Shown here in pieces: positions 1 to 64,000 of a DNA stretch of 64,000 nt; within the stretch, counting starts at the first letter, position 1; every line of letters begins with the position of its first letter. Origin of the DNA: Aliikangiella sp. G2MR2-5. Its GTDB lineage: Bacteria; Pseudomonadota; Gammaproteobacteria; Enterobacterales; Kangiellaceae. The notes under the pieces were generated by a model. That model did no database searches. It was not told the origin of the DNA and worked only from the letters and a program-made list of their open reading frames with translations. The stretch is from assembly GCF_015687155.1 (NCBI RefSeq), contig NZ_JADPQF010000001.1, positions 1,426,001 through 1,490,000 of the forward strand. Direction: 5' to 3'. Made by a program: the position numbers and the translations under genes.

Positions 1-668
1 GGAGTTGAAAACAGAGGTGTCGCACCAAACTCGGTAATATTGGCTAAAATAGGAGCGTCAACCGACTTTCTAAACTCCGCATATTGCTCGAGTTGATTCA
101 TGGCTTCAGGGAAAATCATATCCGCTCCAGCCTCCAAACAAGCATTGGCTCTATCGATAGCTGATTGCATCCCCTCTACAGCCAATGCATCAGTTCTTGC
201 CATAATGACAAACGATTCATCTGTTCTGGCATCAACAGCGGACTTTACCCGATCGACCATTTCCTGTTGAGAAACGATTTCTTTACCGGGACGATGACCA
301 CATCGCTTTGCGGCAACCTGATCTTCAATATGACAACCAGCAGCACCAAACTTTGTAAGTGAACGAATTGTTCGAGCAATATTAAAAGCACCGCCAAACC
401 CTGTATCAGCGTCGACCATCAAAGGTAAATCACAAACGTCGGTAATACGTCTAACATCGGTTAACACATCGTCTATGGTACTGATACCAAGATCGGGCAT
501 ACCCAGTGAGTTCGCAGCAACGCCACCACCGGAAAGATAAATTGCTTTGTGGCCCGACTGTTTCGCCATGTGCGCAGTAAAGGCGTTGATGGTTCCAACT
601 AATTGCAATGGCTTGCTATCAGCCACTGCCTGGCGAAGCTTTGCGCCTGGAGTCAAATTTGTGCTCAT
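1..668 (-). CDS. prpB: 2-methylisocitrate lyase PrpB (5' part, runs off the window)
   Basis: The lyase splits 2-methylisocitrate into pyruvate and succinate, the last step of the methylcitrate cycle for propionate. Translation from the ATG at 668 gives about 222 residues without a stop up to the window edge, so the C-terminal part is missing. Visible features of the isocitrate lyase/PEP mutase family are the metal-binding stretch VDADTGFGG (85-93) and the signature KRCGH with catalytic Cys123, the position known for E. coli PrpB. Isocitrate lyase proper is longer and has large insertions not seen here. The prpC and prpD partners would lie beyond the window. The 331 bases upstream carry an operator-like inverted repeat. 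Confidence 0.93.
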
Positions 669-855
669 ACACAGTCTCTCTTCATTTAGTTAATCTGGAC
701 TTTGCTCATACTCAGTGCATCGAATTCCTCAACAACACTTTCTGTCAGAGCGATTTATCCTTAATTTCGATGAATCTGATTTTTGTAGTTTTAAGGACTC
801 ATCTCCAATTCGCTCCATAGTGCTAAAATCAATAAGGTAATCTGGCTAGTTTCCA

Positions 856-884
856 TAATAGTCATTACAAAAGCATGACTATTA
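856..884. promoter_or_regulatory. operator-like inverted repeat upstream of prpB
   Basis: Perfect 10-base arms TAATAGTCAT (856-865) and ATGACTATTA (875-884) are separated by 9 bases. The repeat lies about 190 bases before the prpB start and about 115 bases past the fumarase stop. It has no T-run and is AT-rich, so a dimeric regulator site fits better than a terminator. The binding protein is unknown. The rest of 669-999 shows no gene. Confidence 0.4.
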
Positions 885-967
885 ATTCAACCGCTATTTC
901 CCCATTAGAACTTGTGAAGCAAGCGCGGGCAATCAGGCTTTAGTACCGAATCACCAGCAACAAAGAG

Positions 968-987
968 TACGGGCAAATTTGCCCGTA
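968..987 (-). terminator. 20-base perfect palindrome after fumarase (candidate terminator)
   Basis: TACGGGCAAATTTGCCCGTA begins 13 bases past the fumarase stop and is a perfect palindrome. The GC-rich outer stem fits a transcription-ending hairpin, but no T-run follows on the minus strand, so it could be a weak terminator, an mRNA 3' end or a protein site. Confidence 0.45.
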
Positions 988-999
988 ACTCAAAAGTCT

Positions 1000-2526
1000 T
1001 TATTTAGATTCCTGAATTTTTACTTTCCAAATTTGAGGTCCCGTCTTATGTACTGAGTCGCCATTAGTGTCTACGGCTACAGTTACAGGCATATCTTTAA
1101 CCTCAAACTCATAAATTGCTTCCATTCCGAGCTCTTCAAACGCGACAACTCGAGACTCTTTGATGGCTTTGGAAACGAGATAGGCAGCACCGCCTACAGC
1201 CATTAAATAAACAGCTTTATTCTTTTTGATGGCGGCCAAAGCAGTATCTCCACGCTCTGCTTTGCCGATCATTCCCATAAGTCCCAAACCGCCTTCGCTT
1301 TTTGAGTTAAGCATCATTTCAGAGTACTTATCCATCCGCGTCGAAGTTGTTGGTCCAGCAGGCCCTACAACTTCATCCCGTACAGGGTCAACCGGGCCTA
1401 CGTAATAGATGAAGCGATTTTCAAAATCAACACCTTCAGGAAGGCTTTCGCCGCTATCTAGCAGGTCTTTGATCCGCTTATGCGCAGCGTCGCGTCCGGT
1501 AAGAATTTTGCCTGACAACAACAATGTATCACCAGGTTTCCAGCTTTCAATTTCATCCTGAGAAATATTATCAAGGTTAACTTCCTTAATATTGTCAGAT
1601 TTTTCCTGAGTAATAACCGGCCAGTCAGCAAGGCTTGGAGCTTCAATAAATGAAGGTCCGGACCCGTTCAATTCAAAATGGGCGTGACGAGTTGCTGCAC
1701 AGTTTGGAATCATTGCTACAGGCAAAGAGGCAGCATGAGTTGGGCAATCATTAATCTTGATATCGAGCACTGTAGTCAGCCCTCCTAGTCCTTGGGCCCC
1801 TATTCCCAGCTCATTAACTTTTTCGTATAACTCTACTCTCAACTTTTCAACCGGGGTTTCCGGCCCTTTTTCTATTAGCTCATGAATATTGATAGGATCC
1901 ATCAACGACTCTTTTGCCATAACCATGGCTTTCTCAGCCGTTCCGCCAATTCCTAACCCAAGCATACCAGGAGGACACCATCCAGCCCCCATCGTCGGTA
2001 CAGTTTTAAGTACCCAATCGACAATAGAATCGTTTGGGTTTAGCATGACAAACTTCGACTTGTTTTCTGATCCACCGCCTTTGGCCGCAACGGTGACATC
2101 TACCTTGTCTCCCGGCACCATTTCAACGTGCACTACAGCGGGAGTATTATCTTTGGTATTAACTCTTGGTCCAACTGGATTTTGGACTATGGAAGCTCTG
2201 AGTGGGTTGTCTTGATTTTGATATGCTCTTCGCACACCTTCATCCACCATCTGCTGAACCGTCATATCAGAGTCCCACTGCACTTCCATACCAATTTTGA
2301 CAAAAGCAGTAACAATTCCAGTATCCTGGCAAATTGGTCGTTTACCTTCGGCACACATACGCGAATTAATTAGCATCTGCGCCATAGCATCTTTTGCGGC
2401 TGGGTTTTCTTCACGTTTATAGGCTTCAAAAAGCGAGTCAATGAAATCTTTAGGGTGGTAATAAGAAATATACTGTAGAGCACTCTCTACACTATCGATA
2501 AAATCTGATTTCTTAATTACTGTCAT
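1000..2526 (-). CDS. fumA: fumarate hydratase, class I (iron-sulfur)
   Basis: Fumarase interconverts fumarate and malate in the TCA cycle. This is the oxygen-sensitive [4Fe-4S] class I enzyme: three Cys in conserved settings can hold the cluster, Cys66 in PICQDTGI, Cys184 in GWCPPGMLG and Cys276 in IPNCAATRHAH. The single chain of 508 residues covers both the alpha-like catalytic part and the C-terminal beta-like swivel domain (GPTTSTRMDKY region), somewhat shorter than the roughly 548 residues of E. coli FumA/FumB. The ATG at 2526 follows a good Shine-Dalgarno (GGAGATAATAA). The gene stands alone, with a palindrome just past its stop. The symbol is by family; fumA and fumB cannot be told apart here. 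Confidence 0.95.
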   Translation of the reverse strand: MTVIKKSDFIDSVESALQYISYYHPKDFIDSLFEAYKREENPAAKDAMAQMLINSRMCAEGKRPICQDTGIVTAFVKIGMEVQWDSDMTVQQMVDEGVRRAYQNQDNPLRASIVQNPVGPRVNTKDNTPAVVHVEMVPGDKVDVTVAAKGGGSENKSKFVMLNPNDSIVDWVLKTVPTMGAGWCPPGMLGLGIGGTAEKAMVMAKESLMDPINIHELIEKGPETPVEKLRVELYEKVNELGIGAQGLGGLTTVLDIKINDCPTHAASLPVAMIPNCAATRHAHFELNGSGPSFIEAPSLADWPVITQEKSDNIKEVNLDNISQDEIESWKPGDTLLLSGKILTGRDAAHKRIKDLLDSGESLPEGVDFENRFIYYVGPVDPVRDEVVGPAGPTTSTRMDKYSEMMLNSKSEGGLGLMGMIGKAERGDTALAAIKKNKAVYLMAVGGAAYLVSKAIKESRVVAFEELGMEAIYEFEVKDMPVTVAVDTNGDSVHKTGPQIWKVKIQESK

Positions 2527-2847
2527 TTATTATCTCCAGCGGTGATTGATCGACCCAATCAATCCCGTTTCTTATAATGAGATAACTGGTCTGTCCAGTT
2601 AGCTAGTTGAGACGATACACCAAGTCATCATTCCCATGCAAGAAATGGCTTAGCGTAAGGGAAATACCATGTTGAAATTAGCGAAATTTTATCACCGATA
2701 AATGGTGTGCGTATTATAGCTCAAGCGCGAGCTAACTTCAGTAGTCGGAGTTCAATATTATGCTTATATCTGATAAAAATCGTTAATGATTTCAATAGGT
2801 AACGAGGGTGACCTTATACCAAATAAACTAGATAGGTGCTTAAAACG

Positions 2848-2877
2848 AAAAAAACCAGCCTGTGGCAGGCTGGTTTT
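2848..2877 (-). terminator. rho-independent terminator after tRNA-Glu
   Basis: The stem AAACCAGCC/GGCTGGTTT with a short loop sits just past the 3' end of tRNA-Glu. On the minus strand it runs into a seven-T tract, a textbook intrinsic terminator for the two-tRNA transcript. Confidence 0.85.
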
Positions 2878-2883
2878 CTAATA

Positions 2884-2959
2884 TGGCGTCCCCTAGGGGG
2901 TTCGAACCCCTGTTACCGCCGTGAAAGGGCGGGGTCCTAGGCCACTAGACGAAGGGGAC
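2884..2959 (-). tRNA. tRNA-Glu (anticodon TTC)
   Basis: On the minus strand the 76 bases fold as a cloverleaf: acceptor GTCCCCT paired with AGGGGAC, anticodon loop CTTTCAC giving TTC, T-arm with GGTTCGAACCCC, and an encoded CCA end. It lies 75 bases downstream of tRNA-Ala, probably in one transcript, and is followed by a strong terminator. Confidence 0.97.
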
Positions 2960-3034
2960 TGGACTTGAATGCTCAAAAACTCGTAAGACTTTTTAGCAAA
3001 CTCGACTTGTTTCTATTGAATAGAAAAAAGTAAC

Positions 3035-3110
3035 TGGTGGAGCTAAGCGGGATCGAACCGCTGACCTCTACACTGCCAGTGTAGCGCTCTCCCAGCTGAG
3101 CTATAGCCCC
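3035..3110 (-). tRNA. tRNA-Ala (anticodon GGC)
   Basis: The minus-strand cloverleaf of 76 bases has acceptor GGGGCTA paired with TAGCTCC (one G-U pair), a D-arm with AGCTCAGCTGGGAGAGC, anticodon loop CTGGCAG giving GGC, a T-arm with GGTTCGATCCC, and an encoded CCA. It comes first of the two tRNAs read leftward. Confidence 0.97.
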
Positions 3111-3346
3111 GAATTGGCGGGCATTGTATGGAGATTGACTTTGCCTGTCAACCGCTTTTATTTAAAAACTGAAAGATTTTTTAATTTTGATTGATTTGCA
3201 TTCAATGACTTTTATTTTCGCTCAATCTTTAGACAAATTACCGCTAAATTCTCATGTTGAATTCATTAAACTGAAAGCGCAAAATACAGACAGCGATTAA
3301 AATGATAAATCTAAAAACAAACACCACAATAAAAAAGAGAGATCAA

Positions 3347-5434
3347 ATGAAAAAAACTCATTTCATAGCGGTGTTCGCAGGATTAGCTTTTTCTATTTCC
3401 AACTCAACATTATCGAAAGAGACACCCTCGAACACCTCAAATGGCAAAGCCCCCTTTAAAGTCGAAGACCTGGTGACTTTGGATCGAATATCAAGTGCTA
3501 CCCTCTCCCCTTCCGGCAAAGAAGTTGCCTACGTTTTAAGGAAAACAGATCTGGACGCCAATAAAGGCAGAACAGATATTTGGCTAAGTCGGGTGAAGTC
3601 AGGCGAGGCGATTCAGCTAACAACAGATAAGTCTTCTGACTTTGCTCCAAAATGGTACGCAGAAACTAACTGGATATACTTCCTCTCGACTCGCTCTGGT
3701 TCAACGCAGGTTTGGCGCGTCAATACAAAGAATAGAAAAGTTGAACAAATTACTGACTTTCCAATCGATGTGACCAGCTTTAAACTCTCAAGAGATGGTA
3801 AAAAACTTGTCTTTTCCTCTAGTGTTTATCCGGAATGTGAAAACTTCCAATGTACTGTAGAAATTGATAAGAAGGAAAAGCTGAAGAAATCCTCCGGTGT
3901 TGTTTATGACAAAATGTTTGTACGCCATTGGGATCACTGGGTAGATAAGAAACAATCTCAACTTTTTCTAGTAAGACTTGACAACAAAGGTCATTCTATT
4001 GCCAAGTCTCTCGTCTCTATTACATCGTCGGTCAATGCCAATATTCCATCAGATCCTTTCGGTGGTGATGAAGAGTATACGCTCTCCAAAAGCGGAGACG
4101 CCGTCTATTTCTCTGCTCGACTACAAGATGCAGTTGAACCGACCTCAACAAATTTTGACATTTACCGTGTCAATTTTAGTAACACAAAGAGTCCACAAAA
4201 TCTTACAAAACAAAATAAGGCTTGGGATACTTCTCCCGTTATCAGTCACGACGGACAAACTCTCGCATACCTTGCAATGAAACGTCCTGGATTTGAGGCA
4301 GATAAATTTGATGTTGTGTTGAGAGATCTTCGAAGCGGTAAAAGTAAGAGAATTACCGAGACCTGGGACCGTTCTTTTGGTAGCTTGCAATTTTCTACAG
4401 ACGACAAATTTCTTTTTTTAACCGGCAATCATTTAGGTACAAAAGCTCTGTGGAAATACGAAATTGCCACCGGGCAAAAAACACTCTTTAATAAAAATGG
4501 TGCTGTCGTCGGAGTAACCGTAGGCCAGGATAAAGTTGTTTTTGCTAAAGACACACTGACTTCTCCAGTACAACTTTTCTCCAGTGACCTCAATGGAAAA
4601 AATCAAAAGCAAATCACTTTTGCCAATAAGGATAAATTAGAAAAAATTGCTTTTGGAGAATATGAACAATTTAGTTTTAAGGGCTGGAATGACGAAACTG
4701 TTTATGGATATATAGTTAAACCTGTAAACTTTGATCCAAAGAAGAAATATCCATTGGCATACTTGATACATGGAGGACCACAGGGTAGCTTTGGAGATCA
4801 TTTTCATTACCGTTGGAATCCACAAACCTATGCAGGCCAGGGATTTGTCTCCGTGATGATCGATTTTCATGGTTCAACAGGATACGGCCAGGCGTTCACC
4901 GACTCAATTTCTCAAAACTGGGGAAGCAAACCATTCGAAGATTTACAAAAAGGCTTAGCTTATGCTCAGAATAAATATTCTTTTATCGACAAAGAAAGAA
5001 GCTGTGCATTAGGAGCTTCCTATGGAGGCTATATGATTAACTGGATTGCCGGAAATTGGCCCGAACAATTCAAATGTTTAGTTAATCATGATGGTGTTTT
5101 TGATAATCGTATGATGTATTACGCCACAGAAGAGCTTTGGTTTGTTGAATGGGAGAATGGGGGAACATATTTTGACGTACCTCAAAACCACGAAAAATAT
5201 AATCCGGCAAATTATGTGAGAAACTGGAAAACACCTATGCTGGTGATTCAAGGAGAACTGGATTATCGAATTCCCGTCACTCAAGCTCTTGCAACATTTA
5301 CCGCTCTACAGCGAAAAGGAATTAAAAGTAAGCTTCTATATTTCCCAGATGAAAATCACTGGGTCTTAAAGCCTGCTAACAGTATTCAATGGCACAACGA
5401 AGTTAATAAGTGGCTAAAAGAATTTTTATTCTAG
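3347..5434 (+). CDS. secreted S9 family prolyl-oligopeptidase-type peptidase
   Basis: Serine peptidase of clan SC, family S9 (acylaminoacyl-/dipeptidyl-peptidase type), expected to trim short peptides outside the cytoplasm. I start at the ATG at 3347 rather than the in-frame ATG at 3302, because 3347 has a purine-rich ribosome site (AAAGAGAG) and begins a clean signal peptide (MKKTHFIAVFAGLAFSIS). That gives 695 residues. The first two thirds are beta-propeller repeats with TolB-like blades; the C-terminal alpha/beta hydrolase domain has the Ser in GASYGGYM (Ser558), Asp in GELDYRIP (Asp639) and His in ENHWVLKP (His671). It stands alone, with a terminator behind it. The substrate is unknown. 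Confidence 0.9.
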   Translation: MKKTHFIAVFAGLAFSISNSTLSKETPSNTSNGKAPFKVEDLVTLDRISSATLSPSGKEVAYVLRKTDLDANKGRTDIWLSRVKSGEAIQLTTDKSSDFAPKWYAETNWIYFLSTRSGSTQVWRVNTKNRKVEQITDFPIDVTSFKLSRDGKKLVFSSSVYPECENFQCTVEIDKKEKLKKSSGVVYDKMFVRHWDHWVDKKQSQLFLVRLDNKGHSIAKSLVSITSSVNANIPSDPFGGDEEYTLSKSGDAVYFSARLQDAVEPTSTNFDIYRVNFSNTKSPQNLTKQNKAWDTSPVISHDGQTLAYLAMKRPGFEADKFDVVLRDLRSGKSKRITETWDRSFGSLQFSTDDKFLFLTGNHLGTKALWKYEIATGQKTLFNKNGAVVGVTVGQDKVVFAKDTLTSPVQLFSSDLNGKNQKQITFANKDKLEKIAFGEYEQFSFKGWNDETVYGYIVKPVNFDPKKKYPLAYLIHGGPQGSFGDHFHYRWNPQTYAGQGFVSVMIDFHGSTGYGQAFTDSISQNWGSKPFEDLQKGLAYAQNKYSFIDKERSCALGASYGGYMINWIAGNWPEQFKCLVNHDGVFDNRMMYYATEELWFVEWENGGTYFDVPQNHEKYNPANYVRNWKTPMLVIQGELDYRIPVTQALATFTALQRKGIKSKLLYFPDENHWVLKPANSIQWHNEVNKWLKEFLF

Positions 5435-5470
5435 GCCCGACTGAACATTGGAACTCTATAGCAAAAAGAA

Positions 5471-5501
5471 AAAGCCAAAGCGAATTAGCCTTGGCTTTTT
5501 T
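5471..5501 (+). terminator. terminator after the S9 peptidase
   Basis: The near-perfect stem AAAGCCAA(A)GC/GC(C)TTGGCTTT is followed by T residues on the plus strand, about 35 bases past the peptidase stop. Confidence 0.8.
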
Positions 5502-5533
5502 ATTCTAAATTCTTTATTAGCTAACTATCCATG

Positions 5534-5722
5534 CTAGTGTAGTGAAGCATGTCCTCCATAGAGTCGATAACCTGCTTTAACAATTTGGCTATCAAGCACA
5601 TCGCTACTTTCACAAAATTTTTCAGTATTACTAGGAAGATGAAGTTCTCCACAGCAAGCACAAGCTTTCACTTTCATTCTGCCCTTGTGAAAAGTTGCCC
5701 ATTGATGTTTAACTTTAACCAT
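5534..5722 (-). CDS. small Cys-rich (zinc-ribbon-like) protein, unknown
   Basis: A 62-residue basic protein with Cys in ACACCGE (residues 21-25) and a later FC (Cys37), plus several His, so it may bind zinc. I do not recognise a family. Support for a real gene is the ribosome site AGAGGAA at proper distance before the ATG at 5722 and the lack of any overlapping gene. It lies alone between the S9 peptidase and ligA. The 367 bases upstream (5723-6089) are very AT-rich, with no other gene seen. Confidence 0.5.
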   Translation of the reverse strand: MVKVKHQWATFHKGRMKVKACACCGELHLPSNTEKFCESSDVLDSQIVKAGYRLYGGHASLH

Positions 5723-6089
5723 AATGTATTCCTCTGCTCGACTCCTTTAACATCTTGTAGAAATATTTTCTACAAATCTTAAGAGTAAGCATAGGACACA
5801 AATCTGAAATATGTATGGCGATTTATCGTAATTTTTTGTGAGAGATTTCTCATTACGTATAGGAAAAAAACCCGAAATTCGTTCTAGTTCTAAAAACCCT
5901 ATTTTTGCTCCATGTTTATTTTAAAGAATCCCAACTTTCAAATATTCACTTCGCAAAATGATTGCTTACAACTAAAATATTGCGCTCTAGCGTAAGATAG
6001 CTTAACAATACTAATAAGAACTTAAAAAAACATAAAAACCAGTTTCATTATTCCATATAAAACTAATAAATATTACTAATCTCTAGATA

Positions 6090-8144
<2,055 letters not shown>

Positions 8145-8192
8145 CTAACTTAAAATTTAATTATTTAAATTGAAATGATTTATAGACAATAA

Positions 8193-9014
8193 CTAACTAG
8201 TAATTTTTTTTGTTAGATAACTTCTAATTAGCTCTAGTTGATGCTGGTGTGTTTGTTCGGTATAGACACTTTTAGACTCATCCAAAATCTGCCCGCCGAG
8301 TTCTGATTGAATCATCCGAATAGTTTTAACCATTCCTTCGTATGCAGAAACAGGCTCTTTCGGTCCAGGCAAAGTCATAAAAAATGCAAAAGCTGGTGTT
8401 TCAAACCTCTCAATATTTTTGAGATCAAAAGTTCCAGGCTTAACAGCATTGGCGACACTATATATCACGGGGCCAGCTTTGCCGTTATGAGTTGCATGCC
8501 GGTGAAAAATCCCCATATCACCATGTCTTAATCCTTGAGAAAGTAACAATGGCAAAAACTCACCACCTTTAAATGCTTCGCCTTCCTTTGCTCTTAGAAT
8601 AAGCGAGCAAACCATATCAGGCTCAGATAGCTCATCGAAACTCAGCTGTTCTGACGGCATAGCTTTTTCTGTTATTGAAACTTTGTCATGAGTTTCTATC
8701 TCACCCATGATTTCAATAGTTGACTCTGTTTGGTTGACTTCTTCGGAGGAAATATCTTCATGATCTGGTCTACTTGCAAGATTTGGTTCACTATCTATTT
8801 CTGAAAATGTAGGCTCCTTAACAACCTTTCTGACATTTCCTACGCCGGTATAATCAAAGCCGGCGGAGTCCACTTGCTCAGCAGAATCCCGCATTTTTTT
8901 TATTAAAAACTCTTTTTCTTGATTAGACTTTTGACGACGCTTGTAGTCATAAACGATATAGCCAATTAGTCCCAGACCAAGAACAATTAGTGCAATTCTG
9001 ATTTGCCAATCCAT
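8193..9014 (-). CDS. zipA: cell division protein ZipA
   Basis: ZipA anchors FtsZ to the inner membrane at the division septum. The 273-residue protein has the expected layout: an N-terminal membrane segment (about 5-22) with no cleaved signal, a basic then acidic linker (to about 130), and the C-terminal FtsZ-binding domain (about 135-270). Position between smc and ligA is the conserved gammaproteobacterial order and supports the name. It starts 16 bases after the smc stop. Confidence 0.93.
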   Translation of the reverse strand: MDWQIRIALIVLGLGLIGYIVYDYKRRQKSNQEKEFLIKKMRDSAEQVDSAGFDYTGVGNVRKVVKEPTFSEIDSEPNLASRPDHEDISSEEVNQTESTIEIMGEIETHDKVSITEKAMPSEQLSFDELSEPDMVCSLILRAKEGEAFKGGEFLPLLLSQGLRHGDMGIFHRHATHNGKAGPVIYSVANAVKPGTFDLKNIERFETPAFAFFMTLPGPKEPVSAYEGMVKTIRMIQSELGGQILDESKSVYTEQTHQHQLELIRSYLTKKITS

Positions 9015-9030
9015 AACTAATTCAGTCTCC

Positions 9031-12000
9031 TTACTGGGTAATCAATTGCGCAGCCTCATCAACATCAACAGCTACCAGTCTCGAAGCACCTGGCTCTTGC
9101 ATGGTAACTCCCGCAAGTGCAGAAGCCATTTCCATTGACACCTTATTATGCGTGATGTAAATAAATTGAACTGTTTCCGACATCTCTTTAACCAGCTTAC
9201 AAAATCGTCCAACGTTAGCGTCATCTAAAGGCGCGTCGACCTCATCAAGCATACAAAATGGCGCAGGATTTAGACGGAAAATAGAGAATACTAACGACAA
9301 CGCCGTCAAGGCTTTTTCTCCACCAGAAAGTAAATGGATAGTACTATTTCGCTTTCCAGGAGGTCTAGCCATAACTGCAACACCGGTATCTAAAAGATCT
9401 TCACCTGTCATTTCCAGGTAAGCATGACCACCACCAAATACTTTTGGAAATAGTTCTTTCATTCCGGAATTCACTTTATCGAAAGTTTCCTTGAAGCGCG
9501 TACGAGTTTCTTTATCGATTTTCTTGATTACTCCTTCCAGAGTATTTAAAGATTCTTCCAGATCTTCGAATTGAGCATCCAGGTAAATTTTGCGTTCTGA
9601 CTGTTGTTCATGCTCTTCTATTGCAGCCAAATTGATCGCTCCAAGACGTTGGATCCTTGCGACTACCTTTTCAATTCTAGACTCCCACTCACTCTCAGTT
9701 GCCCCTTCCTCCATTTTTGCAAGAATTTCTTCAATATTCTCTGCATCTTCAGAAAGGTTTTCTGCCTGATTTTTTTGCATCGTAGTATTTTCTGACCACT
9801 TCATTCGTAAGCCTTCGAGTCTACTACGCACGCCTTGCGCAGCTTGCTCTGCATCATGACGTTTCTTTTCATACTCTCTGATATGCTTATCAACTTCTTC
9901 CAGCGCTTCTCTTGCTTTAGCCAGCTCAGTCTCCGACTCAAGCCTTTTTTCAAGCGCTTCTTCCAATTCAACCTGCAAGTCATCATCGGGAGAATCAATT
10001 GTCATCAAATTATCTTCTAACGAAACCTTTCTAGATTGCAGTTCTGCAATCTGTGTGTGCATACGCTGATTCGTCGATTGAACGGAATTAATTTCAGACT
10101 TGATATTAGCTACTTCAAGCTCAATTTTGTGTGCCAAATCTTTTGCATTGTGCACCTGGTTTCTTGCCTGCTCTATAGCATTTCTTTTATCTTCCCTAAA
10201 CTGGGTTAACTCTTCTCTCTTTTCCAGGTCATCAGCCATCGCGTCGACCAGAGATTCTAAACTGGCACGACTTTTTGACAAAAGCTCTTCATCAGTTTCT
10301 AATTGTTGATTCAATTCAACCAGGTCTTTGCTTAGGGACTCTTTGCGCTTTGACATTTGTTCCATTTTAGCCTGGTGAGACCCCACCTTCGCACGCAACT
10401 CACTATATCGTTTGTTCGCAGCACTCAATAAACGCTGCTTTTCTTCCCAGGAAGCCTCTAAATCCTTAAGCTTTTCTCTACTGAGATCTGACTTATCAGA
10501 AAGTGCTTCATATTTAGACTCCAAAATTTCCAGTTCTTGAGCTAGTGCTTCAATTTCAGATTCTCTTTCTAAAACGCTACTCTCATTAACAGATGCTTTC
10601 GAAATTCTGATCCAGTTTCTGCCAAGCCATAATCCGTCTTTTGTGATTACTGACTCATATAGAGCAAGCTCCCCCCTTATGGATAAAGCCTCTTCTACCG
10701 AATTACAAATCTTGATATTGGCCAGTAAATGAGCCAATCTTTCACCGTTTGAAACCTTAGAAAGTAAACTATCAGATTTGGCAGATAACTCCTGTACGAC
10801 TCCTTTCTCTAGTAAAGTTAACCTGCCTTCCTGTATCTGACCAAAGCTTTCAATCAAATTCCCCAGCTCATCGACACACACGGCTTCAAGTTGATCCCCC
10901 AGAACAACTTCAACAGCTCTTTCCCAACCTTCGTCGACCTTGATATCTTGTGCTATTTTCTGATTGTTCTTAAGACCATTAGATTCGAGCCATTCATTGA
11001 CGTGCTCGCTGTCTGCACCTAATGCAGCTTTCTGCATAGCGCACAGAGAAATATGCTTACTTTGAACCGATTGTACCTCTTTCCGACACTGATCGAGTTC
11101 ACTTTGCTCCTCTCTTCTTTCTTGACGCAGTGAAGAGATTTCATCCAATAATGAATCAACTTTTTCGGAAAGTGTTTCAGTCTCTTCTTCAGCTTTGCTA
11201 AGCTCAACCGAAGCCTCTACCATACTGTCTTCTAGCGGTTCAGCTTCTAATTTTGCAATCTCTTCTTCGGTCTTTTCAATTCGCTTTACCAGGTTTTCTA
11301 TAACCTTTTCAAAGTGCTGAATCCTGGTGCGCTCTACTTCCATCTTCTGATTATTTTCAGAACTTTGTTTGTTGTAAGAGTCCCAGCGCTCTTCCCAATC
11401 AAGCATACTGGACTCTATTTCTGACAAACTCTCCTGCGCCTGCTCAACTGCTTCGCGGCGTAACTCAAGCTCAGGCTCACTCTCCAGAAGCCTAGCTTGA
11501 AGCGTTTCTAACTGAATCTCGTCTTCACCCATTTGCTCAGTAAGATGCTTTAATGAGCCACTGACCTGACGCAAATCATCACTCAGCTGAGACTTTCGCT
11601 CTTTTCGGTGGGCAATACCTTGTTCGAGACGAGCAATGTCAGCTCCTACACCATAAAAACGACCTTGTGCTCCATTAAAAGACTCGGTGAGTTCAATATG
11701 CTTTTCACGAGTTTGTTCGATCTGATTATCAGCAGAGCGCTGATCAGAGATTCTGGCTTCCAGTTCAACTTCCAGCTTTCTAATCTCAAGAGACAATGAT
11801 TCAGCCTGACCATGAAATTTTTGCCACTTAAGTGCTGATAACTCAGCTCTCAGCTGCCTTTCTTCCTGTTTATACTCTTTGTATTTTGTGGCGGCATTTG
11901 CCTGTCTCTGCAGGTGCGCAAGCTGTTTACCGAGCTCCTCTCTAATATCGCTCAAACGCTCCATATTTTCACGCGTATGCCTGATCCTGTTTTCAGTTTC

Positions 12001-12534
12001 TCGTCTTCTTTCCTTGTACTTCGAAATACCGGCAGCTTCTTCCAGAAAAATTCTCAACTCATGAGGTTTAGATTCAATCAAACGAGAAATCATACCTTGT
12101 TCGATAATGGCGTAGCTTCGAGGACCTAATCCGGTACCCAGGAATATGTCGGTAATATCTTTACGACGACATTTGGTACCGTTTAAAAAATAGCTCGCAA
12201 TTCCATCTCTGGTAACACTTCTTCGAATCGAAATTTCAGCATAATTTGCGTACTCTCCGGTAATAGTGCCGTCGCTATTATCAAAAACAAGTTCAATACT
12301 GGCCTGGCCCACTGGCTTACGAGAGGTTGAACCATTAAAAATTACGTCCGTCATTGAGTCACCACGAAGGTGCTTGGCGGAAGACTCCCCCATTACCCAA
12401 CGTACGGCGTCGATTAAGTTGGATTTACCGCACCCATTCGGGCCAACAATTGCGGTAAGATTTTCAGGAAACGGTACCGTAGTTGGATCAACAAATGATT
12501 TAAAGCCTGCGAGTTTTATTTGTTTTAAGCGCAT
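9031..12534 (-). CDS. smc: chromosome segregation ATPase SMC
   Basis: Structural-maintenance-of-chromosomes protein that compacts and helps separate sister chromosomes. The 1167 residues show Walker A GPNGCGKS (31-38), two long coiled-coil arms rich in Glu/Lys/Leu flanking a hinge in the middle (about 510-660), and a C-terminal head with the ABC signature LLSGGEKAL and Walker B MLDEVDAPLD. It leads the smc-zipA-ligA run. Having SMC rather than MukBEF is usual outside the enterobacteria. The 336-base gap to the divergent cysZ holds the two promoters; I see no gene or clear operator in it. Confidence 0.97.
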   Translation of the reverse strand: MRLKQIKLAGFKSFVDPTTVPFPENLTAIVGPNGCGKSNLIDAVRWVMGESSAKHLRGDSMTDVIFNGSTSRKPVGQASIELVFDNSDGTITGEYANYAEISIRRSVTRDGIASYFLNGTKCRRKDITDIFLGTGLGPRSYAIIEQGMISRLIESKPHELRIFLEEAAGISKYKERRRETENRIRHTRENMERLSDIREELGKQLAHLQRQANAATKYKEYKQEERQLRAELSALKWQKFHGQAESLSLEIRKLEVELEARISDQRSADNQIEQTREKHIELTESFNGAQGRFYGVGADIARLEQGIAHRKERKSQLSDDLRQVSGSLKHLTEQMGEDEIQLETLQARLLESEPELELRREAVEQAQESLSEIESSMLDWEERWDSYNKQSSENNQKMEVERTRIQHFEKVIENLVKRIEKTEEEIAKLEAEPLEDSMVEASVELSKAEEETETLSEKVDSLLDEISSLRQERREEQSELDQCRKEVQSVQSKHISLCAMQKAALGADSEHVNEWLESNGLKNNQKIAQDIKVDEGWERAVEVVLGDQLEAVCVDELGNLIESFGQIQEGRLTLLEKGVVQELSAKSDSLLSKVSNGERLAHLLANIKICNSVEEALSIRGELALYESVITKDGLWLGRNWIRISKASVNESSVLERESEIEALAQELEILESKYEALSDKSDLSREKLKDLEASWEEKQRLLSAANKRYSELRAKVGSHQAKMEQMSKRKESLSKDLVELNQQLETDEELLSKSRASLESLVDAMADDLEKREELTQFREDKRNAIEQARNQVHNAKDLAHKIELEVANIKSEINSVQSTNQRMHTQIAELQSRKVSLEDNLMTIDSPDDDLQVELEEALEKRLESETELAKAREALEEVDKHIREYEKKRHDAEQAAQGVRSRLEGLRMKWSENTTMQKNQAENLSEDAENIEEILAKMEEGATESEWESRIEKVVARIQRLGAINLAAIEEHEQQSERKIYLDAQFEDLEESLNTLEGVIKKIDKETRTRFKETFDKVNSGMKELFPKVFGGGHAYLEMTGEDLLDTGVAVMARPPGKRNSTIHLLSGGEKALTALSLVFSIFRLNPAPFCMLDEVDAPLDDANVGRFCKLVKEMSETVQFIYITHNKVSMEMASALAGVTMQEPGASRLVAVDVDEAAQLITQ

Positions 12535-12870
12535 CTATCAAGGTCTTCTAATTATTACTATCTACACAACGTCAGCCCATAATCACGGGCTTTATCTCGA
12601 ATTCTAACGCAATCTTTGAGCCAGTGTTCTCAACCCAAAAACAGGTATTAAATGTACTATCATCGCCTCTCTGAACAATCCATTTTTAGAATCTAGCTGA
12701 TGAAAACTGTACATTATTTAACCGCCTGTAATCATATTACAAAGTCAAAGCTACAAAAATAACCAAAACTTTTTACATTTTACCGGTGGTGATAACAAAC
12801 GCATTAGTTTAAATTATTTCACCTGTAAAACACATCAAAAATCACTACAAAAACAGGTTAATTCTAAAAT

Positions 12871-13638
12871 ATGACAAACAACGCATTCAGTGGCGCTCAT
12901 TATTTGAGCAATGGATTTCGTCTCATTCTTAAGCCAGGTATAAGAAGCTTTGTTTTGATTCCACTTACAATTAACTTGATATTGTTAAGTGCTGCCAGCT
13001 TATGGGCCTTTAACATGATAGGAGACTGGTTCGCTGGGCTAAAGCAAAGCGAATACAGCTGGGTTCAATGGACTGTCGAAAATCTTGAGTGGCTGATTTG
13101 GCCCCTGATAGTTATCGGGGTTGTCATAGTAGTGTTTTTTATTTTTGCCTTCATTGCTAACTGGATTGCAGCCCCTTTCAATGGCTTGCTGGCAGAAGCA
13201 GTGGAAAAGAATCTAAGAGGGGAAAATTATAAAACTGATTCGTTTAGCTGGAAAAACTTTTTTGCCGACATTCCCCGACTATTTGGCAGAGAGTGGAGAA
13301 AGCTTGTCTACTTTTTACCCAGAGCTATAGGGTGTCTATTACTCTTTTTACTGACATTTTGGACCCCTTTTTTCTTTATCTCGCCTATAGTCTGGTTCTT
13401 TTTCAATTCGTGGATGGCTGCCATTCAATATATTGATTACCCAATGGACAATCATCGAATCCCATTCTCAGCAATGCTTGATCAAATCAAGGAACGACGT
13501 TCCGGCTCGATGGGATTCGGATGCATGGTGATGCTTCTTACTATGATTCCAGGCCTCAATATTCTTGTGATGCCTGCAGCGGTAGCTGGAGCGACCAATT
13601 TATGGGTAGACCACTATCCTCGCCCAAACATGAATTAA
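12871..13638 (+). CDS. cysZ: sulfate uptake membrane protein CysZ
   Basis: CysZ is an inner membrane protein that lets sulfate enter for cysteine synthesis. The 255 residues carry the EI24/CysZ pattern: N-terminal segment with GAHYLSNGF, several long hydrophobic stretches (about 25-48, 70-95, 145-190, 215-240) and the conserved W-rich loop. Length equals the E. coli protein (253). It stands alone here, without the cysK neighbour seen in some genomes. Confidence 0.88.
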   Translation: MTNNAFSGAHYLSNGFRLILKPGIRSFVLIPLTINLILLSAASLWAFNMIGDWFAGLKQSEYSWVQWTVENLEWLIWPLIVIGVVIVVFFIFAFIANWIAAPFNGLLAEAVEKNLRGENYKTDSFSWKNFFADIPRLFGREWRKLVYFLPRAIGCLLLFLLTFWTPFFFISPIVWFFFNSWMAAIQYIDYPMDNHRIPFSAMLDQIKERRSGSMGFGCMVMLLTMIPGLNILVMPAAVAGATNLWVDHYPRPNMN

Positions 13639-13674
13639 TCAGACAATGCTATATTAGGACAGCGTTTTCAGTTG

Positions 13675-14196
13675 CTACTCAAGACTTAAATGATCAATTG
13701 AAGGGCCTTCTTGTTTTTCAGGCTCTTTTTCAGGCAGAATTCGCTCTCCTGCCGCAGCCAGGGATAAGTTGCTCGTATCTACTTCTCGTTTCTCGTAGAC
13801 TTTAGGCGGCAAGATTTGGGCTCCAGTTTCGGCAATTGTAAGTGTTCCACTATCTTCATGCTCTGCGTCTTTTTCGCTTTCCTGTGGTGGTGTATTCGAG
13901 CCTGTAGCACCCTCTGCTACCCTATTCTTGTTTTCTGTAACTTCTGATTCAGAATCGGTACTTTCTACTTCCTTGATCAGAGCTAACGCACCAACTTGTT
14001 TCATTGCCGACTGGTACTTCATAGCTGCTGGGTAATCCAGGTTTTTGCGAATAGCCACTTCTGTACCACTGAACAAACGGTCAATTGCATCTGGACTTGA
14101 CTTAAACAGCTGTCCCAACTTGGCCTTTACATCTCCAATTTCTGCAGTCTTTACTATTTGACCGCGAAAAACCACATCAAATTTGCCATCTATCAT
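13675..14196 (-). CDS. conserved protein of unknown function, acidic C-terminal half
   Basis: 173 residues. The N-terminal part (1-75: KFDVVFRGQIVKTAEIGDVKA onward, then LFSGTEVAIRKNLD) resembles a small alpha/beta domain that I recall at the N-terminus of various gammaproteobacterial membrane or hypothetical proteins; its role is not known to me. The rest is Glu/Ser/Thr-rich and low-complexity, with two similar short motifs (GAQILPPK and GERILPEK), suggesting an internal repeat. No signal or membrane segment. It is convergent with cysZ and divergent from smrA. Confidence 0.7.
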   Translation of the reverse strand: MIDGKFDVVFRGQIVKTAEIGDVKAKLGQLFKSSPDAIDRLFSGTEVAIRKNLDYPAAMKYQSAMKQVGALALIKEVESTDSESEVTENKNRVAEGATGSNTPPQESEKDAEHEDSGTLTIAETGAQILPPKVYEKREVDTSNLSLAAAGERILPEKEPEKQEGPSIDHLSLE

Positions 14197-14345
14197 ATTG
14201 ATATTCCGTCACTATTCCAATGAATTGACTACCGCTATAGCTATTATAGGTAAATTACCAATGAGTTTCATCTACCATGCGAGGAGATATTTTTTTAGAA
14301 TACTGGGTATTCGTAGAATCAGAGTTATTACTGGGTCGATTGTTA

Positions 14346-14915
14346 ATGTCGAATGACAATAAAAATAGTGACTTTTTAAGTGAAATGGCTGGAGTCAGGC
14401 CAATTAAGCAAGATAAAGTCCACCAATTGAAAAAGCCAGGGGAAGATATCAACACTCCTTATAGGCAAAAAATTGCTGAATCATTTGCTCGCAAAGATAA
14501 AAACTTCTTAACCGATGGCGAAGTGCCGCCAGTGGAGCCTGAAGAAATACTGGAATTCAAGCTAGATGGCGTACAACCGGGCGTATACAAAAAATTAAGA
14601 CAAGGTAAGTATGGATTCGACTTCCATCTTGATTTACATCGAAAAACTGTCGCAGAGGCTCGAAACGAGGTTTATCATCTACTACGCACTGCAAACTCCC
14701 TCAACCGCCGAGTCTTGCTAATAACTCACGGCAAAGGAATCATGAGTACACCACCGGCTCGCCTGAAAAGTTATGTAAATTATTGGCTCAGACAGGTGGA
14801 TGTCGTAATAGCATTCCATTCAGCCCAGCCTAACCATGGCGGAGCCGGGTCTGTATACGTTCTTCTGAAAAAGCCTAGTAAAGAGGACTCTTTTTATCGC
14901 AATAAATTCGACTAA
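14346..14915 (+). CDS. smrA: Smr-domain endonuclease SmrA
   Basis: Small MutS-related protein of the SmrA (YdaL) type, a DNA nicking endonuclease family. I start at the ATG at 14346, giving 189 residues, close to E. coli SmrA (187); the upstream in-frame ATG at 14277 would add 23 unlike residues. The N-terminus FLSEMAGVRPIK fits SmrA. The C-terminal Smr domain (about 90-175) contains DLHRKTVAEA, ITHGKG and HGGAGSVYVLL, the D-L-H and H-G-x-G motifs of the family. The ribosome site before either start is weak. Confidence 0.88.
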   Translation: MSNDNKNSDFLSEMAGVRPIKQDKVHQLKKPGEDINTPYRQKIAESFARKDKNFLTDGEVPPVEPEEILEFKLDGVQPGVYKKLRQGKYGFDFHLDLHRKTVAEARNEVYHLLRTANSLNRRVLLITHGKGIMSTPPARLKSYVNYWLRQVDVVIAFHSAQPNHGGAGSVYVLLKKPSKEDSFYRNKFD

Positions 14916-14918
14916 TCA

Positions 14919-17048
14919 TTAAAGAGTTCGAATTCTATAGTTTAGTCGAGATCCGGTAACCCGCTTGTAGTAAGGCCTTTGCTCAGGAACATCAAACTCA
15001 AAAAGCATGCTAGCCTGATGTGCCACCTTCACACCATTCTTAGTGGCGGGTTCGTATTTCCACCGTCGAAGCTTATTTTTTATCTCCCTGACAAACACTC
15101 TTGAAATCGAATTAGATATTTCAAGATCATCAACATTACCATTTTCATCAATAATGAAATCAACCTTTACCTTTCCTTTAAGCTTTTGCAAGAAGGCCTC
15201 CGCAGGATAGCTAGGATAAGGGGTATTCAAGGCCCTTGGTTCTGTATACAAGTCTTTTACTTCGACTTCTCTAATGATGTCATCTGAGGAGACAACCGAA
15301 TCAATCCTCTCCAGCTTGGAAGTTCGTAACAGTCTTGAAATAACGGTTTCATTATCTACTTTTTTGATAGCACTTGAGGAGATGGAACCACTCGTGTTGG
15401 CAAAACCATGGTCGAGAACAGGTTTAGACTCAAGAACGGGTGTAGACTCTATAGCTGATTTAACTTTGGAAACGCCTGGAGAGATAACAGCCACTCTTAA
15501 TGTCTCTTTCTTCTTGGCTGAAGCATTTTCTTGTACAAAAGTATTTGCACTCATTGAATCAACATTGCTACTTAACTTGCTTAAGCTACCTGAATTGTTC
15601 GAATTTTCAATAATTTCTTTGTCGGTTTCGCTTTCTGCATCTTCTTTCTCAACACTCTCCACCAAAATCAGGGGCTCAGCTTCCTGTCCACCAGTTACTA
15701 AAGCGCCATTTTCTTGTTCGCCAACCTTTTCTTCTGAATTCACTTTAATTTTTTGTTGTTTCGCCATTTCTTTTTGACTGAATCTATCCTGGCTCCTGTT
15801 CAAGCTCCTCAGATTGTCCTGCTTTTCCAGCTCCAGATCAAAAACAGGCAATTTCTCAGCAACTTTCTTCAACTGTTGTCGATTTGCTCCAGCCTCAAAA
15901 TACCTATCTAATTCAATATTTTTCGAAGTTTCAGGGCTACTATCCGAAACAAGGCTGCTATCTGAAATTTGAGTGATAGAACTTGTCTCATCAGTCATTT
16001 GGGAAGTAGCAGCCATTGCAGCAAAGCTAAATCCTATGGCGCTTAGCAGTACAACTATCCCGTTAGCTGATGGAAATCGACTGTATTCCTTGCTGACAAT
16101 ACGGTAAATCCGTCTTCTGAGATGGCCTCCGGAAGCGGACACAGCAACCAGCGAAAAATTGCCTTGCTTTAATTCGGCAGTATTCAATAGCGCCTTCGCC
16201 AGACCCAATCTTGACTCTTCAGATTCACCTTGAGCTTCTATCGCCATTTTGTCGCAGATGAATTCCCTTTCTTCACGAATCACCCGGTTAATCCAGTAAA
16301 CGCATGGATGGTAAAAGAAAATAACCTGAACAACACCCTGTAAAATGTTAACTAAAAAGTCTCGGCGTTTAACATGAGCAAGCTCATGAGCAAGAATAAG
16401 GGCTAATTGTTCTCTATCCAGGCCTATTGCAACAGCTGCGGGAAGCAAGATAACTGGCTTCAGGAAGCCGACAACCACTGGAACATTAACAATATCCGAT
16501 TTAAGGAAAGTAACCGTCTGTCCAACCCGCATTTTAACTTTTATGGCTCCAGCCATTGATTCAATCGAGCTTCCTAATGATCTCACTCCAACCCGAGTTA
16601 AACGGTAGGTCTTGTTAACATCTACCAGAAATTTGGATAGCGCAGCTATTACACCTATGCCCCATAATAAAACGATTTCAAAATCACCAATTAGGGGCGT
16701 CGCCCCAGATTCATTTTGGATAAATGACAAGTCGGAAGTCTGCACATCTATTCCGGTTAGAATACTTCCTAAGGGAACAACAGATTCCACCGGCACAAAA
16801 GTCAAGTCGATACCGGTACCTGTACGCGCGCTAAGATACCAGTAGAAGGTCACTACTGGTGCAGCGATTGTGATTAATAAGGTGGCTGTAGCTATTCTAT
16901 ATCTTAAGTAGAATTTCTGTTGATCAATAAAAAATAACGACAACTTCAATAGAACAGCAAGGATGAGCCCCTGCCAGGAAAAATGAAGAATTGTTAGTGC
17001 TAAGCTTTTTATTAGAACGCCATCAACTAGCCAGTTCCCTAAGTCCAT
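14919..17048 (-). CDS. M56 (BlaR1-like) membrane metallopeptidase with C-terminal TonB-like domain
   Basis: 709 residues. The N-terminal half is an M56 membrane peptidase: four hydrophobic segments (about 11-40, 50-72, 120-140, 325-345) and the zinc site HELAH (221-225) followed by KRRDF. Residues 360-580 are a low-complexity, Ser/Glu/Lys-rich periplasmic linker. The end (about 605-700) is a TonB C-terminal domain with YPSYPAEAF, GKVKVDFIIDENG and LRRWKYEPA. In BlaR1/MecR1 the C-terminal sensor is a penicillin-binding domain; here it is TonB-like, so beta-lactam sensing should not be assumed. It lies 43 bases after a BlaI-type repressor, which it likely cleaves on signal (inference). Confidence 0.88.
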   Translation of the reverse strand: MDLGNWLVDGVLIKSLALTILHFSWQGLILAVLLKLSLFFIDQQKFYLRYRIATATLLITIAAPVVTFYWYLSARTGTGIDLTFVPVESVVPLGSILTGIDVQTSDLSFIQNESGATPLIGDFEIVLLWGIGVIAALSKFLVDVNKTYRLTRVGVRSLGSSIESMAGAIKVKMRVGQTVTFLKSDIVNVPVVVGFLKPVILLPAAVAIGLDREQLALILAHELAHVKRRDFLVNILQGVVQVIFFYHPCVYWINRVIREEREFICDKMAIEAQGESEESRLGLAKALLNTAELKQGNFSLVAVSASGGHLRRRIYRIVSKEYSRFPSANGIVVLLSAIGFSFAAMAATSQMTDETSSITQISDSSLVSDSSPETSKNIELDRYFEAGANRQQLKKVAEKLPVFDLELEKQDNLRSLNRSQDRFSQKEMAKQQKIKVNSEEKVGEQENGALVTGGQEAEPLILVESVEKEDAESETDKEIIENSNNSGSLSKLSSNVDSMSANTFVQENASAKKKETLRVAVISPGVSKVKSAIESTPVLESKPVLDHGFANTSGSISSSAIKKVDNETVISRLLRTSKLERIDSVVSSDDIIREVEVKDLYTEPRALNTPYPSYPAEAFLQKLKGKVKVDFIIDENGNVDDLEISNSISRVFVREIKNKLRRWKYEPATKNGVKVAHQASMLFEFDVPEQRPYYKRVTGSRLNYRIRTL

Positions 17049-17091
17049 ACCCCTGATCCTGAATTGGTATATCCAAACTCAAACAACTCGC

Positions 17092-17472
17092 TTACTTATT
17101 ATTATTTTCGAGTTCGTTCAAAACTTTTCTTATTTCTGCGATTTCCTGCCTGCTAGTTTTCCCATTCAAAGCACTGACTAACATCTGAGAAGTAGAGCCT
17201 TTAAATACTCTCGAAATCATGTCACGAACCATCACACCCTGAGTATCAGCTTCGGTAATTTTAGCAGAATACACATGCGCCCTTGCAGATTCATCTCTGT
17301 CGACAAGAGACTTATCGTACATAATTTGCATAATTTTCAAGACGGTCGTATATCCCGTCTTCTGATACTTAGATAAGATCTCATGAACTTCTCTTACTGT
17401 AGAAGCTCCCTTCTGCCAAAGTACTTGCAATACCTGAAGTTCCGCCTTTGTAGGCTGTTGACTGGTCGCCAT
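17092..17472 (-). CDS. BlaI/MecI/CopY-family transcriptional repressor
   Basis: 126 residues with the penicillinase-repressor winged helix: PTKAELQVLQVLW at the start, the recognition region STVREVHEILSKY and GYTTVLKIMQIMYDKSLVDRD split over the wing, then a dimer-forming C-terminal tail. Such repressors bind TACA-type dyads and are removed by their M56 partner, encoded immediately downstream. It probably controls this two-gene operon. I could not pick out a convincing operator in 17473-17631. Confidence 0.9.
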   Translation of the reverse strand: MATSQQPTKAELQVLQVLWQKGASTVREVHEILSKYQKTGYTTVLKIMQIMYDKSLVDRDESARAHVYSAKITEADTQGVMVRDMISRVFKGSTSQMLVSALNGKTSRQEIAEIRKVLNELENNNK

Positions 17473-17631
17473 ACAACTCCCCCAAAAATATTGTTTTACG
17501 ACTCCTATATCCTGGCTGAGCTTATCCTGAAGCTCTCTATAAAATCAAGGGATTCAACATTTTTAAACAAAATTCAATATTTTGGGGCGTTTAACATTAG
17601 GGCGCTAACATAAGTTTGCCGCAGAGTGGCG

Positions 17632-17982
17632 CTAACTAGCTTCCGCAAACATTTTCTGCCACACCATGTAGTCAGAATGCTCGGCATCCACAAGTTCAAA
17701 GCCCGCAAGATAGTCTTCATCAGAGATGTTTTCCACCCACTTGACCTCTCCGGTCAGTAAAAACTTGTATCCACCCGACTCAAAGTTCAGTAGTAATTCT
17801 AAAATAGAGCCTTGTATAAACGGAAATCTGGCGTGAATTTTTAACCCATTTTTTGAAATATCACGAGTTGAGCATTCCAGCATCAAGTTGTCGGAAGCTG
17901 TGTCACTGGAAGCAGCTAGAACTTCAATGAAGATCTTTTCTTCGCGACTGTGTCGTCTGTCTTTCCGTTTTTCATCTGACAT
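17632..17982 (-). CDS. PilZ domain protein (c-di-GMP effector)
   Basis: 116-residue single-domain protein. It has the c-di-GMP-binding RxxxR motif (RRHSR, 9-13) and the D-x-S-x-x-G motif (DISKNG), followed by PilZ beta strands. Both motifs intact suggests ligand binding. It stands alone; the target process is unknown. It is one of three c-di-GMP genes in the window, with the HD-GYP and GGDEF proteins. Confidence 0.88.
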   Translation of the reverse strand: MSDEKRKDRRHSREEKIFIEVLAASSDTASDNLMLECSTRDISKNGLKIHARFPFIQGSILELLLNFESGGYKFLLTGEVKWVENISDEDYLAGFELVDAEHSDYMVWQKMFAEAS

Positions 17983-18047
17983 AAGAAAAACCTACTCCGA
18001 TAACCTATTTGAGAGATTCAAGCTCTAGCCTACAAATTATAGTTTAG

Positions 18048-18080
18048 GGTGGACTATATTGCTATCAATCATAGTCCACC
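18048..18080. repeat. inverted repeat after the DUF885 gene
   Basis: Arms GGTGGACTAT (18048-18057) and ATAGTCCACC (18071-18080) match perfectly with a 13-base loop. They begin 15 bases past the DUF885 stop at 18095. It is likely a transcript-end hairpin, though no T-run follows on the minus strand. Confidence 0.5.
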
Positions 18081-18094
18081 AGTGCAATACAGAC

Positions 18095-19924
18095 CTATTC
18101 GCTCAAATATGCCTTGGATTCTATATATTCATCAACCAGCTCCCCTAAAATGTCTAGAGGAACCGCACCATTTTTTAGGACGACATCGTGAAACTCAGCT
18201 AAATCAAATCTATCGCCCAAAGATTCTTTCGCTTTAGCTCTTAATTCAAGTATTTTTATCATTCCAACTTTATATGCGCAAGCTTGACCAGGCATAACAA
18301 TATAGCGCTCTATTTCCGCCACGACATCTGACTCAGCCATTCCGGTATTCTTTATCATGTAGGTTATGGCTTCATCACGCGTCCAGCGTTTAGCATGAAT
18401 TCCGGTATCCACGACTAACCTTACCGCTCTAAAAAGCTCAGCTTGAAGCCGCCCGATATTGTCATAAGGGTTGTCTTGAAACCCAAGTTCCCACGCGAGC
18501 CTTTCCGCATAAAGAGCCCATCCTTCTACATATGCGGTAAAAGGTGAAAACCGCCTGAATATCGGTAGTCCTTCTAACTCCTGAGCGACTGTTATTTGAA
18601 AGTGATGTCCAGGAATGGCCTCGTGATAAGCCAGAGTTCGCATACTGTACTTGGGGGTTGCTTTGATATCGTAAAGATTCGCATAAAAAATACCCGGTCG
18701 AGAACCATCTAGAGAAGGAGCATTGTAATAGGCACCTGGACTTGTTTTCTCCTTAAACTCTGGAATTCTCTCTACTTTAACTTTTGCTGTAGGCCTGACA
18801 TTGAAAGCGCTCGCTAAACCCGCATCAATCTCATCGATTATTGTCTGGTAATCATCCAAAATTTGTTGCCGACCCTCATCACTATCAGGGTAAAAGAATC
18901 TCTCCTGTTCAGATAAGGCTTTCATACTTTGCGTAAAGCCTTCTGTAGTATCAAAGCCTTCTGCTTGCAGTATTTCCAAAATTTCGGCCTGAATTCTGGC
19001 GACTTCCTGAATTCCTACATTGTGTAGATAATCAGGAGAGTAATCGGTTGATGTAAATAGCTTTAACGCTAGCCGATAAGCTTTCTCGCCATTCGGAAGT
19101 TTCCAGAACCCATCTCGATGATCAGCTTTATCAGAAAGCCCACTGAAATAACGTGTTAACTCAATATAAGCTGGATATACTTCCTCATTTATCACCAACT
19201 TTGCTTTTGCTAGAATTTCATCTCTATCTTCCTGCGCAATACCTTCTACCTTTTCCAGCTTTTCTTTGAGAGAAGCATAGAGAATATTCTCTTCAACCTT
19301 GGTTTCTGTGAACCCTTGCATCTCTTCTACTACTCGTTCAATTACAAATTGTGGCGGGATAATTCCATTTTCAGTGCGCAGTTTTAGCCCTCTTACAACT
19401 TGAGAGAACTTTCTAGGGAGCTTATGCAAACGGCTAACATAATACTCCGCGTCCTTAAGATCATTAATTTGATGTTGTGACTCCATAAAGGTAGGGAAGC
19501 CATTTTGTACACCAAACAATTGATTAACCGGATAATTATGATATTTGAACTCTTCTGCTTCTTTTGCAAACTGGAACAAGTATTCTGCGATACGCTTTGA
19601 AAGCTTTTCTTCTTTTGTTAACTCTTCATTTGAATAGGTTTTTAAAACTTCATATTCAGAGCTAATGAACTTGAAAAACTCATCAGTTGACTCAGGACTC
19701 GCATCATCTAATTCACCATTGTGGCCATCGATACCAAACTGTTCCAAAACTTTCAATGACGTTAGTGTTTCAGGACTATCAAGCGCTATTTTTAGCGCAA
19801 AGCGGTTAAAAAAGTTATTAATAAAAAATGGACGTCCATACCATTCATGTGCCGCAAACGCCCCCAGAGGTATTACTATCAGGCAAAATAGAAGTGCTAT
19901 CCCCCATAAAACAATTTTTTTCAT
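18095..19924 (-). CDS. DUF885 family metallopeptidase, membrane-anchored or exported
   Basis: 609 residues. The N-terminus (MKKIVLWGIALLFCLIVIPL) is a signal anchor or uncleaved signal peptide, placing the rest in the periplasm. The DUF885 body carries the zinc-peptidase motif HEAIPGHH (434-441) and a downstream YVEGWALYAERL with a third-ligand Glu. Family members are thought to be zinc carboxypeptidase- or M3-like enzymes; the substrate is unknown. It is followed by an inverted repeat and preceded by an SDR gene only 39 bases away, so the two may be cotranscribed. Confidence 0.85.
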   Translation of the reverse strand: MKKIVLWGIALLFCLIVIPLGAFAAHEWYGRPFFINNFFNRFALKIALDSPETLTSLKVLEQFGIDGHNGELDDASPESTDEFFKFISSEYEVLKTYSNEELTKEEKLSKRIAEYLFQFAKEAEEFKYHNYPVNQLFGVQNGFPTFMESQHQINDLKDAEYYVSRLHKLPRKFSQVVRGLKLRTENGIIPPQFVIERVVEEMQGFTETKVEENILYASLKEKLEKVEGIAQEDRDEILAKAKLVINEEVYPAYIELTRYFSGLSDKADHRDGFWKLPNGEKAYRLALKLFTSTDYSPDYLHNVGIQEVARIQAEILEILQAEGFDTTEGFTQSMKALSEQERFFYPDSDEGRQQILDDYQTIIDEIDAGLASAFNVRPTAKVKVERIPEFKEKTSPGAYYNAPSLDGSRPGIFYANLYDIKATPKYSMRTLAYHEAIPGHHFQITVAQELEGLPIFRRFSPFTAYVEGWALYAERLAWELGFQDNPYDNIGRLQAELFRAVRLVVDTGIHAKRWTRDEAITYMIKNTGMAESDVVAEIERYIVMPGQACAYKVGMIKILELRAKAKESLGDRFDLAEFHDVVLKNGAVPLDILGELVDEYIESKAYLSE

Positions 19925-19963
19925 TCCAACTGCATCCTTTAGCCATGTATCCGGCTTATATAA

Positions 19964-20764
19964 TTAGTCTTTTCGTGTATAAATTTTCGGCAACATCCAG
20001 TGGTAGATGTTTGGAACAAATCTACGAGCTTGATACCCAAACTTAGCGAGGCCCTCGGCGATAATAATTTCTCCTCTCCATCCGCCAATCTTTGATAACA
20101 TTAGCCTTACAAATTTGTCTGTCGACATGCCGTTATTAATTTCGTTGTCCATTTTGGCATAAGGTTTCATATTCCCTTTAAGTGCATTTCTACTAAGATT
20201 TGTTCTCACAAACCCCGGGCACACGGTGTAAACCTTAATACCTGAGCTAGCAACTTCTGCTCGTAAACAATCCATAAACCCAACCAGAGCATGCTTTGCA
20301 CCGCAATAGGCTGTACGCATACCAACACCAACCTTTCCTGCGATACTGGCAATATTGACAATGGTGCCACTTCTTCGCTCAATAAAGTAAGGGAGCAGCG
20401 CCTTAGTCAATGCAATCGTACCAAAATAGTCAACCTCCATAATCCTTCGGTCAACAGGTAAAAGGGTATCTACTGCTAATCCTCGCTGACTAATCCCTCC
20501 ATTATTTATCAAAATGTCAATGCCTCCATTGAATTGCCATGCAGTTTCGACCCAGGATCTCGCTTGATCGCCGTGAGATAGATCGAATGGCAAAATATGG
20601 TGCTTGGCGGGGTTGCCAAGAGTATTCAATACACTTCGCAGGTCTTGCTCTTTTCTTGATGACAGAATTAGGCGAGCCCCCAACGCATCAAGCTTTTCGC
20701 ACAAAGCTTTTCCAATTCCTGACGACGCCCCGGTAACCCAGACTACTTTATTTAGATAATCCAA
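19964..20764 (-). CDS. short-chain dehydrogenase/reductase (SDR)
   Basis: 266 residues with all classical SDR marks: cofactor loop TGASSGIG (11-18), NNGG (87-90), and catalytic Ser140, Tyr153 and Lys157 (YCGAK). The start is TTG at 20764: the cofactor loop lies only 10 residues in, so no later start works, and a GGG-rich ribosome site is present upstream. Substrate not predictable. It runs leftward ahead of the DUF885 peptidase. Confidence 0.9.
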   Translation of the reverse strand: MDYLNKVVWVTGASSGIGKALCEKLDALGARLILSSRKEQDLRSVLNTLGNPAKHHILPFDLSHGDQARSWVETAWQFNGGIDILINNGGISQRGLAVDTLLPVDRRIMEVDYFGTIALTKALLPYFIERRSGTIVNIASIAGKVGVGMRTAYCGAKHALVGFMDCLRAEVASSGIKVYTVCPGFVRTNLSRNALKGNMKPYAKMDNEINNGMSTDKFVRLMLSKIGGWRGEIIIAEGLAKFGYQARRFVPNIYHWMLPKIYTRKD

Positions 20765-21030
20765 AAAACGGCCCTTTTCTATTATTGTTTTTTTATAGAA
20801 TTTAATACTTCCAGTTAAATATCGAGTATATCTAGCGATTAAATCGAAACAAAGTCCTATGGATTAAATAACTGTAACAAACGATATCCAGCCAAATTTT
20901 TACCTTACTTATTCTTTTTGGCAATAAAAAATACTGTATCTTTTAAATTTATCTTAGAAATAGATTGATATTATTGACTTATATAATTGTTTTTAAAGAA
21001 TTTTTGTTTTTTTTCAAAATAAAATCGAAG

Positions 21031-21072
21031 CGTGAACTAAGTCACAAATTCACCACAAGTATCTGTTAAGAT
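21031..21072 (+). promoter_or_regulatory. CRP-like site and candidate class II promoter for the small-gene pair
   Basis: CGTGA-ACTAAG-TCACA (21031-21046) differs from the CRP consensus half-sites by one base. TAAGAT at 21067-21072 could be a -10 box; its spacing puts the CRP centre near -41.5, as in class II CRP promoters. It lies in the 438-base AT-rich gap 20765-21202, which has no other gene. Inference from sequence alone. Confidence 0.4.
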
Positions 21073-21202
21073 GATGTGTGGCTGATATTTAATCAACTTC
21101 GATGAAATATTCAATCTCACCTTAAATTTGGATGGGTTGAATTGGTAAAAGATTTATCAGCCATGTGTTTTTGGGGAAAATAGTTAAGGTATTATTATTA
21201 TT

Positions 21203-21457
21203 ATGAAGTGGTACACCATTGATAATGGACGCCTGTGCTTGGGCACTCAATCTGGCCAATACGCTAACTTTCATGTGGCAACCGATGTTGTATTAAGTTC
21301 GCCTATAACTACACCTCTACTTCCAGAACACGTCGAACTTATTGGCTCTTACCCAGAAGACTGGTTCAACGACAATGACATTGACAGCAAGATCAACAAG
21401 ATCGCCAAACATTATTTTGGATTAAACAAAAGCTCATTAACTCAGTTGACCGCTTAG
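21203..21457 (+). CDS. small protein of unknown function (84 aa)
   Basis: 84 residues, acidic, no signal peptide or membrane segment, no family recognised. The ribosome site AAGG is 13 bases from the ATG because four ATT triplets fill the gap. It is followed after 23 bases by another small gene with a strong ribosome site, then a terminator, so the pair looks like a short operon. The isolated location, candidate CRP promoter and terminator argue that it is real. Confidence 0.6.
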   Translation: MKWYTIDNGRLCLGTQSGQYANFHVATDVVLSSPITTPLLPEHVELIGSYPEDWFNDNDIDSKINKIAKHYFGLNKSSLTQLTA

Positions 21458-21480
21458 ACTCTACTCAGTCAGGAGAATTT

Positions 21481-21657
21481 ATGTACAAAAATGAACCGAA
21501 AGTAGAGCATGGAACGCTTAAAGAAAAACAGTTCATCAAAGAATTAACAAATGAAGACAAAGATCAAAACCTGGGAATAGCGATTGAAGCCATAGAGGCA
21601 GAAGTCAATAGCTACAGAGAAGCCGGGCATACGCAGGTGACGTCCTGGTTAGAATAA
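21481..21657 (+). CDS. small protein of unknown function (58 aa)
   Basis: Translation gives 58 residues starting MYKNEPKVEHGTLKEKQ and ending TSWLE: highly charged, probably helical, no membrane segment. The ATG at 21481 follows a near-perfect ribosome site, AGGAGAA, at good spacing. It lies 23 bases after the 84-residue gene and just before a strong terminator. No family recognised. Confidence 0.6.
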   Translation: MYKNEPKVEHGTLKEKQFIKELTNEDKDQNLGIAIEAIEAEVNSYREAGHTQVTSWLE

Positions 21658-21673
21658 TATTCTCGTAATTCAA

Positions 21674-21699
21674 AAAAAGGCTCTGAAAGGGCCTTTTTT
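21674..21699. terminator. bidirectional terminator between the small genes and the acyl-CoA synthetase
   Basis: Stem AAAAAAGGC/GCCTTTTTT with T-runs on both strands. It can end the rightward small-gene operon and the leftward acyl-CoA synthetase, whose stop is at 21723. Confidence 0.85.
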
Positions 21700-21722
21700 G
21701 TTACTCAAAGATAATAACCCGA

Positions 21723-23357
21723 CTACTTTTCCAGAATCCCCCAACGCTTTCCCGATTTCATTAATTTGGCAACGTCCGCCTTATAGTATGTTTCGACTGC
21801 CTGTCTGCGAATTTTTAATGTGGGCGTCAATAATTCGTTATCCGAATTCCACTCTTCGCTAGTCAGGCCCAAAAAGCCAAGCTTCTCATGTTTTTCAAGC
21901 TGTTGATTTAATAAATTCAACTTGGAAGCTATTTGTTTACCATTTTTTTTGGTCTGAGAAAGAGTAGTGGCTTGCATCGAAACTATAGCAACGGGTTGTG
22001 CCAGCCCCTCTCCCATCACGCACACATTGTCACACTTAAATAACGAAGCTAAATTCTGCTCAATTGGAGTCGGGGCAATATATTTTCCTTTGGAGGTTTT
22101 AAATAGATCTTTAGCTCGACCAGTAATCCGTAAGTAACCTTCCTCATCAACAGCTCCAAGATCTCCCGTTCTAAACCAGTCATCCTGAATTGCGGCTTGG
22201 GTGAGCTCCGGAAGTTTGTAGTACTCCTTCATCATTGATGGCACTTGCAATAGTATCTCCTGGTTATCTGCGATGAGGATTTTACAGTTATGCAAAGGCT
22301 TTCCAACTGTTCCTACTTTTCGTTTACCAACGGCATTTGCCGTAGCGATACCCAAAGTTTCAGACATACCGTAAACCTCATAAATAACTATGCCTAACTC
22401 TTCATACCACTCTATTACTTCCTTGGAAATCGATGCCGCACCACTTAAACAGAGCCAGGCATTCTCCAATCCAAGTTTTGCTACAATCTTTTTTTTAAGC
22501 CAAATACCCATCACAGGAAGATTCAAGAGTAACGACAGGATTCGCTCTCCGCCGAGCCTGGATTCGATGTTCTGTTTAAGTTTTAGCCAAATTCTAGGTA
22601 CACCGAAAAAAATAGATGGTTGAGCAAATCTTAGGTTCTCTGCAAAAGTATCCAGCTTCTCTACAAAGTAGATGGAGGCTCCGTAAAATACAGCTCCCAT
22701 CTCAACTGCGACCCTTTCTGCAACATGCGCCAAAGGTAAATATGAAAAGAATCTCTCCTCACTTGATACATTAAAGGTGTTCCTTATCGACTCAAACGCG
22801 TTATATAGAGCAAGATAACTGATGACAACTCCTTTTGACTCTCCTGTAGTTCCAGAAGTATAAACAATAGTCGCAACATCTAGCGGATCAGGCATGACTA
22901 TGCTTTTAGCCGGGGAATTTTGATTAATGATGTCATTCCAAAAAGGTAAATCTGAATCTTGTGTAAAAATAGAGACTTTCTCTATTTGCGAGGTAAACGC
23001 TCCTTTAGGAATAGCTTCATTGAGCTTTCCGATGAACACAAGCTTCAATTCAGCATGTTTCTCAATAAAAGAAATTGTTCTCGCGCTTGCTGTCGGATAT
23101 ATAGGTACGCTTACATGCCCAGCAATCATAATTGCCAGGTCAGCCATAATCCAGCGGTCGCAATTGAGTGAATAAATACCTATCTTGCTTCCCTTTGGGA
23201 ACTTTACAAGATAACTGACCATAGACATAACTTGCTGATATGCATCAGCCCAGGTTGTAAGCCTATAACCTTTTCCGATTGGTTGGTGCAGGAAAACCTT
23301 TTTTCCGCGCTTTTTACCTGAATCAAGAAGCATCTGATGAGGGCTGATAAATGGCAA
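21723..23357 (-). CDS. AMP-forming acyl-CoA synthetase (long-chain type)
   Basis: Activates a fatty acid to acyl-CoA through an acyl-adenylate. Of 544 residues, the ANL-superfamily motifs are clear: P-loop-like YTSGTTGESKGV (about 167-178), YEVYGMSETLG, and WFRTGDLGAVDEEGYLRITG-type hinge followed by RAKDLFKTSKGKYIAPTPIE. This DLFKTSKGKY pattern is that of long-chain synthetases. The TTG start at 23357 is supported by GGAGGA 5-6 bases upstream; the next in-frame ATG is 8 codons later with no such site. Slightly shorter than FadD-like enzymes but with no obvious loss. It is not next to beta-oxidation genes. Confidence 0.88.
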   Translation of the reverse strand: MPFISPHQMLLDSGKKRGKKVFLHQPIGKGYRLTTWADAYQQVMSMVSYLVKFPKGSKIGIYSLNCDRWIMADLAIMIAGHVSVPIYPTASARTISFIEKHAELKLVFIGKLNEAIPKGAFTSQIEKVSIFTQDSDLPFWNDIINQNSPAKSIVMPDPLDVATIVYTSGTTGESKGVVISYLALYNAFESIRNTFNVSSEERFFSYLPLAHVAERVAVEMGAVFYGASIYFVEKLDTFAENLRFAQPSIFFGVPRIWLKLKQNIESRLGGERILSLLLNLPVMGIWLKKKIVAKLGLENAWLCLSGAASISKEVIEWYEELGIVIYEVYGMSETLGIATANAVGKRKVGTVGKPLHNCKILIADNQEILLQVPSMMKEYYKLPELTQAAIQDDWFRTGDLGAVDEEGYLRITGRAKDLFKTSKGKYIAPTPIEQNLASLFKCDNVCVMGEGLAQPVAIVSMQATTLSQTKKNGKQIASKLNLLNQQLEKHEKLGFLGLTSEEWNSDNELLTPTLKIRRQAVETYYKADVAKLMKSGKRWGILEK

Positions 23358-23524
23358 CGAATCCTCCAGTTGTAGATTAATTGTGCAAACAGAAACATCT
23401 TACGACATAAAGTTAAGCATACAGAGATATTCTGCACAAACGAGCAGTAACCTAGTCTGTCACCTGAATTGTATTATATCTCGCGGGGCTAAGTTGACAG
23501 GCTTGTAAAGTCGTAATCAACAAA

Positions 23525-23546
23525 AAAGCGCTCGAGAGAGCGCTTT
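23525..23546 (-). terminator. terminator after grxD
   Basis: AAAGCGCTC-GAGA-GAGCGCTTT forms a perfect 9-base stem followed by a T-run on the minus strand, about 40 bases past the grxD stop. Confidence 0.85.
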
Positions 23547-23583
23547 AGAATAGGTAAGAAAAACGATAAATCTATTTCAAACC

Positions 23584-23892
23584 TCAGGCATTATTGATGA
23601 CTTCAGCTAGTTCGCCACTTTGATGCATCTCCAGCATAATATCGCAACCACCAATTAATTCTCCGTTAACCCATAGTTGCGGGAAAGTCGGCCAGTTTGC
23701 ATATTTAGGCAGTTCGGCTCTTATATCAGGGTTTTGCAAGATATCTACGTACGCAAACTCTTTACCGCATGACATTAACGCTTGTGATGCCTGTGCCGAA
23801 AACCCACACATAGGCGCCTCTGGAGATCCTTTCATATAAATGAGAATCTTGTTTTCGTCGATTTGTTGCTTGATTTTGTCAATAGTATCCAT
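23584..23892 (-). CDS. grxD: monothiol glutaredoxin GrxD
   Basis: 102 residues with the CGFS active site (Cys29) and the family pattern KGSPEAPMCGFSAQA, then WPTFPQLWVNGELIGGCDI. CGFS glutaredoxins hold and hand over [2Fe-2S] clusters, often with BolA proteins. Length is close to the typical 105-115. It is divergent from sodB across a 228-base gap, so iron and oxidative-stress functions are adjacent. Confidence 0.95.
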   Translation of the reverse strand: MDTIDKIKQQIDENKILIYMKGSPEAPMCGFSAQASQALMSCGKEFAYVDILQNPDIRAELPKYANWPTFPQLWVNGELIGGCDIMLEMHQSGELAEVINNA

Positions 23893-24120
23893 CTAATACC
23901 TCAATAAAATACCTAATAGAGAATGGCGCAATTCTACCCTTCTTCTTTTTCAATGGCCATGAATATCCGACCAATTTACTATGATATTGATCAAGCTATG
24001 ATGATAATAGCTGTAATCTATTAACTCTAAGTTAGAATATAATAATTCTTTGATACATTACCCGAAAAAAGTCTAAAATACAGCTTTAGTCACAACAATT
24101 CTAAACATGTAGGAGCTAAC

Positions 24121-24696
24121 ATGTCTTTTGAACTACCGGCATTACCTTATGCCAAAGATGCACTCGCACCAACAATTTCTGAAGAAACTATCGACTTCCA
24201 TTACGGCAAACATCACAACACTTACGTTGTAAACCTGAATAACCTGGTTGCTGATACAGATTATGCTTCTATGAGCCTTGAAGAAATCATCAAAAAATCA
24301 GATGGTGGAATTTTTAACAATGCGGCACAAATCTGGAACCACACTTTTTACTGGAATTGCCTGACCCCTAACTCAACGTCACCTTCTGCTAGCCTGGAAG
24401 AAGCAATCAACACAGCATTCGGCTCTATGGAAGAGCTAAAACAAAAATTCACTACTGCTGCTGCAACTAATTTCGGTTCTGGATGGACCTGGTTAGTCAA
24501 AAACGCTGAAGGTAACCTGGAAATTGTCAATACCAGTAATGCTGGTTGCCCCCTAACAGAAGATTACACTCCACTATTAACCATCGATGTTTGGGAGCAT
24601 GCTTACTATATTGACTATAGAAACGCTCGCCCTAAATATCTTGAATCTATTTGGGAAATTATCAACTGGGATTTCGTTTCTGAGAACTTCTCGTAA
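24121..24696 (+). CDS. sodB: superoxide dismutase [Fe]
   Basis: Converts superoxide to oxygen and peroxide in the cytoplasm. 191 residues, as for bacterial FeSOD. Metal ligands are visible as His27 (HYGKHHNTYV), His74 (WNHTFYW), Asp156 and His160 (DVWEHAYYID). FNNAAQIWNH and the Ala/Gln pattern AAATNFGSGW favour iron over manganese. It has a good ribosome site (TAGGAGCT) and its own terminator, so it is monocistronic. Confidence 0.97.
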   Translation: MSFELPALPYAKDALAPTISEETIDFHYGKHHNTYVVNLNNLVADTDYASMSLEEIIKKSDGGIFNNAAQIWNHTFYWNCLTPNSTSPSASLEEAINTAFGSMEELKQKFTTAAATNFGSGWTWLVKNAEGNLEIVNTSNAGCPLTEDYTPLLTIDVWEHAYYIDYRNARPKYLESIWEIINWDFVSENFS

Positions 24697-24715
24697 GCGT
24701 TTAAAGTATCGAAGT

Positions 24716-24741
24716 AAAAAAGCGGCTATTGCCGCTTTTTT
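24716..24741 (+). terminator. terminator after sodB
   Basis: AAAAAAGCGGC-TATT-GCCGCTTTTTT, a strong stem with a T-run, 20 bases past the sodB stop. Confidence 0.9.
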
Positions 24742-24867
24742 ACTTTTTGCTATCTATAAATAGACAATTTCTTACACGACAACTCTCTTTTGACTCATTC
24801 TGAAATAACACTTTATTCGCTACACTATTCTCCATTCCAGAGTTGATAAGTTTGACAAGGAGGTCAA

Positions 24868-25308
24868 ATGAGTCGCAAGTCCAACATCGTGCTACTAATC
24901 ACCGTTTTTCTGATTCTGAATTCAGGCCTTGGTACCAGGACTATTTTCGCCAAAGAACCTAAGTTAAATAAGCTCTATGTGTATCTCGACCACAACGGGT
25001 ACAAGGTCTACTCCCAAACTAAACCTGCAACTAAAAAATACCAGGAAATTCTACTCCCAAAGAAGGAAACCACGAAGTGGGCCAAGATTCCCAATGTAAA
25101 TCGCCGTAATACAAAAATCCTAAACAGTTCGGTAAGAAGCAAACTAAATGATTCCTCAACCGATAAAAACGCATTGTTTTGCCTTCGCATTGAGCAAAAG
25201 CTCGCTAAGGCGATGTCCAAACTCGAGCAACGACTACCAGCTCAAGATTTTGACAGGACTAAAGACAAGCTACTCAAATTAAGATGGGAAAAGAGAAAAC
25301 GCTGCTAA
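24868..25308 (+). CDS. secreted or lipid-free periplasmic small protein, DUF4124-like
   Basis: 146 residues with a signal peptide (hydrophobic about 8-29, likely cut near IFAKE). The start of the mature part, YVYLDHNGYKVYSQTKP, has the shape of a DUF4124 domain (aromatic, D-x-x-G, then YS). The remainder is very basic and helical. Function unknown. The ATG at 24868 follows an ideal ribosome site (AAGGAGG). Next is tmcA, 72 bases later. Confidence 0.7.
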   Translation: MSRKSNIVLLITVFLILNSGLGTRTIFAKEPKLNKLYVYLDHNGYKVYSQTKPATKKYQEILLPKKETTKWAKIPNVNRRNTKILNSSVRSKLNDSSTDKNALFCLRIEQKLAKAMSKLEQRLPAQDFDRTKDKLLKLRWEKRKRC

Positions 25309-25380
25309 GGTATTGAGCTTTGGCTTGATTCAGATTTCAGCATATAATAGAGAATCAATCAGAATAGAACCTCTCTCTAG

Positions 25381-27576
25381 ATGCCTACTTTTCAGCCTGT
25401 CAATACCGAATATTTCCTCGATGAATGGCTTCCGTCACTCGAGCGTTTTAATATTCGAGGGTGTATTATCACAGCCAGAGAAGATCAACTTTACGACTCA
25501 ATTAAGAAACGCTTAAATAACGCTCTCTCCCCTTCTCTCTCTGCAAAAGACTATGTCAGTCATACGAACAAAGCAGTAGGGCTTCTTGGCAGCGAATACA
25601 GGTTTGTTGAGTTTGAATGTGATAGCAAGTTTGATCCAAACCTGTTCGCTACAGTGTGCGGACTGGTACCTGGGGGAGGTATTCTCAGCTTAATTCTGCC
25701 GTCAAAAACTATTGAGTCTATAAAAAATCATATTTCTGATTCATCTTTAAAAAAGATAGAAGTGGAGCATTTTAGTCCGGTACTGTCTCGTTTTTTGTCT
25801 GAATTAATGGAAAATCTAAACTCTCCCCTGCCATATTTGACTATCATTGATAAACAGTCCGGCTGTATTCTAACTCAAAGTATTTCTGCAAGAAAAATAG
25901 CGCAGCAAAGTGATTGTTTGCGGCAAACTATCGACCTACTTGAACAGCAACAATCTGTAGTGTCACAGGTTGAGAGAGTGTCCACAGGTCACGCCAGGCG
26001 GCCTCTTGTGTTAACTGCCGATCGCGGTAGAGGCAAATCGGCCACTCTGGGTATCGCAGCAGCCAATCTACTCAGTCACAAGTCGTTAAAGATCATTGTG
26101 ACCTCGAGAAGTAAAAGCAATACCACAAAAATATTTGAACATTTTTATCGTCGGTGCGAAGCTCTGTCAGTAAAACCGGAGCAAAAACATCCCTTCCATG
26201 CTGTCTTGTCAAATGGCTCAGAACTAAAGTTTTTTCCCTGTGACAAAGTAATTGGTTCAGACGAACAAGCTCATACAATATATATTGACGAAGCTGCTGC
26301 GCTTCCTGTATCTGTTTTACAAAAATTGTGCACACGATTTAACCGAATGGTATTTTCGACAACAACGCACGGTTACGAAGGTAATGGTCAAGGATTTGAA
26401 ATTCGCTTTAAGAAACATCTTATTGATGTCTTTCCCCAGACCCGTTTCACGAAGCTCATAGAACCTATCAGATGGTCAAGTAGCGATCTAATCGAGAGCG
26501 CTATGTTCAAAGGGTTCCTACTGAACTCTTCAATTCTTTCATTAAGTAAAAATGAATTAGAGCCCAAGTTATTTCAATATGACGACTGTTTCCGGCTTCT
26601 AACTAAGAGTGAATTAAAAACAAATGAGAAGCTATTAACACAAATCATCGCTTTATTAATCAATGCACATTATCAGACTCGTCCAGCAGATCTTGAGCAA
26701 ATCCTTTCAAACCCTGCTATGCAAGTAGCCGTCTTGCAGCCAGAAGAAAAAATATTGGGAGTGATACTCGCTGTTAAAGAAGGTGATTTCTCAGCTTCAC
26801 AGATTGAAAGTGCTTATAAAGGCCGAAAAAGTATGGCCGGACAATTTACACCTCAATCAATCATTTCGCACCTGGGTCTAAAAGAAGCCGGCCCATTAAG
26901 CTATTTGAGAATCATGCGAATTGCGATTCACCCTCAATTGCAGAACCAAGGTCTGGGCTCTTTTATGGTGGAAAGCCTTATTCGGCAAGCGAAGGAAGTC
27001 GATGCAATTTCTACCAGCTTTGCTATGACAGCTGAAGTATTAAATTTTTGGTTCAAAAATCGGTTCTCTATTTATAGAATCGGTAGTAGCAAGGATTCTT
27101 CTTCTGGAGCATACAATGCTGAAATGATTTATCCCCTGTCTCCAAAAGCAGATGCAATTAACTCAATACTAAAATGCAGATTCAAGAATCAGCTTAACTT
27201 TAAGTCTACAACGGAGTATCGCTCGCTAGATTCAGAACTCATAGTAACAATTGTCACCAACCAGCCTGTTTTTAATGAAGTTCAGCTTACCTCATGCGAA
27301 CAAGAGGAACTACTTAACTTCTCTAAAGGGTACCGTTCTCTTTCGATGGTAAGTGACTTACTCTACTTCTGGCTGGGCAATACACTGGCATTATCATCAG
27401 AGAAGTTCACGAAAATCCCACCGCTAATAGGAAAGAATGAAGTTGCATTTTTAATCGATCTATTATTTCTTAAAAAGGACAACGACGTAATATTGTCCAC
27501 ATATAAACTTTCCGGCAGAAAGCAGCTTCAACAATGGCTTAGGGAAATTGTTGCTCAACAGCTGGCGTCATCATAA
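25381..27576 (+). CDS. tmcA: tRNA(Met) cytidine acetyltransferase TmcA
   Basis: TmcA makes N4-acetylcytidine at the wobble base of elongator tRNA-Met. At 731 residues it is longer than E. coli TmcA (671). Domains: DUF1726 N-terminus, RNA-helicase-like ATPase with Walker A ADRGRGKS (213-220) and DEAA (from YIDEAAAL), then a GNAT acetyltransferase domain with IAIHPQLQNQGLGSFM for acetyl-CoA binding, and a C-terminal tRNA-binding tail. No clear ribosome site precedes the ATG at 25381, which is unusual next to its neighbours. Confidence 0.93.
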   Translation: MPTFQPVNTEYFLDEWLPSLERFNIRGCIITAREDQLYDSIKKRLNNALSPSLSAKDYVSHTNKAVGLLGSEYRFVEFECDSKFDPNLFATVCGLVPGGGILSLILPSKTIESIKNHISDSSLKKIEVEHFSPVLSRFLSELMENLNSPLPYLTIIDKQSGCILTQSISARKIAQQSDCLRQTIDLLEQQQSVVSQVERVSTGHARRPLVLTADRGRGKSATLGIAAANLLSHKSLKIIVTSRSKSNTTKIFEHFYRRCEALSVKPEQKHPFHAVLSNGSELKFFPCDKVIGSDEQAHTIYIDEAAALPVSVLQKLCTRFNRMVFSTTTHGYEGNGQGFEIRFKKHLIDVFPQTRFTKLIEPIRWSSSDLIESAMFKGFLLNSSILSLSKNELEPKLFQYDDCFRLLTKSELKTNEKLLTQIIALLINAHYQTRPADLEQILSNPAMQVAVLQPEEKILGVILAVKEGDFSASQIESAYKGRKSMAGQFTPQSIISHLGLKEAGPLSYLRIMRIAIHPQLQNQGLGSFMVESLIRQAKEVDAISTSFAMTAEVLNFWFKNRFSIYRIGSSKDSSSGAYNAEMIYPLSPKADAINSILKCRFKNQLNFKSTTEYRSLDSELIVTIVTNQPVFNEVQLTSCEQEELLNFSKGYRSLSMVSDLLYFWLGNTLALSSEKFTKIPPLIGKNEVAFLIDLLFLKKDNDVILSTYKLSGRKQLQQWLREIVAQQLASS

Positions 27577-27610
27577 AATTATAGAATCATCAAAAAATTA
27601 GAGGTTAACC

Positions 27611-28267
27611 ATGGGGTTAAGGGTTGAAGTAGTTACAGTTACACCTTTTCAGCAAAACTGCTCAGTAATCTGGTGCGAACAAACTTTACAGGGCGCAGTA
27701 ATTGATCCTGGTGGAGATATCGATCAAATTATGAAAGTTATTGTGTCTAATCAGCTAAGGGTGTCGAAGATACTTTTGACTCATGGACACCTCGATCATG
27801 CTGGTGGTGCAGCAGCTCTTTCACGAGAACTCGAAGTTAAAATTATAGGCCCGCACCAGCAAGATGAGTTCTGGCTAGAAGGAATGGAAAAGCAAGCGCA
27901 AAGTTACGGTTTCGCCGGAGTCGAAATATGCCATCCCGATCAGTGGCTAAACGATGGCGATAGAATTGATGTAGGCAACGAAACGCTCGAAGTCTACCAC
28001 TGTCCTGGACATACTCCAGGCCACGTGATCTTCTTCCACAGACAGTCACACCTTGCTTTTGTTGGCGATGTTTTGTTTAAGGGGAGTATTGGCCGAACAG
28101 ACTTTCCAAGGGGAGATTTCAATACCCTGATTAACTCAATAACTCAAAAATTATGGCCACTAGGTAATGAAACTCGGTTCGTCTCAGGACATGGTCCGTT
28201 ATCAAGCTTTGGTGTTGAAAGAGAGTCAAATCCGTTTGTTTCAGATTCAGCTCTGCTAGAAAAATAA
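27611..28267 (+). CDS. metallo-beta-lactamase-fold hydrolase, glyoxalase-II-like (YcbL type)
   Basis: 218 residues, the length of E. coli YcbL (215). Zinc-binding THGHLDHAGG (T-H-x-H-x-D-H), the later HCPGHTPGHV, FVGDVLF and SGHGP give the full metal site. YcbL-type proteins lack the C-terminal glutathione-binding domain of true glyoxalase II, as here. The physiological substrate is uncertain. It starts 35 bases after tmcA with GAGG at good spacing, so it is probably cotranscribed. Confidence 0.88.
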   Translation: MGLRVEVVTVTPFQQNCSVIWCEQTLQGAVIDPGGDIDQIMKVIVSNQLRVSKILLTHGHLDHAGGAAALSRELEVKIIGPHQQDEFWLEGMEKQAQSYGFAGVEICHPDQWLNDGDRIDVGNETLEVYHCPGHTPGHVIFFHRQSHLAFVGDVLFKGSIGRTDFPRGDFNTLINSITQKLWPLGNETRFVSGHGPLSSFGVERESNPFVSDSALLEK

Positions 28268-28269
28268 AA

Positions 28270-28286
28270 GCCGCCAATTTGGCGGC
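28270..28286. terminator. shared hairpin between the YcbL-like and DUF481 genes
   Basis: GCCGCC-AATTT-GGCGGC lies in the 40 bases between convergent stops. The minus-strand side runs into CTTTTATTTTT, so it terminates the DUF481 gene well; in the other direction the T-run is weak. Confidence 0.75.
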
Positions 28287-28307
28287 CATTTGAAAGACTG
28301 ACGCTTA

Positions 28308-29150
28308 CTAAAATGAATACACTACGGTGAAAGAGCTAACCGTTTCTAAATCTTCATTTCCTTCTGGGACTTCCGACTGGTATTTTGCCGTATATGAAAT
28401 TTTAAGCGCTAGATTTTCAATGATATTAGCTGAAATAGCAGAGTAAGACTTGTATACATCATTATCTTCACCTATTTCGGCAGAGATAGTCTGTTCAAAA
28501 TTCGAGTTTTCACTGATATTCCACTTATAAAGTCCTGCCAATCTCGCTATTTGTTCACTTGAAGTTACGCTAGGTACCTCTTCATTTTCAACTGTATCAG
28601 GATTATCCGCGACGAAAGTATTTTTAGTTTCCCTGATACCCAAACCTAGTTCGGCTTCTAGAGTATGCTCTTCAGAATTCAGAAAGCTATAACCTGCACC
28701 AAATGCAATGGAAGACTGATAGTCAAAGCCGGAATCTTTGGTATCATCAAAGTCATATATGCCAAATGCGTAGGCATTGTCGCTATATTTGTATTGTGAT
28801 TTTAACTGTGCGACTAACTTTCTAGCTTCGGTCTGAATATCGTTTATTTTGTCATCGGTAGAGCTAGACTGAGTGGCAACAAAACCACCATGACGCCACT
28901 TCTCAACTTCATAACTCAAAGCAAACCTTCCATTCAAGGAGTCAGTTTCCTGATTTCCAGAAACAGCTACATATCCGAACTCGACACTTCCTTCCCATTT
29001 CGCATCACAGTCTTCCTTTCCTGGTTCACACACAACCTCTTCATCACTTTCATCTGAAGGCCTTCCCATCCAGAAGTCGTCGCCAACTGCAGGGAACGCA
29101 AACATTACGCTGAATATAAAAGCATTAACTACCTTAAAAAGTGAACCCAT
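28308..29150 (-). CDS. DUF481 family outer membrane beta-barrel protein
   Basis: 280 residues. An N-terminal signal peptide (ending near FPAVGDD) is followed by an acidic stretch with two Cys, then alternating beta strands with the DUF481 pattern (WEGSVEFGYVAVSGN near residue 52, NGRFALSYE). It ends in aromatic FTVVYSF, the C-terminal Phe used by outer membrane barrels. DUF481 proteins resemble YdiY; role unknown. It is downstream of the DUF5916 outer membrane protein in the same direction. Confidence 0.87.
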   Translation of the reverse strand: MGSLFKVVNAFIFSVMFAFPAVGDDFWMGRPSDESDEEVVCEPGKEDCDAKWEGSVEFGYVAVSGNQETDSLNGRFALSYEVEKWRHGGFVATQSSSTDDKINDIQTEARKLVAQLKSQYKYSDNAYAFGIYDFDDTKDSGFDYQSSIAFGAGYSFLNSEEHTLEAELGLGIRETKNTFVADNPDTVENEEVPSVTSSEQIARLAGLYKWNISENSNFEQTISAEIGEDNDVYKSYSAISANIIENLALKISYTAKYQSEVPEGNEDLETVSSFTVVYSF

Positions 29151-29279
29151 CTTTTAGTAATACCCTTGGAAAAATTAATAACCAACCAATAAATGGCATG
29201 AAGCCGCCATGATACCAGTGTTGACGGCTATTAAGAATACTTTCTAAGTATTTTTTATGTGCAATAGAGGCAAATAGAA

Positions 29280-31559
29280 TTAGAGCTGCCAAGCATAAGA
29301 AAACTTGGCAAATGCAGTTTTTTCAAAAATGAGCGGAGACATCGAGTATCTGGTTGTATTGGCTTTATCGGAATAGCCTATATAGATGAGCGTGAACGGG
29401 TTTACTTTGTAAGAATAGAGTACTTGGCTACCGATATATTTCTCCACACTCGAAAGTTCCAGTTCTCGGTATTGAGCACTAACTCTTAACTGGTTTCTTT
29501 CATTAAACTGGTACGTCAGGGAACTGTTCAATAAGTCGAGTTGATACAGCTCTCCCTCAGGCAAGTCGAAGGTTTGACTGATCATCTCTAATTCAATATT
29601 GAGCTTTTCCGTAGCCTGAAAGTTAAAGCCAAGCTGTGTGGTAAATGTTTCACCTGCTCTTGCTTCAGTGTAATAAATTGCATCAGAGCGGCTCACTTCA
29701 CCGGTAATCTCAAGCATTGACAATGGGGTCAACTCAAACCATAAGATATTTTCGTCTTTTGAAAATACCTGGCCGTCATAGTGCTCTTCCTTGTTAACAC
29801 TATCCAGACCAAAGGATGAACTTAGAGTAGCATTAACCTCAAAATTGATATTACTTTGCTTTTCTAACGCATCACCATTCATTTCAGCGGTATCAGCATG
29901 ACCGATAAAAACTGACGCATTTTGCCACCACTTATTTTTATCATCTGAGTACCAATAACGATAAACTCCCCCGGCAATTCGTTGCCAATTGCTTCGCGAA
30001 ATAAACCCAGCATCAGCTCTAAAATCTTCACCGAATTGATGGTATGTCGAATACCAACGCCAATCCCGACTGGAGTGGGTATAATTTAAAGAAAAGGAAT
30101 TATCATTCATATTCGGCCTGACCAATGCTTTTCCAGCGTCTTCGATACCGCTAAAATCAGCCAGGACATCGTCGGGATAAGTCGATTCAGACCAGTAAGA
30201 CTGAATTTTAAAATAGTCTGTATCATTTACCCATGTCTTAGAGTCTAAGCCGTAAACAATATTCTTATAGCCATCACCGTCTCGATTGGTTAAGGTGAGT
30301 CCCAAATGATTTCTTTTTCCCAGATCAACACGATAACGTCCGACAAAGTTATTACTTTCAACAGCCCTCGATTCCAGATAAGCACCTTGACTATGTGAAA
30401 CAAGAAAATTAGTTACCTTGTCTTTTAGAAGCATGACCCCATAACTATGATGGTTATCCTTTCCGGTAAACTTTATACCGTAGTCTGGTTCTTCAAAAAT
30501 TCTGGTGTAAATAAGGTTTCCCCAGTGATTAAAGTAATCAGCCCCATCTTGAAAAAATGGTCGCTTTTCCGCTAAATAGAGGACTGTCAGAGTATTCACA
30601 TCGAGCTGAAAAGCATCAGCTTCAACCTGGCTAAAGTCAGGGTTAATGGTTGCATTTAAGAAATTTTGTTCATTAATTCCCCAGCGTAAATCAAAACTGG
30701 ATCTGGTTTCTGACTCACTATTTGACCAAGCCTCTGCACCGTCGATATCTCTTTCTTTTTGACTATTTACGATCAATGAAGGAATCAAGGTCGCATTGAG
30801 AGGCGGCTTTATCTGGCTTAAACCTCTTACTTTATTCAGCTCGCAAACCATACAACTCTGATTTCGTTCACGAGGTTGGGTTGAATAACGATGATCCAGT
30901 TCTCTGGGGCGATACCTAATCACCTCTATTCCCCACTGTTTTACATCGCCTCCATTATTAAATCTAAGCGTATTAAAAGGAATTTTAAATTCTACTGTAT
31001 ACCCAGTGTCATTAACTTCTCCAGAAGAATACCAGATACCGTCCCAAGTTAAGTCTTCTTCAGCGATGTTGTCGTCCAGAATTTGATCAGCTTGAATTCC
31101 AGTTGGTGTCACAAAAAACTGGTAAGCTTGTCGCGAGTTATCGAAAGTGTCTAATTTGACGCTAATATAGTCAGAAGCCCAAATTTTATCTCTATCGGTA
31201 TGAAATGCTCTTATTTGGTCTTTATTCGGATCAAATGCGATCACTCCAATATAGAGATATTCACCATCTTGATATATTCGGGCAATAGTCTTTTCACTTG
31301 CAACCTGGTTTTCTGCTGGCTCGGTCTCAATTAATAAAGGAATTTCGAGAGCATTTTTCCATACAACTTCACTCAGCTTGCCATCAAGCGAGTTCTGGCC
31401 CTTCAAAAAAGGAATATCTCCAAGCAATTTTTCTTCTTTTACGACTCGACCATCTCTCGCTTGAATCGTACTCTGAAAGCAAAATAGTAGAAATATGAAT
31501 ACAAAAAACTGTAGATTTGCTAAAAAAAGTGGGTTATCTGAGTGTAAACGACAATTCAT
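29280..31559 (-). CDS. DUF5916 outer membrane protein with N-terminal CBM9-like domain
   Basis: From the ATG at 31559 (759 residues), chosen over an in-frame TTG at 31589, because it begins the signal peptide MNCRLHSDNPLFLANLQFFV, which ends near IQARDG. Residues about 40-230 form a carbohydrate-binding-family-9-like domain (ARIYQDGEYLYIGVIAFD, WGIEVIRYRPRE). The rest is a long beta-barrel of DUF5916 type with NPDFSQVEADAFQLDVNT and KRPFF, ending FSYAWQL. Such proteins are common in marine bacteria and are thought to act in uptake or surface binding; the ligand is unknown. Confidence 0.85.
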   Translation of the reverse strand: MNCRLHSDNPLFLANLQFFVFIFLLFCFQSTIQARDGRVVKEEKLLGDIPFLKGQNSLDGKLSEVVWKNALEIPLLIETEPAENQVASEKTIARIYQDGEYLYIGVIAFDPNKDQIRAFHTDRDKIWASDYISVKLDTFDNSRQAYQFFVTPTGIQADQILDDNIAEEDLTWDGIWYSSGEVNDTGYTVEFKIPFNTLRFNNGGDVKQWGIEVIRYRPRELDHRYSTQPRERNQSCMVCELNKVRGLSQIKPPLNATLIPSLIVNSQKERDIDGAEAWSNSESETRSSFDLRWGINEQNFLNATINPDFSQVEADAFQLDVNTLTVLYLAEKRPFFQDGADYFNHWGNLIYTRIFEEPDYGIKFTGKDNHHSYGVMLLKDKVTNFLVSHSQGAYLESRAVESNNFVGRYRVDLGKRNHLGLTLTNRDGDGYKNIVYGLDSKTWVNDTDYFKIQSYWSESTYPDDVLADFSGIEDAGKALVRPNMNDNSFSLNYTHSSRDWRWYSTYHQFGEDFRADAGFISRSNWQRIAGGVYRYWYSDDKNKWWQNASVFIGHADTAEMNGDALEKQSNINFEVNATLSSSFGLDSVNKEEHYDGQVFSKDENILWFELTPLSMLEITGEVSRSDAIYYTEARAGETFTTQLGFNFQATEKLNIELEMISQTFDLPEGELYQLDLLNSSLTYQFNERNQLRVSAQYRELELSSVEKYIGSQVLYSYKVNPFTLIYIGYSDKANTTRYSMSPLIFEKTAFAKFSYAWQL

Positions 31560-31697
31560 TAATATTTCTTTATTATCTTTATTATGCAAATAGCTTCACA
31601 GCCACAATGATCAACAATTAAACCAAAATATTCAATCTAATAATCGCTATAATTTGACAAATTCCCAATATATATCACATTGAGAGATTAGCAGAAC

Positions 31698-32969
31698 TTA
31701 ACCTTGCATCATTAAAAACTCTGATATTTTGCCTATATCTAAATCAAAGTCATTTGCTCTCACTGCTTTTTCTATCTTTTCGTTTGGCTGTTGGGCAAGG
31801 TCAATGCTTCTAATTTCAGTGAAGGCATTTTGAGTCAAGTTAAAAAAGCATTTTACAACAGGCTTAGTTGGAACTTCCTCATTTCTTTTCTCTACCATGG
31901 CCAGTCTATTAGAGCGTAATTGAACCAAAGAACCTACCGGGTATACGCCCATGCAATGGATAAAATTGTCTACCAATGAAACGTCTAAATCTCCTGCTTG
32001 TGCTAGTTCTCTTAATATGGCGAAGGCTTTAAGCTGCGGAAAACCACTTTTGTAAACTCGATCTGCACTCAGAGCATCAAAAATATCGCAGATACTTATC
32101 ATCCTGTCATAAACAGTCAAGCTGTCTTCACGTAAACCTTGAGGATACCCCTTTCCATTAAGTTTTTCATGGTGGTTAGCTACAATCTGTTTGCTCACTT
32201 CTGGCAAGCCGTCAACTGAATCAACCACTTCCTTGGAATAAACGGCATGCATTTTAATTACTTCAAACTCTTCTTGCGTGAGTTTTCCCGGCTTGTGCAG
32301 TATTTTATCCGGAATTCTAATTTTACCTACATCATGTAAAAAAGCCCCCAATGATAAAGACTTTACCAATGTCTTATCAAACCCCATGTAGTGACAAAAT
32401 ATTGCCATTAAAATGGATACTGAAACAGAGTGCTCTAAAAGATAAGCATCTTTAGTTCGTATAGAGAGTACGCATGCCAGGGCATCGGGATTCTGAAATA
32501 TAATTTCCAGGGATTTATCAACCACCAGACTTGCTGCCTCTATATCAATTTCTCGGCCAGATTGAATGTCTCTTAGAACCCCTTCCTGGATACTTTTAGC
32601 TTCATCAAAAACCCCCTTAGCATCTGTCAGTCGTTCGGCAAAACTCTGTTTGTTAATGTTGACTTTGTTCCGAGGTTTACTTTGTGATTTGCTTGATTGA
32701 GTGGCAGTTTTTTCCTTAACTAACTGCTCGCGAGATGCTTCACTATCATCTGTAACTGGGGTCCGTTCCACCGAATCAACGTCAAGCGAGTCCAAATGCT
32801 TTGTAGTGTCAATAGAAACTCGCTGGACTCCCTGCTCAATAAGTGCTTCTATTTGATGAAAATCTCTTATCCAACCAGAAGTTTTTATTTTAACTTTTCC
32901 CTTCTGCTTAACTATATCAACAATATATGAACCAACAGTTAGCTGGGAAACATCTCTTTCAATGATCAT
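31698..32969 (-). CDS. HD-GYP cyclic-di-GMP phosphodiesterase with DUF3391 domain
   Basis: 423 residues. N-terminal DUF3391 (about 1-120: VGSYIVDIVKQKGKVKIKT and WIRDFHQIEALI), then an HD-GYP domain (about 140-330) with the metal pair His212-Asp213 in LHDVGKIRIPDKIL, HHE (266-268) and the full GYP (274-276) in NGKGYP. The intact motifs predict active c-di-GMP hydrolysis in the cytoplasm; there is no membrane segment. It stands alone. It would oppose the GGDEF protein further right. Confidence 0.93.
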   Translation of the reverse strand: MIIERDVSQLTVGSYIVDIVKQKGKVKIKTSGWIRDFHQIEALIEQGVQRVSIDTTKHLDSLDVDSVERTPVTDDSEASREQLVKEKTATQSSKSQSKPRNKVNINKQSFAERLTDAKGVFDEAKSIQEGVLRDIQSGREIDIEAASLVVDKSLEIIFQNPDALACVLSIRTKDAYLLEHSVSVSILMAIFCHYMGFDKTLVKSLSLGAFLHDVGKIRIPDKILHKPGKLTQEEFEVIKMHAVYSKEVVDSVDGLPEVSKQIVANHHEKLNGKGYPQGLREDSLTVYDRMISICDIFDALSADRVYKSGFPQLKAFAILRELAQAGDLDVSLVDNFIHCMGVYPVGSLVQLRSNRLAMVEKRNEEVPTKPVVKCFFNLTQNAFTEIRSIDLAQQPNEKIEKAVRANDFDLDIGKISEFLMMQG

Positions 32970-33204
32970 ATTGAACCACTTAGAAGTCGTTGGGCTGAAG
33001 TTCGATTAGCCCCAATCAGGTAAATCCTTTACATTAATTTAGACGATTATTCGGGCGGCCGCCAAAGACAGGTGTTTTTGTACAATATATCAATATTGAC
33101 AAATTATTTTCCAGACTCGAAGTAAGCCTTGAGGATAAGGTATTAAAGGAACTTAATAAGGTAACTAACTTAAACACGCGCACCTATATATTTATCCTTT
33201 TATA

Positions 33205-34926
33205 TCAATCTGTTAAATCCCTATATACATGATATACATGGATCCAGTCACCTGCTTTTTTATCACCAATGGCTTTAGTTAGCTGGCCTTTCTGAGGATA
33301 AAAGGCAAAAGCGTCAGACTCCTGTTCCGCGTAATGCTTGACCTTTTCCGATACGACAATATCACCTGTGTCCGCCATGGCCTCGAGTCTTGCTGCCATA
33401 CTTACAGCACTACCCTCTAGATCAGATTGATTGGTCACTTCATTATGCACAATATTTACTTGTCCCAGATCTATCCCTATTCTCAGCTCAAAGCCGGCGG
33501 CCATAAGTACATCGCGAATCATGCAGGCACATTCCACAGCATTCTTAGCACTTCTAAAAGTGGCTCTTAAAGAATCCCCCTCCATATTGGGATAACTAGC
33601 GTTCCACCTTTCAAGAACAGGCTTTAGTAGCCCTCTGAATAGCGAAAGCTTTTCAGAAATAACCCGTTCATTCCATTGGGTAAAACCTTTAAGATCAATA
33701 AATAGTACGCAAAAATTTCTAATTTGATCGATTTCGTGTTCTGCCGCCAGCTCAAGAAGACGCGGCCAAAACTGCTCCTTGATGCCAGCAACGGCTTCTT
33801 TTAGGCGCTTTTGCATTTTTCTATCAGCCCTTAAAGTGAGCTGTGCGTACTGTAATCTACTCGCTTCCTCCTTGAGGGAGTCTTCCAGTTCATCAAGCGA
33901 ATAATTACCGGCCTCTTCCACAACCAACTGGACTAAAGCACCTCCCGCAACATCTTTAACTGACTTTAGCCTAAGCGAAGTCCCCCAGTGGCAGGCCTGT
34001 AAGTGTTCGATCATAATAGGCAGGGTAGCAATTTCATTTGCAGTGAGGCGAAAGTCATATTTTAGGTCAATGATTAATGAGTCGGCATAGATTCGCTCGA
34101 ACTCTCCCCTTTTGTAGTCCGTTTTTAAAGAAGTATCCTGATCCCAGTAAGCAAACTTACATTCAACCTTCCGTATCTCCCAACCTATTGTTTCTATATT
34201 GAATAACTTCGCGCCAGTTAGCTTGGCTCCGTTAAGGCAGGCTCCACATAAATCTGCTCCACGAAGATCACACCCTTGTAAATCTGCGTTATCGAAATTA
34301 ACTTTAGACAAATTAGCTGAAGCCAAGCTTACTCGTTTCAAGTTAGCGGATTTAAATGAAGTATGAGAGATTTTGCAACCCGCAAGAAGAACGCCTTCCA
34401 GATTAGCTTCATTCAACTGGGTTCTTTCCAGATTTGCTCCTCGCAAATCTGAGTTTTTAAGACATGACCTTGACAGGTTCTTATTTGACAGATTCTGATT
34501 TCTTAAATCACATGACTCCAGTCGAATACCGATTAAGTTAAAACTTTGCAAGTCCAATCCTGAAAGATCAGATTCAATAATCGCAGTATTCTCTGTAATT
34601 GCAGTTAACAAGTTAGAACCAGCAAAATTGCACCTGATAAATTCACTAGACTTTAAATTAGCAGCAATCAGCTTTGCAGAATCAAAGTCACAGCAGCTAA
34701 AGTGGCTGTAGCTGAGGTTAGAAGAAATCAGATTCGTACGTCTGAATTTACAGTCACTGAATTTGCAATTAACGAAAGAAACACCTGAGAAATCCAGCTC
34801 ATCAAAGTCAAATGACTTAAAGCTTAAATCTTTAATAACGATAGGCTGATTGCCATGTGAAGCTTTCCACCGCGACCAATTATCCGGTTTGGTAAAAAAC
34901 ACTGGATCCCTTAAAGCTTGATTCAT
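33205..34926 (-). CDS. pentapeptide-repeat protein fused to a class III nucleotidyl cyclase domain
   Basis: 573 residues. Residues about 30-240 are tandem pentapeptide repeats of A(D/N)Lxx type (e.g. ANLSKVNFDNADLQGCDLRG), forming a right-handed beta-helix. A middle region (250-395) with a helical segment leads to a class III cyclase domain (about 403-565). Metal ligands Asp411 (FIDLKGFT) and Asp451 (EGD) and the transition-state Arg513 are kept, as is Asp502. The adenine-selecting Lys position is Asn447 and the catalytic Asn is Ser509. So nucleotide choice, or activity itself, is uncertain. No membrane segment. Alone, divergent from the AhpD-like gene. Confidence 0.85.
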   Translation of the reverse strand: MNQALRDPVFFTKPDNWSRWKASHGNQPIVIKDLSFKSFDFDELDFSGVSFVNCKFSDCKFRRTNLISSNLSYSHFSCCDFDSAKLIAANLKSSEFIRCNFAGSNLLTAITENTAIIESDLSGLDLQSFNLIGIRLESCDLRNQNLSNKNLSRSCLKNSDLRGANLERTQLNEANLEGVLLAGCKISHTSFKSANLKRVSLASANLSKVNFDNADLQGCDLRGADLCGACLNGAKLTGAKLFNIETIGWEIRKVECKFAYWDQDTSLKTDYKRGEFERIYADSLIIDLKYDFRLTANEIATLPIMIEHLQACHWGTSLRLKSVKDVAGGALVQLVVEEAGNYSLDELEDSLKEEASRLQYAQLTLRADRKMQKRLKEAVAGIKEQFWPRLLELAAEHEIDQIRNFCVLFIDLKGFTQWNERVISEKLSLFRGLLKPVLERWNASYPNMEGDSLRATFRSAKNAVECACMIRDVLMAAGFELRIGIDLGQVNIVHNEVTNQSDLEGSAVSMAARLEAMADTGDIVVSEKVKHYAEQESDAFAFYPQKGQLTKAIGDKKAGDWIHVYHVYRDLTD

Positions 34927-35200
34927 AAATGCATTCCAACTTTGCTACTTTGCTTGATAAATCAACAACCTGTTTTACCACAGCTGTTAGTGATACTCCC
35001 TAATTCAATCACTTCCAGCCGGGAATCTGACATTGTTCAGATATTTTAATAAGGCAACGGAATTTTAAATTAAATAGAGAATAAATGCTAACATCCCTAC
35101 TGTTGAATATTTACTAGATTTTCTACTTCTGGATATTCTATTACGCGACGAAATAGGTTACTTTAACTAGCAACCCGTTTTTTATTCAAAGAGGCATTGA

Positions 35201-35557
35201 ATGCAACACCCGTTCGAGCAATTTAGAGAAAAACGCCTGCAAGGCAACGAAAAGCTCTTGGAAACGAATAATCTGGTAACCAAAAGGCTGATGTCACTGG
35301 ATAAACAGGCTTATGGGGACAGCGCTCTCCCCAAGAAAACAAAAGAACTAATGGCTCTGACTGCTTCAATGGTTCTACGTTGTAACGACTGCATCGACTA
35401 TCACCTGGAAACCTGTGTTAAGGAAAGTCTGACTCGCGATGAAATAGACGAAGCAATTGGTATTGCTATTCTCGTCGGAGGCTCAATTGTTATTCCTCAC
35501 GCCCGCCACGCAGCATCTAGTCTCGATTTCCTGTTTGCAGAGCAGTTAGAAAGCTAA
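35201..35557 (+). CDS. AhpD-like/carboxymuconolactone-decarboxylase-family protein
   Basis: 118 residues with the redox CxxC pair (Cys61, Cys64 in RCNDCIDYH) and a nearby His68, as in AhpD-type peroxide-defence proteins of the CMD family; a catechol-pathway decarboxylase would lack the Cys pair. The first 40 residues are a helical extension. A GAGG ribosome site sits before the ATG at 35201. It stands alone, with convergent uvrB close by. Confidence 0.87.
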   Translation: MQHPFEQFREKRLQGNEKLLETNNLVTKRLMSLDKQAYGDSALPKKTKELMALTASMVLRCNDCIDYHLETCVKESLTRDEIDEAIGIAILVGGSIVIPHARHAASSLDFLFAEQLES

Positions 35558-35575
35558 CCGGCTACAGCATACTTT

Positions 35576-37585
35576 CTACGACTTAAATAACATCTGTCTG
35601 AGTTCGGCAATCTGGTCGCGATATTCTGCGGCCTTTTCGAACTCGAGGTTCTTGGCAGACTCCATCATTAATTTCTCAAGCTTTGCGATAGTTTGGCCTG
35701 CTTTTGCTGCTGAACTGGCATCATAGCTGGTTTCAGGTTCAGCAATCTTTTTACGTGTTTTGGTTTTGTTTGCTCTGTTTTTTTCTCCGGTATCCATCAC
35801 GTCGTTAATCGACTTGCTAACACCTTTAGGCGTAATATTATTTTCCAGGTTAAACCGGTGTTGAATTTCTCTTCGTCTGTTGGTTTCACCAATAGCCCTT
35901 TCCATCGAACCGGTTATCTTATCTGCGTAAAGAATGGCTTTACCCTTCAAATTTCGAGCAGCACGCCCAATGGTCTGAATCAATGAGCGCTCAGAGCGCA
36001 GAAAACCTTCTTTATCCGCATCAAGTATCGCGACTAAGGAAACTTCTGGCATATCGAGGCCCTCTCTCAGTAAGTTGATTCCTACTAACGCATCGAACTC
36101 ACCTTTTCTCAAATCGCGGATAATTTCCATTCGCTCTACAGTATCTATGTCTGAGTGAAGGTATCTGACTCTCACTCCATGCTCATTTAGATATTCTGTT
36201 AAATCTTCTGCCATCCTTTTTGTTAGCGTTGTAACCAACACACGTTCATTCTTGTCTGCTCTATCAGTAATCTCTGACAGCAAGTCATCAACCTGAGTTG
36301 AAACCGGCCTCACTTCGACTTCAGGATCTAATAACCCCGTAGGCCTTACTACTTGCTCGACTATTTGACCCGAATGGCTTTTCTCATAGTCTGCAGGCGT
36401 CGCAGAAACAAAAATGGTCTGCGGAGCCAATCGTTCAAACTCTTCAAATTTCAATGGCCTGTTATCAAGTGCAGAGGGTAAGCGAAAACCAAATTCAACT
36501 AGCGTCTCTTTCCGAGAACGATCACCCTTATACATAGCGCCAATTTGAGACACCATGACATGCGACTCATCGATGACTAATAAAGCATCATCAGGCAAAT
36601 AATCCAAAAGTGTTGGCGGGTGCTCTCCAGCACCTCGCCCTGATAAAAAACGCGAATAATTCTCTATCCCGGAGCAATAGCCTAATTCCTGCATCATTTC
36701 GATATCAAACCGGACCCTTTGCTCAAGTCGCTGATACTCAACCAGCTTATTAACAGACTTGAGGTAGTCTAAACGTTCTTTGAGTTCTACTTTAATCAAT
36801 TCAATAGCATCAAGTATGGTTTGCCTCGCGGTAACATAATGAGACTTAGGGTAAATGGTTACCCGGGTCAATTTTTTTAACACCTCTCCAGTTAACGGAT
36901 CAAAGCTCGCTATTGAGTCGACCTCATCATCAAATAGCTCAATTCTGATAGCGTATCGATCAGACTCTGCCGGAAATATATCGATCACATCTCCTCTAAC
37001 GCGATAAGTAGCCCTTTGAAGTTCCATATCGTTACGTGTAAATTGAAGTTCTGCTAACCTTCTCAGTATCTCCCGTTGATCAATTTCATCTCCTGGCTTT
37101 AAGTGCATCACCATACTATGAAACTGCTTAGGGTCACCCAAGCCATAAATAGCGGAGACTGAAGCGACAATTATTGCATCTCGCCTTTCAAGCAAAGCTC
37201 TTGTGGCGGAAAGTCGCATTTGTTCAATATGATCATTTATTGAAGCGTCTTTCTCGATAAAGGTATCACTGCTAGGAACATAAGCTTCTGGCTGGTAGTA
37301 GTCATAATAGGAAACAAAGTACTCAACAGCATTATTTGGGAAGAACTCTTTCATCTCTCCATATAATTGAGCTGCAAGGGTTTTGTTTGGAGCTAATATA
37401 ATTGTAGGTCTTCTGGTTTCCTGAATAACATTTGCTATTGTGAAAGTCTTGCCCGATCCCGTCACACCTAATAGGGTTTGATGACTTAGGCCGTCTGACA
37501 GTCCTTCAACCAGACTGCTAATCGCATTAGGTTGATCACCTGACGGTGCGAATTGTGAGCTAATTTTAAACTCAAGATCACTCAT
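35576..37585 (-). CDS. uvrB: excinuclease ABC subunit B (UvrB)
   Basis: UvrB verifies DNA damage after UvrA and positions UvrC in nucleotide excision repair. From the ATG at 37585 it is 669 residues (E. coli 673); an in-frame GTG at 37624 would add 13 atypical residues. Walker A GVTGSGKT (40-47), the beta-hairpin with [15 protein letters not shown], the helicase motif QTIGRAARN, and the C-terminal UVR domain ([20 protein letters not shown]) are all in order. A single gene. Confidence 0.97.
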
Positions 37586-37886
37586 AAATAAGTAAGTATG
37601 CTTTTTCGGTTTCGATAGTTTCACATCATATTTGATCCATAAAACAGCTACCAGTGCTACTTTTAGATTTCTAAAACAAAAACGCCCTTTAGAAGCAAAA
37701 CTAGCATTATTTTAAACAGGCAAATCCCTATCCCGACGCAAATGTGAGCACATTTTAACCATGCAAGGTTATAAAACGAACTAAAATCAGCCATTTACTA
37801 AACTATTTAAAATTTTTTTAAATTCTTTGTTGACCGACCGGAAATTCTTATTTATTATTGCGCTCGCTCTCAAGGAGAGACACTCT

Positions 37887-37963
37887 TCCCCCTTAGCTCA
37901 GTTGGTTAGAGCGACGGACTGTTAATCCGCAGGTCCCCCGTTCAAGTCGGGGAGGGGGAGCCA
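37887..37963 (+). tRNA. tRNA-Asn (anticodon GTT)
   Basis: 77 bases: acceptor TCCCCCT paired with AGGGGGA, D-arm TAGCTCAGTTGGTTAGAGC, anticodon loop CTGTTAA giving GTT, T-arm around GTTCAAG, and an encoded CCA. A strong terminator follows. Confidence 0.97.
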
Positions 37964-37984
37964 AATTTGGTATTTATACCATCC

Positions 37985-38011
37985 AAAAGGCCGCTAAGCG
38001 GCCTTTTTTTT
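37985..38011 (+). terminator. terminator after tRNA-Asn
   Basis: AAAAGGCCGC-TAA-GCGGCCTTTT with an eight-T run, 22 bases past the tRNA 3' end. Confidence 0.9.
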
Positions 38012-38157
38012 GTCCAGATTTTATTTCACCCGAAAAACAACAATAATTAGTCTTTTCAAGTTAGATCGCCAAGCTTTATTTCATTGATCTATCTTTATCC
38101 TCGCTCTTACATGATAAAATGGTTTAATCCGATAGTTTTAGAAGACTCAAATAGTAG

Positions 38158-38817
38158 ATGTTAAAAAATTTAACACACCATATTAATGAACTATTTCAGC
38201 CCAGAGAGTTAATCTTGACCTTCCCTGTTATTCTCATTTGCTTGTTTGTAATGCTATTGGCTCCGGATTCAATATTATTGCTAAGATACGAAACTCATTC
38301 GGTAAATCAGGGAGAACTATGGAGACTAATAACAGCCAATTTTACCCATAGCAACTGGAACCATGCTCTTCTAAACTTAGCAGGTTTAGTTATTATCGAT
38401 CGGCTACTGGGACAATTCATAGAAGTAGCAAAACGCGCCTACCTGCTCATATTCTGTTTTGCTCTCAATGTGATAGTTCTTCACTTCATTAAAGAGCTGG
38501 ACTGGTATGTTGGGGCTTCTGGAGCATTGCATGGATATCTTCTGGGTGGGAGCTTACTGCTCTGGAACTCTAAAGATAAAGCGGAACTATTTCTCTTCTT
38601 TAAGTCTCTTTGCTTCAACGTAAAGCCTATCTTTAGACTTGTATCGATTGGCGTTGTCGCGAAAGTATTTGTTGAACTGAACTGGAATATTAATCAATCG
38701 ACTGCAGAACTAATTGGAACTCAAGTGCTCGCAGAAGCCCACTTATCCGGACTGATAGCAGCTTTACTGGCTGTGATTTTCTATCCCTCTTTCTACCATA
38801 TTTTTTTCAAAAACTAA
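38158..38817 (+). CDS. rhombosortase-like intramembrane rhomboid protease
   Basis: 219 residues with about six membrane segments. The rhomboid catalytic pair is visible: Ser121 in VGASGALHG and His195 in AEAHLSG. RYETHSVNQGELWRLITANFTH followed by WNHALLNLAGL matches the compact rhombosortase group rather than GlpG, which has GxSG with different flanks. Rhombosortases process GlyGly-CTERM proteins; I see no such target in this window, so the substrate must be elsewhere. A shared terminator follows. Confidence 0.78.
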   Translation: MLKNLTHHINELFQPRELILTFPVILICLFVMLLAPDSILLLRYETHSVNQGELWRLITANFTHSNWNHALLNLAGLVIIDRLLGQFIEVAKRAYLLIFCFALNVIVLHFIKELDWYVGASGALHGYLLGGSLLLWNSKDKAELFLFFKSLCFNVKPIFRLVSIGVVAKVFVELNWNINQSTAELIGTQVLAEAHLSGLIAALLAVIFYPSFYHIFFKN

Positions 38818-38843
38818 AAAGGCGCTTATTCTTAGCGCCTTTT
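38817..38843. terminator. bidirectional terminator between the rhomboid and ComEA-like genes
   Basis: AAAAGGCGCT-TATTCTT-AGCGCCTTTT lies between convergent stops; the T-rich ends face both ways. Confidence 0.85.
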
Positions 38844-38863
38844 AACTATCGGGATTTCTTGAA

Positions 38864-39190
38864 CTAGTTCAATAGAATCCTACTTTCGTTCTTTGCAATT
38901 GTTGCGACACCAATGCCTTTAACCGCCGCTAAATCCTCGACTTTTTTAAATTTGCCGTTAAGTTTTCTAAATTCGACTATAGCACTGGCTTTCTTCATTC
39001 CAACCCCAGTTAACGCTTCCGCAATTTCTTTCGCTCCAGCTGAATTCAGGTTAACTTTGGTTGTATGCTTTATGTCTTTAACCTTAACAACTTTGCTAGC
39101 AGGCTTCACAACTTCAGTTTTAGCCATAAGCATTTGATTAAAACCGCCAAACAAGGTAAACGACAATAACAATATTGCAAATTTTTTCAT
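38864..39190 (-). CDS. ComEA-like helix-hairpin-helix protein, exported
   Basis: 108 residues: a signal peptide (hydrophobic 5-20, cut near LMAKTE), a Lys/Val-rich stretch, then one ComEA-type (HhH)2 domain starting VNLNSAGAKEIAEALTGVGM and ending with a second hairpin, KGIGVATIAKN. ComEA-type proteins bind DNA in the periplasm for natural uptake. This short stand-alone form is common in gammaproteobacteria and its role in transformation is not certain. Confidence 0.88.
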   Translation of the reverse strand: MKKFAILLLSFTLFGGFNQMLMAKTEVVKPASKVVKVKDIKHTTKVNLNSAGAKEIAEALTGVGMKKASAIVEFRKLNGKFKKVEDLAAVKGIGVATIAKNESRILLN

Positions 39191-39336
39191 TTTTCTCTCC
39201 TTAGATTTAATTTGCCCTACTCCATACTCTGATCTTCGTTAAATACCAGAACCGGGCATCCCAGTTAATGTTCAAAGATTTCAAAATGTAGTTATCCTCG
39301 AACAAGAGCTAATTTACTTCAAAAAAAAAGCAAAAA

Positions 39337-40047
39337 CTACAAGCTCGCAATAGATTCAGATATTTCGCACACAACCTTAAGCGGATCTTCCGCTTGAGTG
39401 ATTGGTCGACCTATTACCAAATAGTCCGAACCAGCATTTATCGCTTTTTGAGGTGTCATTACTCTAGACTGGTCACCTACGTCACTACCCAAGGGACGAA
39501 TTCCCGGAGTAACAAGTTTAAAAGACGATCCTAGTTTCTTTTTGAGCACTTCAGCCTCCTGCGCGGAACAAACCACTCCGTCAAGTCCGCTGGATTTTGC
39601 CAGTTCAGCCAAGTGTAAAACCTGTTCCCCAATGCTTTTTTGAAACCCTATATTCGAATATTGAGCTTCATCCATACTTGTTAACACAGTCACTGCAGTA
39701 AGTAGTGGCCGTTTGTTTCCATACTCGGTCAAAGCATCTAATGCCGTAGACATCATTTTTTGACCTCCAGAGGCGTGAACATTGACCATCCAAACGCCTA
39801 GTTCCGCAGCGGCAACACAAGCCTTGGCGACCGTATTGGGTATATCATGAAACTTTAGATCAAGAAAAACGTCAAACTTTTGTTCCACCAATTGACGAAC
39901 CCAGTCGGGTCCGAAAGCTGTAAACATTTCCTTACCCACTTTTAATTTGCATAATTCAGGATCAAGTTTATCGACCAGTGCTTTTGCGTTATCAAGGTCA
40001 CTAAAATCTAGTGCAACTATAATTTTCGAATCTTTATTAACTGACAT
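39337..40047 (-). CDS. pyrF: orotidine 5'-phosphate decarboxylase
   Basis: Makes UMP, the last step of de novo pyrimidine synthesis. 236 residues with the catalytic [10 protein letters not shown] loop (Asp63, Lys65, Asp68), the N-terminal VALDFSDL and the phosphate-binding TPGIRP and VIGRPIT. It starts 8 bases after the lapB stop: the lapA-lapB-pyrF order is the same as in many gammaproteobacteria, so it shares that transcript. Confidence 0.97.
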
Positions 40048-40055
40048 ATCGACAA

Positions 40056-41234
40056 CTACTCTCCTTCGATTCCCTGTATTGGCTCTACACTTCCCCAGCT
40101 TTTACAGCCGGGACACTGCCAAAACAAAGTTTTTGTATCAAAACCGCAATGGTTACAGTGGTACACAGGCTTATTCTTTAACAATTTGGTAACTACATCA
40201 TGTAGCATTTGAAGGCTTGGCTTGGCTGTCTCACTTGCGTGTTTCAAGTGCAGATTGATCAGCTTTAAAAGCCCTTTAATAGACGGATGCTTTACCATTT
40301 GACGAGCAATAAAATCTGCTGCAACCTTGTCGCCCTGCTCTACTTGTAGCTCTTGGGCATAACTTAGAATAACTGAAATTCCGGCACCGGCTTCTATAGA
40401 CTGCTCTAGAAACTTAATGAAGCCGCGTTGGTCTGAAAGTTGTATAAATGCAGCTCTGATATTATCAATAGCTTCAGGGAGCAAGTTAATATTTTGATGC
40501 ATCAAGTCACGATATGATTTAATCGCCTTTTTATAGCGGCCATTATTATAGTGTATCGTCCCGCTAATCAGAGTTGCTCTGGCACATGATGGATCAATAC
40601 TTAACGCCTTTTTGACCTGGTTAACCGCTTCACGCATCGACTGTTCAAAGATAAACTCTTCCGCCAACTCGCAGTAGAAATGGGCAATCTCTTTTCTTCT
40701 CTCCGGAGCATCGCCGAGATGAAGTTTCTCAGCCACTTTAATTGCGTTTTGCCAATCTTTTGTTTGTTGATAAATTTGCAAAAGTTGAGAGAGACTTGCT
40801 TGCTTGTGTTGAGGGTCTAGAACCAACTCTTTAAAAATATGCTCTGCTCTGTCAAGTAGTCCGGCAGCCATATAGTCATCGCCCAGCTCCAATAGTGACA
40901 TCTTTCTGTGTTTTGCCGAAAGAGAGGGTCTGGCTATTAGATTTTGATGAATTCGAATTGCTCGATCAACTTCACCTCTTTTTCTGAATAAATTACCAAG
41001 CGCTAAATGTGTTTCTACTGTTTCAGAATCAACCTCTAACAAACTGACAAAAGTATCGATAGCCTTATCAGACTGTTCGTTTAGTAAATAATTTAGTCCG
41101 GTAAAATATTGTCTGGATAAACCGGCACTCTTATCGTTAACCTCACTTTTGCCGCTTTGTTTTCCATTGCGATATCCAAAGTACCATGCAATTGGAAACA
41201 AGAGGGCGAATATAATGAGAATTTCGTTTGACAT
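40056..41234 (-). CDS. lapB: lipopolysaccharide assembly protein LapB (YciM)
   Basis: LapB controls LPS synthesis by delivering LpxC to FtsH. 392 residues (E. coli 389): one N-terminal membrane anchor (about 4-22), tandem TPR repeats from about 45 to 330 in the cytoplasm, and a C-terminal rubredoxin-like zinc site with CNHC and CPGC. Next to lapA and pyrF, as expected. Confidence 0.96.
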
Positions 41235-41252
41235 TAAATCCTGTCCCTTGAC

Positions 41253-41546
41253 CTAATAATCATCTTTAAGTGGTAATGAGCGTAAACTATTAAGCTCTTT
41301 CTGATGCTTGTCGAGTTTAATTCGGGCTTGCTTGAGGAGAAATTTAGTTTTCATTAAGCTTCCAAACAAAGATGCAACGCCCAGAAGAAAACCGACAATA
41401 ATACATAGAACCATTACCCAGTTTAACTGCCACTCTACTTGACCACTAAAATAGTCAATCATAACCATCGAGTCATTTTGCGCAAAGAAAAGCGCAGATG
41501 CGACAAAAATTAGTAACGCTATTATGATTGTAATAAAGTTTCGCAA
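41253..41546 (-). CDS. lapA: lipopolysaccharide assembly protein LapA domain protein
   Basis: 97 residues with two membrane segments (about 4-22 and 42-62) and a Lys-rich helical tail, the LapA/YciS layout. The start is TTG at 41546, preceded by GGGGAAAG; no in-frame ATG falls before the first membrane segment ends. It starts the lapA-lapB-pyrF operon, 149 bases after ihfB. Confidence 0.9.
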   Translation of the reverse strand: MRNFITIIIALLIFVASALFFAQNDSMVMIDYFSGQVEWQLNWVMVLCIIVGFLLGVASLFGSLMKTKFLLKQARIKLDKHQKELNSLRSLPLKDDY

Positions 41547-41643
41547 TTTCTTTCCCCACGCCGACAGAGAGCTTATTTTATCCTAGATTAAATAAGCAGG
41601 TCGATAAGTCGACGAAAATAAAATATGAGTTCCACTGACACAA

Positions 41644-41670
41644 AAAAAGCATATCAATGATATGCTTTTT
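41644..41670 (-). terminator. terminator after ihfB
   Basis: A 13-base stem, AAAAAGCATATCA/TGATATGCTTTTT, with a T-run on the minus strand, 26 bases past the ihfB stop. Confidence 0.85.
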
Positions 41671-41695
41671 AACTACATGAGATTAAACAGGACGG

Positions 41696-41992
41696 CTAAC
41701 CATTTTCCTCCAAAGCAGAATTAACTCTCTCTCTGAGTTCCTTTCCAGGTTTAAAGTGGGGTACATATTTGCCTTCTAGCTCAACAGATTGGCCGGTTTT
41801 CGGATTACGGCCAACTCTGGGTGCACGATAATGAAGCGAGAAACTTCCAAAGCCTCGAATCTCGATTCGCTCACCCTTGGCTAGTGACTGAGCCATATGC
41901 TCTAGAATACATTTTACGACCAGCTCTACATCTTTCAACGATAACTGAGTCTGCCGTGCAGCTAATTTTTCAATTAACTCGGATTTTGTCAT
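41696..41992 (-). CDS. ihfB: integration host factor subunit beta
   Basis: IHF-beta pairs with IHF-alpha to bend DNA in many regulatory and recombination complexes. The ATG at 41992 gives 98 residues beginning [14 protein letters not shown], the family start, with AAAGGA upstream; the open frame continues 10 codons further but without support. DNA-binding arm GRNPKTGQ and IEIRGFGSF are present. It follows rpsA, as in E. coli. Confidence 0.97.
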
Positions 41993-42071
41993 CAATCCAT
42001 TCCTTTCGTCATAAATAGCCATTAATTCAATGACTTATACAATAGACAATTTATTTATAAAAAGCAAAAAA

Positions 42072-42103
42072 AAATGCCCAAAATCAATAGATTAAGGGCA
42101 TTT
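42072..42103 (-). terminator. terminator after rpsA
   Basis: AAATGCCC/GGGCATTT with a 16-base loop and a nine-base T-run on the minus strand, about 20 bases past the rpsA stop. It separates rpsA from ihfB, so ihfB likely has its own promoter or gets readthrough. Confidence 0.8.
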
Positions 42104-42121
42104 TCTTAAGATTTAGCAGAA

Positions 42122-43798
42122 TTAATCGCGATCCATCTGCTCTTTCAACAAGTCACCTAAGGTTGCAGGTGCTGCTGCAGTGTCACTATCTTTGCTAAAC
42201 TCGGCAATAGCTTCAGCTTCTTCTTGCTTATGCTTGGCTTTAATAGACAAAGTAATTACACGGTTTTTCTTATCTACTGCAGTGAACTTTGCTTCAACTG
42301 AGTCGCCAACAGCAAAGTGCTTGCCAGCGTCTTCAACACGATCATCACTGATTTCTGAAGCTCTTAAGTAACCTTCAACGTTTTCACCCAAAGATACTTT
42401 AACGCCACGAGGTTCAACTTCTGTAACAGTACCTGTAACAACCGTACCTTTACCATTTTCAGCAAGGAATTGCGCAAATGGGTCAGAATCAACTTGCTTG
42501 ATACCTAAAGAAATACGCTCTCTCTCTGCATCAACAGAAAGAACAACCGCTTCAACTTCGTCCCCTTTCTTGTAATCACGTACGGCTTCTTCGCCAGTAA
42601 GAGTCCAGGAAATGTCTGACAAGTGAACAAGACCATCAATACCGCCGTCAAGACCGATGAAGATACCAAAGTCAGTGATCGACTTGATTTTACCTGTAAC
42701 TTTATCGTTCTTGTTAAATTTGCTCGCAAATTCTGTCCACGGATTTGGCACACACTGCTTAAGGCCTAGAGAGATACGACGACGCTCTTCGTCAATATCA
42801 AGAACCATAACTTCAACTTCATCACCCAGATTAACAACTTTGCTTGGGTGGATGTTTTTGTTAGTCCAGTCCATTTCTGAAACGTGAACAAGACCTTCAA
42901 CGCCTTCTTCAATTTCAACAAAGCAACCATAGTCAGTCAGGTTGGTTACACGACCAAACAGACGCGCGCCTTCTGGATAACGACGGTTAAGGTCTGCCCA
43001 TGGATCTTCGCCAAGCTGCTTCATACCTAGTGATACACGTGAACGATCACGATCATACTTAAGGACTTTAACATCGATTTCATCACCAACCTGGACAACT
43101 TCAGAAGGATGCTTAACTCGCTTCCAAGCCATATCAGTGATATGAAGAAGACCATCAACACCACCAAGATCAACGAATGCACCATAGTCAGTAAGATTTT
43201 TAACGATACCTTTAACTTTCGCGCCTTCTTCAAGACGAGCTAACAATTCTTCGCGCTCAGCTGAACTTTCAGCTTCGATTACGCTGCGGCGAGAAACAAC
43301 AACATTGTTACGCTTCTGGTCAAGCTTGATAACTTTGAATTCAAGCTCTTTACCTTCAAGATGAGTAGTATCACGAACTGGACGTACATCAACCAAAGAA
43401 CCAGGAAGGAATGCACGAACATTTTTGACTTCTACAGTGAAACCACCTTTAACTTTACCGGTAATGATACCGATAACGCTTTCATTTGCTTCACAAGCTT
43501 TTTCAAGCTCTAACCAAGTCTCAAAACGCTTGGCTTTTTCACGCGACAATTGAGTCGCCCCGAAACCGTCTTCCAGTGAGTCAAGCGATACATCAACTTC
43601 GTCGCCTACTTCTACTTCAACTTCACCTTGCTCGTTGATGAACTGTGAAAGTGGAATAACACCTTCAGATTTCAAACCAGCATTAACAATTACGGTTTCG
43701 TTATCAATCGCTACCACAGTGCCTTTAACAATCGCACCTGGGCGCATTTCGATTTCATTTAAACTTTGTTCAAACAGTTCTGCGAAATTTTCGCTCAT
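42122..43798 (-). CDS. rpsA: 30S ribosomal protein S1
   Basis: S1 brings mRNA to the small subunit. 558 residues (E. coli 557) with six S1/OB repeats, for instance [19 protein letters not shown] and [19 protein letters not shown]. It starts at the ATG at 43798. The 219-base leader between cmk and rpsA is long enough for its own promoter and for S1 self-regulation, as known in E. coli, though I cannot show the structure. Confidence 0.98.
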
Positions 43799-43983
43799 CT
43801 TAAGTACCTGAATAAACGTAACGATCTATGGCTCTTCTTAACCTTAAATCAATACGCGTTGTCTAAAACTCCGAATAACGTCCAGTTAGTTCGGGATTAT
43901 TAAAAAGTGGCTCGCCAATCCTTTAGCAATCCAGATTAATACTTTAAATTTATTTGGAACTTTTTGATTCCCTGAAAGACCAA

Positions 43984-44001
43984 CGTTTACTCGAGTAAAC
44001 G
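43984..44001 (-). repeat. 18-base perfect palindrome after cmk
   Basis: CGTTTACTCGAGTAAACG lies 16 bases past the cmk stop. It is a perfect palindrome without a T-run; it may mark the cmk transcript end or a protein site in front of rpsA. Confidence 0.45.
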
Positions 44002-44017
44002 AAAAATGGACTTGCAG

Positions 44018-44707
44018 TTAAGCCAGTTCCGGAAAGCTTTTAGAAGCGAAATCAAGCACTTGCGTAAGCACTTCAGATATCGAAAGATTCGAGCTATCAA
44101 CAACAAAAGCGCCCTCCGCAGGAACCAATGGTGCCACGGAACGCGTTTGGTCACGCTCATCGCGTGCTTTAATGCTATCTAAAAGCGCGCGCATATTAGC
44201 ATCCACGCCCTTATTTTTCAACTGTTTATAGCGTCTTTCAGCGCGACACTCTGCGCTAGCGGTGAGAAATATTTTTACAGGAGCGTCGGGGAAAACAATC
44301 GTCCCCATATCCCGACCGTCCGCAACCAGACCTGGTAATCGATAGAAGTCTCTTTGTCGCGCCAGCAAAGCATCCCTCACGGTTGGAATTGCTGCGACTT
44401 TCGAAGCGGCCTGGCCTGCTTGATCGGTTCGTATCATTGCGCCAAGATTTTCTCCCTGAAGAAGAGGCTCTATTTCACCTGTATCTTTATTTGAAATAAA
44501 GTCAATATCCAGATTTCTTGCTAAATCAGTAACTTCAGACTCATTATTAATGTCGATTCCATGTTTCTCAACAGCAACCCCCAGCACACGGTATAGAGCC
44601 CCGCTGTCGAGCATATGCCATCCTAACTTGTCTGCAAGCAACTGACTGACGGTACCTTTACCTGCTCCAGAAGGTCCATCAACAGTAATAATAAATTGAT
44701 TATCCAT
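44018..44707 (-). CDS. cmk: cytidylate kinase
   Basis: Phosphorylates CMP and dCMP. 229 residues (E. coli 227) with P-loop GPSGAGKGT (10-18), the substrate motif LDSGALYR, DGRDMGTIVFPDA, and RDERDQTRSVAPL in the lid. It overlaps the serC stop by 8 bases, so the two are translated in tandem. Confidence 0.97.
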   Translation of the reverse strand: MDNQFIITVDGPSGAGKGTVSQLLADKLGWHMLDSGALYRVLGVAVEKHGIDINNESEVTDLARNLDIDFISNKDTGEIEPLLQGENLGAMIRTDQAGQAASKVAAIPTVRDALLARQRDFYRLPGLVADGRDMGTIVFPDAPVKIFLTASAECRAERRYKQLKNKGVDANMRALLDSIKARDERDQTRSVAPLVPAEGAFVVDSSNLSISEVLTQVLDFASKSFPELA

Positions 44708-45791
44708 TTTGTTGCTTGAACTCTTTCATAAAGGCAATTAATGCTTCAACGCCTTCAATTGGCATGGAGTTATAGATGCTTGCCCGCATACCACCAACAC
44801 TTCGGTGTCCTTTCAGGCCAACCAAGCCAGCAGATCTAGCTTCCTTCAAGAATTTATCATTAAGACTTTCATCTTTAAGTATAAAAGGTACATTCATCAG
44901 TGAACGATATTCTGGAGCGATAGGGTTGTGGTAAAAGTCGTCTGAATCCAGGTAGCTATATAGAAGATTTGCCCGCTGATGAGCAAGTTTTTCCATTCCC
45001 TCTACACCACCTTGCTCGAGCAACCACTCAAAAACCAGACTAGCCAGATACCAGGCATAGGTTGGTGGCGTATTGATCATTGAGCCCTGTTCAGCCTGCG
45101 CCTTGTAATTAAAAACTTTGGGGACTCGACTAAAGTCCATTTTGTCCATCAATTCATGCTTAACAATGACGATGGTCATCCCTGCGGGACCAATGTTTTT
45201 TTGAGCACCAGCGTAGATCATATCGAAATCACTCATATTGAGCTTTTCGGATAATATACAAGATGACAAGTCAGCAATTAAAGAACCGTTGGTTTCAGGC
45301 AGGAAAGGAAAACGGATCCCTTCTATTGTTTCATTCGGCGTATAATGGGTATAAACCGGTGACTCGCTTCTAGTCCAGGTTGAAGGTGAAGACAGTGAAC
45401 GTATTCCACTATCATCCATCTGTAAAGCCGGAATTGAATTTATCTTACCGTAACGTGCAGCCTCCTGAGCGGCTTTGGATGACCAGATTCCGTTTTCAAT
45501 ATATTCAGCGGTCTTGTTTTCGGACAAAAGAGACATAGGAATACTGGAGAATTGAAGTGACGCTCCACCATGCATAAACAATACAGCATGTTCTTCTCCA
45601 ATCCCCATTAACTTGCGCAAGTCAGACTCAGCTTTGTTAGCCAGCTCCTGATACTCGCTCGAACGATGGCTAACTTCCATTACAGAAACGCCAAGCCCCC
45701 GCCAGTTAAGCAACTCTTGTTGTGCTTTCTGCATTACGGGTACAGGCAGGGCCGCAGGCCCCGCACAAAAATTATAGGTTTGATTAGTCAC
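44700..45791 (-). CDS. serC: phosphoserine aminotransferase
   Basis: Makes phosphoserine for serine (and phosphohydroxythreonine for vitamin B6). 363 residues (E. coli 362) with FCAGPAALP at the start and the PLP lysine in YAGAQKNIGPAG. The start codon is GTG at 45791 after GAGGT. It sits 42 bases after gyrA and overlaps cmk. Confidence 0.97.
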   Translation of the reverse strand: MTNQTYNFCAGPAALPVPVMQKAQQELLNWRGLGVSVMEVSHRSSEYQELANKAESDLRKLMGIGEEHAVLFMHGGASLQFSSIPMSLLSENKTAEYIENGIWSSKAAQEAARYGKINSIPALQMDDSGIRSLSSPSTWTRSESPVYTHYTPNETIEGIRFPFLPETNGSLIADLSSCILSEKLNMSDFDMIYAGAQKNIGPAGMTIVIVKHELMDKMDFSRVPKVFNYKAQAEQGSMINTPPTYAWYLASLVFEWLLEQGGVEGMEKLAHQRANLLYSYLDSDDFYHNPIAPEYRSLMNVPFILKDESLNDKFLKEARSAGLVGLKGHRSVGGMRASIYNSMPIEGVEALIAFMKEFKQQNG

Positions 45792-45833
45792 CTGATTACC
45801 TCAGATTAAAAGTGAGTTATTTTGTTGAATTAA

Positions 45834-48500
45834 CTACTCTTCCCCATCGTCGCTAGTTGCGTCTTCTGCGGTTGAGTTATCACCCGATTCACTTTCTGTT
45901 GAAGCCTGGTTTTCATTATTTTCGTTATCTATTGCTTGACTAGCACCTTCTTCGCCCTCGACTTCGTCATCACTTTCGAGTTCATCGATTCGTTGAAGTC
46001 CCACAAGGGTTTCACCTTCTTGCAATCGGATCAAGCGCACGCCCTGAGTATTTCTGCCCATAGTACGAATTTCATCAACACGAGTACGGACTAAAGTACC
46101 ACCTTTACTGATAAGCATAATTTCATCACCATCAGCAACACGTACTGCGCTAATTGCTTTACCATTTCTTTCACTTAACTGGATAGAGATAACCCCTTGA
46201 CCACCCCTTCCACGCACAGGATGTTCACTCATACAGGTTCGCTTACCGTAACCGTTCTCAGTAACAGTCAAAATCTGACTGTTTTCATCGGCTCTGACTA
46301 ATGCAATCACTTCCTGTTCCTCGCTTATTCGCATGCCGCGAACACCGCGAGCAGTTCTTCCCATCTCACGAACATTTTCCTCGTGGAATCGAATAACTTT
46401 TCCTGCATCACTGAACAACATAAGTTCATCTTGTCCGTTTGTTACAACAGTACCAATGAGCTCATCACCGTCATCTAATCTTAGTGCGATAATACCGTTT
46501 GAGCGTGGTCGAGAAAACGCTTCAAGTGAAGTCTTTTTAACCGTTCCACTAGCAGTTGCCATAAACACATAATGCTCAGAATCAAACTCTTTAACATTCA
46601 AAATAGAAGTAATTCGCTCGCCTTCTTCTAAAGGCAGAATGTTAACGATTGGCTTACCCTGTGAGCCTCGGCTTGCAAGTGGAAGCTGGAAGGTTCTTAA
46701 CCAGTAGACTTTACCGATGCTCGAGAAGCAAAGGATTGTTGCGTGAGTCGACACAACCAGCAACTTCTCAATAAAGTCTTCATCTTTCATTTTGGTGGCA
46801 GACTTGCCTTTACCACCACGCCTTTGTGCTTCGTAAGAAGTTAATGGCTGGTATTTTACATATCCCTGGTGAGATAGAGTCACTACAACATCTTCTTCTG
46901 GAATCAAATCTTCGATCATTAGATCTGCAGAACTATTGGTAATTTCAGTTCGTCTTTCATCTCCGAAAGCTTCCTGAACTTCCACCAGTTCTTCTCTGAT
47001 TACTTCCATCAACCGCTCGGTGCTTCCCAAAATAGCCAACAACTCTGCAATCAACGCGATTAAATCTTTATAATCATTGATGATTTTCTCATGCTCAAGA
47101 CCTGTCAACTTATGCAGCCTCAAGTCAAGGATTGCTTGTGCCTGAACTGGTGAAAGGTGATATAAACCATCTTTTAAGCCATATTGAGGCTCCAGGTCAT
47201 CTGGACGACATGCGTCAGCGCCGGCTCCTTCTAGCATGCTTAATACCGCAGCAGCTTCCCAGCCTTTTGCAACTAATTGCTCTTTTGCTACAGCTGGTGT
47301 CGGTGCTTTTTTGATCAACTCGATAATTTCATCAATATTAGCAAGAGCAATAGCCAGGCCTTCAAGAACATGAGCTTTTTCTCTAGCTTTGCGTAAATCA
47401 AATACTGTACGACGAGTAACAACTTCTCTACGGTGTCTAATAAAGGCTTCAATCATTTCCTTGAGGTTGAAAAGCTTCGGCTGACCATTTTCCAAAGCCA
47501 CCATATTAATACCGAACACCGTCTGCATCTGCGACTGGGCGTATAGGTTGTTCATCACCACTTCGGCATTTTCGCCGCGACGAAGCTCAATAACCATGCG
47601 CATACCGTCTTTGTCTGACTCATCGCGAAGTCCGGTAATACCTTCTACTTTTTTGTCTTTTACTAGCTCAGCAATTTTTTCAATCAGGCGAGCTTTGTTA
47701 ACCTGGTAAGGAATTTCTGTAACAACAATGCTTTCTTTGCCTTTACTATCTGTTTCAATATGATGACGAGCTCGAATATAAATACGCCCCCTACCGGTCT
47801 TGTATGCTTGAACAATACCCGCCCGGCCATTGATAATACCCTGGGTAGGAAAATCCGGGCCTGGAATATATTCCATCAATCCATCAATATCGATCTCAGG
47901 ATTTTCCATAACGGCTAAGCAACCGTCGATAACTTCAGTTAGATTGTGCGGCGCAATATTGGTAGCCATACCAACCGCGATACCAGCAGAACCATTAACT
48001 AATAGATTTGGAATGCGGGTCGGCAAAACTGTCGGCTCTGATTCTGTGCCATCATAGTTTTCAGCCCAGTCAACAGTTTCCTTCTCTAGATCCGATAGTA
48101 ACTGATGGGCCATTTTGTCCATGCGAACTTCTGTGTAACGCATCGCTGCAGGAGAGTCTCCATCAACAGATCCAAAGTTCCCCTGACCATCCACAAGCAT
48201 GTAACGAAGAGAAAATGGCTGAGCCATACGAACAATAGTATCGTAAACAGCGGTGTCACCATGCGGGTGGTATTTACCTATTACATCCCCGACAACACGG
48301 GCAGATTTTTTATAAGCTTTATTGTAATCATTACCCAGCTCATTCATTGCGTATAACACTCGGCGATGAACCGGCTTTAAACCATCTCTTACGTCAGGCA
48401 ATGCACGCCCAACAATAACGCTCATGGCATAATCAAGGTAGGAAACTTTTAACTCGTCTTCGATGTTAATCGGCAGGACTTCTTTTGCAAACTCACCCAT
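45834..48500 (-). CDS. gyrA: DNA gyrase subunit A
   Basis: Introduces negative supercoils with GyrB. 888 residues (E. coli 875): winged-helix and tower domains with catalytic Tyr122 (AAMRYTEVR), coiled coil, and a C-terminal beta-pinwheel with the GyrA-box (QRRGGKG). The quinolone-determining region reads HGDTAVYD, so position 83 is Thr where E. coli has Ser, and Asp87 is kept. The last 60 residues are a Glu/Asp/Ser-rich tail longer than usual. First gene of the run to cmk. Confidence 0.98.
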
Positions 48501-48690
48501 AAACTACAATCGTTCCTTATCTTATTGATTTTATACGTTTTTTAAACCTTTTATTTTGGCAAGAAAACTGTTTAAAAAACGTTCAATTTATAGTTGCGCA
48601 CGAGGCGCTATCAAGCGGCCGATTGTAGCATAAAAGCAGGGATAATTGGTGAGTTTATTTTGTTTAAGAGGGGATAAAATATCACTATTG

Positions 48691-48717
48691 CCAAACGGTC
48701 AAATTTTGACCGTTTGG
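48691..48717. terminator. 27-base inverted repeat downstream of the GGDEF gene
   Basis: Arms CCAAACGGTCAAA and TTTGACCGTTTGG match perfectly around one central base. It lies 33 bases past the GGDEF stop and about 190 bases before gyrA. The stem is strong but no T-run follows, so it may be a terminator-like hairpin or a dimer-protein site in the gyrA upstream region. Confidence 0.5.
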
Positions 48718-48749
48718 TCCTGACAATTGAAGCCTATTCAATAAAACTT

Positions 48750-50507
48750 TTATTCGGTGGGTTGAACGACAACCTGATTGCGACCACGGCGCTTAGCCAG
48801 ATACATAGCTTCATCAGCGTGAGAAATCAGATCTTTTAGTAAATAGCCTGTTGACCGGGTATTGGCGATACCAAAACTGGCCGAAACATCAAACTCGAAG
48901 CCGGTACTGCTAGTATCAATTTCTGAAACTCGTTTTCTACAGTCTTCAGCAATTTTCTGCGCTTGCTCTATTTCACATCCAGGTAGAAGAATGGCAAACT
49001 CCTCTCCTCCAATACGACCGAAAACGTCGACCTTGCGAACACATTGAGAACAAGCCTTAGTTGCCAACTGTAGAACAATATCTCCAACCGGATGCCCATA
49101 AGCATCATTAATCTTCTTAAAGTTATCCAAATCGAACAAGACCATGCTTACATTTCGCCCAGACTTGGTCATGATTTGCAAAACATCCTCAGCACTTCGC
49201 GTGAAATGTGCGCGATTACAAATTCCAGTTAGGCCATCATACTCAGCTAGATACTTCAACTTTCTTTGAGAACTTCTGAAATACAATATCCAGGCAATGA
49301 GTATCGCCACGCAAAACACCAGCAAGCTAATGATCCAGCGATTATTTTCTGCTTCTTCCTTTGCCAGTTCCTGCTGCAACCGAAGAATACTATTTTGTTT
49401 ATTGAGTGAGTCAATTTCCGCATCTTTTTCCGCAGACTGTCTTTTTGCGGATTCTATAGCTAACTGACGTCCATTAATTTCCTGAAAGTGCTTCTTTTCG
49501 GCTTCAAAGTAATCCCTTAAATAACGAATTGCATCTTCAAGATTATTCTGCTTTAAGCTGCTTAAGTGGAGTATGTTATAGGCTTCAGCCACTGAACGCG
49601 TGGTATTTACCTGAGCATCACTATCCACCGCTTTCTGAGCATATTTTTTGGCATTTAATATATCTTCAAGACTCCAATAAGCTCTCGATAGAATAGAATA
49701 GGATTGAACAATATTTAATTGATATCGTGTTTTTTCAATATTGGGCAAATTTTCTAAAATAAGATCTGAAGCTTCTTTTGCTTTTCCTTCCTTCAAAAGA
49801 AAGTGCGCTAAATGAATTCGAATAACGTTAGCGATTATCTGCTCGTTAGCCTGAGCACAAATATCAATCGCATTATTAAACTCTTTCCTAAAGTCCAACT
49901 CTGCTCCGATTAACCTTTGTGCTTTAAGATTCATTCCCTGGGCCAAACAAATAGAGCGCTTGTCGTTACTTTCTTTTAGAACCTCACTTAAATAAGTAAT
50001 CGTAACTTTATGATATTCGATCTCATCATAAAAAATCGCTGCGGCAATCAAACCTTGATGCCGAATATTAGTATCGATAATCTTTTCTTTGCTTATCTCG
50101 ATAAATCTGATGAACTCTAATCCCGCTCCCCATTTACGACTAAAAGCGTACAGGTTAACCAGTGAAAGCGCTGCACGGTATCGAATTTCTACACTTTGTG
50201 CGTTTTTGAAAACATGCAAATAAGATCTTTCAGCTTCATCCACCAAGCCCTTTAAAGCGCTTTCATACCCTTTTAGATATAAAAAGAAATAGCGTTCATT
50301 TATCGAAAGGTTTTGAAACTGAGGCTCTAGTTGCCGCAAAAGCGATACAAACCGGGCACTGTCTGAAGATTTAACTTTATCAGCCATCCGCAGCACTTTA
50401 ATCGCCGGCATTGGGCTGTCCTCGGATCTAGCTTCTCCAGACTTTGCGCTATGTGTGATCATTAAGACCACACTAAAAAATAAATAAAGAAAAAACGGCC
50501 TGTTCAT
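48750..50507 (-). CDS. TPR-containing membrane diguanylate cyclase (GGDEF)
   Basis: From the ATG at 50507 (585 residues, AGGTG ahead of it; an in-frame GTG at 50519 would add four residues). A signal peptide (MNRPFFLYLFFSVVLMITH) is followed by a periplasmic region of TPR-like helices (about 45-350), a coiled coil, one membrane segment (about 390-412), then a cytoplasmic GGDEF domain. The active site GGEEF is intact and the inhibitory I-site RKVD lies at the proper five residues before it, so it should make c-di-GMP under product control. It begins 41 bases past the RiPP precursor stop in the same direction, so readthrough is possible. Confidence 0.92.
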   Translation of the reverse strand: MNRPFFLYLFFSVVLMITHSAKSGEARSEDSPMPAIKVLRMADKVKSSDSARFVSLLRQLEPQFQNLSINERYFFLYLKGYESALKGLVDEAERSYLHVFKNAQSVEIRYRAALSLVNLYAFSRKWGAGLEFIRFIEISKEKIIDTNIRHQGLIAAAIFYDEIEYHKVTITYLSEVLKESNDKRSICLAQGMNLKAQRLIGAELDFRKEFNNAIDICAQANEQIIANVIRIHLAHFLLKEGKAKEASDLILENLPNIEKTRYQLNIVQSYSILSRAYWSLEDILNAKKYAQKAVDSDAQVNTTRSVAEAYNILHLSSLKQNNLEDAIRYLRDYFEAEKKHFQEINGRQLAIESAKRQSAEKDAEIDSLNKQNSILRLQQELAKEEAENNRWIISLLVFCVAILIAWILYFRSSQRKLKYLAEYDGLTGICNRAHFTRSAEDVLQIMTKSGRNVSMVLFDLDNFKKINDAYGHPVGDIVLQLATKACSQCVRKVDVFGRIGGEEFAILLPGCEIEQAQKIAEDCRKRVSEIDTSSTGFEFDVSASFGIANTRSTGYLLKDLISHADEAMYLAKRRGRNQVVVQPTE

Positions 50508-50548
50508 TAGATCAGACACCTATTAGGTATAAATTTGAAGGATTCAGG

Positions 50549-50839
50549 TTAGAAGCTTACAGCTACGAGGCTTGATGACTCACTTTGTTCTTCGTCAGAC
50601 TTGTCATCTTCGGATTCATCTTCATTATCATCGTCATCTTTGGCAGGTACAAGCATACATACAATCTTGTGCTGGCTTCCCAGGATAGATTCCATCTGAG
50701 AACTATCTTTAGACTTAAGTACAGTAATCATTTCTTCAGAAAGATTTAGATCAGACACCAGAGAATCAATATCCAGCTCACCTTGTTCAAAATTTGGACA
50801 AAGAGAAATTCTTTCAATAGCTTCGATATAGTTTTTCAT
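50549..50839 (-). CDS. split-borosin precursor peptide (RiPP precursor)
   Basis: 96 residues. The N-terminal part (1-54) is helical; its LSEEMITVLKSKDSSQMES segment (33-51) fits the borosin-binding domain of SonA-type precursors, the docking module for the separate methyltransferase. Next comes a hydrophobic stretch QHKIVCMLVPAK (56-67) where the methylated core of SonA lies. Then an acidic linker of Asp/Glu/Ser (68-87) and a second short hydrophobic end, SSSLVAVSF (88-96). ATG at 50839 with AAAGGAAA upstream. It follows its methyltransferase after 145 bases. The core is inferred; which residues are methylated cannot be read from sequence. Confidence 0.82.
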   Translation of the reverse strand: MKNYIEAIERISLCPNFEQGELDIDSLVSDLNLSEEMITVLKSKDSSQMESILGSQHKIVCMLVPAKDDDDNEDESEDDKSDEEQSESSSLVAVSF

Positions 50840-50874
50840 TTTATTGTTTCCTTTCAGCTAATCAAGCCAAGATC

Positions 50875-50894
50875 AGTCGTAAAAGAGTACGACT
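50875..50894. repeat. hairpin in the leader of the borosin precursor
   Basis: AGTCGTA (50875-50881) and TACGACT (50888-50894) match perfectly around 6 bases, 36-55 bases before the precursor start. It may stabilise a separate precursor mRNA or act as an attenuator after the methyltransferase gene. On the plus strand TTTT follows, on the minus strand none. Confidence 0.45.
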
Positions 50895-50984
50895 TTTATC
50901 CTAGTCTATTCAAAAAATATACTTATTATCACGTTCGACAATAATACGCTATAAATATTTAAAATCAAACGCTTATGTTATGTA

Positions 50985-51773
50985 TCAGGTAAAAATCAAT
51001 TTAAGTCTTTTTTCAATATCTGTATTCTTCTTCATCACTTCGCAGGGAGGTATAACTAAAGTTGTATAATCATGCAGCTGTGCCTTTGAAAGTTCATTAA
51101 GTGACAGATATTCAACTCTGGATTGGGTTAAAGGTGTTGTACGTGCCTCATATAACACAACTTGATGACTTTCCGGATATATTTCAAAAAGTAGCTCCAA
51201 TAGAATCGAAAGCGATTTTTTATTTGGAGTCCTGCTGGTCAATGTTAAGTCACCGGCAACGCCAATTTGCCAAAGTAAAAGGTAAGCACTAGGATCAATC
51301 AATCTTTGATACAACATAAATTGCGTTGCCTCAAACTGCTGTATTCCGCATGTGCCGGGATCCAAACCCAAATCGGCGATAAGACAGTCTTCTGCAGAGA
51401 TTCCAGGCTCCATTCGGGCTTTAAACCCAATCTCCCTGGTCTTTTCTATCGCTTTATGTGCAACGATCGCAAACATCCCTGGATGACCATAAAGAGCAAG
51501 ACATACTTTCTTTCCACATTCGACTTCGTGAACGACAACATCAACCATAGACTTATAAGTTTTGTTTCGAGGAAGTCCCTTTTCATAATACGACTGTAAA
51601 TTTCTTACATCGCTATTCATGCTCGACACCCACTCTTCCATAATATGTGTCGACACAGACATAAACACTACATCTGCTTCCTCAATGCAACGACGTGCAA
51701 CAGGCGTCAATTGAGCGCCTATTTGAATCCCGGTTCCGACACAAACCAGGCTTCCTTCAGTGGTATTAGTCAA
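50985..51773 (-). CDS. borosin-type peptide alpha-N-methyltransferase (split, SonM-like)
   Basis: 262 residues in the tetrapyrrole-methylase (SAM-dependent) fold, but with the borosin signature: GSLVCVGTGIQIGAQ at the start, LALYGHPGMFA, and MEPGISAEDCLIADLGLDPG then QQFEATQFML. The catalytic Tyr/Arg/Tyr set known from OphMA and SonM is present as Tyr63, Arg69 and Tyr73, with Tyr95 also kept. It lacks the fused C-terminal precursor of fungal OphMA, so the substrate must be separate, as in Shewanella SonM/SonA. The TTG start at 51773 is backed by AAGGA at 8 bases; the next in-frame ATG is inside the fold. Expected to methylate backbone amides of the downstream precursor. Confidence 0.93.
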   Translation of the reverse strand: MTNTTEGSLVCVGTGIQIGAQLTPVARRCIEEADVVFMSVSTHIMEEWVSSMNSDVRNLQSYYEKGLPRNKTYKSMVDVVVHEVECGKKVCLALYGHPGMFAIVAHKAIEKTREIGFKARMEPGISAEDCLIADLGLDPGTCGIQQFEATQFMLYQRLIDPSAYLLLWQIGVAGDLTLTSRTPNKKSLSILLELLFEIYPESHQVVLYEARTTPLTQSRVEYLSLNELSKAQLHDYTTLVIPPCEVMKKNTDIEKRLKLIFT

Positions 51774-51806
51774 TCTCTATTTCCTTAAAAACCGATATTT
51801 TGACAA

Positions 51807-52361
51807 TCAAAGATACTTAGAATCGTCCATTCTAACAGTGCAGGCGACATCCGAAAATTGCCAGTTTTTCTTCAAAATAACGCCTATTTGGGGATTTTGC
51901 TTGATTGGAGAGCCAGAAAAATCTGTTCCTATAGTTAAACAAGCTCGTATTGCCGCTTTATTTCTAATAGAAGTAACAAAAACAATTTTATTTAATCCCA
52001 AATAGTTGAATAAGTAATTTATTAACATTATAGCGGTCAGCCTGGCAGTTCCTTTTGGGGCTTTTTTTGCCATTAACATAAAACCAAGCTCTGCTGTCAT
52101 CTGCTTACTACAAACCTGAACGCCAATAAATCCTACCTCCAGGTTATCTCGTTTCAAGACGATCAAGTAGTTGATACTACTCAAGGAGTTTAAAGCCACA
52201 TCAAAATTTTTATCAACTTCATCTTTTGAGAAAGCCCTATCAATATATCTTGTCGTTCGTTTACATAAGAACGCTTTTTTATAAATCGGCTTATGTATTC
52301 CGCTCAGAGGAACCAACCTAAACTCATCCGTTTCCAAAATGGGAAGTTTTTTACTGGACAT
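51807..52361 (-). CDS. GNAT family (RimJ/RimL-type) N-acetyltransferase in the borosin cluster
   Basis: From the ATG at 52361 it is 184 residues; a TTG at 52373 overlaps the protease stop (TTGA) and would add four. The fold is RimJ/RimL-like: ETDEFRLVPLS at the start, GFIGVQVCSKQMTAELGFMLM as the central sheet, a degenerate acetyl-CoA loop in KAPKGTARLTAIML, then RNKAAIRACLTIG. Residues around the pantetheine loop are less canonical than in housekeeping RimI/RimJ, so the acyl donor is uncertain. It lies 8 bases past the protease stop and 33 before the methyltransferase, in one operon. A role in tailoring the peptide is inferred. Confidence 0.75.
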   Translation of the reverse strand: MSSKKLPILETDEFRLVPLSGIHKPIYKKAFLCKRTTRYIDRAFSKDEVDKNFDVALNSLSSINYLIVLKRDNLEVGFIGVQVCSKQMTAELGFMLMAKKAPKGTARLTAIMLINYLFNYLGLNKIVFVTSIRNKAAIRACLTIGTDFSGSPIKQNPQIGVILKKNWQFSDVACTVRMDDSKYL

Positions 52362-52369
52362 TGCTTTAT

Positions 52370-53716
52370 TCAAAACTTCGCTTTCGCAAACTTCATGTCC
52401 CCGAACTCATTCTCAAATCGAGCAAATATCACATAATAATCAGACATCAGAGGTAACCCCAAAATTGATTGATCAGGCCACCCAGGAAGCTGCGAAATAA
52501 TTTTAAAAGAAGCCTGTCCATGCTGTGGAGCGTTAACTTGCCAATAGTCATCCGCTTTACAAATGAGACTGACTTCCTCTTCCTCTGAATCGACTGAAGC
52601 CTCAAAGATAAACTCAATATCCGGCCATTCCTCCAGATTTACCAAACTGGCGTCAACGCCTTCTTCCTTATATTCAAATGACAAGAATGGCTCCAAAATA
52701 TCCTTAAACTTGGGATCAACCTTTTCCATGCATTCGATAATATAGTTAAAGACAACATTATCCAATACGAGCAAGGTAGCACCAGTATCCATAAAAGCAT
52801 TCGAGTGATGCTTTTCCAGTTCTTTTCCTTCGAGAACAGGTACGTCAAAGGCTTCGAAACCATCGACTTTTACTTTTAGCAACCTGACATTGTAGTAAAC
52901 ATCATCAACAACTTTAATTCGAGTAAATTCGCCTTCATAAAGGTCTTGATCTTCTTCGCCACCTCCCAAGATAAATAGCCCCTGATTAAGAGGGTCTTGT
53001 TTCAGGTCTTCTTTAGACAAATTTGGCGCAGCATGATGAATACTGGAGCGTCGAGTAACAAATGAAAATTTATTGGCTGAAACACCTTGTTCTTCCAAAC
53101 AGGTAAAATAGGGTCTAAGTTCGCTCTTAGGTTTGTTTTTCACAAATGATCGGAAAGATTTAACACTTTGTTTCTCAATACCAGTATTGGACCAGGGATA
53201 AGTGACTTCCGGAGCAATACCCTGCTCTTTTAGGTAATCCTGTAGACAATGGGCATCATTCAGTTCATAAAATGCCAACCCCAATATCCCGTCCGCATCA
53301 GCAAACATGCCTTGTTGAAACTCTGCAGCGATCGAGACATGTGTATTGTCCAGTAGCATCTTCCCATTGTGAGATATCATGTCAACACCAGTCTTAACGA
53401 CCGGTCCGTACCAACCACCAACACCGTAGCGAACATATTGAGCAAAGGATGTCGGCACCAGCTCACGATCGACTTTTGATTCATAGGCAGTTTGTGTTAC
53501 TACCAGAGTACTACTACCACTATCCAGAACCAATTCAGCTGTATCAGTTTCACTGCCAAAAGCAACTGTTACCGAGAAGCCTCCTCTGGCATGGACATTA
53601 GTTATCGGCATTCGCAAGGTTTTGCGGCTTCCGTTTTGGCTAGTATCTGTACTGGCGCCACACAGCTTTTTTTCTTTTTGTAACGACTCGTTAGCTTCTT
53701 GTTTTTGACTTTCCAT
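52370..53716 (-). CDS. pepsin-like aspartic protease (family A1) in the borosin cluster
   Basis: 448 residues. Both lobes of the A1 fold carry an active-site Asp: Asp65 in LVLDSGSSTLVV and Asp310 in AFMDTGATLLVLD. Other family marks are DGILGLAFYELND (142-154) and LFILGGGEEDQDLYEGEF. There is no signal peptide or propeptide-like start; the first 35 residues are hydrophilic, so it should be cytoplasmic. Pepsin-type A1 enzymes are rare in bacteria; shewasins of Shewanella are the known cases and also lack a signal. First gene of the operon ending in the precursor, so I infer it cleaves the leader or core of the methylated peptide. Confidence 0.88.
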   Translation of the reverse strand: MESQKQEANESLQKEKKLCGASTDTSQNGSRKTLRMPITNVHARGGFSVTVAFGSETDTAELVLDSGSSTLVVTQTAYESKVDRELVPTSFAQYVRYGVGGWYGPVVKTGVDMISHNGKMLLDNTHVSIAAEFQQGMFADADGILGLAFYELNDAHCLQDYLKEQGIAPEVTYPWSNTGIEKQSVKSFRSFVKNKPKSELRPYFTCLEEQGVSANKFSFVTRRSSIHHAAPNLSKEDLKQDPLNQGLFILGGGEEDQDLYEGEFTRIKVVDDVYYNVRLLKVKVDGFEAFDVPVLEGKELEKHHSNAFMDTGATLLVLDNVVFNYIIECMEKVDPKFKDILEPFLSFEYKEEGVDASLVNLEEWPDIEFIFEASVDSEEEEVSLICKADDYWQVNAPQHGQASFKIISQLPGWPDQSILGLPLMSDYYVIFARFENEFGDMKFAKAKF

Positions 53717-53919
53717 GAATTTTTATTCTTATAAGACTAATAAATTGATTTTGATCCTGACAATTGCCGGTAAATAGCTTTAGCGGCAATCTAAAAGCAG
53801 GTAAAATATCAGCCACTTAACCGTGACGCAAGCTTTGTTCATTGAAGGGCAAAATTCATACAAGATTATCTTCTTGCGATATATAGGTGAATAACAATTA
53901 ATCTTCAGGTACTCAAGTT

Positions 53920-55239
53920 ATGGAAACTAAAGTTGAGCAAATAATAACCGCCGATTGGCTAATACCTATGACCCAGGCCGATCATTGGATAGAAAATGCT
54001 GGTCTTTTAATAAGAGGCACAGAAATAATTGCTGTGGACAAGTTAGACATATTAACTGAAAAGTATCCGGAAGTTTCACACACCCATCTGGAAGGCCAGG
54101 CATTGCTCCCCGGTTTCATCAATAGTCACTGTCATGCAGCAATGAACTTACTTAGGGGCCTTTCGGATGACTTACCATTAAAGCAGTGGCTCGAAGAAGC
54201 AATATGGCCCGTTGAAGCTCAGTTCGTTGATAATAGCTTTGTCTATCAAGGCACTCAGCATGCTATTGCCGAAATGCTACGTTCCGGTACCACCTGCTTC
54301 CAGGATATGTACTTTATGCCTGATCAAGCGGCCAAGGCCGTCAAGGAGTCAGGTATCCGGGCTTCCATTGGAATGGTTGTTGTCGAGTTTGAAACAAGTT
54401 GGGCACAAAATGCTCAAGATTGTATTGATAAGGGACTGGACGTATTTGACCAGTTTAAACACAGCCCGACAATTAACTTCAATTTTGCACCCCATGCCCC
54501 ATATACCGTTGAAAAAACAACTCTCGAAAAGCTAGGAATGTTATCTAACGAGTTGAGTTTGCCGCTACAAATGCATATACACGAAACGGCTTACGAAGTT
54601 GAAACTTTTATTGAAGCGCACGGTGTCAGGCCACTTACCAGACTCAAAGAAATAGGCCTGATAAGTCCGTTACTTAATGCTGTCCACATGACTCAATTGA
54701 ATGAAGGCGAAATTGAATGGTTAGCTGACGGCGGGAGCCACGTCATCCACTGCCCGCAATCAAACATGAAATTGTCCAGCGGTGTTTGTCCTACAAAACA
54801 ACTGCTCGAAGCTGGAGTAAATATTGCACTAGGAACCGATGGCGCAGCGAGTAACAACGATCTTGATATGATTGATGAAATTCGCTCAACTGCCCTGCTA
54901 GCCAAACTCGACTATCTTGATCCAACTGCGATGTCTGCTTATGAATCTCTGTACGCCGCTACCATGGGTGGAGCGAAAGCTTTAGGGTTACAGGAAAGCA
55001 TTGGATCATTGGAAGCGGGCAAGCTTGCCGATTTTATTTCTATTGACTTAAACTGTATCGAAACACAACCAGTTTATAACCCGGTATCACAAATTGTTTA
55101 TGCTGCCGGTAGAGAACAAGTAAGCAATGTCTGGGTCAACGGAAAGCAATTAATGTCGAACCGTAAACTGAAAACGTTAAATAGCGATTTGATTTTGCAA
55201 AATGCCAGGCATTGGCGGAACAAGATTATTAATCGATAA
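53920..55239 (+). CDS. mtaD: 5-methylthioadenosine/S-adenosylhomocysteine deaminase (MtaD/TrzA-type)
   Basis: 439-residue amidohydrolase. Metal site INSHCHAAMNLLRG (H-x-H), later HIHE, then HCPQSNMKLSSG and GTDGAASNNDLDM with the Asp ligand. This NMKLSSG/GTDGAASNN pattern is that of MTA/SAH deaminases of the TRZ/ATZ family, which recycle SAM by-products. It heads the mtaD-ubiG-gph operon seen in many gammaproteobacteria. The SAM-dependent UbiG downstream would make SAH, so the pairing is sensible. It is divergent from the A1 protease across 203 bases. Confidence 0.9.
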   Translation: METKVEQIITADWLIPMTQADHWIENAGLLIRGTEIIAVDKLDILTEKYPEVSHTHLEGQALLPGFINSHCHAAMNLLRGLSDDLPLKQWLEEAIWPVEAQFVDNSFVYQGTQHAIAEMLRSGTTCFQDMYFMPDQAAKAVKESGIRASIGMVVVEFETSWAQNAQDCIDKGLDVFDQFKHSPTINFNFAPHAPYTVEKTTLEKLGMLSNELSLPLQMHIHETAYEVETFIEAHGVRPLTRLKEIGLISPLLNAVHMTQLNEGEIEWLADGGSHVIHCPQSNMKLSSGVCPTKQLLEAGVNIALGTDGAASNNDLDMIDEIRSTALLAKLDYLDPTAMSAYESLYAATMGGAKALGLQESIGSLEAGKLADFISIDLNCIETQPVYNPVSQIVYAAGREQVSNVWVNGKQLMSNRKLKTLNSDLILQNARHWRNKIINR

Positions 55240-55312
55240 AAGAAGCAATTAATGGGTAATGAAATAGATAACGCTCATTATTTGGGAAATATCATTTAAT
55301 TCAGGAAGTAAG

Positions 55313-56023
55313 ATGACCTACACCGAAAATGTTGACCACAGTGAAATTAAAAAATTTTCAGACCTCGCGTCTCGTTGGTGGGACAAGGAAAGTGAATTTA
55401 AACCGCTTCATGATATCAACCCACTTCGATTAGGTTATATCGAAAAAAATAGTGATGGCTTAAGCGGCAAAAAAATTATCGATGTAGGTTGTGGCGGTGG
55501 AATTCTGAGCGACTCAATGTCTGCTAAAGGGGCAATAGTGACTGGTATCGATATGGGCGAAGCCCCCCTGTCTGTTGCCCGACTTCATCAATTAGAATCA
55601 GGTCAAAAGGTTGACTATATCCAGACAACAGTTGAAGCTATGGCAGAAAAACATGCAGGAGAATTTGATGTAGTAACCTGTATGGAAATGATGGAGCACG
55701 TCCCAGATCCGTCATCGGTGGTTACTGCGTGTGCAAAATTAGTAAAGCCTGGCGGAGACTTATACTTTTCTACTATTAACCGAACAGCCAAAGCTTTCGC
55801 TTTCGCCATAGTGGGAGCCGAGTATTTACTAAAAATGCTACCTAAAGGCACACATGAATACGCAAAATTCATCAAGCCATCTGAGCTCGCAAGCTGGTCC
55901 AGAGATGCAGAGCTAGAAGTAAAAGACCTGATTGGAATGCATTATAACCCGCTGCTTAAAACCTATAAGCTTGCACCCGGTGTTGATGTCAACTACCTGA
56001 TGCATTTAAAACCATTAATATAA
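55313..56023 (+). CDS. ubiG: ubiquinone O-methyltransferase UbiG
   Basis: Performs both O-methylations in ubiquinone synthesis, using SAM. 236 residues (E. coli 240) with [11 protein letters not shown] at the N-terminus, motif I DVGCGGG (57-63), [10 protein letters not shown] and TINRT. ATG at 55313 after AGGAAG. It lies 73 bases after mtaD and 9 before gph. Confidence 0.97.
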
Positions 56024-56032
56024 GAATAGCTT

Positions 56033-56692
56033 ATGCCTTACTCTGCAGTACTTTTTGATTTAGATGGTACTCTTGTCGATACCGCATTAGATCTCGGTAA
56101 TGCTCTCAACTATCTGCTGATAAAATCAGGAAGAGAACCTCTTGCAGATAAAAGCATTCGTCCATTTGTATCTGGAGGTACTCCAGCATTAATCAAACTG
56201 GGTTTTGGCTATGAAATGGAAGATCCAGAGTTCCCCTCGCTTAAGCAAGCATTTTTAGACTATTACGAGCAGAATCTTTGTCGCTATTCCAAGCCTTTCA
56301 ATGGAATTCTTGATGCTTTAACTTTTCTTGAAACGAATGAAATTCAATGGGGAATAGTAACCAATAAACCAGATTACTTAACTAAACCTTTATTGGAAGT
56401 ATTGAACCTCTCACATCGTAGTGCTGTAACCATTAGTGGAGACACCTATGATAGAAAAAAACCAGATCCTTTTCCGTTATTGCAAGCTTGTAAAATTATC
56501 AATGTTAAGCCGCAACATACATTTTATATTGGTGATGACCACCGAGATATTGTTGCTGCTCAGGCCGCAGAAATGCTCAGTGTTTCTGTTGGCTGGGGAT
56601 ATCCCGGAGAAAAAAATCCGTTAGATTGGCAAGCCAAGTATCACTTAAATGCAAGTAGTGATTTGCAACCTTTTCTGAAATCACTTCTCTAG
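56033..56692 (+). CDS. gph: phosphoglycolate phosphatase (HAD family)
   Basis: 219 residues. HAD motif I FDLDGTLVDT (nucleophile Asp9, Asp11), motif II VTNKP, motif III Lys in DRKKPDP, and motif IV GDDHRDI. Family phosphatases clear 2-phosphoglycolate; the mtaD-ubiG-gph order supports Gph over other HAD enzymes. It follows ubiG by 9 bases. The stop is at 56692; no strong terminator seen. Confidence 0.92.
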   Translation: MPYSAVLFDLDGTLVDTALDLGNALNYLLIKSGREPLADKSIRPFVSGGTPALIKLGFGYEMEDPEFPSLKQAFLDYYEQNLCRYSKPFNGILDALTFLETNEIQWGIVTNKPDYLTKPLLEVLNLSHRSAVTISGDTYDRKKPDPFPLLQACKIINVKPQHTFYIGDDHRDIVAAQAAEMLSVSVGWGYPGEKNPLDWQAKYHLNASSDLQPFLKSLL

Positions 56693-56785
56693 CGAAACAG
56701 CAACAAAAATTTTATTGACGTCGTTCAACGACAAGGCCTTGCAGTAAAATTTCGGCCGACTTATTTCAGACTACTTACCGTCAGA

Positions 56786-58834
56786 TTACTTATCCCACTT
56801 TATCTGTATTGCAACACCAGAACCGTCCGCCAGGTTTTTGGCCAAAGCCTTACCACCATGAAACTCGGCAATCAACTTGACCACAAACAATCCCAGCCCC
56901 AAGTTTGCACCACGTTGAGTTGTAGAACTGCTCACTGAATCACGAATAGAAACAAGAGAGTTAAATATTTTCTTTAAATTTTTTCTAGGAATTTGCGGAC
57001 CTTTATTTTCTACACTTAGCACATAGCCGGTATTATTTTCCTCGACTCTAACCACAATGGGTTGCTCCTTCTCGGAAAAGTCCATAGCATTGGAAACCAG
57101 TTTGTCCAGCATCTCAGCAAATAATTCGCCAGACACTTCTTTTTTCCAACTACCAATTTTTGCCAGAAACTGAAAATTGAAATCAGGAAAGGATGAGCGA
57201 TAACCCTCTACCAAAAAACCAAGCATTTCAATTAAGTCGATGGTTTCCAAATCCGCATTCTGCATTGCCTGCCTGATTCCTGTTGCACGACGCATTCTGG
57301 TTATGATTTCTCCTAGTCGCTCAGTTCCGCTTATAGCTCTTTGTAGTACTTCTTTTTGCTCTTCATTTTCCATCAAAGACAAATTATCCAATGAGCTGCG
57401 AACAATTGCGATTGGCGTTCTCAACTCATGAGACAACCTGGACGCCAGCTGCTCAAGATAATCATTATATTCGTAAAGCCTATTACTCATATGAGCAAAA
57501 GCATTACCCAGCTCATCAAGCTCATCACCTTTTTTCGATTCAATGACAATAGGTGTATTCATTCTTCCTTCGTCATCGACAACCTCGTTGATCTGATTTT
57601 TTAAACGACTAATTCTCAGAGTTAAGCGCGATATGTACCAAAGTAAAATGGTAAAAATAGTAAACATGGTAATTGCAGAATAATAGATCATTTGCAACAA
57701 CGTTTTTTGTTGTATTAACTGAACACTTGCTATATTTTCTTCAATAAAAACAAGGCCGAGCTTTTTATCGTTGTGAACAATTGGTGTCGCTGCCAAAGCA
57801 ATTGAGTTTTCCTTATTCATGGTGTTTTCAACCGAAGTCGCCGCCTGACCTTGAAGAGCCTGATAAATAACACTTGAATCTAACCGTAATGCTGACGCAC
57901 GCCTGTCTTTCAGCTCACTATCCTGATTCATCAGTAACCAGTTAATCAGCGGATTATCATCTTGCTTCCAGTTCACTTCTTTGAAACGATCCTTTTGTGC
58001 AAGCGCTCGCCCTTTTAAATCAAGTAACCACACTCTTTGTCCTGGTCTAATATCCAGGCTTTCTGTAAAAGCCGTCAAACTCGCAGATGGCCAGACAACC
58101 GGACTCAGTTCGTAACGATTTGTCGCAACAATGGTATAAGAATCTTGCGGAGAGTCCACATCATAATGCAGGACGTTTAGCTGACTGGGCTTCTTGCCGG
58201 AGGGAAATTTGATTTCCAGATTAAATCCTGTTGAGTACTCAGCCCAGACTGCGTTGTATCGCCAGTCAATACGAAACTGCTTTCCAATCTTTCTTTTAAC
58301 TGGAATTTTCCCTGGAGCTTTGGGGGAAACAAAAATCTGGTGATATAGTCCTTGTTCATCCAGGAAGTTAATTTCCAGCTGATCCGCTTTTGAATTTTCG
58401 GCCACATCCGGATAAATAATTCCATTATCCTCGACGCGCAAAGACAAATATAAAGCTCCTTCAGATTCACCAAGCAGTATACCGAATCGATTATCCTTAT
58501 TACCAAAATATTCTCTAAACCTTTCTAGTAACTTCCAGTCATCAAAATATCCATCTAACAAAAACGAATCACTCAGCGGGAACACAAATAGCTCTTTAGC
58601 CATAAATTTTTCTGAGTCTGGCAAAAGACTTTCTTCAAACCAGTCCTGGTGTGACTGTAGTCGATTTGCAATTAGTTCGCTATGCAACCGAAGATTCTTA
58701 AGTAGATTATCAAGAAGTGCTTTTTCGACTTCTTTTAACACCAGAATAGCTGCAACCGGTATTAAAAACACCAGTAGTAAAATAGAAATAAACTTACCTT
58801 TTAGGGGCCAATGGGCCGGATTTAGTTTTATCAT
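56786..58834 (-). CDS. pdsS: dedicated-sortase-system sensor histidine kinase PdsS
   Basis: 682 residues. An N-terminal membrane segment (about 15-30) and a second one (about 387-405) bracket a large periplasmic sensor region with a CBM9-like part (about 75-230). A HAMP-like linker leads to the dimerisation helix with His469 in LSHELRTPIAIV and an ATPase domain (N-box near LVSNAMDFSEK, then LGLGLFVVKLIAEFHGG). The length and the N-terminal LKGKFISILLLVFLIPVAA resemble the histidine kinase of the proteobacterial dedicated sortase system. Located 50 bases after the response regulator. Orthology is from memory of the family, not a search. Confidence 0.8.
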   Translation of the reverse strand: MIKLNPAHWPLKGKFISILLLVFLIPVAAILVLKEVEKALLDNLLKNLRLHSELIANRLQSHQDWFEESLLPDSEKFMAKELFVFPLSDSFLLDGYFDDWKLLERFREYFGNKDNRFGILLGESEGALYLSLRVEDNGIIYPDVAENSKADQLEINFLDEQGLYHQIFVSPKAPGKIPVKRKIGKQFRIDWRYNAVWAEYSTGFNLEIKFPSGKKPSQLNVLHYDVDSPQDSYTIVATNRYELSPVVWPSASLTAFTESLDIRPGQRVWLLDLKGRALAQKDRFKEVNWKQDDNPLINWLLMNQDSELKDRRASALRLDSSVIYQALQGQAATSVENTMNKENSIALAATPIVHNDKKLGLVFIEENIASVQLIQQKTLLQMIYYSAITMFTIFTILLWYISRLTLRISRLKNQINEVVDDEGRMNTPIVIESKKGDELDELGNAFAHMSNRLYEYNDYLEQLASRLSHELRTPIAIVRSSLDNLSLMENEEQKEVLQRAISGTERLGEIITRMRRATGIRQAMQNADLETIDLIEMLGFLVEGYRSSFPDFNFQFLAKIGSWKKEVSGELFAEMLDKLVSNAMDFSEKEQPIVVRVEENNTGYVLSVENKGPQIPRKNLKKIFNSLVSIRDSVSSSTTQRGANLGLGLFVVKLIAEFHGGKALAKNLADGSGVAIQIKWDK

Positions 58835-58884
58835 TATGTTTTAACTAATTATTGGCCTCTGGCAACGTATTTTTCAAATAGTGA

Positions 58885-59577
58885 TTATGCCTTCCAACGA
58901 TATCCCATACCGTATACAGTTTCAATACGATCGAAAGTCTCGTCAAGCGCCACAAACTTCTTACGAAGTCTTTTGATATGCGAGGTAACTGTACTATCGT
59001 CTACAACTGCTTTGGCAGCTTCCATCAACTGATCTCTATTTTTAACATGCCCGGGTCGTTTAACCAGCGCATGCAAAATCCAGAATTCCGTTAAAGTAAT
59101 ATCTAAAGGCTGTTCACTCCAGCTTGCAACAAAACGATTTATATCAAGTTTTAGTTTACTAACTTCTATTAACTCTTCTTCAAAAGCTTCAGTGGCTTTC
59201 ATCGCATCCACACGCCGAAAAAGAGTAGAAATCCTTACCAGAACCTGGGCCAGACTGATATCTTTGGTCAAATAATCATCAGCGCCTAATCTCAGACCGG
59301 AAATTGTATCAAACTCACTATCAAGCGCCGTTAAAAAAATTATCGGCAAAGTTGTCGATTGAGCTCTGAGGTATCGACATAGCTCAAACCCCCCTTCCGG
59401 CTCATCTTGAAGGCCTACATCTAAAATAGCCAGATCAGGCAGCCTGGTTTCGAATCCCTTCAAGGCTTCAGGTTTGGATGAGTAGGTAATTACCTCATAG
59501 CCCTGTTTTCTTAACGAGGTAGCGTAGTTATCTCTGATCGCCTTTTCATCTTCTACAAGCGCGATTCTTTTTGCCAT
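58885..59577 (-). CDS. pdsR: dedicated-sortase-system response regulator PdsR (OmpR class)
   Basis: 230 residues: receiver domain with phospho-acceptor Asp53 (LAILDVGLQD) and the acidic pair at 10-11, then a winged-helix DNA-binding domain (about 130-228) with ITLTEFWILHALVKRPGHV and VDDSTVTSHIKRLRKKF. It is the first gene of the pdsR-pdsS pair. The resemblance to the sortase-system regulator is what links it to PdsO next door. Confidence 0.85.
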   Translation of the reverse strand: MAKRIALVEDEKAIRDNYATSLRKQGYEVITYSSKPEALKGFETRLPDLAILDVGLQDEPEGGFELCRYLRAQSTTLPIIFLTALDSEFDTISGLRLGADDYLTKDISLAQVLVRISTLFRRVDAMKATEAFEEELIEVSKLKLDINRFVASWSEQPLDITLTEFWILHALVKRPGHVKNRDQLMEAAKAVVDDSTVTSHIKRLRKKFVALDETFDRIETVYGMGYRWKA

Positions 59578-59970
59578 CGATAGATATCCTCTTCATTTTC
59601 ACTAAATGCAATAGTACTCGAATTATTCTGGAAAAAAAGCGATTTAGACTCAAAGCCATCTTTTTGCCATATTCTTCCGCTGACTCTCCTTTTTTACTCC
59701 CCTTACTTGCCCGATAAAGAAGGTTTAATGGAATCACCCAAGGCAAACAAGGTGAAACAAGCAACCCACCTTAGTTGAATAGAAGGCCGAAGAGTTAAAA
59801 CTTAAAGGACCTACACCCTGGATGAACTGACCAAACGAAGAATGGAAGCGACACTCAATTATGCAGCTTGTGTCGTGCCAAGGAAGGCAACTTTTAAAGC
59901 AGGTAGAAACAAATTATTTAATTTTTTTAGAAGTTACAAACTTAAAACTTAATCTCATAGAGGAAATATC

Positions 59971-60666
59971 ATGAAAAAAGCAATCGTAATCTCAACATTA
60001 ATCGCTACAGCTGCCCTCAATATCTCACAAGCTAGTGCGGAGGCAAGCAAAGAGGAAAACATAGGATTTGCTTCTGGAGCAGTTGCGGGAGCAGCAGTTG
60101 GCGGACCAGTAGGTTTTATTATCGGAGCAGCAACTGGCGCAATCTTTGGCAACCAGGTCAAAAAAGCTAACGAATTAGAAGATGCCAAAATTCAGCTAGC
60201 TGAGTCCAAAAATCAGAAGATCAAATTAGAAAAGGAGTTTGCGATGCTACAAGAAACATTAGAGTTCGAACAAAAGTCAGAAATGAATGCTGAGTGGTTA
60301 AGCGAAGGCTTAACAATGAATGTCATGTTCACTACTGACTCGACAACTCTGTCTGATATGGATATGGGGGCCATAAAAAAGTTAGCCGGAATACTCAATG
60401 AATTCCCAGGTCTGTCAATTAAGCTTGACGGATATGCGGACCCACGCGGAAGTCAGGACTATAACCTTGCTTTGTCTCGAAGCCGTGCCGAGGCAGTTCA
60501 ACAGGCTTTTGAGCGTTTTGGGATTGAAAGTAAAAGAGTCCAAATTAAAGCTCATGGTGAACTGGCTGGTATGCAGACAGATGCTAACCCTGATTCTTAT
60601 GCAATGGCACGCAAGGTTAGTGTGAACTTTACTACTGACTCGGTAGAAAAAGTTGCGCAAAACTAG
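59971..60666 (+). CDS. pdsO: OmpA-like sortase-associated protein PdsO
   Basis: 231 residues: signal peptide (about 1-22), a Gly/Ala-rich glycine-zipper stretch (31-61), a coiled coil (66-95) and an OmpA peptidoglycan-binding domain (about 112-228) with FTTDSTTLS and GYADPRGSQDYNLALSRSRA. This layout matches the sortase-system OmpA-like PdsO family. Divergent from pdsR across 393 bases (59578-59970), which hold no gene I can support. AGAGGAAA precedes the ATG. No sortase or sortase target lies in the window. Confidence 0.82.
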   Translation: MKKAIVISTLIATAALNISQASAEASKEENIGFASGAVAGAAVGGPVGFIIGAATGAIFGNQVKKANELEDAKIQLAESKNQKIKLEKEFAMLQETLEFEQKSEMNAEWLSEGLTMNVMFTTDSTTLSDMDMGAIKKLAGILNEFPGLSIKLDGYADPRGSQDYNLALSRSRAEAVQQAFERFGIESKRVQIKAHGELAGMQTDANPDSYAMARKVSVNFTTDSVEKVAQN

Positions 60667-60712
60667 CTCCTGATTTGTCCTATCCAAATTATTTCCCTAC
60701 CTCCACCCCATT

Positions 60713-60737
60713 GGCGCTCCTTCGGAGCGTCTTTTTT
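60713..60737 (+). terminator. terminator after pdsO
   Basis: CGCTCC-TTC-GGAGCG followed by TCTTTTTT, 48 bases past the pdsO stop. The remaining gap to 61056 (about 320 bases) shows no gene. Confidence 0.85.
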
Positions 60738-61056
60738 ACAATGTAAATGTTTTAAAACACAGCAGACCAATTTACTGGCGGTTAACCTTGGAAAAACTAC
60801 TGTAATTGTTTACAGGGTGATACTAGTGGTGAAAATTTTGGTTGCTTTAAGCTGGAAATAAAGTGTTAAAACCTGATATTGTTTCAAAAATCAGGCGTTA
60901 TGAAATAAACAGCTAAACTTATTTGAATAAGCTACGATAATAAGTAGAAGCCAGATAAAAAAGGTTGCTGTCGTCGTTTGAAGAAATAGCTTAAAAAGCT
61001 TTATTTTCAAGAAGTTATCAACAGAGAAAATATTTATCTAAAAGATAGTGATATTA

Positions 61057-63201
61057 ATGGCAATTAAAAAGCTCATACAAAACCGAGTGTTCATAGGCAT
61101 TTCGGCAATTGTGTCATGTTTAATTAGCCTCACAGCAACTTCGTCACCTTCCGTAAATATAGTGCCTTCGACAACCTCAAATGATTCGGGCAGGACTATT
61201 AGAAGCCAATCTCCAGCGGTCAAAATAGATACTACTACATTAACAGGCATCTCTTTGGCGAAAGAAAGAAAGCTGTTTCAACAGGCAGAAGAAGCCCTCA
61301 ATAAAAAGCAGTTCGTACATTTCAACCAACTGAGAAAGGAGCTACAGAGCTATCCACTCAAGTACTATCTTGAGAGAGACTATTTATTGAATGACTTGTC
61401 ACTAAAGCATTCTGAAGCTATATCCACTTTTCTCACACAGCACGGCGATCAACCTGTTAGTCGAAAACTCAGATATAAGTGGCTTTACTGGTTAGCAGAA
61501 AACAACCATGGTTCTCTTTTTCTGCGACACTATCAAAATCTTGGTAGTATCACCCTGAAATGCCATTATCTGAAATTTCAATTAAAGCAAACTGGGCTGA
61601 ACAATGATATCAATAGTCAGATTTCCAACTTGTGGCTTACCGGTAGTTCACTACCTAAAGCTTGTGACAGACTATTTACATCCTGGAACAAGGTTAGCCC
61701 TGTTGACGATAACCTGATCTGGCGTCGACTTTTGCTTGCGTATAAGAAAAACAACAACTCGCTTGCCAAATACCTCACATCCAGACTTTCGAGCAAAAGC
61801 AAAGGTGCGGCCTCCTTGTTGGCCAAAACAGTTAAAAACCCCGATATCCTTGAATCAACGGACTTTCGTCAACCACTAACATCTCGAGCAGAAGATATCA
61901 TTACTCTTGGTCTTTCCAGACTGGCATGGAAAAATCCCAACAAAGCTATCGAGATATGGCAGCGACTTGGAGAAAAATTTGATTATCATACCAGCAGCAA
62001 TGAGTTAAGAAGGATAATTGCACTTAGCCTGGCTATTGACAAAGAACCCGCGGCTTCCTTCTGGCTTGAAAGCCTGGGCGTGGAAAAAGATGAGTCGGTA
62101 AATCAATGGTTCTTATCGACAGCGCTGGAAAATGGCGACTGGGAAAAGGTCGCTTATTACTCAAGGGCTCTCAGTGACAAAGACAAAGATACACATAAAT
62201 GGAACTATTGGCTCGGAGTGGCTGAAACTCAACTAGGTAATTTGACAGAGGCTCGCGCAACTTTCAGTAAGATTGCCCATAAACGAAGCTACTATGGTTT
62301 CCTCGCTGCCAGACAGCTCAACCAGAAGGCTAGCCTAAGTCAAAAGCCCGTCGAATTTACTTTTTCAGAGTTATCGCAAATCGCGCAAGAACCGGCCGCT
62401 CAGCGAGCTTTTGAGTTCTATCAAATGAACCGTCTTGGTGACGCGAGAAGAGAATGGAACCATCTTGTTGCGAAAACTTCTAACGATCAACAGATAAAGC
62501 TAGCTGCGCTCGCATACAAATGGGGCTGGCAACATCAAGCGATTTTGGCTTTTGCCAGAAGCAAGCAAATCGATGACGTCGAAAAACGCTTTCCTTTGGC
62601 TTATCTCGATACTTACGTAGAAAATACTCAAAAACATAATATCCCGCTCAGCTGGGCCTTTGCCGTTACTCGGCAGGAAAGCGCTTTTAAAACTGATGCA
62701 CGCTCTAGCGCTAACGCCCGCGGTTTAATGCAGTTAACACCTGCGACTGCAAAGCAGGTTTCTATGCACAGCAGTGGTTACAGGTCTCCTTCACAGCTCT
62801 ATACTGCTGAAACCAATATCAAGCTTGGAACCGCGCATCTGGCCAAAATGTACCGTTCTTTTAACAATAATCCAATCCTTGCTACAGCGGCTTACAATGC
62901 AGGAAGAACCCGGGTGGTCAAGTGGATTGAAAATTCTACCACCAGTGATCCTATCCACTGGATTGAACAGATTCCTTATAAAGAAACTCGTGAATATGTG
63001 AAGAATGTGCTCACCTATCAGCTTATTTATGCTCAATTAACCAGACAACCGGAAAGCTTCATCGGGCAAATCGAGCAGCTCTCCATCGCATCAAACAATA
63101 ACAATCCCCTTCTTCCAATTCAGCCTCTCAACAATACAGAGCTGGAAGGCTCCTCAGCTACCGCGAACCCTCAGGAAGTTGCAGTTCCACCTGAAAACTA
63201 G
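61057..63201 (+). CDS. slt: soluble lytic murein transglycosylase
   Basis: Cleaves peptidoglycan glycan strands, releasing anhydro-muropeptides in the periplasm. I use the ATG at 61057 (714 residues); the open frame starts at a GTG three codons earlier. A signal peptide (about 1-30) is followed by a long helical U-shaped domain of TPR-like helices (60-500) and the SLT catalytic domain (about 520-690) with Glu541 in TRQESAFKTDARS, GLMQLTPATA and TAAYNAGRTRV. The Slt70-type length (E. coli 645) is slightly exceeded by the tail. Alone; no clear ribosome site. Confidence 0.93.
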   Translation: MAIKKLIQNRVFIGISAIVSCLISLTATSSPSVNIVPSTTSNDSGRTIRSQSPAVKIDTTTLTGISLAKERKLFQQAEEALNKKQFVHFNQLRKELQSYPLKYYLERDYLLNDLSLKHSEAISTFLTQHGDQPVSRKLRYKWLYWLAENNHGSLFLRHYQNLGSITLKCHYLKFQLKQTGLNNDINSQISNLWLTGSSLPKACDRLFTSWNKVSPVDDNLIWRRLLLAYKKNNNSLAKYLTSRLSSKSKGAASLLAKTVKNPDILESTDFRQPLTSRAEDIITLGLSRLAWKNPNKAIEIWQRLGEKFDYHTSSNELRRIIALSLAIDKEPAASFWLESLGVEKDESVNQWFLSTALENGDWEKVAYYSRALSDKDKDTHKWNYWLGVAETQLGNLTEARATFSKIAHKRSYYGFLAARQLNQKASLSQKPVEFTFSELSQIAQEPAAQRAFEFYQMNRLGDARREWNHLVAKTSNDQQIKLAALAYKWGWQHQAILAFARSKQIDDVEKRFPLAYLDTYVENTQKHNIPLSWAFAVTRQESAFKTDARSSANARGLMQLTPATAKQVSMHSSGYRSPSQLYTAETNIKLGTAHLAKMYRSFNNNPILATAAYNAGRTRVVKWIENSTTSDPIHWIEQIPYKETREYVKNVLTYQLIYAQLTRQPESFIGQIEQLSIASNNNNPLLPIQPLNNTELEGSSATANPQEVAVPPEN

Positions 63202-63405
63202 GCATGTCAATGAAGCTTTGTCATTAATAGAAAATCATTCTAAAACCACTTTTACTACGAACAAATTGGTCCTTTGAAAATACCACTTTATGAACGATTA
63301 TAAGGGTAAAACTAACAGGTCATCAGACTATTCGCTGGCCTATTGCAGTTAAGTCAGGGGGATTAAAAGCAGAGCTTTAAACCTAATAATGTGGGGTGCG
63401 GGGTT

Positions 63406-63711
63406 ATGATGTCTGGACAGATTTCGGCCGAAATAGGCCATTGGTATCGACCGGTATTAGGCGACGGTCTATTCGAGGTAGTCGCTATTGATTATGATGA
63501 TCAAACCGTCGAAATTCAGTACTTTGATGGCGAGATTGATGAGCTGGATTTCGGAGGCTGGAAAACCTTGGCTCCAAGGGAAACACCTCCTCCTGAAGAT
63601 TGGACCGGCCCCTTTGAAATAGATCGACAAGACCCGGCGTTCAATGAATATGCAATGAATGAAGCTTTGATGTCGATTGAACTATCCCAGGAATTCTCTT
63701 CAGAAAACTAA
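63406..63711 (+). CDS. conserved small protein, DUF6763-like
   Basis: Starting at the ATG at 63406 (101 residues; the frame also allows a GTG at 63391 and an ATG at 63409). It contains IGHWYRPVLGDGLFEVVAIDY, QTVEIQYFDGEIDELDFGGW and an acidic tail, a pattern I associate with DUF6763. Likely a small beta-barrel domain; function unknown. A GCGGGG stretch may serve as ribosome site. It lies 98 bases before purM. Confidence 0.72.
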   Translation: MMSGQISAEIGHWYRPVLGDGLFEVVAIDYDDQTVEIQYFDGEIDELDFGGWKTLAPRETPPPEDWTGPFEIDRQDPAFNEYAMNEALMSIELSQEFSSEN

Positions 63712-63809
63712 AAAATCATCCTTTTGCCTACTAAAATCCTCGATCTCGACGATAGCCGTGGTAGAATAGCGCGCAATTTCAAGGCACTAGCAGCACGAGA
63801 TCATTTCCG

Positions 63810-64000
63810 ATGACCGATTCGAATAAACAATCCCTTAGTTACAAAGACGCTGGCGTTGACATAGAAGCTGGAAACCAGCTGGTTGACCGCATTAAAAGCG
63901 TTGCCAAAGCAACCAGTCGCCCCGAGGTAGTCTCTAATCTAGGTGGCTTCGGAGCAATGTTTGAGCTACCTAAAGGATACAAAGAGCCAGTACTAGTCTC
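63810..64000 (+). CDS. purM: phosphoribosylformylglycinamidine cyclo-ligase PurM (5' end only)
   Basis: The first 63 residues, beginning [21 protein letters not shown], match the PurM N-terminus ([19 protein letters not shown]), followed by [15 protein letters not shown]. PurM closes the imidazole ring in purine synthesis. The gene runs off the right edge. A possible -10 box TAGAAT (about 63761-63766) lies upstream; no PurR operator is apparent. Confidence 0.92.

Follow-up and report, generated by a model that had tools for sequence, protein, structure and literature searches.

In Aliikangiella sp. G2MR2-5, a pepsin-like aspartic protease is encoded by the first gene of a conserved cluster that also encodes a GNAT acetyltransferase, a SonM-like borosin methyltransferase, a SonA-like precursor, and a TPR/GGDEF sensor. 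Judged by gene content across the genomes surveyed, the protease accompanies borosin precursors that end in an acidic tail, even where it is encoded elsewhere in the genome. A conserved gene set headed by a pepsin suggests a role both for the pepsin (i.e., finishing a peptide) and for the peptide (i.e., signalling). Thus, we posit, with a probability of roughly 60% and on the basis of sequence comparisons, that the pepsin would mature the acid-tailed borosin precursor into an N-methylated peptide and that a Rap-like TPR receptor would read this peptide.

A pepsin at the head of a borosin cassette

In the window, by which we mean the whole 64,000-nucleotide stretch of DNA that was analysed, the features of the cassette are as follows.

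52370..53716, minus strand: shewasin-like family A1 (pepsin-like) aspartic protease; intact 448-aa open reading frame with an ATG start
51807..52361, minus strand: GNAT acetyltransferase (PF13302); ATG at 52361, 8 nt past the protease stop
50985..51773, minus strand: SonM-like borosin peptide backbone alpha-N-methyltransferase, 262 aa; best PDB match SonM, E 4e-70
50549..50839, minus strand: SonA-like precursor, 96 aa, with borosin binding domain, hydrophobic core, and acidic tail
50648..50665, minus strand: predicted core IVCMLV before P-A-K-D-D-D, precursor codons 59-64, from precursor alignments
48750..50519, minus strand: TPR/GGDEF sensor, 589 aa, with signal-like N terminus, predicted periplasmic TPR part, one transmembrane helix at about residue 396, and GGEEF diguanylate cyclase
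53717..53919, no strand: divergent intergenic region between the cluster and an mtaD-like gene; candidate cluster promoter

The genes run on the same strand in the order protease, GNAT, methyltransferase, precursor, and sensor, and no gap exceeds about 145 nt; the open reading frame listing starts the GNAT gene at a TTG (52373) instead, in which case it overlaps the protease gene. The mtaD-like gene at 53920-55239, a name that we take to denote an amidohydrolase type, is divergent from the cluster, and with all of the other cassette genes downstream on its own strand, the protease is the first gene of the cluster, as the preliminary description had it. That description had missed the TPR/GGDEF sensor and the GNAT, as well as the preference of the protease for one kind of precursor over SonM in general. 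The divergent region likely holds the cluster promoter; a promoter scan turned up 16 promoter-like sites in the cluster, in line with the 14.4 expected by chance.

A separate alpha-N-methyltransferase and an adjacent, discrete precursor with a borosin binding domain are features shared with SonM-SonA of Shewanella oneidensis as described (PMC8429565), and they assign the pair putatively to the split (type IV) borosins, with backbone N-methylation predicted. The window precursor was aligned with 45 related precursors, and the position of the predicted core was inferred from L63 and I65 of SonA, the residues reported to be methylated by SonM (PMC8429565). Precursors like that of strain MR-1 stop at the core, whereas the window system adds the acidic tail, the GNAT, and the pepsin. 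The window genome contains two more SonM genes (G000:C31:326624-327370 and G000:C12:25747-26481; loci L329 and L330), each followed by a small open reading frame and then a TPR histidine kinase; the small frame of L330 is a weak precursor match.

The protease matches PF00026 (Pfam) at E 3.4e-12, past the cut-off of that entry, and is the only protein in the window genome to do so. Both catalytic motifs are intact, as previously claimed, with Asp65 in D65-S-G-S-S and Asp310 in D310-T-G-A, and in the alignment of the protease family both catalytic Asp residues and the flap Tyr are conserved throughout (81/81 proteins for each). The flap Tyr of the window protease is Y97, presumably the equivalent of pepsin Tyr75. 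An AlphaFold model (pLDDT 79.5, pTM 0.81) adopts the bilobal pepsin fold in one chain, matching chymosin and BACE1 at E values of about 1e-21 over 420-445 alignment columns, with TM scores of about 0.6 by query and 0.67-0.78 by target. Based on the motifs, the flap Tyr, and the modelled fold, we regard the protein as a putative family A1 member, predicted to carry out pepstatin-inhibited proteolysis. Neither its sequence nor its model contains a signal peptide or a segment of pro-domain size (residues 2-29 have pLDDT values below 50), and here too the preliminary description holds. By a simple rule, 3/81 aligned proteases have a hydrophobic N terminus, and these are perhaps start-codon miscalls.

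The absence of a signal peptide and prosegment, the catalytic dyad, and the Ala after the second motif are all shared with the pepsin-like shewasins A and D (PMC4814920). This Ala, described as a hallmark of marine bacterial pepsins (PMC4814920), follows the second motif (DTGA) in 42/81 aligned proteases. Many Shewanella cassette proteases are longer (about 520-600 aa), and the characterised shewasin A and D genes were not recognised by name among the named loci introduced below; the protease of the Shewanella genome G165 (422 aa, Asp37, 46.1 kDa) is near shewasin D as described (D37, 46.7 kDa), a likeness that does not by itself fix the species. In Kangiella proteases (e.g., L012, L016, L018, L020, and L021), the second motif is Asp-Cys-Gly and not Asp-Thr/Ser-Gly, with Cys at this position in 9/81 aligned proteases.

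The protease family and the acid-tailed precursor

A profile built from 18 family members was used to scan 84,980 species genomes, and the best 80 of the 103 relatives found were kept as named loci. The preliminary description considered A1 proteases rare in bacteria; 103 relatives in 84,980 genomes bear out the rarity, and the family is nonetheless wider than the two named shewasins. Most of the 80 kept relatives come from Gammaproteobacteria, and a small number belong to Acidobacteria, Planctomycetes, and Bacteroidetes. Their commonest neighbour clusters are GGDEF proteins (53 loci, a count that takes in some shorter or more distant GGDEF proteins), a merged cluster of SonM plus GNAT (47), and the small precursor (34).

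In 42/80 named loci, SonM is no more than 3 kb from the protease, and in 40 of these the two share a strand; among the 42, L063 is fragmentary, at the end of a contig, and in L116 and L119 SonM is on the opposite strand. In three Colwellia loci (L072-L074), SonM is 5.5-6.4 kb from the protease, past repeated precursor-sensor pairs, and in L075, L105, L111, and L123 other cassette genes adjoin the protease. The cassette occurs in Shewanella, Colwellia, Thalassotalea, Alteromonas, Aliiglaciecola, Bowmanella, Rheinheimera, Aliikangiella, and Arenimonas. In L061 (Aliikangiella marina), a second SonM gene (9043-9840, minus strand) is divergent and immediately upstream of the protease.

To what extent does this pairing hold without selection for the protease? 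An unselected survey sampled 394 genomes evenly across the window's order; the protease was found in 38 and SonM in 96, and SonM was present in 38/38 protease genomes. In 23 of these 38, SonM is on the same strand within 2.5 kb, and these genomes represent 8 of the 11 protease-bearing genera. The preliminary description had proposed checking Shewanella and other genomes for shewasin-like genes adjoining SonM-like methylases; this neighbourhood association across genomes was found, and the hypothesis of a maturing role passes that check. Linkage is uneven, with 8/22 protease genomes linked within the window's family (a count that takes in G010, where SonM is broken at a contig end) and 15/16 outside it. 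Three family genomes from outside the order draw were removed before counting.

SonM loci sort by precursor into an acid-tailed and a short kind. In the acid-tailed kind, a core that reads hydrophobic-x-Cys-three hydrophobics-Pro precedes acidic residues and an acidic tail, and a GNAT is usual; precursors of the short kind (e.g., the MR-1 kind of Shewanella) are about 70 aa, end at the core, and come without a GNAT. The acid-tailed precursor profile was derived from precursors near proteases, and a second rule, which asks that D/E make up at least a quarter of the final 30 residues, does not depend on that profile. The surroundings of SonM were covered in 94/96 genomes, leaving out G006 (a contig-end fragment) and G340 (a marginal match). 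With loci lacking a recognised precursor scored as not acid-tailed, the acid-tailed precursor is present in 38/38 protease genomes versus 7/56 SonM genomes without the protease (Fisher 1.6e-19, ancestry ignored), and a GNAT is beside SonM in 36/38 versus 7/56. All 15 order-draw genomes in which the protease is unlinked carry the acid-tailed module. In the Shewanella genus group, where protease and module are linked, the acid-tailed precursor is found in 9/9 genomes with the protease and 0/17 without it.

These observations bear on the pairing first proposed. Adjacency and co-occurrence of protease and SonM stand, and the pairing is tied to the acid-tailed kind of precursor and not to SonM in general; we rejected the general link in favour of one to the acid-tailed module because the MR-1-kind Shewanella SonM loci examined have no protease. 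In one Shewanella genome (G238, locus L253), counted among the 38, a protease remnant lies in a 112-aa frame beside SonM, no sensor was found nearby, and the module looks to be in decay.

Could the association merely reflect shared ancestry of one gene block, with no functional coupling among its members? A single genus can equal one event: the Kangiella pattern (11/11 versus 0/7) is one change on the GyrA tree, and we therefore dropped it as independent support. Against this explanation, gene order is retained in cassettes whose proteins have diverged to about 33-45% identity with the window for the protease and 23% for the GNAT (in L011, about 42% and 23%, respectively), while the flanking genes differ. 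Furthermore, in Kangiella, Pleionea, Rheinheimera, Marinicella, Tahibacter, and others, proteases encoded apart from the matching module are retained alongside it in the genome. We consider ancestry without coupling very improbable.

A further 30 genomes were reached through named loci, picked mainly for a protease without SonM beside it (the exceptions being L077, L122, and L133, in the last of which SonM was found later); at least 5 of the 30 also sit in the order draw. SonM is present in 23 of them, and all but one of the 23 carry a match to the acid-tailed precursor profile, in at least 4 cases with a short acidic end only. SonM was not matched in the other 7, which comprise Solibacteraceae, Acidobacteriaceae, Planctomycetales, Bacteroidetes, and Chitinophagaceae genomes and two gammaproteobacterial MAGs, one of 2.5 Mb and one from Colwellia with its protease locus broken at a contig end. 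The named proteases of Acidobacteria, Planctomycetes, and Bacteroidetes without SonM detected genome-wide are L088, L101, L103, L130, and L138. In the five non-proteobacterial genomes without SonM, the protease must do something else or have a partner beyond the reach of the profile.

The sensor and its covariation with the core

A TPR protein is encoded downstream of at least 93 of 122 SonM genes, usually fused to a diguanylate cyclase or a histidine kinase. For 56/122 SonM frames, the directly downstream protein scores at least 200 bits against the TPR/GGDEF profile; among 51 other large frames downstream of SonM, TPR_12 occurs in 37 and a histidine-kinase ATPase domain in 22. No large frame was within reach for 14/122, and at some remaining SonM loci a cyclase is upstream of SonM. 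In the named loci plus the window, all 61 sensors longer than 500 aa have a GGEEF motif preceded by a membrane helix, and their N termini contain a hydrophobic stretch (the best 15-residue segment reaches a hydropathy of 1.5 or more in 61/61 and of 1.8 or more in 56).

The model of the window sensor has a pLDDT of 88.5, and its TPR part (residues 30-356) superposes on RapF-PhrF with a Z score of 25.0 over 315 residues at 4.3 A (VIA-align), on phi3T Rap with 24.9, and on NprR with 23.1. Rap and NprR are peptide quorum sensors of the RRNPP family; unrelated TPR proteins score about as high (23-24) as these (Z 23-25), and the window sensor is at most a candidate member of that family. Binding of the co-encoded peptide is predicted, indirectly, from the core-TPR covariation described below. 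Unlike in Rap and NprR, the TPR part of the cassette sensors is predicted to be periplasmic and is fused to a GGDEF domain or, elsewhere, to a histidine kinase.

Across 76 acid-tailed precursor-sensor pairs, core distances track TPR distances with GGDEF and SonM distances removed (partial r 0.50, p 0.001, a value that holds under permutation within clades), and the cores track neither GGDEF (-0.12) nor SonM (0.00). As a positive control, the SonM-binding leader tracks SonM (0.36, p 0.001). The leader tracks the TPR domain as well (0.43, p 0.014 within clades), and thus part of the core-TPR signal may be whole-precursor ancestry; with the leader as an added control, the core-TPR value is 0.42 (p 0.002 within clades). 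Six Colwelliaceae loci (L068, L070, L072, L073, L074, and L079) contain at least two tandem precursor-sensor pairs in which the cyclase domain is shared while TPR and core differ: between neighbouring pairs, GGDEF distances are 0.08-0.23, TPR distances 0.62-0.74, and core distances 0.56-0.84. Duplicated ligand-receptor pairs would look like this.

One might ask whether the target of the protease is the sensor, or another cell protein, such that regulated proteolysis is the output of the pathway. Protease and sensor are co-encoded, and in L105, L111, L116, and L119 their genes directly abut in convergent orientation. By its sequence, though, the protease is cytoplasmic, and the variable part of the sensor is predicted to be periplasmic; sensors are also common in modules without a protease, and the protease tracks the type of precursor. 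We regard a proteolytic output of this kind as quite unlikely.

The protease itself does not co-diverge with the core (partial r -0.01, not significant; 0.07, p 0.18, with one pair per locus), and a weak relation was found between leader and protease (0.17, p 0.02, one pair per locus). The comparison thus gives no sign that the core is read by the protease. Such a result would suit a non-specific degrader, and this raises the possibility that the protease ends the signal by degrading or inactivating the peptide or its precursor, an explanation that predicts an identical genomic association. Backbone N-methylation guards against proteolysis, however, and the peptide would be protected in this way; moreover, the protease pairs with one precursor form, the one whose extra segment maturation would have to remove. 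Signal turnover is therefore, in our estimation, unlikely, and maturation remains the reading that we favour.

A proposed maturation of the precursor and its meaning

In the model that we propose, SonM would methylate backbone amides in the hydrophobic core (IVCMLV in the window). The cytoplasmic pepsin would then cut beside the core, either at a bond joining two large hydrophobic residues or at the acidic junction, freeing it from the leader and the acidic tail, and the GNAT may cap the new N terminus. We speculate that the N-methylated peptide would enter the periplasm and bind the diguanylate cyclase of the cassette through its Rap-like TPR domain and that this binding would alter c-di-GMP. 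In precursors of the short type, which are found without the pepsin, the core lies at the C terminus with no tail to remove. Removal of a leader or follower from a precursor, predicted here, would be shared with other RiPP maturation proteases.

Published properties of the shewasins speak on both sides. Shewasin D is located in the cytoplasm (PMC4814920), the cellular site of the presumed substrate. The reported cleavage preference is for Leu, Phe, or Tyr at P1, a hydrophobic residue at P2, and Ala, Phe, Val, or Ser at P1'; shewasins A and D also accept Asp at P1, and pepstatin blocks both (PMC4814920). The residue two ahead of the conserved core Pro, a candidate P1 for a pepsin cut, is L or F in 35/63 cores from protease genomes and M in 10/63, and because the cores were extracted by motif, only such variable positions are informative. 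Against maturation, this likeliest cut would put Pro at P2', which is not among the preferences described for shewasins, and seven SonM genomes of the order draw have an acid-tailed precursor with no protease found. The main objection is the acidic pH optimum, awkward for a cytoplasmic step: shewasin D has an optimum of pH 3.5-4.0, and shewasin A is inactive at pH 6 (PMC4814920). In Tahibacter (L227), the C terminus of the precursor has a repeated acidic segment and is possibly multi-core.

How much of this is new? The shewasin-like A1 kind and the split-borosin methyltransferase-precursor pair are already known, and relative to the literature searched, the bacterial pepsin-borosin link and the borosin-TPR sensor link are new. 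Searches for borosin with aspartyl protease, borosin with tetratricopeptide, and SO1480 returned no papers; Imani 2022, Cho 2022, and Crone 2023 may show such neighbourhoods. In the available text of the SonM paper (PMC8429565), the word "protease" occurs in the methods only, and "aspartic" and "peptidase" are absent; the available text of a review of RiPP leader proteases (PMC10885120) does not mention "pepsin," "aspartic," or "aspartyl." Unlike the shewasins as described, whose in vivo role was not known (PMC4814920), the family here is tied to a borosin cassette.

The shewasin D paper (2016; PMC4814920) left open what bacterial pepsins are for, and according to the available text of the SonM paper (2021), no split-borosin pathway had then been tied to a final natural product. 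The cassette unites both questions and offers, for testing them, a defined substrate and protease along with c-di-GMP as a readout. To go by the title of Crone 2023, a split-borosin pathway has reportedly since been tied to a final natural product.

Tentatively, and at somewhat less than even odds, we speculate that these cassettes represent a widespread, undescribed class of Gram-negative signalling, in which ribosomal peptides that backbone N-methylation renders membrane-permeable, matured by a cytoplasmic pepsin in one branch and probably N-capped by a GNAT, would act on Rap-like periplasmic TPR receptors of diguanylate cyclases and histidine kinases, the pairs duplicating and diverging in specificity. 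Pepsin cutting beside N-methylated cores, if true, would be a practical tool to release such peptides. If the receptor reading is true, N-methylated peptides would join bacterial cell-cell signalling, and the cassette would offer a genetic handle on peptide-receptor pairs.
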